Shown here piece by piece: positions 1-64,000 of a DNA stretch of 64,000 nucleotides; the first letter of the stretch is position 1; every line of letters starts with the position of its first letter. Position numbers and translations under genes: made by a program. The DNA is from Anaerolineae bacterium (GTDB taxonomy: Bacteria; Chloroflexota; Anaerolineae; Anaerolineales; Anaerolineaceae): the NCBI GenBank assembly GCA_013314735.1, contig JABUFD010000005.1, forward strand, positions 1-64,000. The letters run 5' to 3'. Below the pieces are notes generated by a model. The model saw nothing but the letters and a program-made list of their open reading frames with translations. It had not been told where the DNA came from and did not search any database.

Positions 1-263
1 AGAGGCTTCATTCGTCGTTGGGCTATGCCAGCCCGGTTGAATTTGAACTCTCTTCACGACATTAATCGTGTCTACTTTTTTTGTACTATTCCATTTCCGC
101 CTGGGGGAGGGGCGGGGTGGGGGTTCCTTTCGACTGGCTCAGGAACAGGAATACAGTCATGCTCGCGTGTAGTTGTGCCCGTAATGGTATGCCAGTTGCA
201 CAGCCCTTGCTTTTCACGAACCATTGCGAGAATGTTAAAGCCCTGTTGCAGGTGGCAGAAGAT
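1..263. other. left-edge stretch without a recognised gene
   Basis: No reading frame here has a ribosome site, a recognisable protein or an RNA signature. The stretch lies downstream of the minus-strand phosphatase gene that ends at 264. It contains a G-rich patch around 108-125 and a short GGGCT/AGCCC hairpin near 20-34. I see nothing else that can be supported. Confidence 0.5.
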
Positions 264-932
264 TCACGATTTTGAAAATTCGTTTGTCGATGGTTTCATC
301 CATTGAAACCGATCATCATTGCTGCAGCCGAAGTTGAATACCTTTAGCATGGGTGGGGTGGCAGGATTAAGCAATATTTCCGTGATGGATGCATTCGCGG
401 TGGCGTAGACCGCGGCGGATTGCAGCAGGATATTGATGGTTTCACTGATCCATCCCCCATGGCTGAATACCAGGATGCGCATGTCGTTGCCATTCAGGTG
501 CGGTAGGACGGCGGATTGATGAAACGCCAGCGCGCGCTGGCGGAACTGGTGCCAGCTTTCCCCGCCGTGTGGGCAATACTCGCGCTCTTCCCGTGCAAAC
601 CAGCGCTCACATTCCTGCGGCTGCTCCTGCCACAGGGTGGGGATGTGTGCACCGGACCAGGTGCCGTACTCAATTTCCATCAGGCGCGCGTCGGTTTGGA
701 TTGGCAGGCTACCTTCCAGGGCGATCTCGGCGGTGCGGCAGGCGCGCTGCAGGGGCGATGACAGTACCAGGATGGGGATTGGCTCAATCTGCCGCAGGAC
801 ACGGCAGGCAGGTACCAGGCTCCTGGCCTGGGCTTCACCAGCCGCATTCAGCGGAACGTCGGTATGTCCCTGGATGCGCCGTTCTGCGTTCCAGGCGGTT
901 TCCCCATGGCGGATCAGGATCAAAGAGAGCAT
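264..932 (-). CDS. histidine phosphatase family protein (phosphoglycerate mutase-like)
   Basis: This 222-residue protein belongs to the histidine phosphatase (branch 2-His) superfamily, which removes or moves phosphate through a phospho-histidine. The N-terminal LIRHGETAWN motif supplies the nucleophilic His and the Arg. The EYGTWSG segment in the middle and FSHGGW near residue 165 supply the acid/base Glu and the second His. Length is normal for the family. The substrate cannot be told from sequence; phosphosugar phosphatase or cobalamin-pathway phosphatase are both possible. I start it at the Met before LSLILIRHG. A TATAAT element at 939-944 ends only six bases before that codon, so the transcript may be leaderless. 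The in-frame Met at 950 is a less likely start. The gene follows the Fpg-like gene on the same strand after 45 bp. Confidence 0.85.
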   Translation of the reverse strand: MLSLILIRHGETAWNAERRIQGHTDVPLNAAGEAQARSLVPACRVLRQIEPIPILVLSSPLQRACRTAEIALEGSLPIQTDARLMEIEYGTWSGAHIPTLWQEQPQECERWFAREEREYCPHGGESWHQFRQRALAFHQSAVLPHLNGNDMRILVFSHGGWISETINILLQSAAVYATANASITEILLNPATPPMLKVFNFGCSNDDRFQWMKPSTNEFSKS

Positions 933-977
933 GGGTCCATTATAAACCATGCCGGTTCAGCCTGGGTGCTGCAAAAA

Positions 978-1829
978 TCAGTGCTGAGCGGGTTCCAGCG
1001 GTTGGCACACCGGGCAGATATAACAGGCACCGCCCTCAAAGGAGAACTTCTCGATGAAGCTGCCGCAGTTGGGGCACGGCTGGTTGACGGTGTCTTTGTT
1101 CAAGGCGGTGGCAAAGCGTCCGCGATTGCCGAACAGGTCAAATTCCGCATTGCGTCCGCCGTTGGTCAGGGCATCACGGACGGTGCTTTGTACCGCTGTG
1201 AGCAGCCGGGTTGCTTCCGCGTCACTGAGGGTATTCATCTTGCGTCGGGGGTGGATGCCAGCGCGGAACATGATTTCCTGGACATAACCGTTGCCCAGGC
1301 CGGTGACGTATTTGCGGCTGATGATCCATTTCTTGGCGCTAATTTTGGGCGCTTCTTCCCAGGCCTGCAGCCAGCGCAGGAAGGCTGTAGGGGTGACATG
1401 CTCTGAGAGCGGATCCCGTGCTTCCTCGAGGATACTTGCCTGGTGCTGGGCAGCTTCCTCTGCACTCACTGCGGCTATAAATCCCCACATTTGCACGCTC
1501 AAGGTCAGGCTGCTGCCATCTGAAAAAGAAACTTTGAGGTCATAACGCGCCGGGACACTGCTTTGATCGGCATGGTAGAGCAGTTTACCGCCGGTGTCGC
1601 CGATGTTCAGTACCGCACCGCCGGATGTTGCAATAAAGAGGTGATTGCCAACCGGGGTAATGGTGACGATGGTCTGGCCAACCAAGCGCTGGTTGAATTC
1701 TTCTTCAGCCTGGTTTGAAAAAACAAACTTCCGTTCCAGTCCCGGAAAATCGACCTGCTGGATGGTTTTTCCCGGCAGGACGGTGTTCATCTGTTCTGCA
1801 ATGGTTTTGATTTCGGGATATTCAAGCAT
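978..1829 (-). CDS. Fpg/Nei-family DNA glycosylase-like protein with altered active site
   Basis: This 283-residue protein has the Fpg/Nei layout: N-terminal beta-sandwich, helix-two-turn-helix region, and a C-terminal zinc finger with two CxxC pairs (CPNC and CPVC near residues 257-280). Classical MutM/Nei enzymes use the proline exposed after Met removal as the nucleophile. Here the start is MLEYPEIK, so Leu sits at that position, although Glu3 is kept. The AKYLL lysine region reads GNHLF and the usual MSG motif reads TGG. The zinc finger and overall fold suggest DNA binding, but classical glycosylase/lyase activity is doubtful. An AAGGAGGA ribosome site 7 bases ahead fixes the start. A consensus promoter lies at 1867-1895. 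A longer in-frame extension to 1961 reads through that promoter and is rejected. Confidence 0.8.
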   Translation of the reverse strand: MLEYPEIKTIAEQMNTVLPGKTIQQVDFPGLERKFVFSNQAEEEFNQRLVGQTIVTITPVGNHLFIATSGGAVLNIGDTGGKLLYHADQSSVPARYDLKVSFSDGSSLTLSVQMWGFIAAVSAEEAAQHQASILEEARDPLSEHVTPTAFLRWLQAWEEAPKISAKKWIISRKYVTGLGNGYVQEIMFRAGIHPRRKMNTLSDAEATRLLTAVQSTVRDALTNGGRNAEFDLFGNRGRFATALNKDTVNQPCPNCGSFIEKFSFEGGACYICPVCQPLEPAQH

Positions 1830-1866
1830 AAAATCCTCCTTCCATTTACACAATGAAAAGTGTACG

Positions 1867-1895
1867 TTTATAATATAATAATCCGATATTGTCAA
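1867..1895 (-). promoter_or_regulatory. sigma-70-type promoter of the Fpg-like gene
   Basis: On the minus strand TTGACA (1895-1890) is followed by a 17-base spacer and TATAAA (1872-1867). This is a near-perfect housekeeping promoter, about 40 bases ahead of the start codon at 1829. Confidence 0.75.
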
Positions 1896-1998
1896 ACAAC
1901 AATAGTGTATAAAATTGCATTTTTTACTCTCTGATTCCATTATCCATTTCGAGTATCTCACTTAACCTTCCTTATAAAATCCAGGGGAGAACATTATA

Positions 1999-4900
1999 TT
2001 GAAAACCATTAAAAATTTGCCGCTCCTTTTCGTGATCAGCATCACCCTCGTACTCATTGCCGCTCTCATTCCTGATGGCAAACATGCGGTGTCCGCATCT
2101 GTCGACCTGGCGCCAAATTACCGGGTCTATCTGGATCCGAGTATCAATAAAAAATTCGTCCCGATCTCGATTCCCCCAGGCGGGATCTCGCGCCTGACGG
2201 TGTATGTCTACAATCCCAATGACTACCCGTTGGTGAATGTAGCGTGGACAGACCAGCTGAATAAACTCCAACCCGGCATCATGATTGCCAACAACCCACA
2301 GGCGGTTACCACCTGCGGTGGAACGGTGACGGCGGCAGCCGGTTCCTCCAGTTTTTCGCTTTCTGGCGGTACGGTGGGCCCCAAGGTGGGGGCAGAGAAT
2401 GGTTCCTGTTCGGTGGCTGTGAACGTGACTTCTTTTACGCCCGGCAACCTGGATAATGAGTTCGTTCCCGGTGATTTGTTTGCGCAGGACATCCCCGAAG
2501 GTACAGACCCTGTGTATACATTCACCAATGCTACCGGTGTGGTGGAAACCCTGAATGTGGCTGACCTGTCTGATCCGACAGTAACCAAGTCCTTTACCCC
2601 TGCTACGGTGTGGGCCGGACAGCGTTCGCGGATGCGGATCACGGTTCGCAACAATGATTCCTCCTATCCTTTGACTTCGGTAAGTATCACCGATGCCTTT
2701 CCGGACGGCATGGTATTGGCAGATCCGGTGACACCCTATATTCATCCCAACTGCGGTAGTGAGGCAAGCCTGACCGGGAATGCGGGAGACGCCTCCGTAA
2801 CCCTCAACCAGGCAGAGATTCCCGCCAGTACCAGTTGTTATTTTGAAGTGTATATTACCGCAGCGGAAGAAGGCAGCTACACCAACACCATTCCAGCCAA
2901 TTCGGTTTCCTCCTATGAACAGGTGACCAATCCCGCTCCGTATAGCGCCACTCTGACGGTGAATGGCGTGCGCATGACCAAATCCTTCAGCCCGACCACG
3001 ATCCTGGCGGGGGAAGGTATCTCGACGATGACGATCACGATCCAGAACCCGTATCCATTCCCGTTAACGGATGCCGTCCTCGATGATCCGCTCCCTGGCA
3101 GTGACCTGGTATACATCCCCGGAACTGCCGCCACCACCTGCCAGGTGATAGGGACTCCCGCTCTGCTGACCCTTAGCAACAGCGACCGCACATTGACCCT
3201 GTCTGAGGCAACCATCCCGGCCGGGGTGATCAATACGGGCGTTGTCACCCCGGGCAGCTGCACGGTTACGGTGCAGGTCACTGCCCCCGGGAATGCGGCC
3301 GGCGGCAGCAACCGCAACCAGATTCCGGTCGGTGAATTGGAAACCGAAGAAGGGTATTCCAATACCAACTCACCCTATGCGGACCTGTTGGTCAATCCGC
3401 AGAGCGTTGCGGTCAATAAGGATTTCAGCCCCACCCGTTTTGAATTGGGCGGCCAGGCATACGTGGTGATTAACCTCACCAATCCAACCAGCACCGCTGT
3501 CACGAACGTCAACCTGACCGATTATTTGCCAACCGGTTTTATACCGGTGGTACCTGAGGTTACCGCTTCAACCTGCGGCGGTACTGTGACGGTTGATGCG
3601 GTTTCGGCACCGACCAGCATCACCCTCACCAATGGCACCATCCCCGCCAACAGCACCTGCAATTTCCGGGCGTTGATTACCACCACTGCCGGAGCGACTG
3701 CGACAACTTATACGAATACCATTGAGGCAAACGCCATCACAGGTGCGGGAATCACCAACCAGAGCAGCGATTCTCAAACTGTGGTGGTGTACCCGGTTAA
3801 CCGCGGGGTGGTGGCTTCGAAAACCTACATCGACAGCAACCTGCCGCAGCCCACTGGCAGCAATATTGAAGTGCGCTTGAATTTTACTGCCCCCCAGGAT
3901 GAAACCCTGACAGATGTTACCATCACCGATGTCCTCCCTGCGGGATTGACAATATCGAATACCACCGGCCCATTGGTGACTGGCTGCGGTACCGGTTACA
4001 GCCTGAGCGCGCCGACTGGCGGTGATACAATCCAATTGACCGGCGGTACGATCAATGCCGGCGCGCAGTGCCGTATCCGCGTGTGGGTGACCGGTGCCTT
4101 GCCTGGCAGTTATCCCAATACCATGAATCCGACTGATTTCACCAATCCTTCAGGCCAGACCTTTCCAAATCCGGTTTCTGATACCCTGATCCTCTCGGAT
4201 TTCCGCGTTCAGAAGTCGTTTTTCCCTGCCACGATCGAAGTAGGCGGACGTTCCACCCTGACGATCACCCTGATCAATGAGAACAGCGCGGCGATGGAAA
4301 ACGTATGGCTGCGGGACCGGCTGGAGAGCATGGGTGCCGGCGAGTTTCGCATTGCACCGGAACCCAATGCCAGTACCACCTGCGGCGGTACCCTGACCGC
4401 GGATGCCGGTGCGCACACGATCACCCTCAACGGCGGTTCCATTCCGGGCAATGATACTTGCGAGATCCTGGTTGATATTGAGGCGAGGTCAGGCGCGAAT
4501 ACATCCACCAATACCATCGTTCCCACGGATGCCACAGCGGAAATCGTTGGGACCGGGACACCGGTGAACCCCAGAGGCAATGCGACAGCGGTGCTTACCA
4601 TAGCGGACATGAATATCGAAGTGGTCAAGCGCTTTGATCCCTCGGCCGTATTTGGCGGTTCGTCATCCCGCATGAGTATCCTGTTGATCAATCCCAACGA
4701 TGTGCCGCTGCTGGATATTCGCTTTGCCGATTTCATGCCGGAAGGGATGGAAATTTCCCTGCCAATGGATATTGATACTTCCACCTGTGGTGGAATCGTG
4801 ACCGTCGCGCCGGATTTGCGCAGCTTCACCTATGAAGGCGGCACCCTGGCGGCGAACCGTCGCTGCACGATTTCGTTGAATGCCACCATCCGGGTGAATG

Positions 4901-7900
4901 GCAACCTGGTCAACACCATTCCGGCTGGCGCGGTGACCACGTTTAATGGCATCAGCAATGATGATCCGGCCAGTTCCACCCTGACCAACCTGCCGGGTGT
5001 GAGTGTACGCAAGTACTTCACCCCGAACATGATCCTGGCCGATCCCGAAGCATACGCCACCCTGACCATCCAATTCCGCAACACCGGGAACGCCCCGGTG
5101 ACTAATATGGGCCTGTACGATAGCTTCCCGGTTGGATTGGTTGTGGCAAATGGCAGCGCGCCAGCGCCTACCAATACCTGCGGCGGTACGTTTACCCCCG
5201 CTGCTGGTGATGGCTATGTGGAATTAAGTGGCGGTGGATTGGCCGGCGGCGGCTTGACAGGAGATGTTTGTCAGCTTACGGTTTCGGTGGAAAGCGACAT
5301 CATTGGTTCCTACCGCAATGTGATTGCCGGAGGTGATGTTACTTCGGATGATCCCAACACCACCAACCCGGATCCCGCAGAGGATACCCTGATTGTGTAC
5401 GGCACCCCTGCCATGCAGATCGTCAAGAATGTGACCAGCAGTGGGCCATATATCGAAAATGACACGATCAGCTATGAGATCATCGTCACCAACACGGGTG
5501 ACATCAGCCTGCCGAATGTGCAGGTGACCGATCCTGGAACAGATGTGGTGCTGGGGACCTGTACGCCGGCACTCGGTTCCTCCCTGGCTGCCGGTGATTC
5601 GATGACCTGTGCGGCTTCCCATGTCGTTACTGCTGCAGATATCCTTGCCGGTTCGTTCAGCAATACTGCTTATGGCGACAGCGACCGTACCGATCCGGTG
5701 AGTGATGATGAAATCGTACTCCTCTCCGGCGGGCCGGCGATGAGTATCAACAAGAGAACCAGTTCCACTGGCCCCTATGTGCTGGGGAGCACGATCACTT
5801 ACCAGATTGTGGTGCGCAATATTGGCACCATCACTCTCAATAATGTCCAGGTAACAGATCCTGGTTCCGGTGTGATGCTTGGTGCGTGTACTCCTGCTGC
5901 CGGTTCTTCCCTGGCAGTCGGCGCCAGCATGACCTGCCCCGCAACCCACCTGGTGACACAGGCGGACGTGGATGCAGGAACCTTCGTCAATACCGCGTAT
6001 GCGGACAGTGATGAAACTGACCCCGAAAGTGATTCGGTGGATGTGCCGATTTCGCAGTATCCGGGCATGTCTGTCTATAAACTGGAGGCATCCAGTGGTC
6101 TGTACGGTGTCGGCGATACAATCACGTTCGAGATTGTGACCAAAAACACCGGCAATACCACCCTGACCAATGTGACCGTGACCGATACCGGAACTGAACT
6201 ACCGCTGGGTCCCTGCACCATCAATGAAGACCCGACTGTGGTTTCGCTTCCCACCACTTTGCTGGTGGATGATGAACTGTACTGCGAAGCCTACCATGTG
6301 GTCACCCAGGCAGATGTGGATGCCGCGTCCTATACCAACACTGCCGTGGCGGATAGTGACCAAACAGACCCGCAGAGCGATGATGAAACCATCCCACTGG
6401 TGCAGATTCCGATGATTGAGCTCACCAAAACCGGAACGCTCAATGATGCGGTGGTGGCTCCTGCTGGCGAGGTCAATGCCGGCGATACCATCACTTATGC
6501 TTTCACGGTCGAGAACACCGGTAATGTCACTTTATACGATGTCAGCATTACGGACGTGGTGGCGGGCATGGTGATTAACGGCGGTCCGATCCTGTCGATA
6601 GCGCCGGGCGCAAGCAACAGCACGACTTTCACCGGTACTTATTCCCTTACCCAGGCGGATATCGACGCAGGTACCTTTACCAATACTGCCACCGTGCACA
6701 GCGAAGACCCGGTGGGCAACCCGATCACGGATAACGATGATGACACCCAGACCCTGAATGCTGCGCCGGAGATCACACTTGAGAAAACCGGCACGCTGCA
6801 TATTGATGTGGTTGCGCCTGTCGACCGGGTGGATGCGGGTGACACGATCACGTATGAATTTACCGTGACCAACACCGGCAACGTCACGCTGACCGATGTC
6901 ACCCTGGCTGATACCATCGGCGGGGTCACGATCAGCGGCGGGCCGATTGCATCGTTGGCTCCGGGCGCCAGTGACAGCACCACTTTCACCGGCACGTATA
7001 CCCTCACCCAGGATGATGTGGATGCAGGGACATTCACCAACATCGCCACTGCCACCGGGGAGGACCCGGACGGCGGAGACGTGACCGGTGACGATGACGA
7101 CACCCAGACCCTGGAGGCTGACCCCGGCATCACACTGCAAAAGACCGGCACCCTGAACCTGGATGTGGTTACGCCCGATGACCGCGCGGATGTGGGTGAC
7201 ACGATCACGTACGCTTTCACCGTGACCAACACCGGTAATGTCACTCTGACGGATGTTACCATTGATGACACCATTGGCGGGGTCACAATCAGCGGCGGAC
7301 CAATCACCCTGGATCCGGGGGAAAGTGATAGCACCACCTTTACCGGGTCGTACACTCTAACCCAGACGGATGTGGATGCAGGGACATTTACGAACACTGC
7401 CACTGTTATCGGCGAGGATCCGGATGGCGGGGATGTGACAGATGACGACGATGATACCCAGACATTGGACCCTGATCCATCGGTATTGTTGGAAAAAACC
7501 GGTATCCTCGATGACACAACGGTAACCCCTGCGGGCGAGGTGAATGACGGCGACACAATCACCTACACCTTCACCGTGACCAATACTGGTAATGTCACCC
7601 TCACCAATCTGACCCTGACCGATACCATTGGCGGGGTGACGATCAGCGGCGGACCGATTGCCAGCCTGGCCTCGGGCGCAAGCGACAGCACCACTTTCAC
7701 CGGTTCGTATACCCTTACCCAGGCAGATGTTGATGCGGGTATGTTCACTAACACTGCCACCATCACTGGTGAGGACCCGGACGGTGGAGATGTAACCGAT
7801 GACGACGATGATGAGCAGACCCTGACCGCGGTGCCGGAGATCACGCTGGAGAAAACTGGCACGCTCAATATTGATGTGGTCTCACCTGTTGACCGGGTGG

Positions 7901-10900
7901 ATGCGGGTGACACGATCACGTACGCTTTCACCGTGACCAACACCGGTAATGTCACCTTGACCGATATCACCCTGGCCGATACCATTGGCGGGGTCACGAT
8001 CAGCGGTGGGCCGATTGCATCGTTGGCTCCGGGCGCCAGCGACGGTGCCACCTTCACCGGCACATATACCCTCACCCAGGATGATGTCGATGCTGGCAGC
8101 TTCACCAATACCGCTACCGTCACCGGCGATGACCCGGATGGCGGGGAGGTTACCGATGATGACGATGACACCCAGACCCTGGAGGCCGACCCCGGCATCA
8201 CACTGCAGAAGACCGGCACCCTGAACCTGGACGTGGTCACACCCGATGACCGCGCGGACGCTGGCGACACGATTACGTACGCTTTCACCGTGACCAACAC
8301 CGGTAATGTCACTCTGACCGATGTTTCCATTGAGGATACCATCGGCGGGGTCACGATCACCGGCGGGCCGATTACACTGGATCCGGGGGAAAGTGATAGC
8401 ACCACCTTTACCGGCAGCTATACTCTCGACCAGACCGATATTGATACCGGAGCCTTCACCAACACCGCCACTGTTACCGGTGATGACCCGGACGGCGGTG
8501 ACGTGGCTGACGGCGATGATGATACCCAAACCTGGGATGTCGAACCCGGTATCACCCTGGTGAAAACTGGCACCCTGAATCTGGACGTGGTCGCTCCCAA
8601 TGACCGTGTGGATGAAGGTGACACCATCACCTATGCCTTTACCGTGACCAATACCGGCAATGCAACCCTGACCGATATCACCCTGGCGGATACCATCGGC
8701 GGGGTGACCATCAGCGGCGGCCCGATCGTGTCATTGGCGCCGGGCGCAAGCGACAGCACCACCTTCACCGGCACGTACACCCTGACCCAGGCGGATATCG
8801 ATGCAGGGACCTTCACCAACACCGCCACCGTTACCGGTGAAGACCCGGACGGTGAAGATGTGACCGATGGTGACGATGATGAACAGACCCTGGTCGCAGA
8901 ATCGGAATTGACGCTGGAGAAGACCGGTACCTTGAATATCGATGTGGTCGCCCCGGATACCCGTGTGGACGCTGGCGACACAATTTCCTACACCTTCACC
9001 GTGACCAACACCGGTAATGTCACCCTGACCAACATCGCCCTGGCGGATACCATTGGTGGGGTGACAATCAGCGGCGGGCCGATTCTCTCATTGGCCCCGG
9101 GTGCATCGGATTCCACCACCTTCACCGGCAACTATACCCTCACCCAGGATGATGTCGATACGGGCACGTTTACCAATACCGCTTCCGTTACCGGTGAGGA
9201 CCCGGATGGCGAAGAGGTGACCGATGATGACGATGACGAACAGACCCTGGCCGCGGTGCCGGAAATCACCCTCGAAAAGACTGGAACGTTGAATATGGAT
9301 GTGGTCGCTCCGGATACCCGTGTCGATGAAGGCGATACAATCACCTACATTTTCACAGTGACCAACTCTGGCAATGTGACCCTGACGGATGTGACGATCA
9401 CAGATACCATTGGCGGGGTGACGATCAGCGGTGGGCCCACCACGCTGGAGCCCGGCGAGACAGATGATACGACCTTTACCGGGGTGTACACCCTTACCCA
9501 GGATGATGTCGATGCGGGAAGCTTTACCAACACCGCCACCGTCACCGGTGAAGATCCAGACGGGGAAGATGTGACCGATGCGGATGATGACATCCAGAAT
9601 TTCACCGAGGAAGATTCGATCGGTGTGGCAAAACGTGTGGTTGGCGATCCCGAGGAAGTCAGCGCTGGCACCTGGAATGTCACCTATGAAATCCTGGTTG
9701 GAAATTACACCAATGTCAGCCTGACCCGCATCCAGGTGACTGACGATCTGCTGGCAACATTCCCGCCGGAGACTGTCTTTACCGTGCTGGAGGTAACCAG
9801 CGCAGACTTTGTGCTGAATCCCGATTTCGATGGAATTCCTGCGCCGGAGGGCGATATCAACCTGCTGGCGGAAGACGTTAATAGCCTGGCGGTTGGAGAG
9901 AGCGGTACGATCACGATCCTGGTACAGGTGATTCCTGCCAGCGGTGGACCGTTTGATAACACCGCCATTGCCAGCGGCGAGACGCCTTCGGGAGAGGAAG
10001 TGCAGGACGAATCCCAGGACGGCGATGACCCTGACCCGGATGATGACGGTGATCCGCTCAATAATAACGAACCTACACCACTCGATTTCGGCCCGAACCT
10101 GTTCGACCCGCCCTATGGGATCAAGCTCCTCAACGAGCGCAATTTGCCGCTGTTGGAGTGGACCATGGTGTGGATCAACGATACCAATATTGTGGCGATC
10201 AATGTGATTGCCTCGGACGGGATCCCGGAAGGCACTACCTTTTACGATACCGGCATTGAGAGCGGGTATCCGCTCCCGACCGGAGACCTCCCGGAAGGTA
10301 CGGTTTCCACCGGTGTGCAATGCCTGGATGATTCCGATACCACCACAACCACCCATTGCTATTATGAAGGCCCAACGGATGAATACCCCCTGGGGCGGAT
10401 TGTCTGGCAGGGGCGGTTGGGGCCAGACCTGGGTGTGACTGATCCTGAAGATGCCTTGCATGAGATTCGCATCACGTTCCAGGTGATGATTGACCGGGGC
10501 GTCACCCAGGTGACCAACACGGCCACAGTCGATGTTGACCGTGATGGCGACGGTGACACCGATGATGATGGCGAACAGGAAGTGGCGATTGCCGAAGAAA
10601 TCTGGAATGCGGCCCGTGAGCTGCCGGATACCGGGTTTGCGCCGGGCGTCATCTCATGGATACCGCCGCAAAGCCCATTGAAAGCATATACCGATCTGGA
10701 CACAATCATCCTGGAAGTTCCCGCCCTGAAACAATCCATGGAAGTGGTCAGTGTACCGCTGGTGGACGGTGAATGGGATGTCACCTGGCTGGGAAATGCT
10801 GCCGGGCACCTGGCTGGCAGTGCCTTCCCCACCTGGCAGGGCAACACGGTGATCACTGCGCATGTATATGACGCTTTTGGGCGACCCGGGCCGTTCTACA

Positions 10901-11136
10901 ACCTGAAAGGCCTGCGCTATGGCGACCAGGTTCGTATCCATGCCTTTGGCATGACCTACACCTATGAAGTGCGCGAAATCCTGTTGGTGGACTACAACAA
11001 CATGAAAGCGGTGATGAAGCATGAAGAACTCGACTGGATCACCCTGGTGACCTGTGAACATTATAACGCACTCACCGGCGAGTATCCTTTCCGGCGTGTG
11101 GTGCGGGCGGTGTTGATCCAGGCAGTGGAAGACTGA
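1999..11136 (+). CDS. giant secreted DUF11-repeat protein with internal LPDTG and fused C-terminal sortase domain
   Basis: This 3045-residue protein starts at TTG behind an AGGGGAGA ribosome site. A signal peptide (KTIKN, hydrophobic stretch, cleavage near VSA at about residue 33) sends it out of the cell. Then come about eight DUF11-like Ig-fold units, many with an STCGGT motif, three units of a second type (about nt 5404-6411), nine nearly identical 118-119-residue units (6412-9609), and further diverged units. Most repeats end in Asp-rich loops, and DRDGDGDTDDDG near residue 2850 resembles a calcium loop. LPDTGF lies at residues 2875-2880. The last 150 residues look like a sortase: His2955 in TAHVYD, Cys3019 in LVTC and Arg3032/3033. 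It is probably a surface or S-layer-associated adhesin that carries its own transpeptidase. The fold calls are by eye. Confidence 0.88.
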   Translation: MKTIKNLPLLFVISITLVLIAALIPDGKHAVSASVDLAPNYRVYLDPSINKKFVPISIPPGGISRLTVYVYNPNDYPLVNVAWTDQLNKLQPGIMIANNPQAVTTCGGTVTAAAGSSSFSLSGGTVGPKVGAENGSCSVAVNVTSFTPGNLDNEFVPGDLFAQDIPEGTDPVYTFTNATGVVETLNVADLSDPTVTKSFTPATVWAGQRSRMRITVRNNDSSYPLTSVSITDAFPDGMVLADPVTPYIHPNCGSEASLTGNAGDASVTLNQAEIPASTSCYFEVYITAAEEGSYTNTIPANSVSSYEQVTNPAPYSATLTVNGVRMTKSFSPTTILAGEGISTMTITIQNPYPFPLTDAVLDDPLPGSDLVYIPGTAATTCQVIGTPALLTLSNSDRTLTLSEATIPAGVINTGVVTPGSCTVTVQVTAPGNAAGGSNRNQIPVGELETEEGYSNTNSPYADLLVNPQSVAVNKDFSPTRFELGGQAYVVINLTNPTSTAVTNVNLTDYLPTGFIPVVPEVTASTCGGTVTVDAVSAPTSITLTNGTIPANSTCNFRALITTTAGATATTYTNTIEANAITGAGITNQSSDSQTVVVYPVNRGVVASKTYIDSNLPQPTGSNIEVRLNFTAPQDETLTDVTITDVLPAGLTISNTTGPLVTGCGTGYSLSAPTGGDTIQLTGGTINAGAQCRIRVWVTGALPGSYPNTMNPTDFTNPSGQTFPNPVSDTLILSDFRVQKSFFPATIEVGGRSTLTITLINENSAAMENVWLRDRLESMGAGEFRIAPEPNASTTCGGTLTADAGAHTITLNGGSIPGNDTCEILVDIEARSGANTSTNTIVPTDATAEIVGTGTPVNPRGNATAVLTIADMNIEVVKRFDPSAVFGGSSSRMSILLINPNDVPLLDIRFADFMPEGMEISLPMDIDTSTCGGIVTVAPDLRSFTYEGGTLAANRRCTISLNATIRVNGNLVNTIPAGAVTTFNGISNDDPASSTLTNLPGVSVRKYFTPNMILADPEAYATLTIQFRNTGNAPVTNMGLYDSFPVGLVVANGSAPAPTNTCGGTFTPAAGDGYVELSGGGLAGGGLTGDVCQLTVSVESDIIGSYRNVIAGGDVTSDDPNTTNPDPAEDTLIVYGTPAMQIVKNVTSSGPYIENDTISYEIIVTNTGDISLPNVQVTDPGTDVVLGTCTPALGSSLAAGDSMTCAASHVVTAADILAGSFSNTAYGDSDRTDPVSDDEIVLLSGGPAMSINKRTSSTGPYVLGSTITYQIVVRNIGTITLNNVQVTDPGSGVMLGACTPAAGSSLAVGASMTCPATHLVTQADVDAGTFVNTAYADSDETDPESDSVDVPISQYPGMSVYKLEASSGLYGVGDTITFEIVTKNTGNTTLTNVTVTDTGTELPLGPCTINEDPTVVSLPTTLLVDDELYCEAYHVVTQADVDAASYTNTAVADSDQTDPQSDDETIPLVQIPMIELTKTGTLNDAVVAPAGEVNAGDTITYAFTVENTGNVTLYDVSITDVVAGMVINGGPILSIAPGASNSTTFTGTYSLTQADIDAGTFTNTATVHSEDPVGNPITDNDDDTQTLNAAPEITLEKTGTLHIDVVAPVDRVDAGDTITYEFTVTNTGNVTLTDVTLADTIGGVTISGGPIASLAPGASDSTTFTGTYTLTQDDVDAGTFTNIATATGEDPDGGDVTGDDDDTQTLEADPGITLQKTGTLNLDVVTPDDRADVGDTITYAFTVTNTGNVTLTDVTIDDTIGGVTISGGPITLDPGESDSTTFTGSYTLTQTDVDAGTFTNTATVIGEDPDGGDVTDDDDDTQTLDPDPSVLLEKTGILDDTTVTPAGEVNDGDTITYTFTVTNTGNVTLTNLTLTDTIGGVTISGGPIASLASGASDSTTFTGSYTLTQADVDAGMFTNTATITGEDPDGGDVTDDDDDEQTLTAVPEITLEKTGTLNIDVVSPVDRVDAGDTITYAFTVTNTGNVTLTDITLADTIGGVTISGGPIASLAPGASDGATFTGTYTLTQDDVDAGSFTNTATVTGDDPDGGEVTDDDDDTQTLEADPGITLQKTGTLNLDVVTPDDRADAGDTITYAFTVTNTGNVTLTDVSIEDTIGGVTITGGPITLDPGESDSTTFTGSYTLDQTDIDTGAFTNTATVTGDDPDGGDVADGDDDTQTWDVEPGITLVKTGTLNLDVVAPNDRVDEGDTITYAFTVTNTGNATLTDITLADTIGGVTISGGPIVSLAPGASDSTTFTGTYTLTQADIDAGTFTNTATVTGEDPDGEDVTDGDDDEQTLVAESELTLEKTGTLNIDVVAPDTRVDAGDTISYTFTVTNTGNVTLTNIALADTIGGVTISGGPILSLAPGASDSTTFTGNYTLTQDDVDTGTFTNTASVTGEDPDGEEVTDDDDDEQTLAAVPEITLEKTGTLNMDVVAPDTRVDEGDTITYIFTVTNSGNVTLTDVTITDTIGGVTISGGPTTLEPGETDDTTFTGVYTLTQDDVDAGSFTNTATVTGEDPDGEDVTDADDDIQNFTEEDSIGVAKRVVGDPEEVSAGTWNVTYEILVGNYTNVSLTRIQVTDDLLATFPPETVFTVLEVTSADFVLNPDFDGIPAPEGDINLLAEDVNSLAVGESGTITILVQVIPASGGPFDNTAIASGETPSGEEVQDESQDGDDPDPDDDGDPLNNNEPTPLDFGPNLFDPPYGIKLLNERNLPLLEWTMVWINDTNIVAINVIASDGIPEGTTFYDTGIESGYPLPTGDLPEGTVSTGVQCLDDSDTTTTTHCYYEGPTDEYPLGRIVWQGRLGPDLGVTDPEDALHEIRITFQVMIDRGVTQVTNTATVDVDRDGDGDTDDDGEQEVAIAEEIWNAARELPDTGFAPGVISWIPPQSPLKAYTDLDTIILEVPALKQSMEVVSVPLVDGEWDVTWLGNAAGHLAGSAFPTWQGNTVITAHVYDAFGRPGPFYNLKGLRYGDQVRIHAFGMTYTYEVREILLVDYNNMKAVMKHEELDWITLVTCEHYNALTGEYPFRRVVRAVLIQAVED
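6412..9609 (+). repeat. nine tandem DUF11 coding repeats arranged as three 1068-bp blocks
   Basis: Nine repeat units start at 6412, 6769, 7126, 7480, 7837, 8194, 8548, 8905 and 9262. Spacing runs 357, 357, 354 and repeats, so every third unit is exactly 1068 bp away. The third unit of each block is one codon shorter and reads GGPxTLxPGExD where the others read GGPIxSLAPGAS(D/N) or close to it. Units open with xITLxKTGTL and close with an Asp-rich (D/G)DDDDxQTL stretch. Confidence 0.9.
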
Positions 11137-11186
11137 TCTACCGTTCGCCCTGTTTCATGTATTCTCAAAAATGTTAACGATAGCCA

Positions 11187-11213
11187 AAGCCCGAGGGAAT
11201 AACCTTCGGGCTT
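11187..11213 (+). terminator. hairpin terminator after the giant repeat gene
   Basis: AAGCCCGAGGG and CCTTCGGGCTT form an 11-bp stem with one G-T pair and an AATAA loop, 50 bp past the stop codon. There is no clean T-run afterwards, so termination may be partial. Confidence 0.55.
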
Positions 11214-11319
11214 ACGCTTACTCGCGGTTCAATCATGTAGATTTTGATCCCATTTGCTGCTGCGTTTCTACTCAATTTCCGGTAGAATACGGGCATCCCT
11301 TTTTCAAGAAAGACCAACA

Positions 11320-12162
11320 ATGGAACCTCTCACAACTCACCTGTACCTGGCGCAGCGGTTGTCTGCCGAATTCAGCGGTTTCCCGCAGGTTATTGCCGTT
11401 GGACTGGGCGGATCGATTACCGCTGGCATGGGGGAACCCACCTCTGATATTGACCTGTATGTGTTCACCCGCGAAACCATCCCGCTGGCAGACCGCATCG
11501 CGCTGGCGCAGCGCAGCGGCGCGGAACGAGCTGATATGGACCTGCAATACTGGGACCCTGGCGACGAATGGTTCGACGGCGAGAGTGGGATCGAGGTGGA
11601 TCTGATGTACTGGTCACCGGATTGGATCCAGGACCAGGTGGAGCGGGTTTTGCTGCGGCATGAAGCCTCGATGGGCTATACCACCTGTTTCTGGCACACC
11701 ATGCGCCAGATGCAGGTGCTGTTTGACCGCCAGGGATGGCTGGCAGCCCTGAAACAACTTGCGGACCGGCCTTATCCCGAGGAATTGCGGCGTAATATCA
11801 TCCATAAAAACCACCCGCTGCTGCACAGCGTCATTCCCGCCTATACCCATCAACTGCAAAAAGCGGTCAGGCGCGGGGACTGGGTCAGCGTGAATCACCG
11901 CCTGGCGGCGTACCTGGCAAGTTATTTCGACATCCTTTTCGCCCTGAACCGCGTACCCCATCCCGGTGAAAAGCGCCTGGTGCAGCATGTCCTCAACCTG
12001 TGCCCGCTGCGCCCCGCACAGATGGAAACCCACCTCTCGGCCCTGCTGACACCGCGCGAAGCACCCGGTGAAAGCTGGCTGGCAGTGTTGGATGAACTCA
12101 ACCAGGGCATGGATGACTTGCTGGCTGAAAGTGGTTTTCTACCGGAGGGTAGCCAGCTTTAA
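11320..12162 (+). CDS. nucleotidyltransferase-domain protein
   Basis: This 280-residue protein has an N-terminal pol-beta-type nucleotidyltransferase domain. The GG-S motif with DxD reads LGGSITAGMGEPTSDIDLYVF near residues 29-49, and a third acidic residue sits in GIEVDLMYW. These three carboxylates would bind the two metal ions. The C-terminal 150 residues are helical with no motif I can name and may bind the acceptor. The family transfers a nucleotide to a drug, protein or small molecule; the substrate here is unknown. The start is the Met in MEPLTTH, behind a weak AAGAAAG site. A longer frame to 11254 has no support. It is a single gene between a terminator and a convergent ABC operon. 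Confidence 0.8.
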   Translation: MEPLTTHLYLAQRLSAEFSGFPQVIAVGLGGSITAGMGEPTSDIDLYVFTRETIPLADRIALAQRSGAERADMDLQYWDPGDEWFDGESGIEVDLMYWSPDWIQDQVERVLLRHEASMGYTTCFWHTMRQMQVLFDRQGWLAALKQLADRPYPEELRRNIIHKNHPLLHSVIPAYTHQLQKAVRRGDWVSVNHRLAAYLASYFDILFALNRVPHPGEKRLVQHVLNLCPLRPAQMETHLSALLTPREAPGESWLAVLDELNQGMDDLLAESGFLPEGSQL

Positions 12163-12179
12163 CCTGTACCAGGCAGGAT

Positions 12180-13376
12180 TCAACTTTTCTCCTTGCGCAG
12201 CTGGTAGAGAATTACTGCGGCGGTCATGAAAACCACGGTGAAAATGCCCAGCATCCATACGGGCTGGAGCACCTCATTCACCCCGGCAGCATTGATCAGG
12301 ATGCTTTTGAAGCCTTGCATGCCCCACGAAACCGGCGAGAATTTCCCCGCAATTTGCATGCCTGCCCCCATCGCTTCCAGCGGCACCCAGGCGCCGCCCA
12401 CGGCTGAGAACAGGAACATCGCCAGCAGTGAGAACACGATCGATTGTCCCATGTTTTTGGCCAATACCCCCAGCAGCAAGCCCATGGCGGTAAAACACAC
12501 AATGATTGATCCGGCCACCAGCAGGGTTGACCACGGTGCTTGAAAATAGGCCAGGTCGAGGAAGAATTGCCCGAACAGGATCAGGACGCTGAACTGGATT
12601 ACCAGCAGGCACAGGAAGGACAGGCCATGTCCCACCAGGTAGCTGAGGGAGGAGGTACCCGTACCGCGGATACGGTTGAAAGTCTTCTCTGTTTTTTCTT
12701 CCACCAGGATGGCTGCGATCCCCACCATGCCCGAGATGGCAAATTGCAGGATCATCCCCGGCGCGCTCTGTGTATAGCTGTTGTACGGGACAGCGCTCAG
12801 CTTTTCCACTGTGATCTCTGGTTCTTTTCGCGATGCCAGCATGGTTTCGAGTACCTGTTCGCCAAAAGCGGTGCCTTCCTGTCCAGTCTGCTCCTGGTAC
12901 TGTGCGGCGGTCAGGTTGGCTTGTTGATGGAATACAACCGGTACCTGGGCCGCAGACTGGAATGCGGCCGACAGCAGGTCCTGTACATCCTGTGAACCGC
13001 GGGTATAGACCACAACCTGCGGGGTGTTTCCCTGCGTAAGCTGGACGGTAAAGTCAGGTGGGATGACCAATGCGGCAGTGTATTGTTCTTCTTCCACCGC
13101 GGCGATCAGGGTGTTGGTGTCGCGGGTTTCGGCCGTGGTGAGGATCACTGTGCCGTTGTTTGCCAATTCTTCCATCCACACCGCCCCGCTGGCGCCCTCG
13201 TCGAGGTTCAGCACCGCGATGTTCCACCGGATCGGGCCGGTGTTGCCGGGGTTGGAAAAGATGGCGCCGAACAGGAGGGTGAAACCGATTGGCATAATGA
13301 ACATGAAGATATACATCTGCACATTTCGCAGGTATTGCTGAAAATCTTTCAGCACGATGGCGGCGATGCGTTTCAT
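12180..13376 (-). CDS. ABC-2 type transporter permease (second permease of the operon)
   Basis: This 398-residue membrane protein has one N-terminal membrane segment (YIFMFIMPIGFTLLFGAIF), a large extracytoplasmic region of about 150 residues, then about five C-terminal membrane segments. That is the ABC-2 (YhgE/Pip-NatB-like) exporter layout. The start is MKRIAAIVLKDF, one base after the stop of the upstream permease, so the two are translationally coupled. Together with the permease at 13378 and the ATPase at 14623 it should form an exporter for a lipid, drug or peptide; the cargo is unknown. It is the last gene of the operon and its stop lies 17 bp from the convergent nucleotidyltransferase gene. 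Confidence 0.85.
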   Translation of the reverse strand: MKRIAAIVLKDFQQYLRNVQMYIFMFIMPIGFTLLFGAIFSNPGNTGPIRWNIAVLNLDEGASGAVWMEELANNGTVILTTAETRDTNTLIAAVEEEQYTAALVIPPDFTVQLTQGNTPQVVVYTRGSQDVQDLLSAAFQSAAQVPVVFHQQANLTAAQYQEQTGQEGTAFGEQVLETMLASRKEPEITVEKLSAVPYNSYTQSAPGMILQFAISGMVGIAAILVEEKTEKTFNRIRGTGTSSLSYLVGHGLSFLCLLVIQFSVLILFGQFFLDLAYFQAPWSTLLVAGSIIVCFTAMGLLLGVLAKNMGQSIVFSLLAMFLFSAVGGAWVPLEAMGAGMQIAGKFSPVSWGMQGFKSILINAAGVNEVLQPVWMLGIFTVVFMTAAVILYQLRKEKS

Positions 13377-13377
13377 C

Positions 13378-14610
13378 TCAAGCCTCCTTGCGGTAGCGGC
13401 GGTTGAATTGCCATATCCCAATGGCAAAGAAAATGGCGCTCCACAGCAAAATCACCCCGATGGTCGTCCATATTTCGGCTGAATATCCCCCGGGCATCTG
13501 GTAGATGAATTTCAGCGGCCAGCCCTGCGGCATAAACAGCGAAACCCCGGTGACGTCCGGCGCACCGTTGAAAGTGCCGGCAATAGCCACCATTCCTGTG
13601 ATGGTATTCAGGCCGCTGTAGATCACCCCGGCAGATTTTTCATTGCGCAGGAAGGAAAGCACGCATACCCCGAACCCGCTGGCGATGGTGGCAGTGAGGG
13701 CTGCCAGCAGCAGCTGCAGGCCCCAATGACCCCAGCGCAAACCGAATAAAATCCGTGCGATCAGCAGCAACAGGCTGATCTGCAGAAAAACCGTCAGCCA
13801 TGCCGCCAGGGATTTGCCAAACAACACTTTGCGGCGGGAGAAGGGGGCTGTGAACATGCGCTGCAGGGTGTACTTTTTCTCTTCGTCCAGAATGGTCATC
13901 GCCACACTGCAGCCGGTGAAAAAAGCGAAGAAGATCATCATCCCGCCCAGTGTGGGCTTCATGATCACCTGGCGTAAACTTTCCTGCTCTTCCTGCGGAC
14001 GTACATTTTCGAATGTAAATTTCACCCCTTCAGCCGGATTGGCCTGGAATTGGTCCGCAGTGATGGGCTGATAAGCCAACCCCTGTTCTGCCAGCGCCTG
14101 GTAGGCGGTTGTTGAAGCAGTAAAACTGGTTTGCAGGCTGGAGGTCAAGGATTGGACAATGGATTGCACCACATTCACGCCGGTGACATTTTCACCTTCC
14201 CTGGCGATCAGTTGGATTGCCGCGGGGTGTTCCCCCGCCAACAGGACAGCCGAAAAATCAGCGGGGATGATCACCGCCACATCAGCTTCCTCCAGTTCCA
14301 CCGCCTGGCGACCGGCAGTTTCTGAATCGAGCACCCGTGCGGTGAAGTTGCCGGGCATGGATGCATCCGTGAAGGTGGTGATGAACAGGTTGCCCATCGG
14401 CTGCGGCAGGTAGGCATGTCCCTGATCCAGGTTGACGATGGCGATGGATGTTTCCGGCAGTTGAAAATCCTCCTCCCCGTCTGATATTCCCCCAAAAGCG
14501 ACGAAGTAGAAACCGCCCAGCAGGAGCGGGATCAGGAGGGCGAATGCGATCAGGAACCAGTTTTTGACCGATTGCAGCAGGTCTTTTAAGGCAATGAATA
14601 TGATTTCCAT
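13378..14610 (-). CDS. ABC-2 type transporter permease (first permease of the operon)
   Basis: This 410-residue protein has the same plan as its neighbour: one membrane segment near residues 18-40 (FLIAFALLIPLLLGGFYFVAFGG), a long outside domain, and a block of C-terminal membrane helices after about residue 215. The two permeases look like diverged paralogs that form a heterodimer. A GGAGGTGA ribosome site precedes the start, and only 12 bases separate it from the ATPase gene upstream. The acidic segment just after the first helix (SDGEEDFQLPE) lies outside the membrane. The substrate is not evident. Confidence 0.85.
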   Translation of the reverse strand: MEIIFIALKDLLQSVKNWFLIAFALLIPLLLGGFYFVAFGGISDGEEDFQLPETSIAIVNLDQGHAYLPQPMGNLFITTFTDASMPGNFTARVLDSETAGRQAVELEEADVAVIIPADFSAVLLAGEHPAAIQLIAREGENVTGVNVVQSIVQSLTSSLQTSFTASTTAYQALAEQGLAYQPITADQFQANPAEGVKFTFENVRPQEEQESLRQVIMKPTLGGMMIFFAFFTGCSVAMTILDEEKKYTLQRMFTAPFSRRKVLFGKSLAAWLTVFLQISLLLLIARILFGLRWGHWGLQLLLAALTATIASGFGVCVLSFLRNEKSAGVIYSGLNTITGMVAIAGTFNGAPDVTGVSLFMPQGWPLKFIYQMPGGYSAEIWTTIGVILLWSAIFFAIGIWQFNRRYRKEA

Positions 14611-14622
14611 GGCCTCACCTCC

Positions 14623-15558
14623 CTAGTTGTCGCGTAAGGCGCGGCCAGTGAGGTGCAGGAATACAGTTTCGAGGGTGGCTTCCTGGATCTCCACCGAGGC
14701 GATATGGGCATCATGCAGCTGGGCTGCCTGGAATACACGCGGCAGCAGGCTGTCAGCGTTATCAGCGATCACCAGGGTCTGGCCATTTTCGCGCTGCACC
14801 TCCGCCACGCCCGGCAGGGCGGCCAGGTGCGGAGCCATCCGGTCGGGGTCGCTGATGGTGAGCAGGATGCGGTCCTTTTCACCAATCAGCCGCACCAGTT
14901 CTGCGTGTGTGCCCATGGCGATGATTTTTCCGTGGTCGATGATCCCGATGCGGTCCGACAATTCCTCGGCTTCTTCCATGTAGTGCGTGGTATACAACAC
15001 TGTGGTGCCCTGGCTGCGGAGTTCCTTGACACTGTCAAGAATTTTTCTGCGGCTCTGTGGATCGATCCCTACAGTGGGTTCATCGAGGATCATCAGGCGG
15101 GGTTTGTGCAGCAGGGCAATCCCGATGTTCAGACGGCGTTTCATCCCGCCAGAATATTTTCCGGTGCTCTGGCTGCGGCGGTCACTGAGCTCGATCAGTT
15201 CCAGCACTTCATCCACCCGCTGCCTGAGTTGTGCGCCGCGCAGTCCATACAGGCGCCCCCAGAACATCAGGTTCTGCTGCGCGCTCAGGTCTTCATAAAT
15301 AGCCACCTCCTGGGGCACAACCCCCAGGTACGATTGCGCTTTGGCGCCTTCGCGACGGATGGAGGTGCCAAAGATGGTGACATCACCGCTGGTGGGGGTT
15401 AACAATCCGGAAATCATCGATATTGTCGTGCTTTTCCCGGCGCCGTTGGGCCCCAGCAGGCTGAATATTTCCCCCTCCTTCACCTGGAAATCAACCGCAT
15501 CCACTGCTTTCAGGCTGCCAAAGTGTTTGCTCAACGCGTGAATTGCTATCGCATCCAT
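14623..15558 (-). CDS. ABC transporter ATP-binding protein (exporter type)
   Basis: This 311-residue ATPase powers the two ABC-2 permeases downstream. Walker A is GPNGAGKST (about residues 35-43), the Q-loop is in VVPQEVAIYEDLS, the signature is YSGGMKRRL and Walker B is LMILDEPTVGIDP, followed by the switch His in YTTHYMEEAEELSDR. The C-terminal 90 residues form the extra domain seen in NatA/CcmA-like drug or lipid exporters. It is the first gene of a three-gene operon that runs leftward. No regulator gene is adjacent. Confidence 0.92.
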   Translation of the reverse strand: MDAIAIHALSKHFGSLKAVDAVDFQVKEGEIFSLLGPNGAGKSTTISMISGLLTPTSGDVTIFGTSIRREGAKAQSYLGVVPQEVAIYEDLSAQQNLMFWGRLYGLRGAQLRQRVDEVLELIELSDRRSQSTGKYSGGMKRRLNIGIALLHKPRLMILDEPTVGIDPQSRRKILDSVKELRSQGTTVLYTTHYMEEAEELSDRIGIIDHGKIIAMGTHAELVRLIGEKDRILLTISDPDRMAPHLAALPGVAEVQRENGQTLVIADNADSLLPRVFQAAQLHDAHIASVEIQEATLETVFLHLTGRALRDN

Positions 15559-15686
15559 GCTTTTCTTCCTTCCACTAATCGATCACTTAATATTATACGA
15601 AAAAAGAGGTGGAAAATTGCAGGGAAATTTGCGGCCCCCGGATGCCGGCTTGTGGTTTGTTGTTTCTCTTGTTGCAGCCCGGGTGT

Positions 15687-16412
15687 TTACTCCGTATGCT
15701 GAAGGAAGTCACGCAGGGCGGGTGTGGAAGGCTGGCGGAAAAAAGGCAGAGAGCGCCCATGCTCAATCACTTTGCCCTCGCCGATGAACAGCACATGATC
15801 CGCTGCCCCGCGGGCAAAGGCCATTTCGTGGGTGACAAGGATCAGGTTGGTGCCGCTGTTTTTTAACTCCAGGATCATATCGAGCACTTCACGGGTCAAT
15901 TGCGGGTCGAGGGCACTGGTGGGTTCATCGAGCAGCAGCAAATTGGGGTTAATCGCCATCGCGCGCGCGATGGCGATGCGCTGTTGCTGCCCGCCGGAAA
16001 GCTGCGCAGGGGTTTTGTGGGCATGTTCTGCCAGGCCGAAGCGCTCCATCAACGCCAGGGCGGTATCCTCGGCAGTTTTGTGGGGAACGGCGTGCACTTT
16101 CACCAGCGGCATGACGATGTTTTGCAGGGAGGTCCAGTGCGGGAACAGGTTGTATGCCTGGAAAACAACCCCGATCTGCTTGCGGTATTCGCGCAGCCAT
16201 TTCTCCTCAAACACCATGCGGATGCCATTGAAGGTAACCGCGCCGCGGGCAGGGGTTTCCAGCCCGGCGAGGACACGCAGGAAGGTCGATTTTCCCCCGC
16301 CAGAGGGACCGATGATCACCAATGATTGCACGTCGCGCAGTGAAACCGAAAGCCCATCCAACGCGTCCTGGCCGTCATAGGTCATCGTCAGATCGTGCAC
16401 ATCAAGATTCAT
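15687..16412 (-). CDS. amino-acid-type ABC importer ATP-binding protein (GlnQ/HisP-like)
   Basis: This 241-residue ATPase matches polar amino acid importers in length and motifs. Walker A is GPSGGGKST, the Q-loop region is GVVFQAYNLFPHWT, the signature is LSGGQQQR, Walker B is LLLLDEPTSALDP and the switch His is in LVTHEM. It overlaps the end of the permease gene by 11 bases, which indicates translational coupling. It is the last gene of the MarR, binding protein, permease, ATPase operon. The substrate is probably a polar amino acid or related small molecule. Confidence 0.9.
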   Translation of the reverse strand: MNLDVHDLTMTYDGQDALDGLSVSLRDVQSLVIIGPSGGGKSTFLRVLAGLETPARGAVTFNGIRMVFEEKWLREYRKQIGVVFQAYNLFPHWTSLQNIVMPLVKVHAVPHKTAEDTALALMERFGLAEHAHKTPAQLSGGQQQRIAIARAMAINPNLLLLDEPTSALDPQLTREVLDMILELKNSGTNLILVTHEMAFARGAADHVLFIGEGKVIEHGRSLPFFRQPSTPALRDFLQHTE

Positions 16413-17184
16413 AATAATATTTCCGTTCGAGGTACTTGGAAAGGAGTGAAATGGGGATTGTGATCACCATGTAACCCACCGCCAGGAAGGTGAGGTTCTC
16501 AAAAGTGCGGAACGTAATCGCGTCTGCCTCGAGCACGCTTTTGGTCAATTCACTGACCGCAATCACCGAGAGCAGCGAAGAATCTTTGACCAACGAGGAA
16601 AGCTGCCCTGCCAGGGCTGGCAGGATGCGGCGGAACACCTGCGGGAAAATGATAAAGCGATAGGCCTGCGCCTGGCTGAAAGACAGGGAGCGGATGGTCA
16701 TCCATTGCGATTCCGGGATGCTGAGCAGGCCGCCGCGGATGATCTCGGTTACATAGGCGCCGGTGAAAATCGAGAGGATCAGGATGCCCAGCAGATACTT
16801 ATTGTTCATTCCCAGGGCTGTGGCGATGATAAAGTAGAAAAAGTTGATCTGTACCAGGAAGGGTGTGCTGCGGATGCCTTCCACGTACGCCCGTGCCAGG
16901 TACTTGAAAAAAAGAATGCGGCTTTCCAGTGCCAGGGCGCTGATCGTGCCGATGAGGAGCGACAGGACCAGCGAGGTGACTGAGATCACAAACGTCATCC
17001 CATACCCGCGCAGGATTTTCACGCGAAAACGCCACAGAACACTCCAGTCAAACTGGTAATTCAGGCGCGCCACCGCGAACCAGCCGATGGCAATGATAAA
17101 AGCAGCCACGAGGAGGATATTGAACCAGCGTGCTGCTGCGGGGATTTTCTTCTTATCCGGGGGGGCGATTAAAAAATGGCTCAA
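16402..17184 (-). CDS. amino-acid-type ABC importer permease (HisM/GlnP-like)
   Basis: This 260-residue membrane protein has about five membrane helices and the EAA-type loop of binding-protein-dependent permeases (EIIRGGLLSIPESQWMTIRS near residues 145-165), which docks to the ATPase. The start is TTG with an AAGGAA site upstream. The binding protein gene precedes it by 94 bp, and that gap holds a strong hairpin. The ATPase gene overlaps its 3' end. It probably acts as a homodimer because no second permease is present. Confidence 0.9.
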   Translation of the reverse strand: MSHFLIAPPDKKKIPAAARWFNILLVAAFIIAIGWFAVARLNYQFDWSVLWRFRVKILRGYGMTFVISVTSLVLSLLIGTISALALESRILFFKYLARAYVEGIRSTPFLVQINFFYFIIATALGMNNKYLLGILILSIFTGAYVTEIIRGGLLSIPESQWMTIRSLSFSQAQAYRFIIFPQVFRRILPALAGQLSSLVKDSSLLSVIAVSELTKSVLEADAITFRTFENLTFLAVGYMVITIPISLLSKYLERKYYYES

Positions 17185-17228
17185 ACTGTTATTCCTTGGC
17201 GGGAGGCAATCACGGAAACTGCATCAGA

Positions 17229-17261
17229 ACCCCGCCGGGTGGTTGAGAAACCCGGCGGGGT
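17229..17261 (-). terminator. intercistronic GC hairpin between binding protein and permease genes
   Basis: ACCCCGCCGGGT (17229-17240) and ACCCGGCGGGGT (17250-17261) form a perfect 12-bp stem with a 9-base loop. No T-run follows on the minus strand. The likely role is partial termination or protection of the upstream mRNA end, so that more binding protein than permease is made, as in other ABC importer operons. Confidence 0.6.
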
Positions 17262-17278
17262 TGGCTTGTTTTGTACAA

Positions 17279-18091
17279 TCAATCAATATCAAAGAAGAAC
17301 GGCAGGCCCTGGGCATCGAACACGGCTTTGACCTCGCCCAGGTATTTGTCACCCAGTTCACTCATTTTTCCGGCAGCCTGGTATTCTGCCAGCCAGGCAT
17401 TCACCTGCTCGAGCAGTTCAGTGTCTTCCTTGTTGAGGGCCATGCCCCAGTACTCGTATTCTTCCTGGAAGGGCGTGAATGCAGCACGGGCGGTATCGGG
17501 ATTTTCCTGCGCGTTGCGATAGATGGTGAGGGCATCATAAATAAAGGCGTCAGCGCGGCCCTGGGTGACTTCCAGGACGCAGGCGGTTTCCTTGTCAAAT
17601 GCCACGATGTTTTCTTCCGGCAGGTGTTCCAGCGCAAACAGGTAGCCGGTGGTACCGGTCTTCACAGCCAGCTTGCGGCCTTCGGCTTTGAGGTCATCGA
17701 AGGATTGAACCGGGGAATCCTTGTACACCAGCAGCGATAGCTGCGCCTTGGCATACGGGTCGGAGAAGTTGACTGTTTGGGCGCGTTCCTCGGTGATCGT
17801 CATCGAGGACAGGATCAGGTCAATTTTTCCGGTACTGAGGGCAGGAATCAAACCTGAAAATGCCATATTCTCAATGCGCACCGGCCGCCCCAGGTATTCG
17901 CCGAGGGCATACGCCATCTCCACACTGATACCAGATGGGTCGCCGTTCTCATCGGTGGTCTCAAAGGGCGGGTATGCCAGTTCCATGCCGACCACCAGTT
18001 CATCAGTAGCCGGTTGGGCACAGGCGCCCAATGCCAGCGCAAGGATGACGAATACGCTGGTGACAATAAGGGGGATTTTTTTTGTTTTCAT
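17279..18091 (-). CDS. amino-acid-type ABC importer substrate-binding lipoprotein
   Basis: This 270-residue protein is a periplasmic-binding-protein family 3 member. It begins with a lipoprotein signal peptide and a lipobox (LALGAC, Cys at about residue 24), so it is anchored at the outer face of the membrane. The mature part opens with LVVGMELAYPPFE and contains GKIDLILSSMTITEERAQTVNFSDPY, the family hallmark. Its ligand is likely a polar or basic amino acid, by family. It starts behind an AAGGAG site and lies 15 bp after the MarR-type gene, so the two are co-transcribed. Confidence 0.92.
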   Translation of the reverse strand: MKTKKIPLIVTSVFVILALALGACAQPATDELVVGMELAYPPFETTDENGDPSGISVEMAYALGEYLGRPVRIENMAFSGLIPALSTGKIDLILSSMTITEERAQTVNFSDPYAKAQLSLLVYKDSPVQSFDDLKAEGRKLAVKTGTTGYLFALEHLPEENIVAFDKETACVLEVTQGRADAFIYDALTIYRNAQENPDTARAAFTPFQEEYEYWGMALNKEDTELLEQVNAWLAEYQAAGKMSELGDKYLGEVKAVFDAQGLPFFFDID

Positions 18092-18106
18092 CTGTTTTCT
18101 CCTTGG

Positions 18107-18562
18107 TCAGGGTTGAAAATTTTGGATGATCTTTTGCAAAGTATCGCGGAATTGTTCGCGTTCGGTGTCATTGATGCCATGCCAGATGGTTCGGGTGAGA
18201 TCAACCGAGATGGGATGGAACCGTTCCTCCAGGGCACGGCCCTGCGGGGTAAGGGAAACCAACCGGGAACGGGTGTCGCGGGGATTGTCTTCCAGACTCA
18301 CAAAACCCATCTGCGCCAATTTTTTCACCAGGGTGGTCACGGTGGACGGATCACGCTGGATGGCGTCGGAAAGCTCGCGCATTGTCATCGATTCGCGGCG
18401 CAGGAGGGTGGCGATGATGTCGCCATGGGAGGGGACGATGCCGATAATACCGGCATTTGCCATCTCGTTCACCAGGTGGGCGTTGATGGCTCGCCGCGCT
18501 TTGCTGAGCAGATGGGCGGTATTATCGGGTTGGATCATGTGGGATTGGTCAAACGCCGGCAT
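18107..18562 (-). CDS. MarR-family transcriptional regulator
   Basis: This 151-residue protein has the MarR winged helix: a helical N terminus, the recognition region MTMRELSDAIQRDPSTVTTLVKKLAQMGFV and the wing DNPRDTRSRLVSLTPQG. It should bind DNA as a dimer and respond to a small ligand. It is the first gene of the operon with the amino-acid-type importer, so it probably controls that importer and itself. The start is uncertain: Met at 18562 or at 18538, neither with a strong ribosome site. Confidence 0.88.
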   Translation of the reverse strand: MPAFDQSHMIQPDNTAHLLSKARRAINAHLVNEMANAGIIGIVPSHGDIIATLLRRESMTMRELSDAIQRDPSTVTTLVKKLAQMGFVSLEDNPRDTRSRLVSLTPQGRALEERFHPISVDLTRTIWHGINDTEREQFRDTLQKIIQNFQP

Positions 18563-18758
18563 CGGCAGGCTCGAACTTTCTTAAAATACTTGGATATCAA
18601 ACTATAATCAACTCGATTATACCGAATTTTTTGGCCAATCGCTACTGGCTTAAGGTGCAGTTCACCCGGCCAGGCCGTGGTTCCATTGCTTTGAAACAGG
18701 AGAAAAATTTGCATGCCTCCCCATGGTTCATGGTACTATTGCATTGGATGGAGGAATT

Positions 18759-20045
18759 GTGAAATTCAAGCGCGGCGAAATCCTGGTATTGGTGACCCTG
18801 GTCGGGGTAATCCTGCTCCTGTTCTTCCTGTTGGGTGGGGTGGGGTATGTGTACCGCACGGTGGATGGCTGGATCACTGCCTGGCGTTATCGCAACAACC
18901 CACCGTCTGAGGCGGTATTTGTTCCGCAGCAGGGAGTGGAGAACGGCGCACCCGGGTTTCCGCAATTTGCCACCCAGGCACCGGCGGTGGAAACCGAAGG
19001 CTTCCTGCCGACAATCGCAGCAGCGGAAACAACCCCGGTGGAAGTACTGCCTGCCCGGGTACTGTTGCAAGGTGTTACCTATACAGACCAGCACGGCAAG
19101 TGGAATTATTGCGCGCCGGCCAACCTGGTGATGGCCCTGTCGTACTGGGGTGTGGAGATGACGCGCGAAGAAGCAGCCGCCGGGCTGAAACCCTATGAGG
19201 AGGACAAGAACGTCAACCCCGGCGAGATGGTTGATTTCGTTGTAGCCAACACCAATTTGCGCGCCTTGTTGCGCATGGGCGGAACGGTGAACCTGCTGAA
19301 GCAACTGACGGCCGCCGGCTACCCGGTGCTGGTGGAAACCGGTGTGGTGATCCGCGATGTCAGCACCGGCCAGTTGAACTGGGCCGGGCATTATATGCTG
19401 GTGGTTGGGTATGATGATGCCAATGAAGAATTCATCACGCGCGATTCGTATTACTCACCGCCGGATTACCCGCTGGATTTTCCGGTCAGCTATACGGAAC
19501 TGCGTGATCAATGGCGCGGTTTCAATGGGGCATTCCTGGTGTTGTTCCCTGCGGAGCATGAAGGACATCTCTGGTCTGTGCTGGGCGGTTATGCCGATGA
19601 GCAGTACGCAATGCAACAGGCGTTCCAGCATGCCCTGGATGAATTGCAAGCCCTGTCTGGTGAGGATCAATTCCTTGCCGCTTACAATTATGCCGAGACG
19701 TTGCTTGCAATGGGGGATGCCGCCTCAGCGGCGTCAGCGTTTGATGAAGCCTTCCGCCTGTACGCCGATTTGGACCCGGCACAACGTCCATGGCGCATTT
19801 TGTGGTACCGTGCCGCGCCCTATGACGCCTATTACCGCATGGCACGCTACCATGATGTGATCAACCTGGCAACCACCACCATCGAAAGCACACCCAAACC
19901 TTACCTGGAGGAAAGCTGGACCTGGCGAGGGATGGCATATGCCGCGTTGGGCGAAACCGAAAAAGCCAGGGCGGATTTTGAGCAGGCATTGGCCTATCAT
20001 GCCGGTTGTGCGCCAGCGCTTGCCGGATTGGCGCAACTGCCTTGA
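18759..20045 (+). CDS. membrane-anchored C39-family peptidase-like protein with C-terminal TPR-like repeats
   Basis: The protein is 428 residues from the GTG at 18759, which has GGAGG four bases upstream. An in-frame ATG at 18723 would add 12 residues. KFKRGEILVLVTLVGVILLLFF is a signal anchor. The next domain is a C39/papain-like fold: NYCAPANL carries Cys at about residue 115, GHYMLVVGYDD carries the His and TRDSYY the Asp. The last 150 residues look like TPR helices, ending in WTWRGMAYAALGETEKARADFEQAL. C39 domains cut double-glycine leaders in peptide exporters, but this one lacks the ABC part, so it may act as an external thiol peptidase or binding protein. It is followed by grpB-like after 20 bp. 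Confidence 0.8.
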   Translation: MKFKRGEILVLVTLVGVILLLFFLLGGVGYVYRTVDGWITAWRYRNNPPSEAVFVPQQGVENGAPGFPQFATQAPAVETEGFLPTIAAAETTPVEVLPARVLLQGVTYTDQHGKWNYCAPANLVMALSYWGVEMTREEAAAGLKPYEEDKNVNPGEMVDFVVANTNLRALLRMGGTVNLLKQLTAAGYPVLVETGVVIRDVSTGQLNWAGHYMLVVGYDDANEEFITRDSYYSPPDYPLDFPVSYTELRDQWRGFNGAFLVLFPAEHEGHLWSVLGGYADEQYAMQQAFQHALDELQALSGEDQFLAAYNYAETLLAMGDAASAASAFDEAFRLYADLDPAQRPWRILWYRAAPYDAYYRMARYHDVINLATTTIESTPKPYLEESWTWRGMAYAALGETEKARADFEQALAYHAGCAPALAGLAQLP

Positions 20046-20065
20046 TTGAAAGGAAGATCAGCTCC

Positions 20066-20611
20066 ATGCAGCATCCTGTACGAATTGTTCTCTATCAAGA
20101 CCGGTGGCCAGTCCAATTTGCCGAGATCGGCACCGGACTCCGGGCGATGCTTGGAGAACGCGCCATGCGCATTGACCACATTGGCTCCACTGCGGTATCC
20201 GGCCTTGCCGCCAAACCGATCATCGATGTGCAGATATCGGTTGGTGATTTTGAACCGCTGGAAAGCCTGGTGGAGGCGCTCGAAAGCCTTGGGTATGTGT
20301 TTAACCCGGAAAACCCCGACCGCACCAAACGCTACTTCCGCGATGCGCAGGACGGTCAGCATGTGCATATCCACGTGCGCCGGGCGGGTTCGTGGGCGGA
20401 ACAATTTGCGCTCTTGTTCCGCGATTACCTCCGCAGCCATCCGGAAGATGCGGCAGCATACGGCGCGCTGAAAATGCGCCTGGCGGAAACCTTTGGCAAC
20501 GACCGGGAGGGCTATACCGAGGCGAAAACCGATTTCATCTTCCGAACCATTGCCCGGGCGCACGTATGGACGATGGAAACCGGATGGCAACCGGGTGCCT
20601 CAGATGCCTGA
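20066..20611 (+). CDS. GrpB/UPF0157 family protein
   Basis: This 181-residue protein belongs to the GrpB family, a nucleotidyltransferase-like fold. Its hallmarks are RIDHIGSTAVSGLAAKPIIDVQISV (residues about 33-60), with the GS and D-x-Q positions of the fold, and HVHIHVRRAGS. The exact reaction of the family is not settled. An AAAGGAAG site about 9 bases ahead supports Met at 20066 over the longer frame. It follows the peptidase-like gene by 20 bp and is convergent with the aldo/keto reductase gene. Confidence 0.85.
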   Translation: MQHPVRIVLYQDRWPVQFAEIGTGLRAMLGERAMRIDHIGSTAVSGLAAKPIIDVQISVGDFEPLESLVEALESLGYVFNPENPDRTKRYFRDAQDGQHVHIHVRRAGSWAEQFALLFRDYLRSHPEDAAAYGALKMRLAETFGNDREGYTEAKTDFIFRTIARAHVWTMETGWQPGASDA

Positions 20612-20620
20612 TCGGCAGAT

Positions 20621-21562
20621 TTAAACGCCGGCGGTATCCAACCGCTGTACCTGTTCCTCGGTGAGTACTAATTCTGCCGCGGCAAGGTCTTCTTCCAGTT
20701 GTTCCATCGAACCCGCGCTGACCAGCGGAATGGTGTTGGGGCTGTGCTGGATCAACCACGCCAGGATCACCTGGTTGCTGCTCCAGTTATTTTCACGGGC
20801 AATGGCGCGCAGCACTCCCAGGCGCGCATCGCTATCGGCACCGAGGTAATTGGGATTGATGGCGCGGTCATCCCGCACATAGGCACCGCCCAGCAGCGGT
20901 GAATAAGCCAGCAGTGTGACTGGCATGGTTTGGCAGAAATCTTCCAGGTCGGCATTGACGGCCACCTGTGGGGCAAAGCTGGTGCCGGTGCGCGGGCGCA
21001 GGTAAGTGTAACGCTGCTGCACGCAGCAGTATTCGACCCAGCCGTTTGCGCGTGCCATCGCGTTTGCCTGTGCGATGCGCCATGCCAGGAAGTTGCTGGC
21101 GCCAATCTGGCGCACTTTGCCCTTGCGGATGAGCTGATAAAAAGCTTCCATGCTTTCTTCCAACGGTGTGCCGCGGTCGTCATTGTGGGCGTAATACAGG
21201 TCAAGGGTTTCGATTCCCAGCCGTTTGAGGGATTTCTCACATTCGGTTTCGATCCAGTAGGCAGCGGTGCTGACCGGTACCTCCTGGTAGGCAAACCCCA
21301 CCTTGGAAGCCAGTACCACCTGGCTGCGGTTGCGGCGTTCACGCAGCCACTCGCCGAGAATGGTCTCACTTTCACCGCCAGAAGCGCCCGGGTACCAGGC
21401 AGCATAGATGTTGGCTGTGTCAATAAAATTCCCGCCATGTTCCAGGTAGGCATCCAGCATCTGGAAAGACAGCGCCTTACTGTCACGCGCGCCAAAACGC
21501 ATCCCGCCCAGGCAGATCATGCTGACGGAGAGATCGGTATTGCCGAGGGTGGTCTTTTTCAT
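20621..21562 (-). CDS. aldo/keto reductase
   Basis: This 313-residue protein is a NAD(P)H-dependent aldo/keto reductase with a full catalytic set: Asp in FIDTANIY, Tyr a few residues later, Lys in VVLASKVGF and His in DLYYAHNDDRG. The C-terminal region with IPLVSAGSMEQLEEDLAA binds the cofactor phosphate. It reduces an aldehyde or sugar carbonyl in the cytoplasm; the substrate is unknown. An AAGGAG site 7 bases ahead sets the start at MKKTTLGNTDL. It is divergent from the GntR-type gene across 144 bp. Confidence 0.9.
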   Translation of the reverse strand: MKKTTLGNTDLSVSMICLGGMRFGARDSKALSFQMLDAYLEHGGNFIDTANIYAAWYPGASGGESETILGEWLRERRNRSQVVLASKVGFAYQEVPVSTAAYWIETECEKSLKRLGIETLDLYYAHNDDRGTPLEESMEAFYQLIRKGKVRQIGASNFLAWRIAQANAMARANGWVEYCCVQQRYTYLRPRTGTSFAPQVAVNADLEDFCQTMPVTLLAYSPLLGGAYVRDDRAINPNYLGADSDARLGVLRAIARENNWSSNQVILAWLIQHSPNTIPLVSAGSMEQLEEDLAAAELVLTEEQVQRLDTAGV

Positions 21563-21662
21563 GGTGAACTCCTTGCTTTCCTTGTCGATGGCATTATCGT
21601 AGCACATCCACCCTGTCGGTTTCAAGTTATCACCAGGGAGGCTTGTCATTCAGTGCCAATTG

Positions 21663-21694
21663 TGATACAATCATACTATGATACAATGATACAT
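21663..21694 (+). promoter_or_regulatory. operator-like repeats ahead of the GntR gene
   Basis: TGATACAAT occurs at 21663 and 21679 and TGATACAT at 21687. The perfect palindrome ATCATA-C-TATGAT spans 21670-21682. The cluster ends 12 bases before the TTG start codon, so a regulator bound here would block transcription or translation. Autoregulation by the GntR protein is the simplest reading. Confidence 0.5.
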
Positions 21695-21706
21695 AAAGGA
21701 GAAACA

Positions 21707-22087
21707 TTGATCGAACATATAGAGGTTGATTTTCAGAAAAAGGAACCGATTTATTTCCAGATCGAAGAGCAGATCAAGTTCCTGATAGCCACCGGTGAAC
21801 TGCAGCCCGGTGACCAGCTGCCGCCGGTGCGGGAACTGGCGGACGCGCTGGATGTCAATTTCAACACCATCGCGCGTGTGTATCGCCTGTTGGACCGGCA
21901 GGGTATTGTTTCCACCCAGCAGGGACGCGGTTGTTATGTGCTGGAATCGGCGCTGCCGGAAAGCGAACGCAAACGCGCCATGCTGGAAAGCTTGGCCGAC
22001 CATTTTTTACTGGAAGGCAAGGCGCTGGGGTTTACCAGTGAACAAATCCTGCATTGCCTGGAAAACAAAATGTACAAGAAAAAGTGA
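21707..22087 (+). CDS. GntR-family regulator, short YtrA-type
   Basis: This 126-residue protein has an N-terminal GntR winged helix (IYFQIEEQIKFLIATGELQPGDQLPPVRELADALDVNFNTIARVYRLL) and only a short helical tail. That is the YtrA type, which lacks a large ligand domain. The preferred start is TTG at 21707, because AAAGGAG lies 7 bases ahead. ATG at 21686 is in frame but lies inside the operator-like repeats. YtrA regulators usually sit before ABC exporter genes; here the partner is a PH-domain membrane protein 18 bp downstream in the same operon. Confidence 0.85.
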   Translation: MIEHIEVDFQKKEPIYFQIEEQIKFLIATGELQPGDQLPPVRELADALDVNFNTIARVYRLLDRQGIVSTQQGRGCYVLESALPESERKRAMLESLADHFLLEGKALGFTSEQILHCLENKMYKKK

Positions 22088-22105
22088 GTGAATGGAGAAA
22101 AAACG

Positions 22106-22711
22106 ATGTATACCTATACCCCCCATAAAGCCTATTTATGGAAATTGCTGATCAGCGTGTTGTTGTTGGGAATCCTGGTTTTCCTCAGCACATACCTTCC
22201 GATGTATTTCATCATGCAGGATGTCGGCACGGTGAATTACCAGGTATCTTCCCTGCTATGGTCATTGGGTACCAACCTGCTATGGTTTATCCCCTGTTTC
22301 CTGGTCATGTTCCCGTTATTCAAGACCTATCGGTATGAGTTGATGGATGATGAGATTATTGTCACATCCGGTTACATTGTGCAGAAGGTGCGGCATGTCC
22401 CTTACCGCATGGTCACCAACCTGGAATTGCGGCGCGGACTGCTGGACCGGATGCTGGGGATCGGTTCATTGCATATTGAAACCGCGGGAAATTCAGAGTC
22501 CAGCGGCCGCCCTGAGGCTGTGTTGGCAGGCCTTTCTGATGTCCAGCAAGTATACGAAGAAGTGGCGGAATGCCTGCACAATTATGACCAGAATCACCAG
22601 GGCGGATTTGGCGTCCGCACTGGTACACGGGCAGCAGCAGCGGATATCGATTCCCCCGCCTTGCTGGAAGCAATCCTCATTGAATTGAAAGCGATCCGGG
22701 AGAAAGTGTAA
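22106..22711 (+). CDS. bacterial PH-domain (YdbT-like) membrane protein
   Basis: This 201-residue protein has two N-terminal membrane segments (about residues 12-35 and 53-75). A bPH2-like domain follows with YRYELMDDEIIVTSGYIVQKVRHVPYRMVTNLELRRGLLDRMLGIGSLHIETAG, a very typical signature. The C-terminal 45 residues are probably cytoplasmic. Function of the family is unclear; stress or envelope roles have been suggested. A GGAG site 8 bases ahead supports the start. It forms an operon with the GntR regulator and ends before a strong terminator. Confidence 0.85.
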   Translation: MYTYTPHKAYLWKLLISVLLLGILVFLSTYLPMYFIMQDVGTVNYQVSSLLWSLGTNLLWFIPCFLVMFPLFKTYRYELMDDEIIVTSGYIVQKVRHVPYRMVTNLELRRGLLDRMLGIGSLHIETAGNSESSGRPEAVLAGLSDVQQVYEEVAECLHNYDQNHQGGFGVRTGTRAAAADIDSPALLEAILIELKAIREKV

Positions 22712-22741
22712 CCAAATTGACGTGCATCCCGAATATGCCAG

Positions 22742-22774
22742 AAGCCGACCATTACACGGGCGGCTTCTTTTTAT
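22742..22774 (+). terminator. rho-independent terminator after the GntR/PH operon
   Basis: GAAGCCG (22742-22748) pairs with CGGCTTC (22762-22768), extended by CC/GG pairs, and a run of T follows to 22773. Confidence 0.85.
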
Positions 22775-22917
22775 TCATCCGAAGACGAGTGGGACTATGA
22801 CATGAAAAGAAGAAAAAATTGCTTTGCAATGGCGTTACAATGAGATGAATATCATCCTTATGGTCAAAGCAAAGTTGACAGGCCGGCGCCAGAGGTCGAA
22901 AAAATCAGGAGTGGAAC

Positions 22918-24186
22918 ATGAATCTTTCAAAATTCCCGCGTTATACGGAATTTGCCCCGCAGGTGCCGGTGTGGTGTGTGACGCCGAACCTTTCAGGATG
23001 CATTCACCGCTTTTTTGATACATCCCCCATCAGTCCCTCCGGCCGGTACATGGCCGTATTCCAACTGCCGTTCGAGGATCGGCAGCCGATGCCCGGCGAA
23101 GTGGGTACCGTGTGCGTGATCGATCTGGAGAGGGGTGTGGTTTGTGCGCAGGCGGAAACCTGTGGGTGGGAACCGCAGATGGGGGCGAATGTCAACTGGG
23201 GGGCAACGGACCATGAGCTGTTCTTCAACGATGTCACCCCCGATACCTGGCAACCTTTTGCCTGGAAAATGGATCCGGTGACCGGCCAGCGCCAGGCGAT
23301 GGAAGGAACGGTCTACCATGCCTCATCCGATGGACGCTGGCTGATCTCGGCCAACATGACAAACATGCGCCGGACGCAGCCCGGGTATGGGGTGGCGGTG
23401 CCCGTGGAAACCTGCCAGCGAAATGTCGGGCCAGCAGAAGATGATGGCTTTTTCCTGACGGATACCCGCACCGGGAAAAGAAGATTGTTGATGTCGATTG
23501 CGGAAATCCTGCGGAAGGCACATCCGGCGGTGTTGATGCCGGAACCGGAATCGTACGAGATATATGGATTTCACAGCAAGTTCAACCCGCAAAATGACCG
23601 GGTTATGCTCAGTCTGCGCTGGTTTCCGGCGGCGGCTGAGCCGCAGTGGAATATGTTCAAGATCAACCACGATGCCGTCCGGTTTGCCTGGGTGACGATG
23701 AAACTGGACGGCAGTGAGGTCCACTGTGCTGTCGGGCCTGAGCAATGGGAGAAAGGTGGTCATCATGGTACCTGGTTCCCGGATGGTCAACGGATCTCAA
23801 TGAACCTGAACATTGACCGCGAGGTGCTGCGCTTTGTACAGGTGAATCATGATGGGAGTGAATTACGAAAAATTCGCGAAGACGTGCAGGGCTCAGGTCA
23901 TCCCACGGTTCACCCGGATGGCAGGCACCTGTTGACAGATACCTACACCTGGGAACCACTTGCGTTCGGCGATGGCACCATCCCGCTGCGCTGGGTGGAT
24001 TTGAAAACAGGGAAGGAATCCACCATTGTGCGCATCAATACGCAGACACCAGCACAGGATGCCGTTCTGCGGGTCGATCCGCATCCAGCCTGGGACCGCA
24101 GTTGGCGTTATGTGACCTTCAATGGGTTTGTGGATGGCACCCGCAAGGTATTTATTGCCGATCTGCAAGCGTTACTCGAGGCGTAG
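22918..24186 (+). CDS. beta-propeller protein, TolB/oligogalacturonide-lyase-like (cytoplasmic)
   Basis: This 422-residue protein has repeated blade-like segments: SPISPSGRYMAVF, TDHELFFND, HASSDGRWLIS, HHGTWFPDGQRISMNLN, SGHPTVHPDGRHLLTD and HPAWDRSWRYVTFNG. These fit a seven-blade TolB/WD40-like propeller. Proteins of this type in sugar-degrading bacteria are often annotated as oligogalacturonate lyase-related, and several His residues in the blades would suit a metal site. I cannot confirm lyase activity. There is no signal peptide. AGGAG lies 6 bases ahead of the start. It is a single gene after a terminator. Confidence 0.6.
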   Translation: MNLSKFPRYTEFAPQVPVWCVTPNLSGCIHRFFDTSPISPSGRYMAVFQLPFEDRQPMPGEVGTVCVIDLERGVVCAQAETCGWEPQMGANVNWGATDHELFFNDVTPDTWQPFAWKMDPVTGQRQAMEGTVYHASSDGRWLISANMTNMRRTQPGYGVAVPVETCQRNVGPAEDDGFFLTDTRTGKRRLLMSIAEILRKAHPAVLMPEPESYEIYGFHSKFNPQNDRVMLSLRWFPAAAEPQWNMFKINHDAVRFAWVTMKLDGSEVHCAVGPEQWEKGGHHGTWFPDGQRISMNLNIDREVLRFVQVNHDGSELRKIREDVQGSGHPTVHPDGRHLLTDTYTWEPLAFGDGTIPLRWVDLKTGKESTIVRINTQTPAQDAVLRVDPHPAWDRSWRYVTFNGFVDGTRKVFIADLQALLEA

Positions 24187-24232
24187 AGGTAAGCTTGCGG
24201 CTTATTTCATAACGCTGTTGGTTTTTCTCCCC

Positions 24233-25414
24233 TTACTTCCGAATCAGGTAAGGTGTATCGTGCAGTTGTTCGGCGCCTTCGGATGTGATGCGGTAACCGT
24301 TTTCGATGCGCAGACCGCCCCATGGGGTATTAAACATGGGGATATCAATGGAGATGACCATATCCTCCAATAAAATGGCAGGGCTGCTGGGGCCGAAAAT
24401 GGGTGGTTCAAATTCAATCACGCCCACGCTGTGGATACCGCTGTACAGAAAGTATTCTCCCAGTCCGGCATTGGCAACGATGGACCTGCCGACTGCTTCT
24501 GCCTCGCTGCCTCGAATGCCAGGACGCAGTGCCAAACCACAGGCAAGCTGAGCCTGGATGGCAACATCCAGTGCGCGCTGGATTTCCGCCCCGGGGTTTC
24601 CGACCAGGATCATGCGTGCGATCGCGGCGTGGTATCCCTCGTAGCGCGGGGCAACCGTAATCAGCACCAGGTCATGATCAGCGATGGGACGGAAGGTGGA
24701 ACGGGCAAGGATTGGCCTTGTGTTGGTCCCAGAGGCAACGATGGTATCAATCCCGGTGCCTTCCGCTCCCATGCGGCGCATGGCAGATTCGATTTCTGCT
24801 GCGATGGCACGTTCAGTGACTCCGGGATGGATCGCTTCCACGGCCGCCTGGATGCCTGCTTCGGCAATGTGATAGGCGTAATTGATCACCTCGAGTTCCG
24901 CCGGTGTTTTCTGTGCCCTCAGGCTGCACAGGTTGTTCTCAACATCGATCCATTCGGCATTGGGCAGGCTTTGCTGGAATGTCGCCAACAAATCAGCGCC
25001 GATCAAGCCTCGGCCGCCGAGGCCGATCCGCACCCGGTTATCGGATTTCACGCCGAGTTCGGCGATGATGACGCTGAGATTCTCCATCTGTGCATAGGGG
25101 TAATCTTCATCAGGGTGGGTAAATTCCTTTAATACCCGGACCTGGGGAATTTGCCCGACCAGGAGCGCGTACTGCTCACTTTCCGGCCCCACCAACATAC
25201 AAGGGTCGCCATTGCGCGGAACCAGGATGCACACTGGCTCAAAGTGGACCGGGAAATTGGCCAGCCAACGGGCATGCGCGGCGCCAAAGGTAGCACGGTC
25301 ATCCGCATACGCTGCCACCAGGTCGAGGTTCAAGTCCGCCATCAGGCGCTGCACTTTTGCCCACCGTTGTGGAAATTCTGCGGATGGAATCATCGGTAGA
25401 CTGTTCGGTTTCAT
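24233..25414 (-). CDS. M24-family (creatinase/prolidase-like) protein lacking metal ligands
   Basis: This 393-residue protein has the creatinase-type N-terminal domain (residues 1-165) and the pita-bread M24 domain. Aminopeptidase P and prolidase need two Asp, one His and two Glu to hold metals. Here the Asp positions read Thr253 (VLITVAPRYEG) and Ala264 (YHAAIAR), the first Glu is Asp357 (VISIDIPMF), while His328 (SGIHSVGV) and Glu371 (GLRIENG) remain. This matches metal-free creatinase-like hydrolases better than true peptidases. Its substrate is unknown. It converges on the propeller gene and is not obviously co-transcribed with the fucosidase gene upstream. Confidence 0.8.
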   Translation of the reverse strand: MKPNSLPMIPSAEFPQRWAKVQRLMADLNLDLVAAYADDRATFGAAHARWLANFPVHFEPVCILVPRNGDPCMLVGPESEQYALLVGQIPQVRVLKEFTHPDEDYPYAQMENLSVIIAELGVKSDNRVRIGLGGRGLIGADLLATFQQSLPNAEWIDVENNLCSLRAQKTPAELEVINYAYHIAEAGIQAAVEAIHPGVTERAIAAEIESAMRRMGAEGTGIDTIVASGTNTRPILARSTFRPIADHDLVLITVAPRYEGYHAAIARMILVGNPGAEIQRALDVAIQAQLACGLALRPGIRGSEAEAVGRSIVANAGLGEYFLYSGIHSVGVIEFEPPIFGPSSPAILLEDMVISIDIPMFNTPWGGLRIENGYRITSEGAEQLHDTPYLIRK

Positions 25415-25624
25415 CCTTCACCTGCCTTTGCATGTAATCTCTCGAAAGAATAATTTAACTTTTCGCTGATAGTGAATTTTGAGCAGATTGATAGTATATC
25501 ACGCAGCCAGTAGTGGCTGATTCGTCGTTCGCATTGTGGCGCATGCCACCGGGTGTGTTCTGCCAAACTGCTGGTTATTCCGCACAACGCAGAGTCGAAT
25601 TTCGTGATGGTAAGTGTTCAGCGA

Positions 25625-27052
25625 TCAGTATTCTCCTTTGGTTGCTCCATTGCCCCCTGCCTCGGGCGAATAAAAAAGTTGGATGGAAGTTAACACAGGG
25701 CATGCTTTGCAATCGGCCAACACAAGCCGTACCTTCCGGGTGGTGTGCGGTACAAAGCGGACCAAGCGTTTGTAGCCGATGGTGGTGCCAGCGGCGGCTA
25801 CCTCCCATATGCCTTGATCATTCACAATCTCCAACCGCCATGCCCTGACGCGTTGGCCGAGGGCAATCGTTTCCTTCAACTGGACGATATTAAAAGTGAT
25901 TGGTGTTGGGAAATCGAGGGTGATATTGGCGTTCAGGATGCCGTCCGGAGCCGCCCAACACAATTCAGGATCGTCCTGCACCAGGTTGCCGGGTGCAGTT
26001 TCCGGATTCCTTGTATGCGTTGCGCTGATCCTGGCTGTTTTTGCCAGATCTGTGGCGAAGATCCGGTCAAGCATGGTGCGGTATCCGCATAAGCTGGCAA
26101 CATCATTTTCATGGATCAGGCCGCGCCTGTCGGGCGGGAGGTTCAGCAGCAACGACGTGCCGCGCCCGACGGATTGGAAATAGATCTCCACCAGTTGCTC
26201 GGGGGTTTTTACCTTGCCGTCTTCATGGGCGTGGTAGAACCAGCCCGGCCGGATCGATACATCGGTTTCGGGCGGAATCCAGTGGGAGCCGTTCTCATGC
26301 CCGGAGCCAAGATCATCTACTGCCGGGCTGCCAGCGTAGCGTCCCGCCGGGTTAAAGGTACACCAGGTGGTTTCAGCACCCACCCCAGACTCATTGCCGA
26401 CCCAACGCACATCCGGGCCGGCATCGCTGAAAATGACGGCTTCCGGTTGGAGCTGCCGCACGATGGAACGGGTGGTTTCCCAGCCATAATACGTGGCAGG
26501 ATTGATTTTGCGGGTTTCATCGGCGCCGCCGTACCAGCCGTTCCCGCCGTTGGCGCCGTCATGCCAAACCTCGAACACCGGACCATAGTGAGTGAGTAGT
26601 TCGCGCAGCTGGTCGCGGTAATAATTCACGTACGCCATGTCGCCGTACCGGGCATGGTTGCGGTCCCAGGGGGAGAGGTATACGCCAAATTGTAAGCCGC
26701 CTTCCCGGCAGGCATCCGCCAGTTCACGTACCACATCACCCCTGCCACTGCGCCAGGGGCTGTTTTTCACCGAATGTTCCGTGTAGCGGCTGGGCCACAG
26801 GCAGAAGCCGTCGTGGTGCTTGCAGGTCAGGATCAGGCCCTTAAAGCCGCCCTGTTTTGCGGTATCCACCCATTGACGGGCATCCAATGTGGTGGGGTTG
26901 AATACGGCCGGGCTTTCATTGCCATAGCCCCACTCCAGGTCGGTGAAGGTGTTGGTGGTAAAGTGGATGAAACCGTAGGTTTCCAGTTGGTGCCAGGCCA
27001 TCTGGCGTGGGGAGGGAACAGCGCCGAACGGCGCGGGGAGAAATGGGTCCAT
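25625..27052 (-). CDS. alpha-L-fucosidase, GH29
   Basis: This 475-residue protein is a GH29 retaining alpha-L-fucosidase. The N-terminal barrel carries QLETYGFIHFTTNTFTDLEWGYG, LILTCKHHDGFCLWPS, and the nucleophile region FEVWHDGANG with Asp at about residue 180. The last 120 residues (after about 345) form a beta-sandwich like the family C-terminal domain. There is no signal peptide, so it should act on fucosides that have been taken up. An AAGGAG site 7 bases ahead sets the start. A fucose-isomerase-like gene lies about 30 kb away in this window, but no direct link is shown. Confidence 0.9.
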   Translation of the reverse strand: MDPFLPAPFGAVPSPRQMAWHQLETYGFIHFTTNTFTDLEWGYGNESPAVFNPTTLDARQWVDTAKQGGFKGLILTCKHHDGFCLWPSRYTEHSVKNSPWRSGRGDVVRELADACREGGLQFGVYLSPWDRNHARYGDMAYVNYYRDQLRELLTHYGPVFEVWHDGANGGNGWYGGADETRKINPATYYGWETTRSIVRQLQPEAVIFSDAGPDVRWVGNESGVGAETTWCTFNPAGRYAGSPAVDDLGSGHENGSHWIPPETDVSIRPGWFYHAHEDGKVKTPEQLVEIYFQSVGRGTSLLLNLPPDRRGLIHENDVASLCGYRTMLDRIFATDLAKTARISATHTRNPETAPGNLVQDDPELCWAAPDGILNANITLDFPTPITFNIVQLKETIALGQRVRAWRLEIVNDQGIWEVAAAGTTIGYKRLVRFVPHTTRKVRLVLADCKACPVLTSIQLFYSPEAGGNGATKGEY

Positions 27053-27636
27053 TTTACGGCTCCTTGGGAGATGCTTTCTGGTGAATTATACAGTCCTTTT
27101 GTTGTGCATTAGGAATCATACAGGTGTTTGATCCTGTTCGGAGGGCATTGCCTTCCCCGGTTCGTGAAGCCGTGAGTGTGGGCGTGAAGCAAGGATTGCT
27201 GCCGCCATTCTACTCCACAGGCAGGGTAACTACCCCGGAGTTCCTTTTTGTGCCCCCCTGTCCGGTATCTCGAAGCCCTGAAATTGTGTGACAAATCACC
27301 TTTACATCACCAGCAAATCGGTTAAAATTAACCTCGTTGGAGCAATCAATCCTTGAGCATCCGTGCAACGCGGGAGAAACATAGAAAACACAGCTGGAAT
27401 GGACCGTCAGCGGGTCAAATTTGCGGGGGAGGCATACAAAACCAAAATTGAGCATGTTACGTGCTGATCGATCGTTGGAAACAGCCCCTTGAGGCTGGTT
27501 GGAAGCTTGCAGAAATGTGGTACGATTAAAGAAAGCGTAACACTGAGGGCGCACGTAATCAACAATCACCGACAATATGCCGTGCAACCGGCATTGTTTG
27601 TTATCCGCCTGTTCAGGAAGGAAAGGTTTTATTACG
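27053..27636 (+). promoter_or_regulatory. 584-bp intergenic region with candidate promoters for lysine 2,3-aminomutase
   Basis: Two weak sigma-70-like promoters face the aminomutase gene: TTTACA (27301) with 16 bases to TAAAAT (27323), and TTGGAA (27499) with 16 bases to TACGAT (27521). The second would give a leader of about 100 bases, the first about 300 bases. A 22-codon frame at 27399-27467 has no convincing ribosome site. I found no known riboswitch or RNA gene here. Confidence 0.4.
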
Positions 27637-28926
27637 ATGAGTGACAATATTGTGGCAGAAGAAGTCCATGTGGATGGTGCCCAGGATGCAATCCCATCCC
27701 CGGAGGAGGAACCTCCCAGCCCGTGGGCGGGTGTTTCCCGCCAGGATTGGGAAGACTGGCGCTGGCAGCTTGCCAACCGGATTAAGACGGTTGACCAGTT
27801 AAGCCGGGTCGTTTCGTTAACAGAAGGGGAAAAGGAAATCATCAGCCATTCGTTGAATACGCTGCGCATGGCGATCACCCCATATTACGCCAGCCTGATG
27901 GATCGTAATGATCCGCAGTGCCCGATCCGCCTGCGGGCGATTCCGTCCATGCCGGAAATCCATATCTCACATGAGGATATGGCGGATCCGCTGCATGAAG
28001 ATGTCGATTCGCCGGTGCCGGGTCTCACCCATCGTTATCCTGACCGGGTGTTGATGTTGCTTTCTGACCAGTGCGCCATGTACTGCCGGCATTGTACCCG
28101 CCGGCGCCTGGCCGGCGAAACTGACCAGCCGCGCACCCAATCCAATTTTGATGCAATGGTGGAGTATGTCCGCCAGCATCCGGGCGTGCGGGATGTGATC
28201 CTCAGCGGCGGTGACCCACTGACGATGTCAACCGAGCGGCTGGAATATGTGCTGGCGAAGCTGCATGCCATTCCACACGTGGAAGTGATCCGCATTGGCA
28301 CTGCCACACCGGCTGTGATGCCCCAACGCATCACCGATGACCTGGTGGCGATGCTGAAAAAATACCAGCCAATCTGGATTAATACCCATTTCAATCATCC
28401 CAAAGAACTGACCCCGCGCGCAGTCGAAGCGTTGGCCAAACTGGTCGATGGTGGGCTTGTGGTCAGCAACCAGAATGTGCTGCTGCGCGGCGTCAATGAC
28501 TGCCCCTATATTATGAAAGAACTGTTTCAGCGCCTGATGCAAGCCAGGGTGCGTCCCTATAAAATGTACCAATGCGATCTTTCCATGGGTATTGGCCATT
28601 TCCGCACCACGGTAGCCAAAGGGATCGAGATCATGGAACACCTGATCGGGCATACCTCCGGGCTCGCGATCCCGCAATATGTGGTAGACCTGCCAGGCGG
28701 CGGTGGGAAAGTGCCGGTCGATCCGCGCTATATGATCAGCCAGGGGGAACGCGTGGTGATCTTCCGCAATTATGCCGGAAAAATTTTCAAGTATGTGGAA
28801 CCGGAAGACTACCGCAGTCAGTGCCCCACCCACTGCCGCATATGCCAGGAGCGCAAGGCACGCGGGTTGGACGCGGAGAAAATCGGCCTGGAGCGGTTGC
28901 TGGATACGGACGAAATCATGTTATAA
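27637..28926 (+). CDS. kamA: lysine 2,3-aminomutase (radical SAM)
   Basis: This 429-residue enzyme moves the alpha-amino group of L-lysine to carbon 3, giving beta-lysine, with SAM, PLP and a 4Fe-4S cluster. The cluster motif CxxxCxxC is CAMYCRHC (residues 146-153). The PLP lysine is in PGGGGKVPVDP near residue 360. Cys-rich CPTHCRICQ near the C terminus matches the zinc-binding end of the clostridial enzyme. Full length fits true KamA rather than the shorter EpmB. The start is Met at 27637 behind AGGAAGGAAAGG. No other lysine-fermentation gene lies beside it, so beta-lysine may serve as osmolyte precursor or be used elsewhere. Confidence 0.93.
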   Translation: MSDNIVAEEVHVDGAQDAIPSPEEEPPSPWAGVSRQDWEDWRWQLANRIKTVDQLSRVVSLTEGEKEIISHSLNTLRMAITPYYASLMDRNDPQCPIRLRAIPSMPEIHISHEDMADPLHEDVDSPVPGLTHRYPDRVLMLLSDQCAMYCRHCTRRRLAGETDQPRTQSNFDAMVEYVRQHPGVRDVILSGGDPLTMSTERLEYVLAKLHAIPHVEVIRIGTATPAVMPQRITDDLVAMLKKYQPIWINTHFNHPKELTPRAVEALAKLVDGGLVVSNQNVLLRGVNDCPYIMKELFQRLMQARVRPYKMYQCDLSMGIGHFRTTVAKGIEIMEHLIGHTSGLAIPQYVVDLPGGGGKVPVDPRYMISQGERVVIFRNYAGKIFKYVEPEDYRSQCPTHCRICQERKARGLDAEKIGLERLLDTDEIML

Positions 28927-28965
28927 ACAACCGCCTGTTTGAGACGGTAATATGATCACACAACG

Positions 28966-29000
28966 CCTCCGGGATTTGTAAAAGCCCGGGGGTTTTCATT
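28966..29000 (+). terminator. rho-independent terminator after kamA
   Basis: CCTCCGGG (28966-28973) pairs with CCCGGGGG (28985-28992) with one G-T pair, followed by TTTTCATTTG. Confidence 0.75.
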
Positions 29001-29110
29001 TGTATAAAAAAAGTAAAAATCCAGCTGATGAGTTGGTGTTCCCGTTCTGTTGGGCACTGTGCAGGGTGTACAATCACAGGTAACGATTCACGATGACGAA
29101 AAGGAGCGAT

Positions 29111-30190
29111 ATGAGTTACAAAGTAGGAATCCTGGGTTTTGCGCATGGTCATGTCAGCAGCTATTGCACCATGTGGCAGAAACATTCTGAGATGGATATG
29201 GAAGTGGTTGCTGGATGGGACCATGACGCGGCGCGCCTGGAAAAAGCGCAGCAGTCGTTTGGCCTGGTTCCCTGTGCGTCGATTGAAGAACTCCTGGCAC
29301 GGGAGGACATCACGGGCGTGGTGATCGGGGCAGAGACCAGCCTGCACGCGGATCTGGTCGAAAAAGCTGCCGCTGCGGGGAAACAGATCGTGCTGCAGAA
29401 ACCGATCGCCCTGACGCTGCCGGAAGCGGATCGGATCGTAAACGCGGTCAAAGCTGCGGGTGTGCCATTCACCATGGCATGGCAGATGCGGGTGGACCCG
29501 CAGAACCGCAAGATCAAGGAACTGCTGGAAACCGGTGAGGTTGGCAAACCCTCTTATGTGCGCCGCCGACATGGTCTTTCCCTGTTGAACTGGCCGGGAT
29601 TCCTGGACATGTGGCATGCCAAACCAGAACTCAACCGCGATATCTGGGCGGATGACACGGCCCATGCCATCGACTTCATCTATTGGCTGTTGGGCAAACC
29701 GGAAAGTGTTACGGCGGAAATCTCCACCATGTTTAATCCGCGCCTGCCAAACAACAATGGTACCGCCGTATTCCGCTACGCAGACGGCAGCCTGGCGGAG
29801 GTGGTGTGTTCCTTTACCTGTGCCGCGGCTGAAAACACGGTGGAAGTGTTTGCCGAAAAAGGCAGCATTGTGCAGAATTACGGCGATGGGCCCAGCTGCA
29901 ACGTGCCTCGCCCGGCAGATGCGGTGGGCCTCAAGTGGTATACCTTTGAGAAGGGGGATTGGACTGTGAGTGACATCCCCAGCCCGGCCAACCATGGGGA
30001 ACGCATTGCGGGACTGGCGCAGCCCCTGTCGGAATTTTTCCACGGTCAGCGTGGACCGATTGCAACCGCCGAAGAAGGACGGACGGTGCTGCGGATGCTG
30101 CTGGCTTCGTACCTGTCATCGATGGAAGGCCGGCGGGTACAGATCGACGAGCCTGCTGCCTTCGAGTGCCAGGATTTCCAGGCTGGTTAA
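29111..30190 (+). CDS. Gfo/Idh/MocA family oxidoreductase
   Basis: This 359-residue protein is a NAD(P)-dependent sugar or inositol dehydrogenase-like enzyme. The N-terminal Rossmann domain begins KVGILGFAHGHVSSY. The catalytic region LQKPIALTLPEADRIV carries the conserved Lys of the EKP motif, here QKP. The C-terminal alpha/beta domain contains DIWADDTAHAIDFIYWLLGKPESV, with the usual Asp and His. The substrate cannot be assigned. AGGAG five bases ahead supports the start at MSYKVG. It stands alone between two terminators. Confidence 0.88.
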   Translation: MSYKVGILGFAHGHVSSYCTMWQKHSEMDMEVVAGWDHDAARLEKAQQSFGLVPCASIEELLAREDITGVVIGAETSLHADLVEKAAAAGKQIVLQKPIALTLPEADRIVNAVKAAGVPFTMAWQMRVDPQNRKIKELLETGEVGKPSYVRRRHGLSLLNWPGFLDMWHAKPELNRDIWADDTAHAIDFIYWLLGKPESVTAEISTMFNPRLPNNNGTAVFRYADGSLAEVVCSFTCAAAENTVEVFAEKGSIVQNYGDGPSCNVPRPADAVGLKWYTFEKGDWTVSDIPSPANHGERIAGLAQPLSEFFHGQRGPIATAEEGRTVLRMLLASYLSSMEGRRVQIDEPAAFECQDFQAG

Positions 30191-30242
30191 CCTGCACCAG
30201 GCAGCGCGCGATAGCCTGCCCCACAATGTTTCGCTGACAATG

Positions 30243-30275
30243 AACGAACCGCCACGGGCGGTTCGTTTTATTTTC
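30243..30275 (+). terminator. rho-independent terminator after the Gfo/Idh/MocA gene
   Basis: AACGAACCGCC (30243-30253) and GGCGGTTCGTT (30257-30267) make a perfect 11-bp stem with a 3-base loop, followed by TTATTTT. Confidence 0.85.
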
Positions 30276-30345
30276 GTTCGAGGCAGGCAGTCGATTTAAC
30301 TTTTTGCCAGACTGATGTGGTATTGCCTCTGAAAAAACAGGCTGG

Positions 30346-31410
30346 CTACTCGATCATCCCATAACGCCGCAGGGCTGTGTTGAGGATGTTGTTCACCAAC
30401 TCCGTATGCCCGATGCCGTCGGCAGCCGCCTCAATCACCAGGTCTGAAATCCCAGGAGCCAGTCCTGGCAGGGGGTTGATCTCCAGGATGTAGGGCTTCC
30501 AATTTTCATGGGCGTTCAAACGGAAATCGACCCGGCTTACGTCCAGCGCGCCGGTGACGCGGAATGCGGCGGCAGTGAGCCAGTTGAGTTCATCAATGGT
30601 ATCCTCATCCAATGGGGCCGGGCACAGGTAATTCAACTGGTCAGCCAGGTCGGTTTTCAGGCGGTTGCTGTAAACCACATCGGATCCCACAAATTCCTGC
30701 AGGTCTACTTCCATTGGCGGAAGGAAATGCAAGCCGGCCTGGATGCGCGGGGCATGGCGGTTTTCCGGCAGGCGGCGCGCCACCGGTCCGGTCAGGTTGC
30801 CGACCACGCCCACGGTGACCTCACGGCCTTCGATATACTGCTCCACCAGCACCGGTTCCTGGTAGCGCTTGATGATGATGGCGATCTGTGCGCGCATTTC
30901 AGTTTCATTGTTCACAATCGACTGGCCGGAAACACCCATGCCAGTGCCTTCGCGGCTGGGCTTGACGAACAGCGGAAACGCCATGTCGTCATTGAGGGGT
31001 TCGCCGACACGCTCGAACACCTGGAATCGCGGAGTAGGCAGTTCGTGCCAGTGCAGGATGCGCTTGGTGGCGGGTTTATCGAGGCTTAATGCCAGGGTCA
31101 GTACTTTTGATCCGGTGTATGGAATGCGCAGCATTTCGAGCATTGCCGGCACCTGTGCCTCACGTGCGTCGCCGAAATGTCCCTCACAGATGTTAAAGCA
31201 GATATCCGGTTTGAATTTGCGCACGTTATCGTAAAAATTGATATCGCCTTCCAGGAAATCCGCCTGGTGCCCGCCTTCACGGAGAGCATTCACCAATGCA
31301 TTGACGGTTGACTCGGAGTCGAGGTCATCCCACTGGTCGTCCGCCATGCCGTCGAAATGCGGCGCATTCTTTTTCAGGTTTGCCAATACAGCAACTTTGA
31401 ATGATTTCAT
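30346..31410 (-). CDS. D-alanine--D-alanine ligase-like ATP-grasp protein
   Basis: This 354-residue protein has the ATP-grasp plan of D-Ala-D-Ala ligases. The N-terminal part carries CFNICEGHFGDAREAQVPAMLEMLRIPYTGS, the ATP-binding part carries PLFVKPSREGTGMGVS and LVEQYIEGREVTVGVVGN, and the metal site is ILEINPLPGL near residue 320. In true Ddl the first motif has HGxxGEDG; here it is GHFGDAREAQ, a variant found in paralogs. It may join another pair of amino or hydroxy acids. AGGAGA about 6 bases ahead sets the start at MKSFKV. It is a single gene. Confidence 0.85.
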   Translation of the reverse strand: MKSFKVAVLANLKKNAPHFDGMADDQWDDLDSESTVNALVNALREGGHQADFLEGDINFYDNVRKFKPDICFNICEGHFGDAREAQVPAMLEMLRIPYTGSKVLTLALSLDKPATKRILHWHELPTPRFQVFERVGEPLNDDMAFPLFVKPSREGTGMGVSGQSIVNNETEMRAQIAIIIKRYQEPVLVEQYIEGREVTVGVVGNLTGPVARRLPENRHAPRIQAGLHFLPPMEVDLQEFVGSDVVYSNRLKTDLADQLNYLCPAPLDEDTIDELNWLTAAAFRVTGALDVSRVDFRLNAHENWKPYILEINPLPGLAPGISDLVIEAAADGIGHTELVNNILNTALRRYGMIE

Positions 31411-31728
31411 GTGTTCTCCTGACAAATTAAAAGGCCATTGATGACCAAATTGCGTGTTACGGTAAGCCCGGCAGTCTTGAGCAATATACGGCGAAGATGA
31501 AATGGAAAACCTGTCAGAAGAAAACCGTATATGAGAATTCGATTCTATTATACTCTGGTTTTTGTATGTAGGTTGGAGGGTTGAAGTAAATCCGCAGGAT
31601 ATAACAAATGATAACCTTCTCGATCGAATCCAACTGTACCCTATTCCACCGGACTCACGTTATAATCGGGTCAGTGATAGAAAAGTAAATATAGAGAACC
31701 GACGGTAGTAACAGGAAAAGGAGTTCCC
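31411..31728. other. divergent intergenic region between the ligase and mutarotase-like genes
   Basis: This 318-bp stretch holds the start regions of both flanking genes. A TATAAT element on the minus strand (31552-31547) and one on the plus strand (31661-31666) are likely -10 boxes, but neither has a good -35. I see no coding frame with a ribosome site and no strong hairpin. Confidence 0.4.
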
Positions 31729-32883
31729 ATGCCTGAGTATAAGGATGAAAAAACCGCTGTGATCGCCAACCAGAAATCGTGGCTGTTGGAGCATGGAAGC
31801 ATCAGCTGTTGTTTGACACAGCGCGGTGGGCATATGGCACCGGTGGAATTTTGTGTTGGCAGCGGAGAATCGATCCGTCCCTACTACATCAGCCCCTGGC
31901 AGACTGAGCCGTTGCAACTCACTGAGCCGGTGTTGATTCCCCTGCGCGGTGATTTTTTCTGCATGCCGTTTGGAGAAAACAATGCTTACCAGGGGGAAAC
32001 CCACGCCGTGCACGGCGAACCAGCAGGCGCGATCTGGTCGTTTGTCAGCCTGAAAGCGGAAGGCAGCCGCAAAACATTGCAGATGCGTTTGGAAACCCGC
32101 GGCCGGCAGGGCAGTGTGGACAAGCGCATCACGGTGCAGGCGGGGCAGGACGTTCTCTATATTCAGCATACCGTCGATGGGTTTGCCGGCAAGACCACCC
32201 TCGGTCACCATGCCACCCTGCACGGCGAACAGGAATGGTTAATTTCAACGTCACCGATCCAATTCGGGATGGTGAATCCGGGCACGCCCTTGCAAGCCAA
32301 TGGCGAATACAGTTCCCTCCTGCCGGGCTCCCGCTTTAGCGACCTGCGGGCGGTACCCACGGTGTGGAAAACCCCCGACACCAGCGATTGCACGGTGTTC
32401 CCGGCGCGGGAAGGGTTTGTGGATATTGCCCAGGTGTATTTTGAAACCAGTGAACACCCGGTATGGACAACGGCCGTTAACCGCGAAAAAGGTTACCTGT
32501 GGTTCAGCCTGAAAGACCAGCGTGTGCTGCCGTCAATGGTACTGTGGATGGAAAACCACGGACGCCATGGGGAACCCTGGTTCGGGCGCAACTGCTGCAT
32601 CGGGTTGGAGGATGTGTGTGGGTACTTTGCGCAAGGTCTGGCGGCATCAGCAGAGCCGAACCCGGTCAACCTGGCCGGCATCCCCACCGTGCATGACCTC
32701 CCTGGTGATGAGCCGTTTGCTGTTAACATGATCGAAGGTGTGGCGCGTATCCCCGCAGGATTTGGCAGGGTGAAACAGGTGGAGTTCCGCGAAGGCGAGG
32801 TATGTTTTATCGACGAGCATGATGTACAGGTTGTCACTTCGGTGGACCATCGTTTTGTTTTCAACGGTGGTTTCACGGAGTAG
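31729..32883 (+). CDS. conserved protein with probable galactose-mutarotase-like fold
   Basis: This 384-residue protein is rich in predicted beta strands and resembles the aldose-epimerase superfamily: an early RGGHMAPVEF, a mid-chain HAVHGEPAGAIWSF, HHATLHGEQEW and a late MENHGRHGEPWFGRNCCIGLEDVCGY. Such proteins bind sugar rings with His and Glu residues. I do not recognise a specific family and give no reaction. AAGGAG 6 bases ahead supports the start. A sugar-acting role would suit the neighbouring fucosidase and hexosaminidase genes, but that is inference. Confidence 0.6.
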   Translation: MPEYKDEKTAVIANQKSWLLEHGSISCCLTQRGGHMAPVEFCVGSGESIRPYYISPWQTEPLQLTEPVLIPLRGDFFCMPFGENNAYQGETHAVHGEPAGAIWSFVSLKAEGSRKTLQMRLETRGRQGSVDKRITVQAGQDVLYIQHTVDGFAGKTTLGHHATLHGEQEWLISTSPIQFGMVNPGTPLQANGEYSSLLPGSRFSDLRAVPTVWKTPDTSDCTVFPAREGFVDIAQVYFETSEHPVWTTAVNREKGYLWFSLKDQRVLPSMVLWMENHGRHGEPWFGRNCCIGLEDVCGYFAQGLAASAEPNPVNLAGIPTVHDLPGDEPFAVNMIEGVARIPAGFGRVKQVEFREGEVCFIDEHDVQVVTSVDHRFVFNGGFTE

Positions 32884-32966
32884 TATTTTCGTATTCTGAT
32901 GATCCTTGCCAGCGCGTTGGACAAAACCGCAATGACACTAGCGACAGCCCCAGGAATGGAGGCCAA

Positions 32967-33395
32967 ATGGCAAATATAGCATTAAAAACCCAAAAAAATG
33001 ACGCCAGTGTGGAGGATTTCCTCAACCAGGTGGAGGACGAAGTGAAACGCGCGGATAGTTTCCGTGTGCTGGAAATGATGCGCGAAATCACCGGCGAACC
33101 GGGCACCATGTGGGGTGACAGTATTGTGGGTTTCGGCAGGTATCATTACACCTACGCCAGTGGACGCGAGGGTGACTGGTTTGTCACCGGTTTTTCACCG
33201 CGCAAACAATCGCTCACCCTGTATCTCTCGTACCAGTATGCTGAAACCGATCATCCCTTGCTGGATCGCCTGGGAAAATACAAGACCGGCAAAGCCTGCC
33301 TGTATATTAAAAAGCTGGCTGACGTTGACCTGGATGTGCTGAAGCAGCTGATCCAGCAGACGGTGGCACAAGCCGCGCAGGATGGAAGCGTCTGA
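32967..33395 (+). CDS. DUF1801 domain protein
   Basis: This 142-residue protein matches DUF1801 (YdhG-like): SFRVLEMMREITGEPGTMWGDSIVGFGRYHYTYASGREGDWFVTGFSPRKQSLTLYL and a C-terminal KYKTGKACLYIKKLADVDLDVLKQLI. It is a small cytoplasmic protein of unknown function. GGAGG lies 4 bases ahead of the start. It follows the mutarotase-like gene by 83 bp and converges on the Fe-S aldo/keto reductase gene with a 9-bp gap. Confidence 0.85.
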   Translation: MANIALKTQKNDASVEDFLNQVEDEVKRADSFRVLEMMREITGEPGTMWGDSIVGFGRYHYTYASGREGDWFVTGFSPRKQSLTLYLSYQYAETDHPLLDRLGKYKTGKACLYIKKLADVDLDVLKQLIQQTVAQAAQDGSV

Positions 33396-33404
33396 GGTCA
33401 CAGG

Positions 33405-34481
33405 TCAGGCAAACAGCGCAATGGTTTCCTGCATGCGATCAATCACACTGACCCCGAACGGACAGGCAGCCTCGCAATCGCCGCAGGCGATGCAATCCTG
33501 TGCCGAGGGGGTGGCGCTGCCATAGCGCTGGTGCAGTGCGGGGCTGATGCCAAACTGAACGGCCTCGTCATGCATCTGGTTGATCAGGGCAATGTCAATC
33601 TCGCTGGGACAGGGCAGGCAGTGGTTGCAATATACACATTCACCGCGCATGCCATCCAGCAGGTTCTGGGCCTGGAGAATGGCAGAGAAATCCCGTTCCG
33701 CAGTGGTGCTGGCTTCGTACGCCGCCAGGGCATCCACCTGCTGTGGTGAGGAGACTCCCGCCAGGGCCATACTGACGCCGATCTGTGACAGGGTGTAGTG
33801 CAGGCACTGCACCGGCGTGGCGCTGTACGGCTGGCCCGGTTTGAGTAGTTTCCCACCCATAAAGGGTTTCATCGCAATCAGGCCGATGTCATGCTGGCGG
33901 CAGAGGCTGAGCAGCCGGCTGCGGTCATCTTCACCGGTGAAACCGCGCCGCATCGGGGTGGCAATGGCGCTGGAGGCCATGTTGATCGGGTGCATGATGA
34001 TGTCGAACAGGCCGCTCTCGGCGGCGGGGATGGCAACTTCGGTTTTGTGCCCGCTGATGCCCAATGCGCCGAACTTTCCCTGTTGGCGCAGCTTTGCCAG
34101 CAGATCGAGCAACCCGTTGCTGACCAGGCGCTGGTAATCCTCCACCTGGTCCACCCATTGGATGAAGAGCACATCCAGGTATTCCACCTGTAAATCTTTC
34201 AAAATCTGGTGGAACAGGATTTCCGAGTTGGCGACATCACGAGTTCGGTCTGAAAGGTGTCCGGCAATTTTTACCCGGCTGCGCACTGCGGGAAGCACCT
34301 TGCCGTAACGGGGCCGGTATGTTTTCGAGGCTGTCACCAGATCAAAATAATCAAAACCGCGTTCCACGCAATACCGCAGCAAATGGTCGAGTTCCTTAAT
34401 CGAAAGGCGGTTCATATGTTCCGTTCCGATCCCAAGAGGTTTGACCGGGAGTCCGCTGCGTCCAAGGATGATCGTTTTCAT
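33405..34481 (-). CDS. aldo/keto reductase fused to two ferredoxin-like Cys clusters, with altered catalytic residues
   Basis: This 358-residue protein has an aldo/keto reductase barrel (residues 1-270) and a C-terminal ferredoxin-like part. The Cys groups are CVYCNHCLPCP and CIACGDCEAACPFGV, which would hold two 4Fe-4S clusters. The barrel lacks usual catalytic residues: the Lys position reads VKIAGH and the His position reads LFIQWVDQ, with Gln instead of His. It may serve electron transfer with a non-classical reduction. AAGGAG ahead of the start is clear. It is divergent from the LuxR-type gene. Confidence 0.85.
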   Translation of the reverse strand: MKTIILGRSGLPVKPLGIGTEHMNRLSIKELDHLLRYCVERGFDYFDLVTASKTYRPRYGKVLPAVRSRVKIAGHLSDRTRDVANSEILFHQILKDLQVEYLDVLFIQWVDQVEDYQRLVSNGLLDLLAKLRQQGKFGALGISGHKTEVAIPAAESGLFDIIMHPINMASSAIATPMRRGFTGEDDRSRLLSLCRQHDIGLIAMKPFMGGKLLKPGQPYSATPVQCLHYTLSQIGVSMALAGVSSPQQVDALAAYEASTTAERDFSAILQAQNLLDGMRGECVYCNHCLPCPSEIDIALINQMHDEAVQFGISPALHQRYGSATPSAQDCIACGDCEAACPFGVSVIDRMQETIALFA

Positions 34482-34581
34482 GGTTTCTCCTTCCGCTCAT
34501 TGGTGTTGATCATAATTGTACAACCTTCCCCTGGGGGAGAGTCAATAGGGGAAGTATGTATTGATATCAATGCGATGGGTT

Positions 34582-34612
34582 TTGCAGTTTCCGTTCCAAA
34601 TTCCGGTATAAT
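34582..34612 (+). promoter_or_regulatory. candidate promoter of the MalT-type LuxR gene
   Basis: TTGCAG (34582-34587) and TATAAT (34607-34612) are separated by 19 bases, preceded by GG at the -10. The start codon is 42 bases further on. The long spacer makes it a weak match. Confidence 0.45.
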
Positions 34613-34653
34613 CGTGAAAGAACGAATGCCAACCGGTCATTGAGCAGGTATTG

Positions 34654-37350
34654 ATGGAACAAATTCTGGCAACCAAATTTTTCATCCCGCCGCTGCGGCG
34701 CAAAGCGCTGCCCCGGCAGCGGTTGTTTTCCATTTTGGACCGCGGATGCGAAATGGCTTGCAGCCTGTTCCTGCTCAGCGCGCCGGCGGGAACAGGCAAA
34801 ACCACCTTGCTGACGTCATGGCTGCGTGAGAGAAGGTTGCAGGATGAGGTGGTCTGGCTTTCGCTGGATGCCGAGGATAATGACGCGGCGCGGTTTTGGG
34901 CGTATTTTTTCGAAGCGGTGCGCCGTAAGCTGCCGCAGATTGATATTGACGCCAGCCTGGTGTACCGGCCTTCTGCAACAGAGGGCGGCATCCGCAGCCT
35001 GTTGAGTGTGTTCCTGAATGCCACGGTATCCCTCAACCCGGAGAAACCACTGGTGGTGGTGCTGGATGATTTTCACCTGGTACAGTCGCCGGAAATTTCG
35101 GCAGATATGGCGTATCTGATTGAGCAGGCGCCGGAACATTTTCACCTGTTTCTGCTATCCCGCACAGACCCGTTGTTTCCGCTCTCGCGCTTCCGTTTGG
35201 AGGGGCTGATGGTGGAAATCCGTGATAGGGACCTGCGTTTCACCCCGCAGGAAACATGGGCGTTTTTCGATGAAGTGCTGCATCTTTCACTGACCGAATT
35301 GCAGGCCGCGCGCCTGCAGGAACGTACGGAAGGCTGGGTGGCTGGCCTGCAACTGGCAGGGATGTCATTGGCCAATCGGGCGGATGTGGATACATTTATC
35401 AATACATTTTCTGGTGACAACCGCTACATTGCAGATTACCTGTTTGAGGAATCGCTGGCAGGATTGGATGATGAAGAGCGGCAATTCCTGTACCAGACCG
35501 CGATCCTCAACCAGTTCAATGCTTCCCTGTGCGCCCACCTGACCGGATTACCACTTGCCCGTACTGCGGAGTTCCTCGAACGCCTGGAGCATGGCAACTT
35601 CTTCCTCATTCCCCTGGATGATGCGCATGAGTGGTACCGTTACCATCACCTGGGTGCTGACCTGCTGCGGGTGCAGGCGCAGGTACGGTTTTCCGAGGTG
35701 GAAATCAGGCGCTTGCATTCAGCCGCCAGTGATTGGTACGCAGACCGCAAACTGGCCGACGATGCCATTCGTCATGCGGCTGCCGCAGGCGATATCGAAC
35801 GCCTGGTGCAGCTGGTGACCGACAATATTCCGGCAGCCATTTACCATTATGAAGTAAAAACAGCGGAGCGCTGGCTGTCATTGATTCCCGCAGATGTGGT
35901 GGATAGCAACATGAATCTGCTGCTGGGGCATGCCTACCTGTATCACCTGATAGGGCAGGCGGAAAAGGTTCCTCCCTATCTGCCAAAGGTGGAGCGTTTG
36001 CTGCGGGAAAAGCCTTTTGCATCTGAGGCAGAACAAAACCGTCACGAAGGTCATTGGAATGCACTGCGTTTCTTCACCCTGGTGCACCAGGAGCAGCTGG
36101 ACCAGGCGCTGCCGTTGGGGGAGCTGGCGGTGGCACAGCTGCCGCTGGATAACATCGCGCGCCTGTGGATGATGACCTCGCTTGCCAATATGTACCTGTG
36201 GCACGGCGATGTGAACCAGGCCGAATCGCTTGCACGGGCAGCGGTGGATGCCAGCCTGGTGCAGCACTTAAAAATCGAGGCTATTAATGCCTACATCGTA
36301 CTCGCGCATGTGGTCTTTGTGCAGGGACATCTGCGGGATGAATTTGCTTACTACGAGCAAGCCCTTGCCCTGGATCCGAAGGTCGCCGGGGATTATTCAC
36401 CCTATTCTTGTATTACCCTGACACGGATGGCCAGTAATTACCGCTGGGCGCATGATCTGGAAAAAGCTTACACCTATGCCCAGCGGGGAATGCAACTGGC
36501 AGAGCGCTGGCGGGAGGGCGAGTCTTTGTTGGAATGCCAGATCGAACTGGCGATGGTGTTGTGCGCGATGCGTGAATTTGACCGTTCGCTGGCGCTGCTG
36601 GAGGCCGCCAAACGTTCGGCGAAACAACATTCCCCCTGGTATCTCGGGCAGGTGGGACATCGTGAAATGTACGTGTTGGCACAGCAGGCAATGGAAGAAA
36701 ACCGGTCGCTGGCGGTCCCGCTGGCGTGGGCCCGCGAGAAGTATCGAAGTGTGCCGCGCCCGATTCCTGCGGTGCAAAAACCGGTGATGATGAGCGCCGC
36801 GTTGCTCCTGGCCTTATCCCATGAGGTGGATAAGGCAATGGATTTGGTGCATACACTGGAACAGGAAGAGCGCAATAACGGCCGGCTTTCCATGCTCTAC
36901 ATGTTGCTGCCGATCAAAGCACTGGTGCAATACCATACCGGCCACAGCGACGATGCCTTTCTGACGCTGGATGAAATTATCGCCCCGGCCGTGGCTGAAG
37001 GCAGCATCCAGCATTTCCTCGATATGCATGCCCCCATGTTGGATTTGCTGCAAGCCTACGACAAAGCACGGCCGCGCAATGTTTATATTCCGCGTTTACT
37101 GGCGGCATTCGGTGCGAAGCAGGAAGGATACCACCTGTCAAAGGACGGCCTGGTGGAGGAACTGACTGCGCGTGAATTGGAAATCCTCGAGATGATCAGC
37201 CTCGGCTACACCAATGCGGAAATCGCTGAAAAGCTGTTCCTGGCAGAAACCACGGTTAAAAAGCACATCAGCAATATCTTCGGGAAACTGGGGGTCAAGA
37301 AGCGCACCCAGGCTGTGCAACGGGGGCGTGAATTAAAGCTGCTGGCGTAA
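34654..37350 (+). CDS. MalT-type LuxR family transcriptional regulator
   Basis: This 898-residue protein has the MalT/LAL layout. The N-terminal STAND-type ATPase has Walker A SAPAGTGKTTLL (about residues 42-53) and Walker B LVVVLDDFH (about 131-139). The long middle is TPR-like, with many paired helices between residues 370 and 800. The C-terminal LuxR HTH reads LTARELEILEMISLGYTNAEIAEKLFLAETTVKKHISNIFGKLGVKKRTQAV. Such regulators activate promoters on binding an inducer. Two promoters just downstream share a 24-nt box at a fixed distance from the -10, and this protein is the obvious candidate to bind it. Start is ATG at 34654; TTG three bases ahead is less likely. Confidence 0.92.
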   Translation: MEQILATKFFIPPLRRKALPRQRLFSILDRGCEMACSLFLLSAPAGTGKTTLLTSWLRERRLQDEVVWLSLDAEDNDAARFWAYFFEAVRRKLPQIDIDASLVYRPSATEGGIRSLLSVFLNATVSLNPEKPLVVVLDDFHLVQSPEISADMAYLIEQAPEHFHLFLLSRTDPLFPLSRFRLEGLMVEIRDRDLRFTPQETWAFFDEVLHLSLTELQAARLQERTEGWVAGLQLAGMSLANRADVDTFINTFSGDNRYIADYLFEESLAGLDDEERQFLYQTAILNQFNASLCAHLTGLPLARTAEFLERLEHGNFFLIPLDDAHEWYRYHHLGADLLRVQAQVRFSEVEIRRLHSAASDWYADRKLADDAIRHAAAAGDIERLVQLVTDNIPAAIYHYEVKTAERWLSLIPADVVDSNMNLLLGHAYLYHLIGQAEKVPPYLPKVERLLREKPFASEAEQNRHEGHWNALRFFTLVHQEQLDQALPLGELAVAQLPLDNIARLWMMTSLANMYLWHGDVNQAESLARAAVDASLVQHLKIEAINAYIVLAHVVFVQGHLRDEFAYYEQALALDPKVAGDYSPYSCITLTRMASNYRWAHDLEKAYTYAQRGMQLAERWREGESLLECQIELAMVLCAMREFDRSLALLEAAKRSAKQHSPWYLGQVGHREMYVLAQQAMEENRSLAVPLAWAREKYRSVPRPIPAVQKPVMMSAALLLALSHEVDKAMDLVHTLEQEERNNGRLSMLYMLLPIKALVQYHTGHSDDAFLTLDEIIAPAVAEGSIQHFLDMHAPMLDLLQAYDKARPRNVYIPRLLAAFGAKQEGYHLSKDGLVEELTARELEILEMISLGYTNAEIAEKLFLAETTVKKHISNIFGKLGVKKRTQAVQRGRELKLLA

Positions 37351-37423
37351 TTGGCGCTTCTGCGCGGTGGCTGGCCGGTAGTCTGATTCGCGCGGTTTGC
37401 AATACAGATACCGTGCCCGGGTG

Positions 37424-37482
37424 AATACTACTTGAATATGCTACTTTGGTAGCTGTTACTGCGTGCATCAATCACGTATGAT
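37424..37482 (+). promoter_or_regulatory. putative LuxR-dependent promoter 1 (box plus -10)
   Basis: The box AATACTACTT-N6-GCTACTTT spans 37424-37447. Exactly 29 bases later comes a -10 TATGAT (37477-37482). There is no TTGACA-like -35 at the expected place (TGTTAC), as expected for an activator-dependent promoter. The small gene at 37513 follows. The same arrangement recurs at 37755-37813. Confidence 0.6.
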
Positions 37483-37512
37483 AGATGAAAATCGAGGCAT
37501 CGGAGATTGCAT

Positions 37513-37746
37513 ATGGTTTGGAACGGATCACAGCCGGAAATGCGCCCTTACCGGATTGAAATTGAGCAGCAACTGTCCCCCACTTTCCTTGCCGTTTTGG
37601 GTGATGTGGAGGAGCGGATTGAACAGGAGCAGGTTTTTCTGGAAGGCTCATTCCGCGATCAGTCCGAGTTGATCGGGTTGATTCAGAAGTTGTTTTCCCT
37701 GCATATTAACATCGTATCGGTGGTTCCGTTGGACCGGGTTTCATAA
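37513..37746 (+). CDS. small conserved protein found near MalT-type regulators
   Basis: This 77-residue protein starts at ATG behind CGGAGA. The pattern YRIEIEQQLSP near residue 14 and a later FRDQSELIGLIQKLFSLHINIVSV match, from memory, a family of 70-80-residue proteins with the pattern YRIxVxGxLD and DQxxLxGLLxKxRDLxLPLLSV. Those are frequent beside LAL/LuxR regulators in Chloroflexota and Actinomycetota. Function is unknown; a ligand- or protein-binding role is possible. It sits between the LuxR gene and the micropeptide operon and carries the same promoter box as the latter. Confidence 0.75.
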   Translation: MVWNGSQPEMRPYRIEIEQQLSPTFLAVLGDVEERIEQEQVFLEGSFRDQSELIGLIQKLFSLHINIVSVVPLDRVS

Positions 37747-37754
37747 GGCAGGAC

Positions 37755-37813
37755 AATACTACTTCTGATTACTACTTTCAGGTGATGTGAAAAAAAGGAT
37801 GAGAGCGTAAGAT
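37755..37813 (+). promoter_or_regulatory. putative LuxR-dependent promoter 2 (box plus -10) of the micropeptide operon
   Basis: The box AATACTACTT-N6-ACTACTTT spans 37755-37778 and matches the box at 37424 in 17 of 18 fixed positions. The -10 TAAGAT (37808-37813) again begins exactly 29 bases after the box, with CG just before it in both cases. No -35 consensus is seen. The first peptide start codon is 44 bases past the -10. Confidence 0.6.
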
Positions 37814-37857
37814 AGAATTAACACGGAAAACGGTTCACGATTCACAAGGAAGACACG

Positions 37858-37929
37858 ATGTACACCGCACAATACTTACTGATTGCCCAGGCCGCCTTTG
37901 AGCGCCAGACAAAAAAGAACGGAAAATAA
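37858..37929 (+). CDS. micropeptide 1 of a four-gene tandem family (23 aa)
   Basis: This gene encodes 23 residues: MYTAQYLLIAQAAFERQ and a basic tail ending TKKNGK. The first 15 residues are hydrophobic or aromatic and could form a short amphipathic or membrane-seeking helix; the tail is positively charged. AAGGAAG lies 5 bases ahead of the ATG. It is the first of four paralogs within 451 bp. I do not recognise the family. The repeated ATG-plus-ribosome-site context and the protein-level conservation argue for real translation. Confidence 0.75.
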   Translation: MYTAQYLLIAQAAFERQTKKNGK

Positions 37930-37971
37930 CAAACCTCGCAGCAGATTTGGTTTTGGAATGGAGAAAACGAA

Positions 37972-38052
37972 ATGTATACCACGCAGTACCTGTTGATCGC
38001 CGCCAAGGCATTTGAACAAGAACAGCACAAGCAGCACAAGCGGTCCCGCTGA
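37972..38052 (+). CDS. micropeptide 2 of a four-gene tandem family (26 aa)
   Basis: This gene encodes 26 residues: MYTTQYLLIAAKAFEQEQ followed by a His/Lys/Arg-rich end HKQHKRSR. The ribosome site is the sequence ATGGAGAAAACGAA directly ahead of the ATG, identical to that before copy 3. It lies 42 bp after copy 1. Synonymous changes relative to the other copies (TAT/TAC, ACG/ACA, CAG/CAA) show selection on the peptide rather than the DNA. Function unknown. Confidence 0.78.
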   Translation: MYTTQYLLIAAKAFEQEQHKQHKRSR

Positions 38053-38102
38053 AGCCCGGACTTTCCCCCGAAGCTTTAGCCCCGCGGAATGGAGAAAACG
38101 AA

Positions 38103-38180
38103 ATGTACACCACACAATACATATTGATCGCAGCAGCCGCTTTTGCGCGGCAGCAAAAGACAAAACATCGGAAGGCTTGA
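38103..38180 (+). CDS. micropeptide 3 of a four-gene tandem family (25 aa)
   Basis: This gene encodes 25 residues: MYTTQYILIAAAAFARQQ followed by the basic end KTKHRKA. ATGGAGAAAACGAA precedes the ATG. It lies 50 bp after copy 2. Of the four copies it has the most alanine-rich core and lacks the Glu after Phe that the others share. Function unknown. Confidence 0.78.
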   Translation: MYTTQYILIAAAAFARQQKTKHRKA

Positions 38181-38233
38181 TCTTTGGGAAACGTTGCTCC
38201 TGAAGATCAAGGAAGACAGAAGGAGCAAACGAA

Positions 38234-38308
38234 ATGTATACCACGCAATATTTTTTGATCGCCAGGGTGGCGTTCGAACGAAAAGAAAAACGGAAGAATA
38301 AAAAGTAA
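38234..38308 (+). CDS. micropeptide 4 of a four-gene tandem family (24 aa)
   Basis: This gene encodes 24 residues: MYTTQYFLIARVAFERKEK followed by RKNKK. GGAGCAAACGAA precedes the ATG. It lies 53 bp after copy 3 and 8 bp before a strong terminator stem, so it closes the operon. It is the most basic copy. All four share M-Y-T-(T/A)-Q-Y-(L/I/F)-L-I-A and a Phe at position 14. Confidence 0.78.
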   Translation: MYTTQYFLIARVAFERKEKRKNKK

Positions 38309-38316
38309 TCGGAGGA

Positions 38317-38352
38317 AAGCCTGGTGGCAACAAACACCAGGCTTCTTCTTTG
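38317..38352 (+). terminator. rho-independent terminator of the micropeptide operon
   Basis: AAGCCTGGTG (38317-38326) and CACCAGGCTT (38335-38344) form a perfect 10-bp stem with an 8-base loop, followed by CTTCTTTG. Confidence 0.8.
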
Positions 38353-38407
38353 AGGTGAAAGAAAGCTGTGAGAAGGCATCTGTTATACTTATGGAGGAGG
38401 TTTATCA

Positions 38408-39583
38408 ATGACAAAACAAAATCGAAAACACAGGCTTCGGCTGGGCTGGTTAATTTTGGGTTTGTTGGGGCTGGTGATCATTTTAATCGCCGTTATCAAC
38501 ATATCCAACGCACGCCTGTTCGCCGCCCATCAGGAAGCGAAATCTGCCCTGCAGCCGGACGAAATGATCGAGGTGGCCGAATTTCAACACCTGCGGCAAG
38601 AACTGGCCAATACGGTTTGGCCCGGGTGGGGTGAGATTGACCTGCCGGTGATCGTGTACAATGCCAGGTATGCGTTCCTGACCGGCATGAACGATCCGGC
38701 GCCAGGTTGGCTGCGGTTACCGCAGTTGAATGCGCTTGGACAGGCCTGGGAATTGGCCGGGGATGAAAGCGGGCTGATCGGGCAGTATTACATGCAGCCT
38801 TTGAATGAGGATGTGACACCACAGGCTTTCACGGTGAAGGTAGGCGATACCTATGCCGCCAGCCTGACAACCCGCACCTGGACACAGGAGAAATTGGTAC
38901 AGGAAATCCGCGCCGATTTTCCACCGATTGCGGATCACCTGTTCCCATTCCGTTTGTTTATCAACCAGCTGGTGGGTTCCCGTGACCAGTATTTAACCAT
39001 GTTTGCCCACGAGTCATTCCATGCGTTCCAGGGTACTGTGGCTGAAGAACGCCTGCTATCAGCGGAGCGCACAGCTCCCTACGAAGAAACATACCCGTGG
39101 GATGCCGTGCAGGAGGATTGGAAAGCCGAAATGGAGATTCTACAGGAAGCGGTTTCCTGCATGGACCCATCCGACTGCAAGGTGCTCGCGCAGCAGTTCC
39201 TGGCAGCACGGGAGCAGCGGCGTGAAGCGCACTGGATGAGTCCGAACGACATCTCGTTGGAACAAATGCGCGAATGGGAAGAAGGCCTGGCAAAATACGC
39301 GGAACTGATGATCTGGAAAGCGGCGGATGAGAGCGAGGCTTACCAGCCGCTGGAAGCGATCGCTGCGCTGGATGATTTTCATGGGTACGATCGATTTGCA
39401 AAGAAATGGAAGCGCGAAGTGAGTCAGATTGTTCTGTCAGCCAACCAGTCATCCATTTCCCGTTTCTATTACTCGGGGATGGCGCAGGCTGTCCTGTTGG
39501 ACACCTTGATGCCCGACTGGAAAACCCGCGTGATGGAAGAGGGTGTCTTTCTGGAAGATTTGCTGCGGCAGGCGGCCGAATAA
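38408..39583 (+). CDS. membrane-anchored putative zinc metalloprotease (HExxH)
   Basis: This 391-residue protein begins with a basic stretch and one membrane helix (LGWLILGLLGLVIILIAVI, residues 12-30), so the rest faces outside. HESFHAFQ at residues 201-208 is a zinc-binding HExxH motif. EEGLAKYAEL (291-300) supplies a likely third ligand Glu. Two Cys (251 and 257) could form a disulfide. I do not recognise the family. GGAGGAGG sits 7 bases ahead of the start, and a TATACT -10 lies at 38384. It follows the micropeptide operon by 99 bp, across a terminator. Processing of the peptides is possible but unproven. Confidence 0.7.
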   Translation: MTKQNRKHRLRLGWLILGLLGLVIILIAVINISNARLFAAHQEAKSALQPDEMIEVAEFQHLRQELANTVWPGWGEIDLPVIVYNARYAFLTGMNDPAPGWLRLPQLNALGQAWELAGDESGLIGQYYMQPLNEDVTPQAFTVKVGDTYAASLTTRTWTQEKLVQEIRADFPPIADHLFPFRLFINQLVGSRDQYLTMFAHESFHAFQGTVAEERLLSAERTAPYEETYPWDAVQEDWKAEMEILQEAVSCMDPSDCKVLAQQFLAAREQRREAHWMSPNDISLEQMREWEEGLAKYAELMIWKAADESEAYQPLEAIAALDDFHGYDRFAKKWKREVSQIVLSANQSSISRFYYSGMAQAVLLDTLMPDWKTRVMEEGVFLEDLLRQAAE

Positions 39584-39594
39584 TAAATAATATC

Positions 39595-40107
39595 TCAGGA
39601 ATTTCCGCTTTTGCGGCGAATCTTGTGTTGATCCTGGGCTTCTTTGATCAGGCTGGCGCTGAACCCGATGGGGCAGAACGTACACCAACTGCGCGGCTTG
39701 AAAAAGATTCCCAGGATCGTTCCCACCGCGAACGAGGCAGTCATCACCTGGAACATGCCATTGGCCATGGCTGTCAGGTCAGGATAAAAGCGGAAGACAT
39801 TGCCCACCAGGCACATTGCCATCAATACCAGCGCGGCGTAACGAAATTCGAGAGTGCGGAAGAAAGGCGGCAGTTTGCGTTCCATCGAAATACGGCTGAC
39901 CACCTTGCCAAAAAATGATCCCCGTGGACAGACATGCGAGCAATGCAACCGCCCGTAACCCAGCAGGGCCAGTATCAGCGGTACTGCCAGGCACACCAAC
40001 CCGAGAATGCCAAAGCGCCGGTCAATGAACGACAGCACAAAAAACAGGATCAGGAAGATGAAACTCCAGTCCTGGATCGATCGAAAAGGGATAGATTTTC
40101 GCGTCAT
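39595..40107 (-). CDS. short membrane protein with ferredoxin-type Cys motifs (NapH/CcoG-like)
   Basis: This 170-residue protein has about three membrane helices and two Cys motifs, LHCSHVCPRGSFF near residue 55 and WCTFCPIGFSA near residue 142. These match the membrane-embedded polyferredoxin domain (Fer4_5) of NapH, NosR and CcoG. It is shorter than those proteins and lacks their soluble 4Fe-4S domain. A role in electron transfer or metal handling is likely. The start is Met at 40107 with GGAG 7 bases ahead; Met at 40110 is adjacent. A long perfect inverted repeat lies directly upstream, and its stem includes part of the ribosome site. Confidence 0.75.
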   Translation of the reverse strand: MTRKSIPFRSIQDWSFIFLILFFVLSFIDRRFGILGLVCLAVPLILALLGYGRLHCSHVCPRGSFFGKVVSRISMERKLPPFFRTLEFRYAALVLMAMCLVGNVFRFYPDLTAMANGMFQVMTASFAVGTILGIFFKPRSWCTFCPIGFSASLIKEAQDQHKIRRKSGNS

Positions 40108-40116
40108 CATTCTACT

Positions 40117-40154
40117 CCGTCTATAATATTCATAACTCTGAATATTATAGACGG
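40117..40154. promoter_or_regulatory. perfect 16-bp inverted repeat upstream of the Fe-S-type membrane protein gene
   Basis: Two 16-base arms (40117-40132 and 40139-40154), reading CCGTCTATAATATTCA and its exact complement, flank a 6-base loop TAACTC. Each arm contains a TATAAT element on one strand. The GACGGAG end overlaps the ribosome site of the gene starting at 40107. It may be an operator for a dimeric regulator or an RNA hairpin that hides the ribosome site. Confidence 0.65.
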
Positions 40155-40201
40155 TTTTGTGTGAATCGGTGAGCAGATTGGAATTTTCTTACCTGGATGG
40201 G

Positions 40202-40663
40202 TTAAGTGTTGACCGGGAGGGAATTCACTTCGCCAAGAAAATATTGGCGGTCATCGGCATCTTGAATCATTTCAGCTGCCTCCAGCGCAAGGGTGCGGTA
40301 ATGGGCGACCTCACTGTCTACAGCCATCAGGCTGTAGGCACGCGCCATGGCTTCAAACGCGAAGGCACGGTCAAAATCACTGATATCGGCATCGAGAGTG
40401 ATTTCCAGGCATCGTTTGGCATGGTAGAGGCAGGCTTCGGGGTGTTTTTCCAGGGCATATACGCGTGACACCTGCCATTCACCGCGCTGCCGGTTGAGGG
40501 CATCACCCACAACACCCCAGTGGTAACGGGAAGCATGGGCGGCATGGATCATTTCATCCGCCTCGTCGGGGGTACGGTTTTCTTTTTCCATTAATTCCCA
40601 CGTGTGGTTAAACAGGTCCACAGCCAGTTGCCTGTGTAAAGCAGGCGTGATTTCAATGGTCAT
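40202..40663 (-). CDS. conserved hypothetical protein, TPR-like helical
   Basis: This 153-residue soluble protein is predicted to be almost all helix: LHRQLAVDLFNHTWELMEKENRTPDEADEMIHAAHASRYHWG, then RVYALEKHPEACLYHAKRCLEITL, then DRAFAFEAMARAYSLMAVDSEVAHYRTLALEAAEMI. The helix pairs resemble TPR units. I recall similar short proteins of unknown role in Chloroflexota and Actinomycetota. GGAG lies ahead of the start. No partner is evident. It may bind a peptide or act in a stress response, but this is not shown. Confidence 0.7.
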   Translation of the reverse strand: MTIEITPALHRQLAVDLFNHTWELMEKENRTPDEADEMIHAAHASRYHWGVVGDALNRQRGEWQVSRVYALEKHPEACLYHAKRCLEITLDADISDFDRAFAFEAMARAYSLMAVDSEVAHYRTLALEAAEMIQDADDRQYFLGEVNSLPVNT

Positions 40664-40886
40664 TGCTTTCTCCTTTCAGTTTGTCACTTCCATTATATAG
40701 CGCAGACAGGCCAGTTGGCAGCAGGAATTTCAGGTAATCCCCTGGCATCGGGAAAAATAGTTCCATAGTAGGGTGCGGAACAGGACTGTTTTTGCTATAG
40801 TTGAATTGCCAGCGGTACGGGAAAATGTTGTTGCTCCATGGGGAGCGGATGGCAATGGAAGAAAGAAACGAAGTAAGGAGTTTAAC

Positions 40887-40973
40887 ATGGCGAAGAATAA
40901 GAAGGAACAATCGTTTGAGAAAGCGCTTGCGATCGCGTCATTGGTTTCGCATTTTGTGATCCCGATCCGCTGA
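40887..40973 (+). CDS. solitary 28-residue micropeptide
   Basis: This gene encodes 28 residues: MAKNKKEQSFEKALAIAS then LVSHFVIPIR. A perfect AAGGAG lies 7 bases ahead of the ATG, and a strong terminator follows 65 bp after the stop, so it looks like its own short transcription unit. The charge layout is the reverse of the tandem peptides at 37858-38308: basic N terminus and hydrophobic C terminus. I do not recognise it. The main doubt is its size; the evidence is context rather than homology. Confidence 0.6.
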   Translation: MAKNKKEQSFEKALAIASLVSHFVIPIR

Positions 40974-41038
40974 TCAGAAAGACGAAGGTTATCCTGGTGA
41001 AGCCACAGCCAACAGCAGGATGATCGCAACCAAGAGAA

Positions 41039-41075
41039 AACACGGCAGTCAACTGGCTGCCGTGTTTTTTTCTTT
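41039..41075 (+). terminator. bidirectional terminator between the 28-residue gene and the antiporter gene
   Basis: AACACGGCAG (41039-41048) and CTGCCGTGTT (41057-41066) form a perfect 10-bp stem, followed by TTTTTCTTT on the plus strand. The minus strand also ends in TTTTC, so it can serve the convergent antiporter gene. Confidence 0.85.
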
Positions 41076-42531
41076 ATCGAACCAGCACATCGAACCTGTT
41101 TTTCACGAATTCGAGGGACTCGACATCTGAAAGAATGAGCAAGGTGTCTTCCGGTAGGAGGATCATTCCGCCGTGAGGCGTGAGAAATTCATGATTCCGG
41201 GCGATCAGGATGATCAGGAATGGATCAGGCAGGTGCAAATCAACGATCGCTTTATTTGCCATGTTTGACCCTGAGGGAACAAATACTTCATTCAGATCGC
41301 TTTTCATCCCGCTGACTGGTTCATATTCAATCGGATAATGAATGGCAGGGGGACTGGGTGCATCGAGGTGCAAAAATTTTGCAATGAATGGCAACGTCGT
41401 TCCCTGGATCAGTACAGAAGTCAACACGACAAAGAAAATTACATTAAAGATCAAATCTGCCTGTGGAATGCCCGCAAGCATTGGGAAAGTGGCCAGGATA
41501 ATCGGTGCAGCACCTCGCAGACCGACCCACGAAATGAATGTTTTTTGCCGCCATCCCATCCGACTCGGCAGCAAGGTCAGGAACACTGCCAGCGGTCGTG
41601 CTACGAAAATTAACAGCAAGGCCACCACGAGGGAAATTCCCATCGTGGGGAGCAGCCGTGAAGGAAAAACGAATAAACCCAATGCAAGGAACATGATAAT
41701 TTGCATCAACCAGGCCAGGCCATCATGGAAGCGCTGCAGGCTGCGTTTGTGGACAACATCAATGTGGTTCAGTACGATACCCATTATATAAACAGCCAGG
41801 AATCCACTGCCGTTCAGAAAATCTGTGACGCCAAAAGTGAGTAAAACCAGGCTTAGGCTCAGTACCGGGTATAACCCCTCATAACCCAATTTGATGCGGT
41901 TGATGATGATTGCCCCCAATCTGCCCATGAGGATACCAGCCAGGGCGCCAATCAACATTTGCTGCAAGAACAACGTTACCAGGTTGATGAAGGAAGTATC
42001 AGGGTGGGTGATCAATTGGATCATTCCTACCGTCAGGAAAATTGCCATGGGATCATTGCTGCCGGATTCCAGTTCCAATAATGGTTTTAGTGGCTTACGA
42101 AGGCTGATTCCCCTGGAACGTAGTACCGAAAACACGGCCGCGGCATCTGTTGATGAAACGATGGAACCCAGCAGAATTCCTTCTGGAATTGTCAGGTCCA
42201 ATAAAACGCTGGCTAATACGCCGGTGAAAATGGCGGTGATAAAGACGCCGAAGGTAGCGAGGGGCAGGCTGAACTTGACTACAGGTCTGACACTGTCCCA
42301 TCCGGTTTGCAGACCGCCCGAGAATAGGATCAATACCAGTGCGATGATGCTGATTCCCTGTGCCTGGGAGGGGTTATCGAAGTACACCCCCCCGGGCCCT
42401 TCAGAACCAGCCAGCATGCCCAACGCGAGGAACAACAATAAAGCGGGGATGCCAAAACGATCAGATATTTTGCTGGCGAAGACACTGATCAGAAGCAGGG
42501 CGGCAATCATTAACAGTACATATACTTGCAT
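41074..42531 (-). CDS. cation/proton antiporter, CPA1 NhaP2-like, with TrkA-C domain
   Basis: This 485-residue protein has about 12 membrane helices and the antiporter hallmarks RFGIPALLLFLALGMLAGSEG near the N terminus and GSIVSSTDAAAVFSVL with the transport Asp. A short linker leads to a TrkA-C (RCK_C) domain after about residue 405 (NEVFVPSGSNMANKAIVDLHLP). NhaP2/CvrA proteins exchange K+ or Na+ for protons. The start is taken as MQVYVLLM by comparison with the family. The only good AAGGAG is 16 bases upstream, and an in-frame Met at 42576 would add 15 residues, so the start is uncertain. Confidence 0.88.
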   Translation of the reverse strand: MQVYVLLMIAALLLISVFASKISDRFGIPALLLFLALGMLAGSEGPGGVYFDNPSQAQGISIIALVLILFSGGLQTGWDSVRPVVKFSLPLATFGVFITAIFTGVLASVLLDLTIPEGILLGSIVSSTDAAAVFSVLRSRGISLRKPLKPLLELESGSNDPMAIFLTVGMIQLITHPDTSFINLVTLFLQQMLIGALAGILMGRLGAIIINRIKLGYEGLYPVLSLSLVLLTFGVTDFLNGSGFLAVYIMGIVLNHIDVVHKRSLQRFHDGLAWLMQIIMFLALGLFVFPSRLLPTMGISLVVALLLIFVARPLAVFLTLLPSRMGWRQKTFISWVGLRGAAPIILATFPMLAGIPQADLIFNVIFFVVLTSVLIQGTTLPFIAKFLHLDAPSPPAIHYPIEYEPVSGMKSDLNEVFVPSGSNMANKAIVDLHLPDPFLIILIARNHEFLTPHGGMILLPEDTLLILSDVESLEFVKNRFDVLVR

Positions 42532-42749
42532 GGGTGGTTTTTGAATGCTCCTTCCGAAAATTTGATTCAAAACCATGCAGGCAAGTTGAGCCCACGTGAT
42601 TGATTGGTTTCATTCAGTATAGCATACACACCCTGTGATTTTGTATCTGTTTCCGAAATAAAAAAGCGGTCTGCAAGTATTGAGTCGCGTTGGTGATGTT
42701 TGACTGCGTGTGTACGATGAAGATGTATCGTCAGGATGGTCTGTCCCTT

Positions 42750-43775
42750 TTAGTCTGTGAGAAAATTTTTTTGGAACACTTCGGCCATTCGGCAGGCTTC
42801 ATCGATGGTGGCGGCGCTGATCTGAAAAACGATGTGTGCCTCGGCGGGAAAATCCTGCGGCGACAACTGCGCCATGCTTTTGGGCAGATTTGACGGATAC
42901 TGGGCGCACACATTGGCAAAGCGGGTAAAGGAACGCTGCAGCACATCGATTGGCTGCACCAGATTCAACAATACCAGGTTGGAGACTCCTGCGAAATGGT
43001 CCCACTGGTGTTCGGCGTTGGCACAGCAATGGATGCCGATCTGCCCGTATCGCCGGGAAAGTGCATTCAATTCCGGCAGGAACATGCGCGTGAACATGCG
43101 GCTGCTCACCGCGCCAACCTCATCTTCCGAAACGGTGATGCCGAACGGCATGTAATAATCAGGATAATGTGCGATGAAGGCTGTGCCAAAACGGTTGAAC
43201 CATTCATCGAAAAAAGCGTATTGCAGCTGCTGGACCCTGTGTGCCAATGCCAGTACGGCTTCCGGGGTTTCGATCAGAGCGGTATAGAAGCTTTTTTTCT
43301 CCCATATCAGGGCGGCAATATCCATCGGGGTCTGTACATCCGGCATTCGCAGCAGGGCGGTGCGTCCGCTGCGGTCGTACAAGGTTTGGGCATGTTCCAG
43401 AATCTCCCACAGGGGGGTGGCATCCAATGGCGGAATCCGCACCTGGTCAGCTTCCCGGGGGGTATTGATGAACGGCAGGGCGAACGGCATATTATCATCG
43501 GGGTAATGCACCTGGCAGCCGAAGGCTTGCGCGAATATTTCTGTGCCGGTAAAGGTGTCGATGAACGGAACGCGGTCATCCTCGAGTGTTTCCATGCGCT
43601 TGCATTGGCTGTGGTATTTGCACCAGGCCCATGCTTCCCGCTCCGCCCAGCGCTGTGGTGTGGGCCAGGGGCGGTCGGAGGCGTCTTCCTGCATATCGAT
43701 CAGCAACAGGAAACGGAGCGAGGAGCCAGGCCGGTAAAAATCAAGCCAGCGCTGGATGCGGTGTTCGTAAATCAT
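42750..43775 (-). CDS. URO-D/MtaA-family methyltransferase-like protein
   Basis: This 341-residue protein belongs to the uroporphyrinogen decarboxylase superfamily, which includes the zinc methyltransferases MtaA and MtbA that move a methyl group between a corrinoid protein and a thiol. A His-Cys-Cys group (residues 249-251 in GIHCCANAEHQW) fits the HxC zinc motif of the methyltransferases better than the decarboxylase active site. It lies 31 bp downstream of a LacI-type gene and close to an MtaB-like gene, which supports methyl transfer. The acceptor is not known. GGAG 7 bases ahead sets the start at MIYEHRIQ. Confidence 0.75.
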   Translation of the reverse strand: MIYEHRIQRWLDFYRPGSSLRFLLLIDMQEDASDRPWPTPQRWAEREAWAWCKYHSQCKRMETLEDDRVPFIDTFTGTEIFAQAFGCQVHYPDDNMPFALPFINTPREADQVRIPPLDATPLWEILEHAQTLYDRSGRTALLRMPDVQTPMDIAALIWEKKSFYTALIETPEAVLALAHRVQQLQYAFFDEWFNRFGTAFIAHYPDYYMPFGITVSEDEVGAVSSRMFTRMFLPELNALSRRYGQIGIHCCANAEHQWDHFAGVSNLVLLNLVQPIDVLQRSFTRFANVCAQYPSNLPKSMAQLSPQDFPAEAHIVFQISAATIDEACRMAEVFQKNFLTD

Positions 43776-43806
43776 TGGTCTCTCCAATCTGGTGTATGGG
43801 CCTCAA

Positions 43807-44823
43807 TCAGGCTGCGGGTGCGCGGCCGGTGGAACCGCGCAGAACCAGGTTGGCATTAACGATGATTTGCTCCTGCTGCGCTTTGCCGTCCTTGAGAATC
43901 TGCAGCAGCAGGCGGGTAGCGCGCTCGATCAATTCCTCCACAGGTTGGTGAACTGTTGTTAATCCGGGATGAATATACTTGGCGGTGGGAAGGTCATCGT
44001 GCCCGCAAATGGAAATATCAGCGGGGATGCGCAGCCCCGCTTCCTGTACCGAAAACATCGCCCCGAACGCGGCGGCATCGTTTCCGGCGAAGATTGCTGT
44101 AGGACGCTCTGGCAGTGCCAGCAATTCGCGCGTGGCCCACCAACCGCCGTCGAAGGTGAACTCGGAATCCACCACGTATTTTTCATCGTAGCGGACACCG
44201 TGGGAGTCCAGGGCAGCACGGAAGCCGTACAGGCGGTCGTAGCTGGAACGCATATTGCGGGGTCCCATCAGGAAGGCAATCCGGCGGTGGCCCAGGCGGA
44301 TCAGGTGTTCGGTCATATTGAACGCTCCCTGGTAATCGCTCCCGGCAACATACGGTGTGCCGACCGCCCGGTTCAGCGGATTAACCAGCACGAATGGAAT
44401 TTTGTAGGTGGTGAGCATATCCGTTACGAAATCGTCGGCATCGCAGGGGGGGGTGATCACATAGCCGTCATAGCGGCGCTGGTTGACGCGTTCGACGAGG
44501 ATGCTTTTGGAATGGGAGAGCATGGGAAAATAGGATTGGAGCAGGATCTCGTAGTTTTCCTCATACCCGATATCCAGCACTTTCGACAGCAAGGCAGAAG
44601 CGGGCTGATCAAAACCAGGATACAGCAGGATGCAGATGGAAAAACTGCGCTGCTGCACCAGGCGGCGCGCTGACAGATTGGGGGCGTAGCCGGTGTTGCG
44701 TATGGCGATTTGCACGCGCTCACGAATCTCATCGCTGACATGGGGTTCGTCGTTGATGACGCGGGAAACTGTTTTAATGGAACAGCCCGCCAGGCGGGCG
44801 ACATCCTTAATCGTAGCTGCCAA
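43807..44823 (-). CDS. LacI-family transcriptional regulator (methyltransferase cluster)
   Basis: This 338-residue protein has the LacI HTH TIKDVARLAGCSIKTVSRVINDEPHVSDEIRERV at the N terminus and a periplasmic-binding-protein-like ligand domain. The start is TTG with GGAGG 7 bases ahead. Two LacI-type operators lie upstream at 44898 and 45016; the second overlaps the promoter of the divergent MtaB-like gene. It should repress that gene, and probably the URO-D-like gene behind it, until an inducer binds. The inducer is unknown; LacI proteins usually bind sugars or nucleosides. Confidence 0.92.
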   Translation of the reverse strand: MAATIKDVARLAGCSIKTVSRVINDEPHVSDEIRERVQIAIRNTGYAPNLSARRLVQQRSFSICILLYPGFDQPASALLSKVLDIGYEENYEILLQSYFPMLSHSKSILVERVNQRRYDGYVITPPCDADDFVTDMLTTYKIPFVLVNPLNRAVGTPYVAGSDYQGAFNMTEHLIRLGHRRIAFLMGPRNMRSSYDRLYGFRAALDSHGVRYDEKYVVDSEFTFDGGWWATRELLALPERPTAIFAGNDAAAFGAMFSVQEAGLRIPADISICGHDDLPTAKYIHPGLTTVHQPVEELIERATRLLLQILKDGKAQQEQIIVNANLVLRGSTGRAPAA

Positions 44824-44897
44824 ACTGTGACCTCCACATTTGTTTTATTGTAACATTGATGGATGGAGTTGCGAGGAGGCGGAGGGCTGGAATCGGT

Positions 44898-44913
44898 TTG
44901 ACAACGTCGTCAA
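44898..44913. promoter_or_regulatory. LacI-type operator O2
   Basis: TTGACAACGTCGTCAA is a 16-bp palindrome with one mismatch and a central CG-rich core, typical for LacI-family sites. It lies 118 bp centre to centre from the operator at 45016, which would allow looping. It is 75 bp upstream of the LacI start. Confidence 0.75.
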
Positions 44914-45015
44914 AACACCACAGCATCCGCCAGTGTATGCGGCAAGTGCGAGGGAAAAAGGTCGTTCTGAATCTTAAAAAATCGTCAATTTTGTGGAAAA
45001 AGGGCATATTCCATA

Positions 45016-45044
45016 TTGACAACGTTGTCAATACTCTCTATAAT
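45016..45044 (+). promoter_or_regulatory. consensus promoter overlapped by LacI-type operator O1
   Basis: TTGACA (45016-45021), a 17-base spacer and TATAAT (45039-45044) form a perfect sigma-70-type promoter. The perfect 16-bp palindrome TTGACAACGTTGTCAA (45016-45031) covers the -35 and half the spacer, so repressor binding would exclude RNA polymerase. It drives the MtaB-like gene, giving a leader of about 200 bases. Confidence 0.85.
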
Positions 45045-45251
45045 CTAACTATCGATAAAGAGCGTACCTCTGTGCCGCACCCTTCAGTCAGGCAATTTGC
45101 TTCTCGGTTGGCGATGCGAAGAGCCAGACTGGAACATTAACATCCCCCAGGGCAGATGCCGAAAGACATTGGTTCTGGATTGCCAGCCATAATTGCATAT
45201 AACCGCTTCAGAAACGGTTCATTGTTGAAATCAGAAAACGTGAGGTGTGAG

Positions 45252-46631
45252 ATGGTTTCTTTTTCCAAACTGGCAATTCCAGCCGTGGAAGACTTTCGCT
45301 TTGGCATCTGCCCTGTTCCTGTTAAATTAAAGAATGGTTTGACCTTTGGCGCTGGTACGGTTGTTCCTGAACTCAACTTTACCCTGCCCGATATGTTGAT
45401 CTCGGCAGAAACCATGCCCGAGGTGCGCAGCCAGTATACCCAGATGATCACAGAGGTGTGTAAACGGGCGGTGGAACTGAATGCCCCGGGCCTGGTGGTG
45501 GAGTTTGAGTTGCTGCCGGAACTCACCATCGAACCGGAGTGGGGGGCGGAGATTACTGCAATCCTGCGCAAAGCGCTGGATGAGATGGAAGCCTCTTCCG
45601 GGATCAAGACCGGTTTGCGTGTGACCCCGAATGATATCCGTGAATTTGAACGCCCGCCGCTGCTGCGCCACGGACGCTATACTGAAGCGATGCTGCGCTC
45701 GTTTGCGTTGTGCGCCCAGGCTGGCGCGGACCTGCTGGCAATCGAATCCACTGGCGGCAAGGAGCTGCATGATGATGCCATTCTGAACGGCGCGTTGGAC
45801 CAATCGGTGTTTTCACTGGGCGTTCTTGCCAGCCGTGATATGGCCTGGTTGTGGGACCAGATCGTTGAAATCAGCCGCCAATATGACGCCATTCCGGCGG
45901 GCGATACCGCCTGCGGTTTTGGGAATACAGCCATGGTGCTGGCGGAAGGGAAGTTTGTCCCGCGGGTGTGGGCGGCGGTGATCCGGGTGATGACCGTGGC
46001 GCGGTCTTTGGTCGCGTATGAGCGCGGCGCGGTGGGACCATCAAAAGACTGCGCGTACGAGGGCCCGTTCCTGAAGGCCATCACTGGCTGCCCGATCTCG
46101 CTGGAAGGCGCGGAAGCTGCCTGTGCCCATCTGTCGCCAATCGGCAACATCGCCAAAGCGGTTCCTGACCTGTGGAGCAATGAGTCGGTCAACAATGTCA
46201 AGCTGCTGGGTGCCATGGCACCCACGGTTTCCCTGGAGCAGCTGGTCTATGCCACCCGCCTGATGAATGTAGCCTCCGGTCATGGTCTGCATGCCGCCAA
46301 CACCCTGCGCGATTGGTGGGTGGAGTCTGATGCCGCCACGGACCCACAGGCGTATGTATTGCGGCCGGATGTGGTCATTCAACTGGCAGGGAAAATTATC
46401 GCAGAACCCACAGCTTACCTGCGCACAAGGCGGGCCGCATTGGAAACAACCTCACTGCTGCAGCAGGCGAACGATGGCGGTGAATTGCCGTTATCGAGGT
46501 TGGAACTGCGCTGGTTGAGCCGCCTGCGCGGACAGGCGGAGGAATTGCCGGAATCGGAAAGTGACTTCATCGAACAGATGCTGCCCGGTATCGACCATTC
46601 AAAAGTGCGTCTGTCTGAATACGGGTTGTGA
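45252..46631 (+). CDS. MtaB-like corrinoid-dependent methyltransferase
   Basis: This 459-residue protein resembles MtaB, the zinc enzyme that moves the methyl group of methanol to a corrinoid protein. The zinc ligands of Methanosarcina MtaB (Glu164, Cys220, Cys269) have clear counterparts: Glu165 in LLAIESTGGKE, Cys221 in GDTACGFGNTAM and Cys267 in VGPSKDCAYEG. No MtaC-like corrinoid protein is in the window, so the partner must lie elsewhere or the substrate may differ from methanol. The start is MVSFSKLAIP behind GAGGTG; an in-frame Met at 45156 is less likely. It is controlled by the LacI operator and promoter at 45016. Confidence 0.85.
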   Translation: MVSFSKLAIPAVEDFRFGICPVPVKLKNGLTFGAGTVVPELNFTLPDMLISAETMPEVRSQYTQMITEVCKRAVELNAPGLVVEFELLPELTIEPEWGAEITAILRKALDEMEASSGIKTGLRVTPNDIREFERPPLLRHGRYTEAMLRSFALCAQAGADLLAIESTGGKELHDDAILNGALDQSVFSLGVLASRDMAWLWDQIVEISRQYDAIPAGDTACGFGNTAMVLAEGKFVPRVWAAVIRVMTVARSLVAYERGAVGPSKDCAYEGPFLKAITGCPISLEGAEAACAHLSPIGNIAKAVPDLWSNESVNNVKLLGAMAPTVSLEQLVYATRLMNVASGHGLHAANTLRDWWVESDAATDPQAYVLRPDVVIQLAGKIIAEPTAYLRTRRAALETTSLLQQANDGGELPLSRLELRWLSRLRGQAEELPESESDFIEQMLPGIDHSKVRLSEYGL

Positions 46632-46682
46632 CCGCGCCCACGCCAGCCTGATGAGGGTTGGCTTCAAATACGCCAAAAATCT

Positions 46683-46720
46683 CACATCGAACCACTATAG
46701 CGGTGGTTCGATGTGTTTGA
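46683..46720 (+). terminator. hairpin terminator after the MtaB-like gene
   Basis: CACATCGAACCAC (46683-46695) and GTGGTTCGATGTG (46703-46715) form a perfect 13-bp stem with a 7-base loop, followed by TTTG. The T-run is short. Confidence 0.7.
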
Positions 46721-46855
46721 ATGTGACGATGATCCGGTTTCGGTTACTCTTTTCATCTCTTTTGTTCGCCGTCAAACAGAGGAAAGGCACTTGCCCGGTG
46801 TTTGCATTCCAGCTACAATCATCATGACCTGAATGAGATTCAAAGGAGCAGCATC

Positions 46856-48403
46856 ATGCATATCATACCCAAGCCACAACAAATGGAGATATTGGAAGGT
46901 GTGTTCACCCTCAGTGACCAGACGGTGTTTGTTGTCGACCCGGAATCGACTGAGATCGGCGCGGATCTGCTGCACCAGTTGTGCACGGCCACCGGTTACC
47001 ACTTTCTGATCGCGGCTTTCCCGCCGGAAGAAGGCGATGATTCCATCGAACTTGACATGGACGAGAGCCTGACTGGGTTAGGCGCGGAGGGTTACCGCCT
47101 GGTGGTACAGCCACACCATGTGCTGTTGCAGGCCGCCCATCCTGCAGGGATGTTCTATGCCACCCGCACCCTGCTGCAACTGCTGCCCGCTGATATCCTG
47201 CGGGAAGCGCCGGTGCCTGGCATCCGTTGGGAGATTCCCTGCGTGGAGATCGAAGATCAACCCCGCTTTGGCTGGCGTGGGATGATGCTGGATTGCTGCC
47301 GGCATTTTATGCCCAAGGAATTTGTCAAAAAGTTCATCAACTTGCTGGCATTCTACAAGTTCAACCGCTTCCATTGGCACCTGACCGAAGACCAGGGGTG
47401 GCGGATCGAGATTAAGCAATACCCCAAACTGACCGAGATCGGCGCTTTCCGCAAGGAGACCATCATCGGGAAAACCTGGCAGAGCGATCGACCGCAATTT
47501 GATGGTGTTCCCCATGGCGGGTACTATACCCAGGATGATGTGCGTGAAATTGTGGCCTATGCCGCGGCGCGATTCATTACCGTGGTACCCGAAATTGAAA
47601 TGCCCGGGCATTCGCAGGCAGCAATCGCCGCTTATCCCGAACTGGGCAACACCGGGAAACAACTGCCGGTGTTCTGCCAATGGGGGGTGAACCCGAATGT
47701 ATTCAATGCCGAAGACAGCACCATTGCGTTTTTGCAAAATGTACTGGACGAAGTGCTGGCGCTATTCCCTTCGGAGTTCATTCACATTGGCGGTGATGAG
47801 TGTCCCAAGGTGCAGTGGCGGGAAAGCGCGGCAGCGCAGCAGAAGATCAGGGAACTTGGCCTGGCGGATGAAGATGAATTGCAATCGTGGTTCATCCGCC
47901 AGATGGACAGTTTCCTGGTCAACCGCGGCAGGCGCTTGTTGGGATGGGATGAAATTCTGGAAGGCGGCCTTGCGCCGAACGCCACAGTGATGGCGTGGCG
48001 CGGTGAGAAAGGCGGAATTGATGCTGCCAAATCGGGGCACGATGTGGTGATGGCACCCAACCATTATGTCTATTTTGACTATTACCAGACCGAAGAACAA
48101 TCTGATGCGGAAATTCGCATTGGCGGATATCTCCCGATTGACAGGGTGTATGGGTATGAACCCATCCCGGCTGGGTTGACGCCGGAACAGGCGGCACATG
48201 TGCTGGGTGCCCAGGGGCAGATATGGACCGAATACATGCCAGGCCCGAAGGATGTGGAATGGATGGCTTTTCCGCGCGTAGCTGCGCTTGCTGAAGTGCT
48301 GTGGCTGGATCCTGCCAAAAAGGAGTACGCCGATTTTTCAGAGCGACTGGCGCAAACCCTGGCACGCCTGGATGTGCTCGATGTAAAATATTACCGCCCC
48401 TGA
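46856..48403 (+). CDS. beta-N-acetylhexosaminidase, GH20
   Basis: This 515-residue enzyme removes terminal GlcNAc or GalNAc. It has the N-terminal GH20b domain (residues 1-130) and the catalytic barrel. The barrel opens with RFGWRGMMLDCCRHFMPKEFVKKFI and the active pair Asp-Glu is in FIHIGGDECPKVQW (about residues 318-319). LGWDEILEGG and MAWRGEKGG are further family motifs. There is no signal peptide, so the substrate must be taken up first. AAGGAG 8 bases ahead sets the start at MHIIPKPQQ. No sugar transporter is adjacent. Confidence 0.93.
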   Translation: MHIIPKPQQMEILEGVFTLSDQTVFVVDPESTEIGADLLHQLCTATGYHFLIAAFPPEEGDDSIELDMDESLTGLGAEGYRLVVQPHHVLLQAAHPAGMFYATRTLLQLLPADILREAPVPGIRWEIPCVEIEDQPRFGWRGMMLDCCRHFMPKEFVKKFINLLAFYKFNRFHWHLTEDQGWRIEIKQYPKLTEIGAFRKETIIGKTWQSDRPQFDGVPHGGYYTQDDVREIVAYAAARFITVVPEIEMPGHSQAAIAAYPELGNTGKQLPVFCQWGVNPNVFNAEDSTIAFLQNVLDEVLALFPSEFIHIGGDECPKVQWRESAAAQQKIRELGLADEDELQSWFIRQMDSFLVNRGRRLLGWDEILEGGLAPNATVMAWRGEKGGIDAAKSGHDVVMAPNHYVYFDYYQTEEQSDAEIRIGGYLPIDRVYGYEPIPAGLTPEQAAHVLGAQGQIWTEYMPGPKDVEWMAFPRVAALAEVLWLDPAKKEYADFSERLAQTLARLDVLDVKYYRP

Positions 48404-48427
48404 ACTGAACCGTCCTGAAAAGACTGT

Positions 48428-48470
48428 ATTCAGCCCGATTTGCCCTGTTGTAGGGGATTTCGGGCTGAAT
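48428..48470 (+). terminator. branched hairpin after the hexosaminidase gene
   Basis: ATTCAGCCCGA (48428-48438) pairs with TCGGGCTGAAT (48460-48470), with an inner CCCT/AGGG stem in the loop. It lies 25 bp past the stop codon. A run of A follows shortly on the plus strand, so it is a better intrinsic terminator in the minus direction. Confidence 0.55.
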
Positions 48471-48480
48471 TGTTCAAAAA

Positions 48481-48500
48481 AACTGTGATTAATCACAGTT
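48481..48500. promoter_or_regulatory. perfect 20-bp palindrome at the upstream edge of a promoter
   Basis: AACTGTGATTAATCACAGTT is a perfect 20-bp palindrome. The half-sites TGTGA and TCACA are those of Crp/Fnr-family proteins, but the spacer is four bases rather than the six of a Crp site. It abuts the -35 at 48499, so a bound regulator could repress or activate. Confidence 0.7.
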
Positions 48501-48527
48501 GACGAAGACTTTCAGGTGCGCTACACT
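48499..48527 (+). promoter_or_regulatory. promoter for an intergenic transcript
   Basis: TTGACG (48499-48504), a 17-base spacer and TACACT (48522-48527). Transcription would begin near 48534. The next gene starts 262 bases later, so this may be a long leader or a separate small RNA. Confidence 0.6.
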
Positions 48528-48533
48528 TATTAA

Positions 48534-48713
48534 GACAATAGATAGGGTGATGCTCTATTGAAAAACTCCTTTCAGCAGTTGAATATTGACAGATAAGCAA
48601 GGCTTCCATTCGAAGTCGGCATTGAACAACCGTTTATTTGGGAGAGCCAGTATCATCTGGTTTCAGGGGAGATATTGTGCGCAGAGGGTTCGCCCTTTGC
48701 GCACAATCCTTTC
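48534..48713 (+). ncRNA. candidate small RNA or structured leader ending in a GC hairpin
   Basis: The stretch starts at the expected start point of the promoter at 48499. It ends in a 15-bp stem (48674-48688 with 48693-48707) capped by a TTCG loop, then CCTTTCT. The predicted size is about 180 bases. No open frame with a ribosome site lies inside. It matches no RNA family that I can recognise. A second TATAAT at 48758-48763 could serve the kinase gene on its own, which would make this a separate unit. Confidence 0.4.
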
Positions 48714-48795
48714 TGTAAGGCAGTCCGCCCCGTTCAATTCGTTTTATCATTGTCAGCTATAATTCAAGCATACGACAGTAAGGGTTAGATAAGAG

Positions 48796-51231
48796 ATGTT
48801 CCCGGCATTGACAACCTGGTACAGGCAGCAGCCGAAATCCCATTTCTGGATGCGGATGGCATCCGTGTTGGCTTTTATCGGGTTGGTTGGGTTCAACATT
48901 TACAACGCAAACTTCTGGCGCACCCATCCTTCACTCGGAATCGATGTGGATTATGATACCGGGCGGATCATGGAAATTTTCCTGGGCTCTGACATTCATC
49001 AACTGGTTACATTCGATGACCGTGTGGTTATGGTTAATGGCCTTCCGGCTGCCGAATTTCGTCCCCTGCGTGATCTGAAAACGGGGGAGGTGTATCAGTT
49101 GAGGCTGCGAAATCTCGATGGTACCGAAAGGTCCCTTGACGTCATCGCGGAAATCCCGGATCGCGTTTTCCGTTGGGAGCACACTGTTTTTCCCCTTATC
49201 GGCTTATCATTTTACAGCTTTGCCGTGGCGCTGATCCTGATGGTACCGGTCAATCGGGTTAATGGCACTTTCGCGATGTATATGTTTCTCTCGGCAGGCT
49301 TGTTTTCGCTGTTCAATTTAGAGCGGTATATCCAGGGTGGTACAGGGTTTTGGAGTCATTTGTTGATGATCCTGGTGGTCCTGGCCGGGATCGAATTTCA
49401 TTGGCCTTTTTTGAATATCCAGCTATCCAACAAAGTGCTGATGGCGGCCCGTTGGATGATCACCACCATGGCAGTTGTTTATTCTGCCGGATGGTGGTTG
49501 ATAGAGGTTCCCAACCTGATCACCAACAAAATCATCTTTTATGTCTTCTGGGCATTGGGATTCCTGTTCATCCTGTTCCTGTTCACGGTGCAATATGTGT
49601 ATGATGAACTCTCCCGCGGAAACCTGCGCATCATGCTGCTCACTTTTTTTACCGCGCTGGGACCGATGCTGTATTTTGTCCTGATCCCGCTGATGCTGGG
49701 TTATCCGCGTACCATGCCTTCCATCATATCAGTGATTCCGATGTTGTTGATTCCTGTCAATTATTCGCTTTTGATCCAGCGAAAGAAGCAGTATACGCGC
49801 GTAACCTGCACCATCCTTTCATTTATGCTGACGCTGTTGGTCATTTACTTTTTCGCCGAAGTCAGTTATGCGGTGGCGCAGGATTGGTCACCACTGCTGG
49901 GTGTCTATGATCGAACCTGGCTCAGCCAGTTGATTCTGGCAGCGCTGATCGGGATTGGTATCATCCTTTACCATTATGTCTCCCGCTTTGTGCAGCGCTT
50001 TGTATACGGCGACGCCAGCCGTGAAGCACAGCAGATGCAACAGCTCAGCCTTGACCTCTCGGAAGCAGGGGATAACGACCTGATCCTGGTGCAAACGGCG
50101 CAAATTTTTCAAAAGTTTTTTAACTTCACTTACCTGAAGATCAGCCTGCAAAACGGTCGTTGTTTTCAATTTAACCAACAGGGCGAAGTTACACCAATGG
50201 CGGTGGATCCGTTTGAGGTGATGAGCGTGATTAATCGCATTACATTTCGGCAGCAAGCGCCAGATCGGCAGATGTCGCACAATATATTTATTGAGCTTGC
50301 ATCGATTGATGACCTGGTGCTGGAGTACGAAAAGATTTTTGGTGATACACCGGAATATGTGTTTTTGCTGGAAGGGCGCAGCTACCCGGTGGGGGTGATC
50401 AGCGCCGGCCCGCGAAAGAATGGTGAACGATTTGATGCCATCGAAATTTCCCAGCTGGATGCCCTGTTGCGCCAATACCAGGTGATTGTGGAGAACCTGT
50501 TCCTGATGCAGGAAGTGGAGCGGCGTTCCCAGCAGGTGCGCAAGATGGGTCAGCAGCTATTGGAAGCGCGCGAGGATGAGCGCAAACGCATCGCACGTGA
50601 TATGCATGACAACATCATCCAGTCATTGACGGCTTTCCGCTACACGATGAACGAACTGTACGACAAGGACAAGCTGGCAATCTCCGACGAGGAAGCCGAT
50701 GAATTACAGCATTCGCTGCAAACGATATCGCAGGATATCCGCGATATCTGTTTTAATTTGCGCCCACCCGCGTTGGATGCCACCGGATTCCGTTCGGCGG
50801 TGATCTCGATTGCGGAAAGCCATCACCGCAATTATCATCTCAATACGCACCTGGAGGTATCGGATTCCCCGGTGATTGACCAGCTATCTGATATGGTTTC
50901 AATCTGCCTGTACCGGGTGCTGCAGGAAGCGTTATTGAATATTGAAAAGCATGCCCGTACGGACAGCGCATGGGTGGTGTTGGACGCGAACGAAGGCTTG
51001 ATCGAAATGAGGGTGGAAGACAATGGGGTCGGGTTCCAGGTGCCAGAAGGCCTGGAAGAGCTGGTGACTGCCGGCCATTTTGGCTTGACCGGCATCCAGG
51101 AATTTCTTGAAATCGTGAATGGCAGTTTGACAATTGCGTCCAGACCGGGCGAGGGAGCCACGCTAATTGCACGGATTCCGCTGGAAAAGATTGGAGGGGA
51201 AAATGAGTCATACTATGATCATCGCCGATGA
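48796..51231 (+). CDS. membrane sensor histidine kinase, NarX/DesK type (HisKA_3)
   Basis: This 811-residue kinase has one N-terminal membrane helix, an outside domain of about 90 residues that looks PDZ-like (IHQLVTFDDRVVMVNGLPAAEFRPL), then about eight membrane helices (residues 130-400). A cytoplasmic GAF-like segment follows (about 415-570). The HisKA_3 box is EDERKRIARDMHDNIIQSL with the phospho-His at 604. The HATPase carries VEDNGVGFQVPEG and GHFGLTGIQE. It signals to the NarL-type regulator whose gene overlaps its end by 29 bases. The stimulus is unknown; the outside domain may sense envelope state. The ribosome site is weak. Confidence 0.9.
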   Translation: MFPALTTWYRQQPKSHFWMRMASVLAFIGLVGFNIYNANFWRTHPSLGIDVDYDTGRIMEIFLGSDIHQLVTFDDRVVMVNGLPAAEFRPLRDLKTGEVYQLRLRNLDGTERSLDVIAEIPDRVFRWEHTVFPLIGLSFYSFAVALILMVPVNRVNGTFAMYMFLSAGLFSLFNLERYIQGGTGFWSHLLMILVVLAGIEFHWPFLNIQLSNKVLMAARWMITTMAVVYSAGWWLIEVPNLITNKIIFYVFWALGFLFILFLFTVQYVYDELSRGNLRIMLLTFFTALGPMLYFVLIPLMLGYPRTMPSIISVIPMLLIPVNYSLLIQRKKQYTRVTCTILSFMLTLLVIYFFAEVSYAVAQDWSPLLGVYDRTWLSQLILAALIGIGIILYHYVSRFVQRFVYGDASREAQQMQQLSLDLSEAGDNDLILVQTAQIFQKFFNFTYLKISLQNGRCFQFNQQGEVTPMAVDPFEVMSVINRITFRQQAPDRQMSHNIFIELASIDDLVLEYEKIFGDTPEYVFLLEGRSYPVGVISAGPRKNGERFDAIEISQLDALLRQYQVIVENLFLMQEVERRSQQVRKMGQQLLEAREDERKRIARDMHDNIIQSLTAFRYTMNELYDKDKLAISDEEADELQHSLQTISQDIRDICFNLRPPALDATGFRSAVISIAESHHRNYHLNTHLEVSDSPVIDQLSDMVSICLYRVLQEALLNIEKHARTDSAWVVLDANEGLIEMRVEDNGVGFQVPEGLEELVTAGHFGLTGIQEFLEIVNGSLTIASRPGEGATLIARIPLEKIGGENESYYDHRR

Positions 51232-51835
51232 CCATCCGCTGATGCGGTCGGGTATTTGCACAGAAATTGAAAAACACCGCGAATACAAGGTGATCGGCGA
51301 GGCCAATAATGGACAGGAACTGCTGGAGTTGCTCAAACAACGTTTGCCAGAGGTGATCTTGCTGGATGTGCGCATGCCCGGGATGCGGGCAACCACCCTT
51401 GTTTCCAAAATTCAGCTGCGGTGCCCGCATTGCAAGATCATCATTCTTTCGGCGTATGATGATGCCGGGATTGTAAAATCACTGATTGACCAGGGGGTGG
51501 ATGCTTACATCCTGAAGGATGAAATCCAGGATGTGGTGATTGAAGCGCTGCGCACCGTGCTGGAGGAAGGCGGCCGCTGGATGAGTGAAAAAATCCGCGA
51601 ACGCTACAATTCGGCTTCCGCAGAAGCGGTGGGGACAGACCTGATCAGCAAGCGCGAATGGCCGGTGATTGAGCTGTTATGTGAGGGGTTGTCGAACCAG
51701 GATATCGCGGCTGAGCTGAATATTGCCAAGAGTACGGTTTCATACCATGTCAGCAATATCCTGGAAAAACTGAAACTCAATTCACGGGTGGAAATTGTCC
51801 TGTGGGCCAAGGAGCACCTGGATCGGCAGCAATAG
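51203..51835 (+). CDS. NarL/FixJ-family response regulator
   Basis: This 210-residue regulator has a receiver domain with acidic pair IIADDHP and phospho-acceptor Asp55 in ILLDVRMPG. Its C-terminal LuxR-type HTH is SKREWPVIELLCEGLSNQDIAAELNIAKSTVSYHVSNILEKLKLNSRVEIV. The start MSHTMII has GGAGGGG a few bases ahead and lies inside the kinase gene, so the pair is translationally coupled. Its targets are not known; the palindrome upstream of the operon is not an obvious NarL site. Confidence 0.93.
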   Translation: MSHTMIIADDHPLMRSGICTEIEKHREYKVIGEANNGQELLELLKQRLPEVILLDVRMPGMRATTLVSKIQLRCPHCKIIILSAYDDAGIVKSLIDQGVDAYILKDEIQDVVIEALRTVLEEGGRWMSEKIRERYNSASAEAVGTDLISKREWPVIELLCEGLSNQDIAAELNIAKSTVSYHVSNILEKLKLNSRVEIVLWAKEHLDRQQ

Positions 51836-51836
51836 G

Positions 51837-51880
51837 CAAACCGCCGGCGTACTGACGGCCGGCGGTTTGTTTGATTATTG
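51837..51880 (+). terminator. rho-independent terminator after the two-component operon
   Basis: CAAACCGCCGGC (51837-51848) and GCCGGCGGTTTG (51858-51869) form a perfect 12-bp stem, followed by TTTGATTATT. It also separates the convergent anti-sigma gene. Confidence 0.8.
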
Positions 51881-51893
51881 ATTGAATGTCAGC

Positions 51894-52886
51894 TTATTTG
51901 CCATTACCATTCCCGTTGCCATTTTGCTGGCCATCTCCCGGTACAGGTGTTTTCCCGATCTGATCGGCATTCTGGTTACCGCCCATACCATTCTGGCTGC
52001 CATTGTCGGTGCCACTTTCTTCCTGTTCATCTTTTCCCTGCTGGGGTTCAGGATAGTTGCCGGTGAATCCATTGGCATCCGGGTTGCCTGCGCCTTCCGG
52101 CTGATCGGTGCGCAGTTGTTCACGAATCTGGTCCTGTGTCATCAGGCTGTCACCTGTGAGGCAACCGCCGCCTTCACACACCTGCTGTTCGCAATCCTCA
52201 GTGGTACATTCCATCAGTTGGATTTGCTGACGCAGCATGGCGCGGGTTTGGGTCATCAGGGCATCCTCGGGCGCATGGGTCAGTTTCATTTCCTGGCTCA
52301 TTAGCCTGGTGCGCAGCATCGCCTGCGCCTGGAGCGGATCCTCGCATGAGCCGGTTAATTGCGCTGCCATCCACAGGTGGGTCTGGAGTGCAATGTTTAA
52401 TTCATTGTCAGGCGCTTGCCCCTGTTGGGTGAGTGCCAGCATTTCCCCAATGCGGCGGTCTGCAAATACCAGGTGCAACGCCAGATCCTGATCCGGGTCC
52501 TGGCTTGCATCCAGGCGTACCTCTTCACTCCAGATTTTGACCGGGTACAATGCGTCTCCCGGCAGGCTGGATTGTGCCGCGTATACTGTACCGGCACCGG
52601 CGCCGCCAAATAATGTTGCCAGAGCAGCGATGATTGAAATGATTTTAATTGCCATGGGACTTGTCCTCCATCGAATAAAAAGATTGTTTGATAGCTGTTT
52701 CTGATGGTTAAGACGTGGTTTTGCGGCAAAGGTTACGTTATTGTGACGCACCTGGTGTATTTGGTGAACAAAATTGGCCTGCATCCGCCGTTGAGCGGTT
52801 TCGTCTGCCATTGGGGGATTTTTCAGGGGCGATAAAATCTCATTGATCCCGGGATCTAACTGGGTGTTTTCTGTTCTCTGCTTCAT
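51894..52886 (-). CDS. DUF5667-type membrane protein, probable anti-sigma factor
   Basis: This 330-residue protein has a cytoplasmic N terminus (1-76), one membrane helix (MAIKIISIIAALATLFGGAGAG, 78-99) and an outside DUF5667-like domain that opens with VYAAQSSLPGDALYPVKIWSEEVRL. Four Cys at 227, 232, 237 and 242 form an exact Cx4Cx4Cx4C series. The C-terminal 70 residues are a Gly/Asn/Gln/Pro-rich low-complexity tail. It starts one base after the stop of the ECF sigma gene, so it is translationally coupled and likely holds that sigma factor at the membrane. The Cys series may sense metal or redox state outside the cell. Confidence 0.8.
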   Translation of the reverse strand: MKQRTENTQLDPGINEILSPLKNPPMADETAQRRMQANFVHQIHQVRHNNVTFAAKPRLNHQKQLSNNLFIRWRTSPMAIKIISIIAALATLFGGAGAGTVYAAQSSLPGDALYPVKIWSEEVRLDASQDPDQDLALHLVFADRRIGEMLALTQQGQAPDNELNIALQTHLWMAAQLTGSCEDPLQAQAMLRTRLMSQEMKLTHAPEDALMTQTRAMLRQQIQLMECTTEDCEQQVCEGGGCLTGDSLMTQDQIREQLRTDQPEGAGNPDANGFTGNYPEPQQGKDEQEESGTDNGSQNGMGGNQNADQIGKTPVPGDGQQNGNGNGNGK

Positions 52887-52887
52887 T

Positions 52888-53433
52888 CTATTTCTCCGTT
52901 GATGTCAGCAGGCTGCGCAGGGTCTGTTCCGCGCGATGCTGCAAGGACTTGACCGCGCCGATGGTCTTACCCATGGTTTCGGCACATTCTTCGAGGCTCC
53001 ATTCTTCCAGGTAACGCAGCGCGATCACCTGCTGTTGCGCGGGTGGAAGGCGGAACAGCGCCTGGCGCAAGCGATGTTGCTGGTCGCGGTTCTCTGCCGC
53101 CAGTTCCGGACCCGGCGCATGGTCTACCGTGATCGCTTCGTCGAGTTCATCCGGCTGGATGGGTTCGCGGCGGTACTGGTCAATGAGCCAATTATGCGCC
53201 ATGCGGTACAGGAACGCGCGCAGGCTGGTATTGATTTTTTGCCTGCGCTGTTGGAAGTAAGTCAGTAAACGTGCAAACGTTTCAGACACACAATCTTCGG
53301 CAAGCTGCTGATTTCCGGTACGGCGCAGCGCGTACCGATACAGCCCGGGACTGAACTCGTTAAATATTTCCGTCAGGGCCCGGGGATCCAATTGCTGTGC
53401 GCGCTGCAGGACTTGCTGTTGTTGTGCATCCAT
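52888..53433 (-). CDS. ECF-type RNA polymerase sigma factor
   Basis: This 181-residue protein has sigma region 2 (FNEFSPGLYRYALRRTGNQQLAEDCVSETFARLLTYF and LRAFLYRMAHNWLIDQYRRE) and region 4 (LFRLPPAQQQVIALRYLEEWSLEECAETMGKTIGAVKSLQHRAEQTLRSLL). Region 3 is absent, as in ECF sigmas. It sits between a Cys-rich membrane protein gene (35 bp upstream) and its probable anti-sigma gene (one base downstream). The ribosome site is weak, which fits coupling to the upstream gene. Confidence 0.93.
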   Translation of the reverse strand: MDAQQQQVLQRAQQLDPRALTEIFNEFSPGLYRYALRRTGNQQLAEDCVSETFARLLTYFQQRRQKINTSLRAFLYRMAHNWLIDQYRREPIQPDELDEAITVDHAPGPELAAENRDQQHRLRQALFRLPPAQQQVIALRYLEEWSLEECAETMGKTIGAVKSLQHRAEQTLRSLLTSTEK

Positions 53434-53468
53434 GTTCTACTCATTAAGACGCAAATGGTCTGAAAAAG

Positions 53469-54098
53469 TTACGGTTTTCCGCCGGGGTGTGTTGGTTTGT
53501 GATCGTTTTTCCACACTTGACGCATAGCAGCGTTGCTGTCCAGGTAGGCTTGCGCTATGTGTTTCGGTACCCGGTTGAGTGGGCAGGACAGGTTGATACA
53601 CCTGGTGCATACGCGGGTGGTGAGGTAACGGGCAAATATCAACCATCCTGCAAGGGCAGCAAGCAGCCACCACCAGGCCTTTCCGTTGATCAGCATGCCC
53701 AGTGGAAATAAGGTGAATAGGCCAAAGCCGATCCAGAGCTGGAATTTCTCTGCGCGGTTCATCGGTTGAGGGCGGTATTTCCATAATTTCGGACTGCCGT
53801 GGTTGGCAATGCAGTGCAATACTTTGCTGTCTTCGGCATAATATGGACAGTGACTGCACAGGATACGGATTTCCCATACCGAAAAAAAGAACAGCATGTA
53901 TCCAACCCATAGCGTTGCCGCCCAGACAGCCCCGGTGACCACCAGCCCAATCCCGGCGGGAAGGATGAATCCAAACGCACGAATGAGGAAATGGAACAAA
54001 TCCCGGGAGGTAAATCGGCACTTTAACTGCGTTGACAGAGGACAATCCCGGCAGGCAGCTTCGCTGGTGTTGCAAGGAATGAATGATTCTGGTTTCAT
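53469..54098 (-). CDS. Cys-rich multi-helix membrane protein of the ECF operon
   Basis: This 209-residue protein has about four membrane helices and three Cys groups: CNTSEAACRDCPLSTQLKC at the N terminus, LCSHCPYYAE in the middle and VCTRCINLSCPLN near the C terminus. The pattern suggests metal or Fe-S binding. I do not recognise a named family. The start is Met at 54098 with GGAGG nine bases ahead; Met at 54107 lies directly on the ribosome site. It precedes the sigma gene and is likely co-transcribed. A link to the Cys series of the anti-sigma protein is a reasonable guess. An overlapping frame at 53437-54075 has no such features. Confidence 0.75.
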   Translation of the reverse strand: MKPESFIPCNTSEAACRDCPLSTQLKCRFTSRDLFHFLIRAFGFILPAGIGLVVTGAVWAATLWVGYMLFFFSVWEIRILCSHCPYYAEDSKVLHCIANHGSPKLWKYRPQPMNRAEKFQLWIGFGLFTLFPLGMLINGKAWWWLLAALAGWLIFARYLTTRVCTRCINLSCPLNRVPKHIAQAYLDSNAAMRQVWKNDHKPTHPGGKP

Positions 54099-54231
54099 GA
54101 CAGGCATCCTCCGGGTATGGATACTATACCACGATCCTTAGCTGCCAGTCTGCCTTTGTGCAGCAGTTCCTCTGGCACGGACGGTTGAGTGTTTCAGCCT
54201 GTTGGTTCCACTTGCATCAGCATGAACGGGT

Positions 54232-55731
54232 TCAATCGCGCAGGAATCCTTTCATCCGGGATGCCATTTCCTGGTAGTCATCAAATCGCCGTTGATACGC
54301 CAGGACACGCGCCAGATCTGGCTCGAACAGGCGTTCCAGTTTCACCATGTGGTCGACTGCTTCGTGAAATCCGGTGAAAATCCCGCTTCCCACCCCGGCG
54401 ATCAGGGCTGCACCGAGGGCACCGGCTTCGGTTACGCGCGGACGGAGGAACGGACGGTTGAAGATATCAGCGCTGAGCTGCACCCAGGCCTCGGACTGCG
54501 AGCCGCCGCCCACTGCGCGGTAGTTTTCAATGGCGATGCCGGTTTCAGGCAGGCTGTCCACGAGTGTTTTCAGGTAAAAAGCAGCGCCTTCCACAATCCC
54601 TTTCAGGATATCTCCACGGGTGGTTTCCAGCTTCATGCCACTGATCACACCGCTGGAATCGGCAATAAATTCGGGGGGACCGGTGGGGGCAAAATGCGGC
54701 AGAACAAGCACGCTGCTGGGTTCCTGCGGCAGTTCATTAAACAGAAGGGGGTAGATGCTGTGCCCGTCCTGTCGGGCAATTTCGTGTTCGGCAGCGGCGA
54801 AGGTGTTTCGGAACCACTGCACCAATGCCCCGCCCTGGTTGTACAAAAAGCTGACATACTTTCCGGGCACGGCATGATGCTCCGTATTCAACCCACGCGC
54901 CGTCATCAAGGATGCGGCAATGCGCTGTTCAAATACGGGTGTGATGCACAGGTAAGTGCCCATGCCGTAAACCGCATCACCAGAATCAATCACCCCGCAA
55001 CCCACGGCATTGGCGCACTGGTCATGGGCGCCGCTGACAATTCTGACGCCGTCTGGCAGGCCCAATTCCTGCGCCAGCCTGTTGGGAACCGTACCAATCA
55101 CGGTTGCGGAAGGCACGCAGCGCGGCAGTTTCCCACCATCCAGCCCTGCCATTTGCAGCAGTTCTTGCGACCACGTACCGGTTTCCAGGTCGAACAGGAG
55201 TGTGCGGTTGGCGAGGGAGTAGTCCACGGCCGGCTCAGCCCCCAGCATGAACCCGATGAAAGCACTCCAATGGAGAAATTTCCAGGCTGCTTCATACAAC
55301 TCCGGCTGGTGCGCCTGGATCCACTTGAGTTTGGTCAGGCTGTATTGGTTACCAAACGTATTGCCGTTGCGCGGATACAGGCGTTCACCGGTGAAAGCAG
55401 GCGCGAGCAGCGGCACGAATTCTGTGCCGCGCAGGTCATAATTCAGGATCGAAGGCCCCAGGATACGGCGGTCAGCGGATACCGGCACAACGGCTTCACC
55501 CATCGAGGAGATGGCCAGCGCTTTGATCTCCGCGGCATTCACCGCGCCAGTAACCGCACAGATGCCTTCGCGGACATGGCCCCAGACTTCCTCCGGGTCC
55601 AATTCCGCCTGGCCGGGCGCGGGATGGGATTCGCGGTGCTCGAAGGCCGCTGACGCCAGACAGGCGCCCTGCCCGTCAAACACGCCGACCTTGACCGCCG
55701 TGGTGCCGACATCAATGCCCAACAATTTCAT
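54232..55731 (-). CDS. FGGY-family carbohydrate kinase (xylulokinase-like)
   Basis: This 499-residue kinase has the ATP-binding and hinge motifs of the FGGY family: LGIDVGTTAVKVGVFDGQG at the start, IVSGAHDQCANAVGCGVID with the catalytic Asp near residue 240, and AVGGGSQSEAWVQLSADIFNRPFLRP near 410. It phosphorylates a ketose or sugar acid. Its first four bases overlap the end of the aldolase gene. In order isomerase, aldolase, kinase the operon should turn an aldose into a ketose, phosphorylate it and cleave it. The exact sugar is unknown. Confidence 0.9.
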   Translation of the reverse strand: MKLLGIDVGTTAVKVGVFDGQGACLASAAFEHRESHPAPGQAELDPEEVWGHVREGICAVTGAVNAAEIKALAISSMGEAVVPVSADRRILGPSILNYDLRGTEFVPLLAPAFTGERLYPRNGNTFGNQYSLTKLKWIQAHQPELYEAAWKFLHWSAFIGFMLGAEPAVDYSLANRTLLFDLETGTWSQELLQMAGLDGGKLPRCVPSATVIGTVPNRLAQELGLPDGVRIVSGAHDQCANAVGCGVIDSGDAVYGMGTYLCITPVFEQRIAASLMTARGLNTEHHAVPGKYVSFLYNQGGALVQWFRNTFAAAEHEIARQDGHSIYPLLFNELPQEPSSVLVLPHFAPTGPPEFIADSSGVISGMKLETTRGDILKGIVEGAAFYLKTLVDSLPETGIAIENYRAVGGGSQSEAWVQLSADIFNRPFLRPRVTEAGALGAALIAGVGSGIFTGFHEAVDHMVKLERLFEPDLARVLAYQRRFDDYQEMASRMKGFLRD

Positions 55732-56642
55732 GGCTGTTCTCCAACGACCAGGGAGGCAATTCCGCCGAGGTTGAAGTAATCTTCCACCAGCCAGCGGGTT
55801 TTCTGGTAGACTGCCTCCTGGGCCGCCGGGATGCTGGTGCTCTCCCGCAGGGTGGTTTCATACGCCTGGCGGATTTCGGTGGCAATGTTGATCTTGGCGA
55901 TCCCCTGTTGGAACGAAGCCAGTACCAGCTCGCGCGGGATGCCGGAACCGCCATGCAGTACCAATGGGATATCGAGGGCCTGCCGCAAGCGCGTGAGATG
56001 ATCGAGATCGAGCCGCGCGGCAATTTTCTGTTTGTCTTTCACCCCGGCGGCAATCGCCCCGTGGATGTTGCCGATAGCTACCGACAGCCAATCACAACCG
56101 CTTTCGCGGACAAACCGGGCGGCCTCTTCCGGTTGGGTGAAGCCCTTGCCGGAAGCAAACAGCTCATCATACGGCGGCATCGGGCCGCTCTCATGGCCCA
56201 GGATCGCTCCCAACTCTGCTTCACAAGGAACACCTGCCTGGTGGGCGATTTCGGTTGCAGCACGGGTGGCACGGATGTTCTCATCGAGGCTCAGTCGCGA
56301 TCCATCTACCATGATCGAGTGGTAACCCAGCATGACCGCCTGCCGCAAGATGGGCAGGAACTCCACCTGGCAATTGTCCTCGTCGATCACCGGGATATGG
56401 TCGAGGTGCAGGCTGATGTGGCGCGGATTGTGCCAGTGGTGGAATTCGGCTGCCACTGCTTCCGGTCCGCGGGCTTCAAATTTGATCCACTCCAGCCGGG
56501 CAGTTTCCACCATGGCAAAACTGTCTGCATCCACCACGGCACGGATCACCGGTTCGATCATCGGCAGGTAGGGAACATTGAAGGCCGGGATGGCAAATCC
56601 CGCCTTCCATGCCCGGCGGACAACGTCATTCACCTTCAGCAT
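55728..56642 (-). CDS. class II fructose-bisphosphate aldolase family protein
   Basis: This 304-residue enzyme has the zinc and catalytic motifs of class II aldolases: HLDHIPVID (Asp and His), EAELGAILGHESG, VAIGNIHGA, LVLHGGSGIP and KINIATEIRQAY. It cleaves a ketose phosphate into two trioses. The family includes GatY, KbaY and Fba; the loop residues do not let me choose. It overlaps the isomerase gene by 7 bases and the kinase gene by 4. The start is taken as MLKVND; Met two codons earlier is also possible. Confidence 0.9.
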   Translation of the reverse strand: MLKVNDVVRRAWKAGFAIPAFNVPYLPMIEPVIRAVVDADSFAMVETARLEWIKFEARGPEAVAAEFHHWHNPRHISLHLDHIPVIDEDNCQVEFLPILRQAVMLGYHSIMVDGSRLSLDENIRATRAATEIAHQAGVPCEAELGAILGHESGPMPPYDELFASGKGFTQPEEAARFVRESGCDWLSVAIGNIHGAIAAGVKDKQKIAARLDLDHLTRLRQALDIPLVLHGGSGIPRELVLASFQQGIAKINIATEIRQAYETTLRESTSIPAAQEAVYQKTRWLVEDYFNLGGIASLVVGEQP

Positions 56643-58060
56643 GTGCATCCCCGCTGCGGAATTGCCACATCCATCCCCAGGTAGTAGCCCAGGGCTTCCT
56701 GGAGGACAGCGGACTGGCTGCCAGGCGTGAGGTTGACATGATGGCGGTGACCATTACGGGCAACATGCATCAACACATCCTCCAAATGATCAATGTGGGC
56801 CACCCCGGCGCAGCCGAAATAATTGGCAGGGATGGGGTCTTCGGTGAAAGTGCCGGTACCGAGGTACCAGCGCATGCGGCCGTCTTCGGTAAGGACATTG
56901 GCAAAGGTAAAATCAAATGCGGCGATGCGCCCTGCGTTGCAGCCGTAGGAACAGCCCTGTCCCACGCTGGTGGCGAGGATGGCATGATCGACAATCTGCC
57001 CGTGCTCCGCCATCAGGCTTTGCGGAATGGGACCGCAGTGGAACAGGATGCATTTGTCCTCGGTTTCGCCGTAATTGTTGTTCCAATCAAGGCAGGCGGC
57101 TGGCGCGGCGGATGCCAGGTGCAGGGCATGCATTGCCACCGCGGAACCAAGGTCAACTTCGCAGGCGGCGGAGGTGCCCAGGTCGTTTAATGTGCCCATC
57201 ACCACGCAGGGCGAGATCCCCAGTTGTTCCTGCAACTCCAGCCAGCAGCGCAGGGCGATGGCATCCATCCCATATTCGGCAATGATCTGGTCCAGTACCA
57301 CGCTGAGGCGGACAATCGCATCAAATGCGGCCGGCGGTACATCCTGCCAGGCAGCAGCGAGGAGGAGCGCAGTGCGTTTGGCTTCCATCGCCGCCGGGTC
57401 ATCGAGCGTTTTCACGCGGTGGATCACGGAGGCCATATCAACGGTTTCCACGGTGATGCCGTGTTTCTGAAGGGTGACTTCATCGATGCGCACCGTCTTG
57501 AACGGGGTAGTGCGCGCGCCGATGGCGCCGACGACCATTCCCCGCATACCCTTGACCACACGGCATACGCGGTCAAAGTGATCGATATTTTGCGCGAAGG
57601 CGGGGCTGACAGGATGGACTACATGCGGCTTGAGGGTGGTAAATTTCACACCGTATTGGCGGAAGACATCGGTGATGGACAATTTTCCGCAGAAGGCATC
57701 CCGCCGCAGGGCGGGGGACATTTTGTCAAGCTCATCCGGGTAGGCCTGAATCAGGATCGGCACGCCGGCATCCTTCAGGGCTGCAACCGCGCCGGTTTCA
57801 TCACCGAAATTGGGCAGGCACACAATCACGCCGTCAAATTCGCCGTGGTGTTTGCGCAGGAAATCGCTGTAGATTTTTCCTTCCGCAGTGGTTTCTACCG
57901 CACCGTAGCGAGTGGCATCAGCGTCCAATAGGATCGATGCGTGTCCCAGCTCCGACAGCACGCGCGGGAGAGTTTCCCGTGCTTCAGCAATCAGGCTGGC
58001 AGGGAAAAAGCCGCGTGTGCCAAAAAACAAAGCGAAGGTTGATTTCTTAGAGGGTGTCAT
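56636..58060 (-). CDS. L-fucose/L-arabinose isomerase-like protein
   Basis: This 474-residue protein belongs to the fucose/arabinose isomerase fold. Motifs include LLDADATRYGAVET, GTSAACEVDLGSAVAMHAL with metal-binding Glu and Asp, CLDWNNNYG, CILFHCGPIP with the metal His, and HRHHVNLTPG. It should convert an aldose to a ketose with Mn2+. The start MTPSKKS has AGGAG 7 bases ahead; a longer frame to 58102 does not. It is the first gene of the operon and is divergent from the LacI gene across 115 bp, where a palindromic operator lies. Confidence 0.85.
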   Translation of the reverse strand: MTPSKKSTFALFFGTRGFFPASLIAEARETLPRVLSELGHASILLDADATRYGAVETTAEGKIYSDFLRKHHGEFDGVIVCLPNFGDETGAVAALKDAGVPILIQAYPDELDKMSPALRRDAFCGKLSITDVFRQYGVKFTTLKPHVVHPVSPAFAQNIDHFDRVCRVVKGMRGMVVGAIGARTTPFKTVRIDEVTLQKHGITVETVDMASVIHRVKTLDDPAAMEAKRTALLLAAAWQDVPPAAFDAIVRLSVVLDQIIAEYGMDAIALRCWLELQEQLGISPCVVMGTLNDLGTSAACEVDLGSAVAMHALHLASAAPAACLDWNNNYGETEDKCILFHCGPIPQSLMAEHGQIVDHAILATSVGQGCSYGCNAGRIAAFDFTFANVLTEDGRMRWYLGTGTFTEDPIPANYFGCAGVAHIDHLEDVLMHVARNGHRHHVNLTPGSQSAVLQEALGYYLGMDVAIPQRGCTC

Positions 58061-58103
58061 GGTACTGCTCCTGGTGAATGAGAAACGGGGGATGACTTGC
58101 AAT

Positions 58104-58128
58104 TTAAAACGTTTTAATCTACTATAAT
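58104..58128 (+). promoter_or_regulatory. LacI-type operator and -10 in the divergent sugar-operon region
   Basis: TTAAAACGTTTTAA (58104-58117) is a perfect 14-bp palindrome with the central CG of LacI-family sites. TATAAT (58123-58128) lies 5 bases past it on the plus strand. It is placed to control both the LacI gene (58176) and the divergent isomerase operon (58060). Confidence 0.75.
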
Positions 58129-58175
58129 GAAACAGGATTTACTTGTCAAGCCCCTGTTTTCCAAGCTGGAACTGA

Positions 58176-59216
58176 ATGAAAAAAACGCAATCCGCTTCCA
58201 TTCATGATGTTGCCCGACAGGCCGGCGTTTCCACGGGCACGGTCTCAAACGTGCTCAGCGGCAAACGGCCTGTGGCGCCGGCTACACGTGCCAGGGTCGA
58301 AGCGGCCATCGAGGCATTACGTTACCAGCCCAACCTGCTGGCCAGTGCCCTGGTCAGCCAGCGTTCCCGTGTGCTGTCGATCGTTGTTTCCGAACTGCGC
58401 GACCTGGGGTATTACGGTTATTTGTCGGCGTTGGAAGGGATTCAACACCGCGCGAACGAATTGGGATACTCTTTGATGCTCCATTTCGTCCGCTCCACTG
58501 ACCCGGAAGGGATCCGCCGCTTGTTGGATACAGTCAATGGACGAAAATCCGATGGTATTTTGTGGGCGATCCATGAATCCAGCGGAAGCCATCGCTGGGT
58601 TGATCAGATCGCGTTGTCCGCGTATCCCCCGATGGTGTTCCTGAATATGCACCCGAATCCGGCCCTGGATGTTGTGACGGTGAATAATGTGGGCGGGGCG
58701 AAACTGGCGGTAGCACACCTGGCAGCGCAGGGGGCGAAACGCATCGGCCTGGTTGCTGGACCGGAGGGCTGGTGGGAAAGCGAAATGCGGCGGCAGGGGT
58801 GGCAGGCCGCCCTGCTGGAAGCCGGATTGGAACCGGCGGCATCCCTCACAGCTGCCGGTGATTGGAGCGCAGAGAGCGGCAAGATAGCCATGCGCCAGTT
58901 GTTGGCAAATCGACCGGAGCTGGATGCGGTTTTTTGCAGCAACGACATCATGGCACTGGGTGCCCTGCACACCATTGTCAGCCTGGGTCGTACGGTTCCG
59001 CATCAAATTTTGCTGGCAGGATTTGATGACACCCCCGAGGCGTCTTCATTCTGCCCGGCATTGACCTCGGTCCGGCAGGACCTGACCGGGTTGGGGGAAG
59101 CTGCCGTCAATTTGCTGCAGGAACGGATTTACCCGCAAGATGAAACAGGCAGCCAACCCCGGCAAATTCTGATCGAACCAGAACTGGTGATCCGCGACAG
59201 TTCGCGGCGTGGGTAA
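58176..59216 (+). CDS. LacI-family transcriptional regulator (sugar operon)
   Basis: This 346-residue protein has the LacI HTH SIHDVARQAGVSTGTVSNVLSGKRPVAPATRARVEAAIEAL and a ligand domain with SIVVSELRDLGYYGYLSALEGIQ and AVFCSNDIMALGAL. It is divergent from the isomerase, aldolase, kinase operon and should repress it through the palindrome at 58104. The inducer is likely the sugar that the operon degrades, or its phosphate. The ribosome site ahead of the ATG is only fair. Confidence 0.93.
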   Translation: MKKTQSASIHDVARQAGVSTGTVSNVLSGKRPVAPATRARVEAAIEALRYQPNLLASALVSQRSRVLSIVVSELRDLGYYGYLSALEGIQHRANELGYSLMLHFVRSTDPEGIRRLLDTVNGRKSDGILWAIHESSGSHRWVDQIALSAYPPMVFLNMHPNPALDVVTVNNVGGAKLAVAHLAAQGAKRIGLVAGPEGWWESEMRRQGWQAALLEAGLEPAASLTAAGDWSAESGKIAMRQLLANRPELDAVFCSNDIMALGALHTIVSLGRTVPHQILLAGFDDTPEASSFCPALTSVRQDLTGLGEAAVNLLQERIYPQDETGSQPRQILIEPELVIRDSSRRG

Positions 59217-59359
59217 GCCTCATTCCGCAATTGAATTTGCAGCGGTCCGGGAACGGCGCGCTGGATGATAACGTGCTCACCTTCTTAAGGATTGGCAGAA
59301 TTTTGCACTGTTTCTGCCGGGTTTTCGTATAATGAAGTACGCAACAGCAGAGGAAAGCA

Positions 59360-60691
59360 ATGAAAACAATCACCCAGGACATCTTAATCATTGGTTCCGG
59401 CGCGGGCGGGGCAACGCTGGCTCATGAACTAAGCCGCCAGGGGCTTCGGCGCATCACGGTACTTGAACAGGGAATCCGGACGCAAGAAGTGGGCACGTTT
59501 GCACGGGCGCTGCGTTTTTATGACTGCAACCCGGTGACAATGCTGCCCAAACATACCGAGGAGGGCGTGATCCTGTGGCGGACCCTGATGGCTGGCGGTT
59601 CTACCGTGGCGGCGTTGGCAAATATTGTGCCATCGATGGAACAGGAACTACGGGCGTTTGGGATTGACCTGGCACCGCTGTGGCAGGAAATCATCGATGA
59701 GATGGAAGCCGTTCCGCTGGATGAATCCCTGATCAGCGATGGTTCGCGTGCGATTGCCCAGGCGGCACGCGGCCTGGGCATTGAATTCCGCCCGATGCCC
59801 AAGGCGATCAACGCAAAAAAATGCGTGCAGTGTGCCGTCTGCCCCACTGGCTGTCCGTTTAATGCCAAGTGGAGCGCATTGCAAGCTGTGGATCAGGCCG
59901 CTGCCAACGGGGTCGAATTTCGGTTAGGCGCACAGGTCAAACAAATCCTGATCGAGAACGGTACTGCTCGGGGGGTGCAGGTACAAACCACAGATGGCCT
60001 TTACTTGCTGGAAGCAGAGCGGGTGGTTGTGGCTGCCGGCGGCATTGGCACAGCACAACTATTGCGCCGTTCCGGCGTGGAAAACGCCGGTCACTCCCTG
60101 TTCATGGACCTGTTTGTCTCGGTGGTTGGGGTTCACCGCAGCCTCAACCTGCTCAACGAACCCTCCATGGCGATGGTTTGTGACCAGTTTCACCGTGAAC
60201 ACGGATTCATCCTGTCGCCGTACATGCCGGTTCACCGCCTTTCCGCGTTCGCGGAATTTGGCTTGCCGGGGTTGGCGCTGCCGCGAAAGCATTTGTTGGG
60301 ATTGATGGTGAAAACCCGCGATGACATGGCAGGGGAGGTGTTCCCGGATGGGCGTGTCAGTAAACGCCTGACCAAAGCGGATCAGCAGCGCCTGGCACAG
60401 GGCACTGCGGTTGCGCGTGAAGTGCTGGCCGCGGCGGGTGTATCAAAGCCTTCGATCCTGGTTTCCAAACCGCAGGGAGCCCATCCGGGGGGGACTGCCG
60501 CCCTGGGGCAGGTGGTGGATGAACACCTGCAGGTGAAAGGTGTCAACGGGTTGTATGTGTGTGATGCCAGTGTGCTGCCCCACGCACCCGGCTTGCCGCC
60601 AATCATGACGATTGTCGCGCTGGCAAAGTGGTTCGCACGCAGCGCGGTCTTCCATCCCCCAACCGGACGGCGGGTTCTGACCGGGAACTGA
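59360..60691 (+). CDS. GMC-type FAD oxidoreductase with a Cys cluster
   Basis: This 443-residue protein has the FAD-binding motif ILIIGSGAGGATLAHELSRQG at the N terminus and the GMC end APGLPPIMTIVALAKW. WRTLMAGGSTVAALANIVPSM follows the FAD motif, as in GMC dehydrogenases. KKCVQCAVCPTGCPFNAKW (about residues 154-172) holds four closely spaced Cys, CxxCxxxxxC-like, which could bind an Fe-S cluster; this is seen in some anaerobic GMC-like proteins. The substrate is unknown, possibly a sugar alcohol or retinoid-like compound. Ahead of the start lies AGAGGAAAG. It is followed by the GNAT gene after 87 bp. Confidence 0.82.
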   Translation: MKTITQDILIIGSGAGGATLAHELSRQGLRRITVLEQGIRTQEVGTFARALRFYDCNPVTMLPKHTEEGVILWRTLMAGGSTVAALANIVPSMEQELRAFGIDLAPLWQEIIDEMEAVPLDESLISDGSRAIAQAARGLGIEFRPMPKAINAKKCVQCAVCPTGCPFNAKWSALQAVDQAAANGVEFRLGAQVKQILIENGTARGVQVQTTDGLYLLEAERVVVAAGGIGTAQLLRRSGVENAGHSLFMDLFVSVVGVHRSLNLLNEPSMAMVCDQFHREHGFILSPYMPVHRLSAFAEFGLPGLALPRKHLLGLMVKTRDDMAGEVFPDGRVSKRLTKADQQRLAQGTAVAREVLAAAGVSKPSILVSKPQGAHPGGTAALGQVVDEHLQVKGVNGLYVCDASVLPHAPGLPPIMTIVALAKWFARSAVFHPPTGRRVLTGN

Positions 60692-60778
60692 CAAAACCAT
60701 CTTTGGGGGTTATTTACAACGTGCGTTGATTTTGCTATTCTATTGATGGAAGAATTTGAACTGAGTAGGAGGAAGATG

Positions 60779-61669
60779 ATGACTGTTCGAAAAATTGCCT
60801 ATCAACGCGCCCGTGATTATGAACGGGTGAACCAATTGTTATGGGATACCTACCGTGAGGGAGAGTACCCCAACTGGCTTCAGCCGCGCTGGGAATATAT
60901 GCACTGGCACCCCGCACTGCAAACAGAATACCTGGAGCGGATTGCGTTGTGGGAGGACGACGGCCGCCTGGTGGCGGTGGTCAATTATGAGGACCGCCCA
61001 ACGCTGGGATTTTTTCAGCGCGCGCCGGGGTATGACTTCCTGTGCGATGAGATGCTTGCCCATGCGGAACAGCAATTCTCCGCCGAGAGGAACGGCACGT
61101 TGATGTGCCGGGTGCTGGTGAATGACTTCGATGAGGCCATGAACCAGGCGGCTGCCGCGCGCGGTTATGTCCGCCATCCAACCGCACGGGAGTGTATCTC
61201 GAAGATGTCCATTCCTGATCCATTTCCGGCCATTCCTGTCAAGGAAGGATTCAGCCTGGTGGACCTGAACGAGGAGGATGACCTGACCAAACTCGACCGC
61301 TGCCTGTGGCGCGGTTTTAACCATCCCGGTGAACCGGAACCGGGTGGTGAAGCAAGCCGGGCACAAATGCAGTCCACACCGCGCTTCAACAAGGCACTGA
61401 ATGTGATGGCTGTCGCCCCTGACGGCGCTTACGTGGCTTACAGCGGTATCTGGTTTGACCCTTACAACCTGTGCGGTTATGTCGAACCAGTCGCCACTGA
61501 TCCCGACTACCGCCGGATGGGCCTTGGAAAGGCCTGTGTGCTGGAGTGTGTGCGGCGAGTGGGCGCCATGGGGGCCAGGATCGCGTATGTCGAATCGGAA
61601 CAGGATTTCTACCATGCGATCGGATTTACCACGATCGCCTATCGCCCGGTGTGGGAAAAGACCTTTTAA
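60779..61669 (+). CDS. GNAT-family N-acetyltransferase
   Basis: This 296-residue protein has a C-terminal GNAT fold, seen in GYVEPVATDPDYRRMGLGKACVLECVRRVGAMGARIAYVES, with the acetyl-CoA loop RRMGLGKA near residue 252. The N-terminal half (residues 1-140) looks like a second, degenerate GNAT domain. The substrate is unknown. AGGAGG lies six bases ahead of the ATG at 60779; ATG at 60776 is only three bases from it. A longer frame to 60743 is unlikely. Confidence 0.88.
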   Translation: MTVRKIAYQRARDYERVNQLLWDTYREGEYPNWLQPRWEYMHWHPALQTEYLERIALWEDDGRLVAVVNYEDRPTLGFFQRAPGYDFLCDEMLAHAEQQFSAERNGTLMCRVLVNDFDEAMNQAAAARGYVRHPTARECISKMSIPDPFPAIPVKEGFSLVDLNEEDDLTKLDRCLWRGFNHPGEPEPGGEASRAQMQSTPRFNKALNVMAVAPDGAYVAYSGIWFDPYNLCGYVEPVATDPDYRRMGLGKACVLECVRRVGAMGARIAYVESEQDFYHAIGFTTIAYRPVWEKTF

Positions 61670-61673
61670 ATAG

Positions 61674-61716
61674 AAACACCCCGGAGTGTTGTGATGACCC
61701 CGGGGTGTTTTTTGTT
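61674..61716. terminator. bidirectional terminator between the GNAT gene and the ABC exporter operon
   Basis: AAACACCCCGG (61674-61684) and CCGGGGTGTTT (61700-61710) form a perfect 11-bp stem. TTTTTTG follows on the plus strand. The stem also ends the minus-strand permease gene, whose stop codon overlaps this hairpin. Confidence 0.85.
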
Positions 61717-62509
61717 AAATGTACAGGTCGCGGCGCTGGTAGGTGAAATAGGCCCCCAACAGGCACACGCCGATGATACCGGCTGTGATCAGCAGGTAAG
61801 GCCATTCCAGCCTGGATTCATTCAGCATCACCGCCGGGTTGAAATATTTGAAGGGCGAGACATACTTGAGAAATTCAAGTTTTTCATTCAGCCCTGAGAA
61901 GATCGATGCCATGTACATGCCCAGCAGGATGAACATGGTGATCGAACTGGCGCGTTTGTAATGCTTCATCGCGCAGCCCAGCAGGATGCCGATTGCCAGG
62001 AAAATCAGCTGCATCATGCCCAGGGCGGGGATGATCAGCGACAGGAAATCGAAAAATTCCTGGGTGGTCTGGTAATTGGCTGCCCCCAACAGGATCGAGC
62101 CCCAGGTAACCAGCAGCAGCAGGATGCAATGGGTGACAGCCGCCAGCAGCTTGCCGGTGATGACTTTCCCGCGTGTGACCGGCAGGGTGAGGGAGAATTC
62201 AACCGTGCGGTCGCGCTCTTCCTTGGTGATGATGTCGGTGCCCCACATTCCCGCCGCCACCGAAAGGATCAGACCGAAATAGGTAAACATCAAACCCAGG
62301 AAGCCGGTAACGGTGGTTAGATTAAAGGCCTTCAGGCTCATGGCTTCCACCAATGCCTTGGGCATGCTGTCCATGATGGCAAGCAGTTCCGGGTTGCCTT
62401 CATAAGCCGAGAATTTTGAGAAACCGACCAGGACAAACAGGACCACAATCCCGCTCCAGATCAGGAGAGACTTCAAATTTGCTTTTAGTTCACGGAAATA
62501 GATATTCAT
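61715..62509 (-). CDS. ABC-2 type exporter permease
   Basis: This 264-residue protein has six membrane helices in the ABC-2 subclass with short loops: an N-terminal helix LLIWSGIVVLFVLVGFSKF, then GLMFTYFGLILSVAAGMWG and a cytoplasmic loop with DIITKEERDRTVEFSLTLPVTRGKVITGKLL that docks to the ATPase. The C-terminal helix leads to a basic tail. It is a paralog of the next permease, and the two form a pair. It is the last gene of a three-gene operon that enters from the right edge. Confidence 0.88.
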   Translation of the reverse strand: MNIYFRELKANLKSLLIWSGIVVLFVLVGFSKFSAYEGNPELLAIMDSMPKALVEAMSLKAFNLTTVTGFLGLMFTYFGLILSVAAGMWGTDIITKEERDRTVEFSLTLPVTRGKVITGKLLAAVTHCILLLLVTWGSILLGAANYQTTQEFFDFLSLIIPALGMMQLIFLAIGILLGCAMKHYKRASSITMFILLGMYMASIFSGLNEKLEFLKYVSPFKYFNPAVMLNESRLEWPYLLITAGIIGVCLLGAYFTYQRRDLYI

Positions 62510-62521
62510 GTTCGACCTCCG

Positions 62522-63331
62522 TTATGTGACCGAATGGATGTTGCGCTTCAGGTACAGCCAGTAGCTGGCGGTAATCGAAACCACGATCAGCGCAATGCTG
62601 ATCAGTACCAGGGGCAGGTCATAGGAACCGCTGCCGACAATCGCACTCGGGTCGAAATGCTTGAAAGGTGTCACCAGGTCGAAGGTATCATCGCCCAGCA
62701 TACCGCCGAAGGCGCTGAGGATATACATGCCAAACGCCAGGCCCATCGAGAGTGTTGTCACGCTGCGCACGCGTTTCATCAGCAGGGAAATGACGATGCC
62801 CAATGAAAGGAATACCAGTTGGAAGATGGCAATGCTTGCCAGCAGCAGGAGCAGGATACCGGTATCATACGGCCTGCCGGCGCGTGAGGATTCGATGGCG
62901 GAGAAGCTGGATACCCATACCACGATGTTGGTAATGGTCAAACCGGTCAGTGCTGCCAGCAACTTACTGGTGAGGATTGTGGTACGTTTGACCGGTTTTG
63001 CCAGCAGGAAATCTGCGGTCAGGTCGCGTTCTTCCACCGATACCAGCCCAAAACCGTAGTTGGCCGCCTGGATGGCAAGGCATACCTGGCAGAACAGGAA
63101 CAGGAAGCCGAAATACCCCAATACACTGGCCATATCGACTTGGTCCATGCCGAAGGCGGTGATTAATTCAGGCGGCATCTGTGCCAGTGCCTGGTTCAAT
63201 ACATCTGCGTCTTTCGCAAATGACGAAAACATACTCATGAACAGAAAGATGATCACGGCCAGCGAGAGCGACCAGGTGAGCACGGATTTCCGGTACATGG
63301 TAATCTCATGTTTGTAGATGTTGAATTTCAT
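62522..63331 (-). CDS. ABC-2 type exporter permease
   Basis: This 269-residue protein has the same plan as its partner at 61715: about six helices and the coupling loop VSVEERDLTADFLLAKPVKRTTILTSKLLAALT. Both contain the motif EERD(L/R)T and a segment of the type SPFKYFNPxxxLxxS (VTPFKHFDPSAIVGSGS here). Twelve bases separate the two genes. The ATPase gene lies 9 bp upstream. The cargo is unknown. Confidence 0.88.
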   Translation of the reverse strand: MKFNIYKHEITMYRKSVLTWSLSLAVIIFLFMSMFSSFAKDADVLNQALAQMPPELITAFGMDQVDMASVLGYFGFLFLFCQVCLAIQAANYGFGLVSVEERDLTADFLLAKPVKRTTILTSKLLAALTGLTITNIVVWVSSFSAIESSRAGRPYDTGILLLLLASIAIFQLVFLSLGIVISLLMKRVRSVTTLSMGLAFGMYILSAFGGMLGDDTFDLVTPFKHFDPSAIVGSGSYDLPLVLISIALIVVSITASYWLYLKRNIHSVT

Positions 63332-63340
63332 CGTGATCGC

Positions 63341-64000
63341 CTATTCGTAGTAGTGCATGAAGATTTCTTCGAGGGTGGGTTCTTCAATGGTAAGATCGGC
63401 CACATCATGCGCGCTGATGATGCGTGTGACCTGGTTGATATCGCCTTTAAAGAAGAAGCGCACGGTGCCGTTGTCACGTTCCACATTCGTGACGCCTTCC
63501 AGGTCGAATTGCAGCTGGTCGGAATTTTCCGCGGTCACCATCACCTTCTTGTAATGCTCATTGCGGAGGGTCTTGATCTCTTCAATTTTGATGATGCTGC
63601 CCTCTTTGATCACAGCCACGCGGCTGCACATTTTTTGCACCTCGCCCAGGATATGGGAGGAGAAAAAGACGGTAGCGCCGCGTTTATTTTCTTCGCGGAT
63701 CAGGTTGAAGAACTTTTGCTGCATCAGCGGATCGAGGCCGCTGGTGGGTTCATCGAGGATGATCAGTTTGGGCTGGTGCAGCAAGCCCTGCACAATGCCG
63801 ACTTTTTTCTTGTTGCCATAGGAAAGATCGTCGATACGGCGTTTCAGGTCAAGTTCCATGATCTCGGCCAGTTCGTGCATGCGGCGGGTGGTGTCCTTTT
63901 TGTAAAAACTGCCGGAGTATTTCAACAGGTCAATCACCTTCATGCCTTCGTAGTAGAACACTTCTGACGGCAGGTAACCGATTTCCTGGCGGATTTCCGG
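63341..64000 (-). CDS. ABC exporter ATP-binding protein (N terminus beyond window)
   Basis: Only the last 219 residues are in the window; the frame stays open to base 64000. The visible part begins PEIRQEIGYLPSEVFYYEGMKV, past the Walker A region. It contains the signature LSYGNKKKVGIVQGLLHQPKLIILDEPTSGLDP, where LSYGN replaces LSGGQ, and the switch His in FFSSHILGEVQKMC. The last 70 residues form the C-terminal domain of exporter ATPases. It drives the two permeases downstream. Confidence 0.9.
   Translation of the reverse strand, partial: PEIRQEIGYLPSEVFYYEGMKVIDLLKYSGSFYKKDTTRRMHELAEIMELDLKRRIDDLSYGNKKKVGIVQGLLHQPKLIILDEPTSGLDPLMQQKFFNLIREENKRGATVFFSSHILGEVQKMCSRVAVIKEGSIIKIEEIKTLRNEHYKKVMVTAENSDQLQFDLEGVTNVERDNGTVRFFFKGDINQVTRIISAHDVADLTIEEPTLEEIFMHYYE

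What the first reader, a model, noticed from the sequence alone, without database searches (positions are those of the whole stretch)
37424..37813. Two promoters share a 24-nt box at a fixed 29-nt distance from the -10
AATACTACTT-N6-(G/A)CTACTTT occurs at 37424-37447 and 37755-37778. In both cases exactly 29 bases separate the box from a -10 (TATGAT and TAAGAT), and neither has a -35. One promoter leads into the small gene at 37513, the other into the micropeptide operon. The box is a direct repeat of (A)CTACTT with a 13-base period, which suits a dimeric activator. The MalT-type LuxR regulator encoded next door is the natural candidate.
Basis: partly seen in the sequence, partly recalled or inferred. 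Interest (0 to 1): 0.82.

Follow-up and report, generated by a model that had tools for sequence, protein, structure and literature searches.

The report
Twin repeat-box promoters beside LuxR-type regulator
Two neighbouring promoters carry the same repeated DNA box at the same distance from their start signal, and comparison with many relatives indicates that this is the docking site of the large regulator encoded next door, one case of a widespread switch whose DNA target changes in step with the regulator's DNA-reading helix.

Summary
Confirmed. The box occurs twice in the window (none in shuffles) and nowhere else convincing in the genome; both copies sit exactly 29 nt before a -10, without a -35, although the spacers share only 4 of 29 bases. 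The small gene at 37513 belongs to an undescribed ~75-aa family, often found just downstream of MalT-type (LAL) regulators across the phylum. In many of these gaps lie two direct half-sites (11-13 nt period) with the -10 at a fixed distance. A rule framed on 84 other loci fits 25 of 28 repeats inside the gaps and 3 of 75 elsewhere; in the 64-kb window it finds exactly the two reported sites. The half-site changes with the recognition helix (HNL with ATAC, HNR with ACAC; one exception held out), which ties box to neighbouring regulator. Best reading: the LAL protein encoded at 34651-37350 activates P1 (small gene) and P2 (four micropeptides, seen in no other genome searched). Binding, activation, start sites and inducer are unshown. 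MalT-type direct-repeat operators are known; the conserved spacing, readable code, small partner family and micropeptide target are the new parts.

The parts
34651..37350 (+). LAL (MalT-type) LuxR regulator, 899 aa; recognition helix TVKKHISNIFGKL
   Evidence: Pfam TPR_MalT 6.6e-31, GerE 2e-19, AAA_16 3e-12; helix read
37424..37447 (+). box 1: two direct half-sites, 13-nt period, followed by inverted GGTAGC
37477..37482 (+). -10 of P1 (TATGAT), 29 nt after box 1
37513..37746 (+). small gene, 77 aa; member of an undescribed family linked to LAL genes; predicted beta-alpha-beta-beta-alpha-beta order
37755..37778 (+). box 2, same half-sites and period
37808..37813 (+). -10 of P2 (TAAGAT), 29 nt after box 2
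37858..37929 (+). micropeptide 1, 23 aa
37972..38052 (+). micropeptide 2, 26 aa
38103..38180 (+). micropeptide 3, 25 aa
38234..38308 (+). micropeptide 4, 24 aa
38317..38344 (+). intrinsic-terminator-like hairpin (10 pairs) after the last micropeptide
   Evidence: 2 such sites in 1.4 kb; shuffles give 1.6, so not significant on its own

Best explanation
The boxes are operators of the LAL (MalT-type) regulator encoded at 34651-37350. When the regulator is switched on (ATP plus an unknown inducer, as in MalT), it oligomerises and its C-terminal GerE helix-turn-helix domains bind the two directly repeated half-sites (AATACTACTT, 13-nt period), which would lie at about -65 to -42 if transcription starts 7 nt after the -10. 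From there it recruits RNA polymerase to a -10 that has no usable -35. P1 makes the small ACT/ferredoxin-like partner protein, P2 the four micropeptides. Shown by sequence comparison: the two boxes and their spacing, conservation of the layout in relatives, variation of the box with the recognition helix. Inferred: binding, activation, start sites. Not addressed: the inducer and what small protein and peptides do.
For: Rule test (window left out; the rule was framed on these same loci): 25 of 28 [A/C]CTT-ending repeats inside 84 LAL-small gaps (25 of 84 loci) have a strong -10 at 29-31 nt; outside, 3 of 75 in 777,547 strand-bases, i.e. 1.674 versus 0.0039 per kb; in the whole window, both strands, the rule finds only the boxes at 37424 and 37755. 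Best -10 position over offsets 15-50 in 29 loci (window included, 2 without a strong -10): 22.5 of 27.0 weighted counts fall on 29-31. Shuffle test, window left out: 24 non-redundant family loci p=0.002 (two-wide peak 31-32) and 10 loci outside the family p=0.002 (peak 31); both are the floor of 500 shuffles. Helix and box: 10 HNL loci 16 ATAC and 0 ACAC, 12 HNR loci 0 and 24, 3 HNQ loci 4 and 1; on a tree built without the helix residues the labels need 3 changes, 2 of them forced by well supported branches. Box-first search: 5 exact AACAAYACY..AACAAYACTT sites in 301 genomes (control 1); 4 follow a LAL end directly, 3 of these before a small gene and 1 (L230) before another gene with the small gene about 1.1 kb on; the fifth precedes what reads as a truncated small gene. 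Second boxes occur elsewhere: L136 has two small genes, each with its own box.
Against: The exact box was found beside no related locus. Only 25 of 84 loci fit the strict rule; others have other half-sites (some with a -10 at like distance), one half-site, or none that I could see. The own genome's second LAL-small pair (L057) lacks the layout. The window's promoters lack a clear third half-site. For the window itself the nearest helices (L075, L066: TVKRHISN[I/L]Y) have boxes only loosely like it (0.58 and 0.46 by the script; median 0.5, best 0.69 for L174). Over all pairs of loci the helix is no better a predictor of box likeness than the rest of the HTH (r 0.515 and 0.515; partial 0.247 and 0.248), and among pairs with dissimilar HTHs (below 45% outside the helix) there is no correlation (r 0.03, 276 pairs). 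The single-offset spacing test on the family loci alone was not significant (p 0.15). Held-out code test is small, six of its loci are one genus, and it has one counter-example: L246, HNR with an ATAC half-site.
Confidence: 0.82

Rival explanations
1. The boxes bind a different, unlinked regulator and their nearness to the LAL gene is accidental.
For: No binding data; the own genome encodes other GerE-type proteins (12 matches, several in short reading frames).
Against: The layout recurs between LAL and small gene in many genomes and hardly elsewhere, and the half-site tracks the helix of the adjacent LAL protein.
Confidence: 0.08
2. The regulator represses from the boxes.
For: Nothing in the sequence excludes a repressor; a LAL protein has been reported as a negative regulator (PMC9628970, title and start of abstract in a search listing).
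Against: The box lies upstream of the -10 at a fixed distance and no -35 was found, which suits an activator.
Confidence: 0.1
3. The two promoters look alike only because one is a recent duplicate of the other.
For: They lie 331 nt apart in one locus.
Against: Spacers match at 4 of 29 positions while box, spacing and -10 are kept; other genomes keep the spacing with other boxes.
Confidence: 0.04
4. The 29-nt spacing and boxes are chance.
For: Two sites only in this genome.
Against: 0 of 100 shuffles give the box; a rule from other genomes picks exactly these two sites in 64 kb.
Confidence: 0.01

Closest known systems
MalT regulon promoters of Escherichia coli / Klebsiella (LAL/STAND activator)
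   Same: LAL protein with N-terminal ATPase and C-terminal LuxR HTH; operators are two decanucleotides in direct repeat (stated in PMC6099782, passages, citing Vidal-Ingigliardi 1991)
   Different: Box sequence unlike the MalT box (MalT box recalled, not looked up); here a two-half-site box at one fixed distance from the -10, linked to a small-protein family and a micropeptide operon, with many specificities across one phylum
TpdR / PTTMP promoter of Rhodococcus jostii
   Different: Repeat length and target genes differ; no small partner family is mentioned in the passages seen
SARP-LAL regulator PimR operators of Streptomyces
   Same: Heptameric direct repeats at 10-11 bp pitch in a target promoter, not overlapping the -35 (PMC5930380, passages)
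   Different: Bound by the SARP domain; PimR lacks the LuxR HTH, and the window protein has the HTH and no SARP-type domain among its Pfam hits

Membership tests
LAL / MalT-type LuxR regulators | N-terminal ATPase of the AAA_16 type | tested here: met
   AAA_16 3e-12 at residues 23-168
LAL / MalT-type LuxR regulators | MalT-like TPR region | tested here: met
   TPR_MalT 6.6e-31
LAL / MalT-type LuxR regulators | C-terminal GerE/LuxR helix-turn-helix | tested here: met
   GerE 2e-19 at residues 837-890
MalT-type operator | about 10-nt sites in direct repeat upstream of the promoter | tested here: met
   10-mers repeated at 13 nt, 8 of 10 (box 1) and 9 of 10 (box 2) matches
MalT-type operator | MalT box sequence | tested here: not met
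   Box read against the recalled MalT consensus, no resemblance; no call gave that consensus. It may work like MalT sites but is not a MalT site
MalT-type operator | binding and ATP/inducer-dependent activation | not testable with these tools
   needs DNA-binding and transcription assays
SARP operator/regulator | N-terminal SARP DNA-binding domain | tested here: not met
   no such domain among the 7 Pfam hits of the 899-aa protein
LAL plus small-gene module (described here) | LAL gene, 50-450 nt gap with repeat box and -10 at 29-31 nt, small gene | tested here: met

The most novel reading that the evidence does not exclude
The locus is one of a phylum-wide set of self-contained LAL switches, each with its own DNA word readable from the recognition helix, and in this species the switch has gained a second output: an operon of four related micropeptides (MYTxQYxLIAxxAF + basic tail) that act back on the regulator or serve as secreted signals, with the small ACT-like protein as co-sensor.
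Probability: 0.2. Interest if true: 0.82.

Novelty: new variant of a known kind. Interest (0 to 1): 0.64.

Why it matters
LAL/STAND regulators are abundant, but few have known operators (general knowledge). Here the operator can be read next to the regulator in many genomes, at a constant place relative to the -10, and it varies with a few helix residues. That gives a natural data set for a recognition code of GerE-type helices, predicts targets for unstudied regulators, and yields matched regulator/promoter pairs that can be tested for cross-talk. It also gives a first handle, co-regulation with a regulator, on an orphan micropeptide operon and on a widespread small protein family without a name.

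Tried and rejected
Literal box in relatives: only background. Micropeptide homologues elsewhere: none convincing; in the class search 4 of 395 other genomes gave fragments at E 0.012-0.029, in the relatives search 6 of 60 other genomes gave E 0.25-3.1. Tandem micropeptide families beside other LAL loci: of 7 pairs reported 6 are the window's and 1 is in L172, not followed up. The search for related loci with the small gene found 1 weak relative in a Kiritimatiellae record, not followed up. A scan for direct repeats of any period gave 26 of 67 gaps at p<=0.05 against 40 shuffles each, but for the window its best repeat was another one (p 0.29); period-restricted scans replaced it. Single-offset spacing test on the family loci alone: p 0.15 at threshold 8, 0.06 at 9; the two-offset version p 0.002 and 0.004. 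Matrix correlation: see the Against line; the residue-level code is the better evidence. Second boxes by each locus's own box: nearly all listed sites outside the window are register shifts of the primary box; control 81 hits in 2,349,514 bp. Rows dropped before counts: one search used 44 loci (score >=13, minus L117, L063); searches used 51 (score >=12.4, minus L117, L063, L121, L187, L196). Gap lengths run from the LAL stop to the start of the matched small-gene domain, not to a mapped start codon. Phages, plasmids, E. coli and viral collections were not searched. Literature searches listed nothing that describes these boxes, the small family or the micropeptides; only passages of PMC10427625, PMC5930380 and PMC6099782 were seen beyond listings.

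Full report
Observation. The two copies of AATACTACTT-N6-RCTACTTT lie at 37424-37447 and 37755-37778; with 3 mismatches allowed the window still holds only these two and 100 shuffles hold none. Each is followed after exactly 29 nt by a -10-like hexamer, TATGAT or TAAGAT, and the bases after it agree too (TATGATAGA, TAAGATAGA), whereas the 29-nt spacers match at only 4 positions. No sigma-70-type promoter with a -35 was found on the + strand there. In the 4.09-Mb genome the core with 2 mismatches gives the two sites and five weak ones, fewer than the reversed control's 60.

The neighbours. The gene upstream encodes a complete LAL/MalT-type regulator. The gene after box 1 (37513) has no Pfam or PHROGs family, and its 15-row family no convincing Pfam or NCBIfam match, but it has a paralogue behind another LAL gene of the same genome, L057. 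With the 15-row alignment the family was found in 59 of 147 genomes of the bacterial family at E<=1e-5 and 83 of 400 genomes of the phylum at E<=1e-6, own genome included in both. In the loci fetched by then, 67 of 113 distinct small genes lie 50-450 nt downstream of a LAL/HTH reading frame on the same strand, and 18 of 29 in the phylum loci do so. Some of these loci were fetched because of the LAL gene and most because of the small gene, so the fraction describes this sample only. The single-sequence model of the window protein (mean pLDDT 86, but three of five models near 53) shows a beta-alpha-beta-beta-alpha-beta order; Foldseek's best matches are ACT and other ferredoxin-like domains at E 0.0019 and worse, so this is a fold hint only.

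The architecture in relatives. In the LAL-small gaps direct repeats are enriched (26 of 67 at p<=0.05), with periods mostly 11-13 and 22-23. The half-site words differ: AAACAATACTT, AAACAACACTT, AATAATACCTT, AATCACATCA, AATCAACAC, AAATACAACCTT and others. The -10 follows at a fixed place. Choosing repeats without looking at the -10 and then taking the best -10 anywhere from 15 to 50 nt, 29 loci (window included; two lacked a strong -10) put 22.5 of 27.0 counts at 29, 30 or 31 nt after the [A/C]CTT. Against shuffled downstream sequence the peak was significant in the family (two-wide 31-32 in that script's register, p 0.002; single offset p 0.15) and in 10 loci outside the family (p 0.002). As a rule with the window left out, but framed on these same loci: 25 of 28 such repeats inside 84 gaps have the -10 at 29-31, 3 of 75 outside; in the whole window, both strands, the rule returns the two reported sites and nothing else. 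The strict rule covers 25 of 84 loci; the others carry other half-sites or none that I could see. A third direct half-site 22 nt after the second (p 0.003) and an inverted copy at 12 (p 0.017) are common in 43 loci; the window lacks a clear third and shows an inverted GGTAGC only at P1.

Held-out loci. Forty more small-gene regions were fetched after the rule was set. Of 25 distinct LAL-small pairs, 4 had an [A/C]CTT repeat; 3 had a strong -10, all at 30 or 31, and 1 had none. By eye, six HNRRIF loci of one genus, called 'no box' or misplaced by the script, have a single AACAACACTT with an inverted GTGTCT and TATGCT about 30 nt on; being near-copies they count as one lineage.

Who binds. Sorted by recognition helix, the boxes fall into classes. 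In the HNx group: Leu 10 loci, 16 ATAC and 0 ACAC (one of them, L219, has neither); Arg 12 loci, 0 and 24; Gln 3 loci, 4 and 1. On a tree made without the helix residues the labels need 3 changes, 2 forced by well supported branches, so the link is unlikely to be one inheritance event. Held out: 7 of 8 Arg loci have ACAC half-sites (L234 by script, the six above by eye), one, L246, has ATAC. [x]RTHT helices go with TCAC..TCAC repeats in 5 of 8 held-out loci against 0 of 17 others, and the THTNN variant has AATCAACAC both in the first set (L094, L123, L128) and held out (L251). The overall matrix correlation is largely relatedness: helix and rest of the HTH do equally well (r 0.515 each, partial 0.247 and 0.248). 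Starting from the box instead, 5 exact AACAAYACY..AACAAYACTT sites in 301 genomes (reversed control 1) were found: 3 between a LAL end and a small gene, 1 (L230) between a LAL end and another gene with the small gene about 1.1 kb on, and 1 (L228) before a truncated small gene (the truncated reading is mine). For the window, the closest helices (TVKRHISN) have ATACAAC-type half-sites, a loose likeness.

The second promoter. Box 2 starts 8 nt after the stop of the small gene and leads into four micropeptides of 23-26 aa with ten invariant positions; over the first 16 codons in 6 pairwise comparisons 37 changed codons are synonymous and 24 not, and 52 of 87 differences fall on third positions, which argues that they are translated. 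A 10-pair hairpin with T-rich tail follows at 38317, before the 391-aa gene at 38408. The peptides were seen in no other genome searched. A second box serving a second gene is not unique: L136 has two small genes, each with its own box and -10.

Mechanism. The simplest account is a MalT-like activator that reads two direct half-sites at about -65 to -42 and supplies the contact that a -35 would give. MalT itself binds two decanucleotides in direct repeat (PMC6099782, passages) and oligomerises before activating promoters, held back by partner proteins such as MalY (PMC10427625, passages). The small ACT-like protein could be such a partner; this is conjecture. Binding, activation and start sites need the experiments listed.

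Novelty. Direct-repeat operators for LAL proteins are known. New here, as far as the searches named in Tried and rejected go, are the fixed spacing across a phylum, the helix-to-box code, the small family and the micropeptide target. I guess the phylum to be Chloroflexota from general resemblance; no call names it.

Noticed in passing
37858-38308: Four tandem micropeptides (MYTxQYxLIAxxAF, basic tail), three of them with a leader ending in ACGAA before the start codon, found in no other genome searched.
   Followed up: partly
L057:6453-6677 and L138:3159-3392 (own genome C11, C1): Two paralogues of the small gene; one behind a second LAL gene, with an ACACTTAAGTGT palindrome upstream and what reads as an ABC transporter downstream (no family call), one with no LAL gene and no box seen.
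   Followed up: partly
38408-39583: 391-aa protein with an N-terminal hydrophobic stretch and no Pfam or PADLOC family.
   Followed up: no
L228 (G626:C46): A second exact copy of this genome's box, with a TATGCT -10, precedes what reads as a truncated small gene.
   Followed up: partly
L136 (G117:C74): One LAL gene followed by two small genes, each with its own box and -10.
   Followed up: partly
43 LAL-small gaps: Inverted half-site next to the second direct one (e.g. AACACTTAAGTGTCT) and a third direct half-site near -35; function of the inverted copy unknown.
   Followed up: partly
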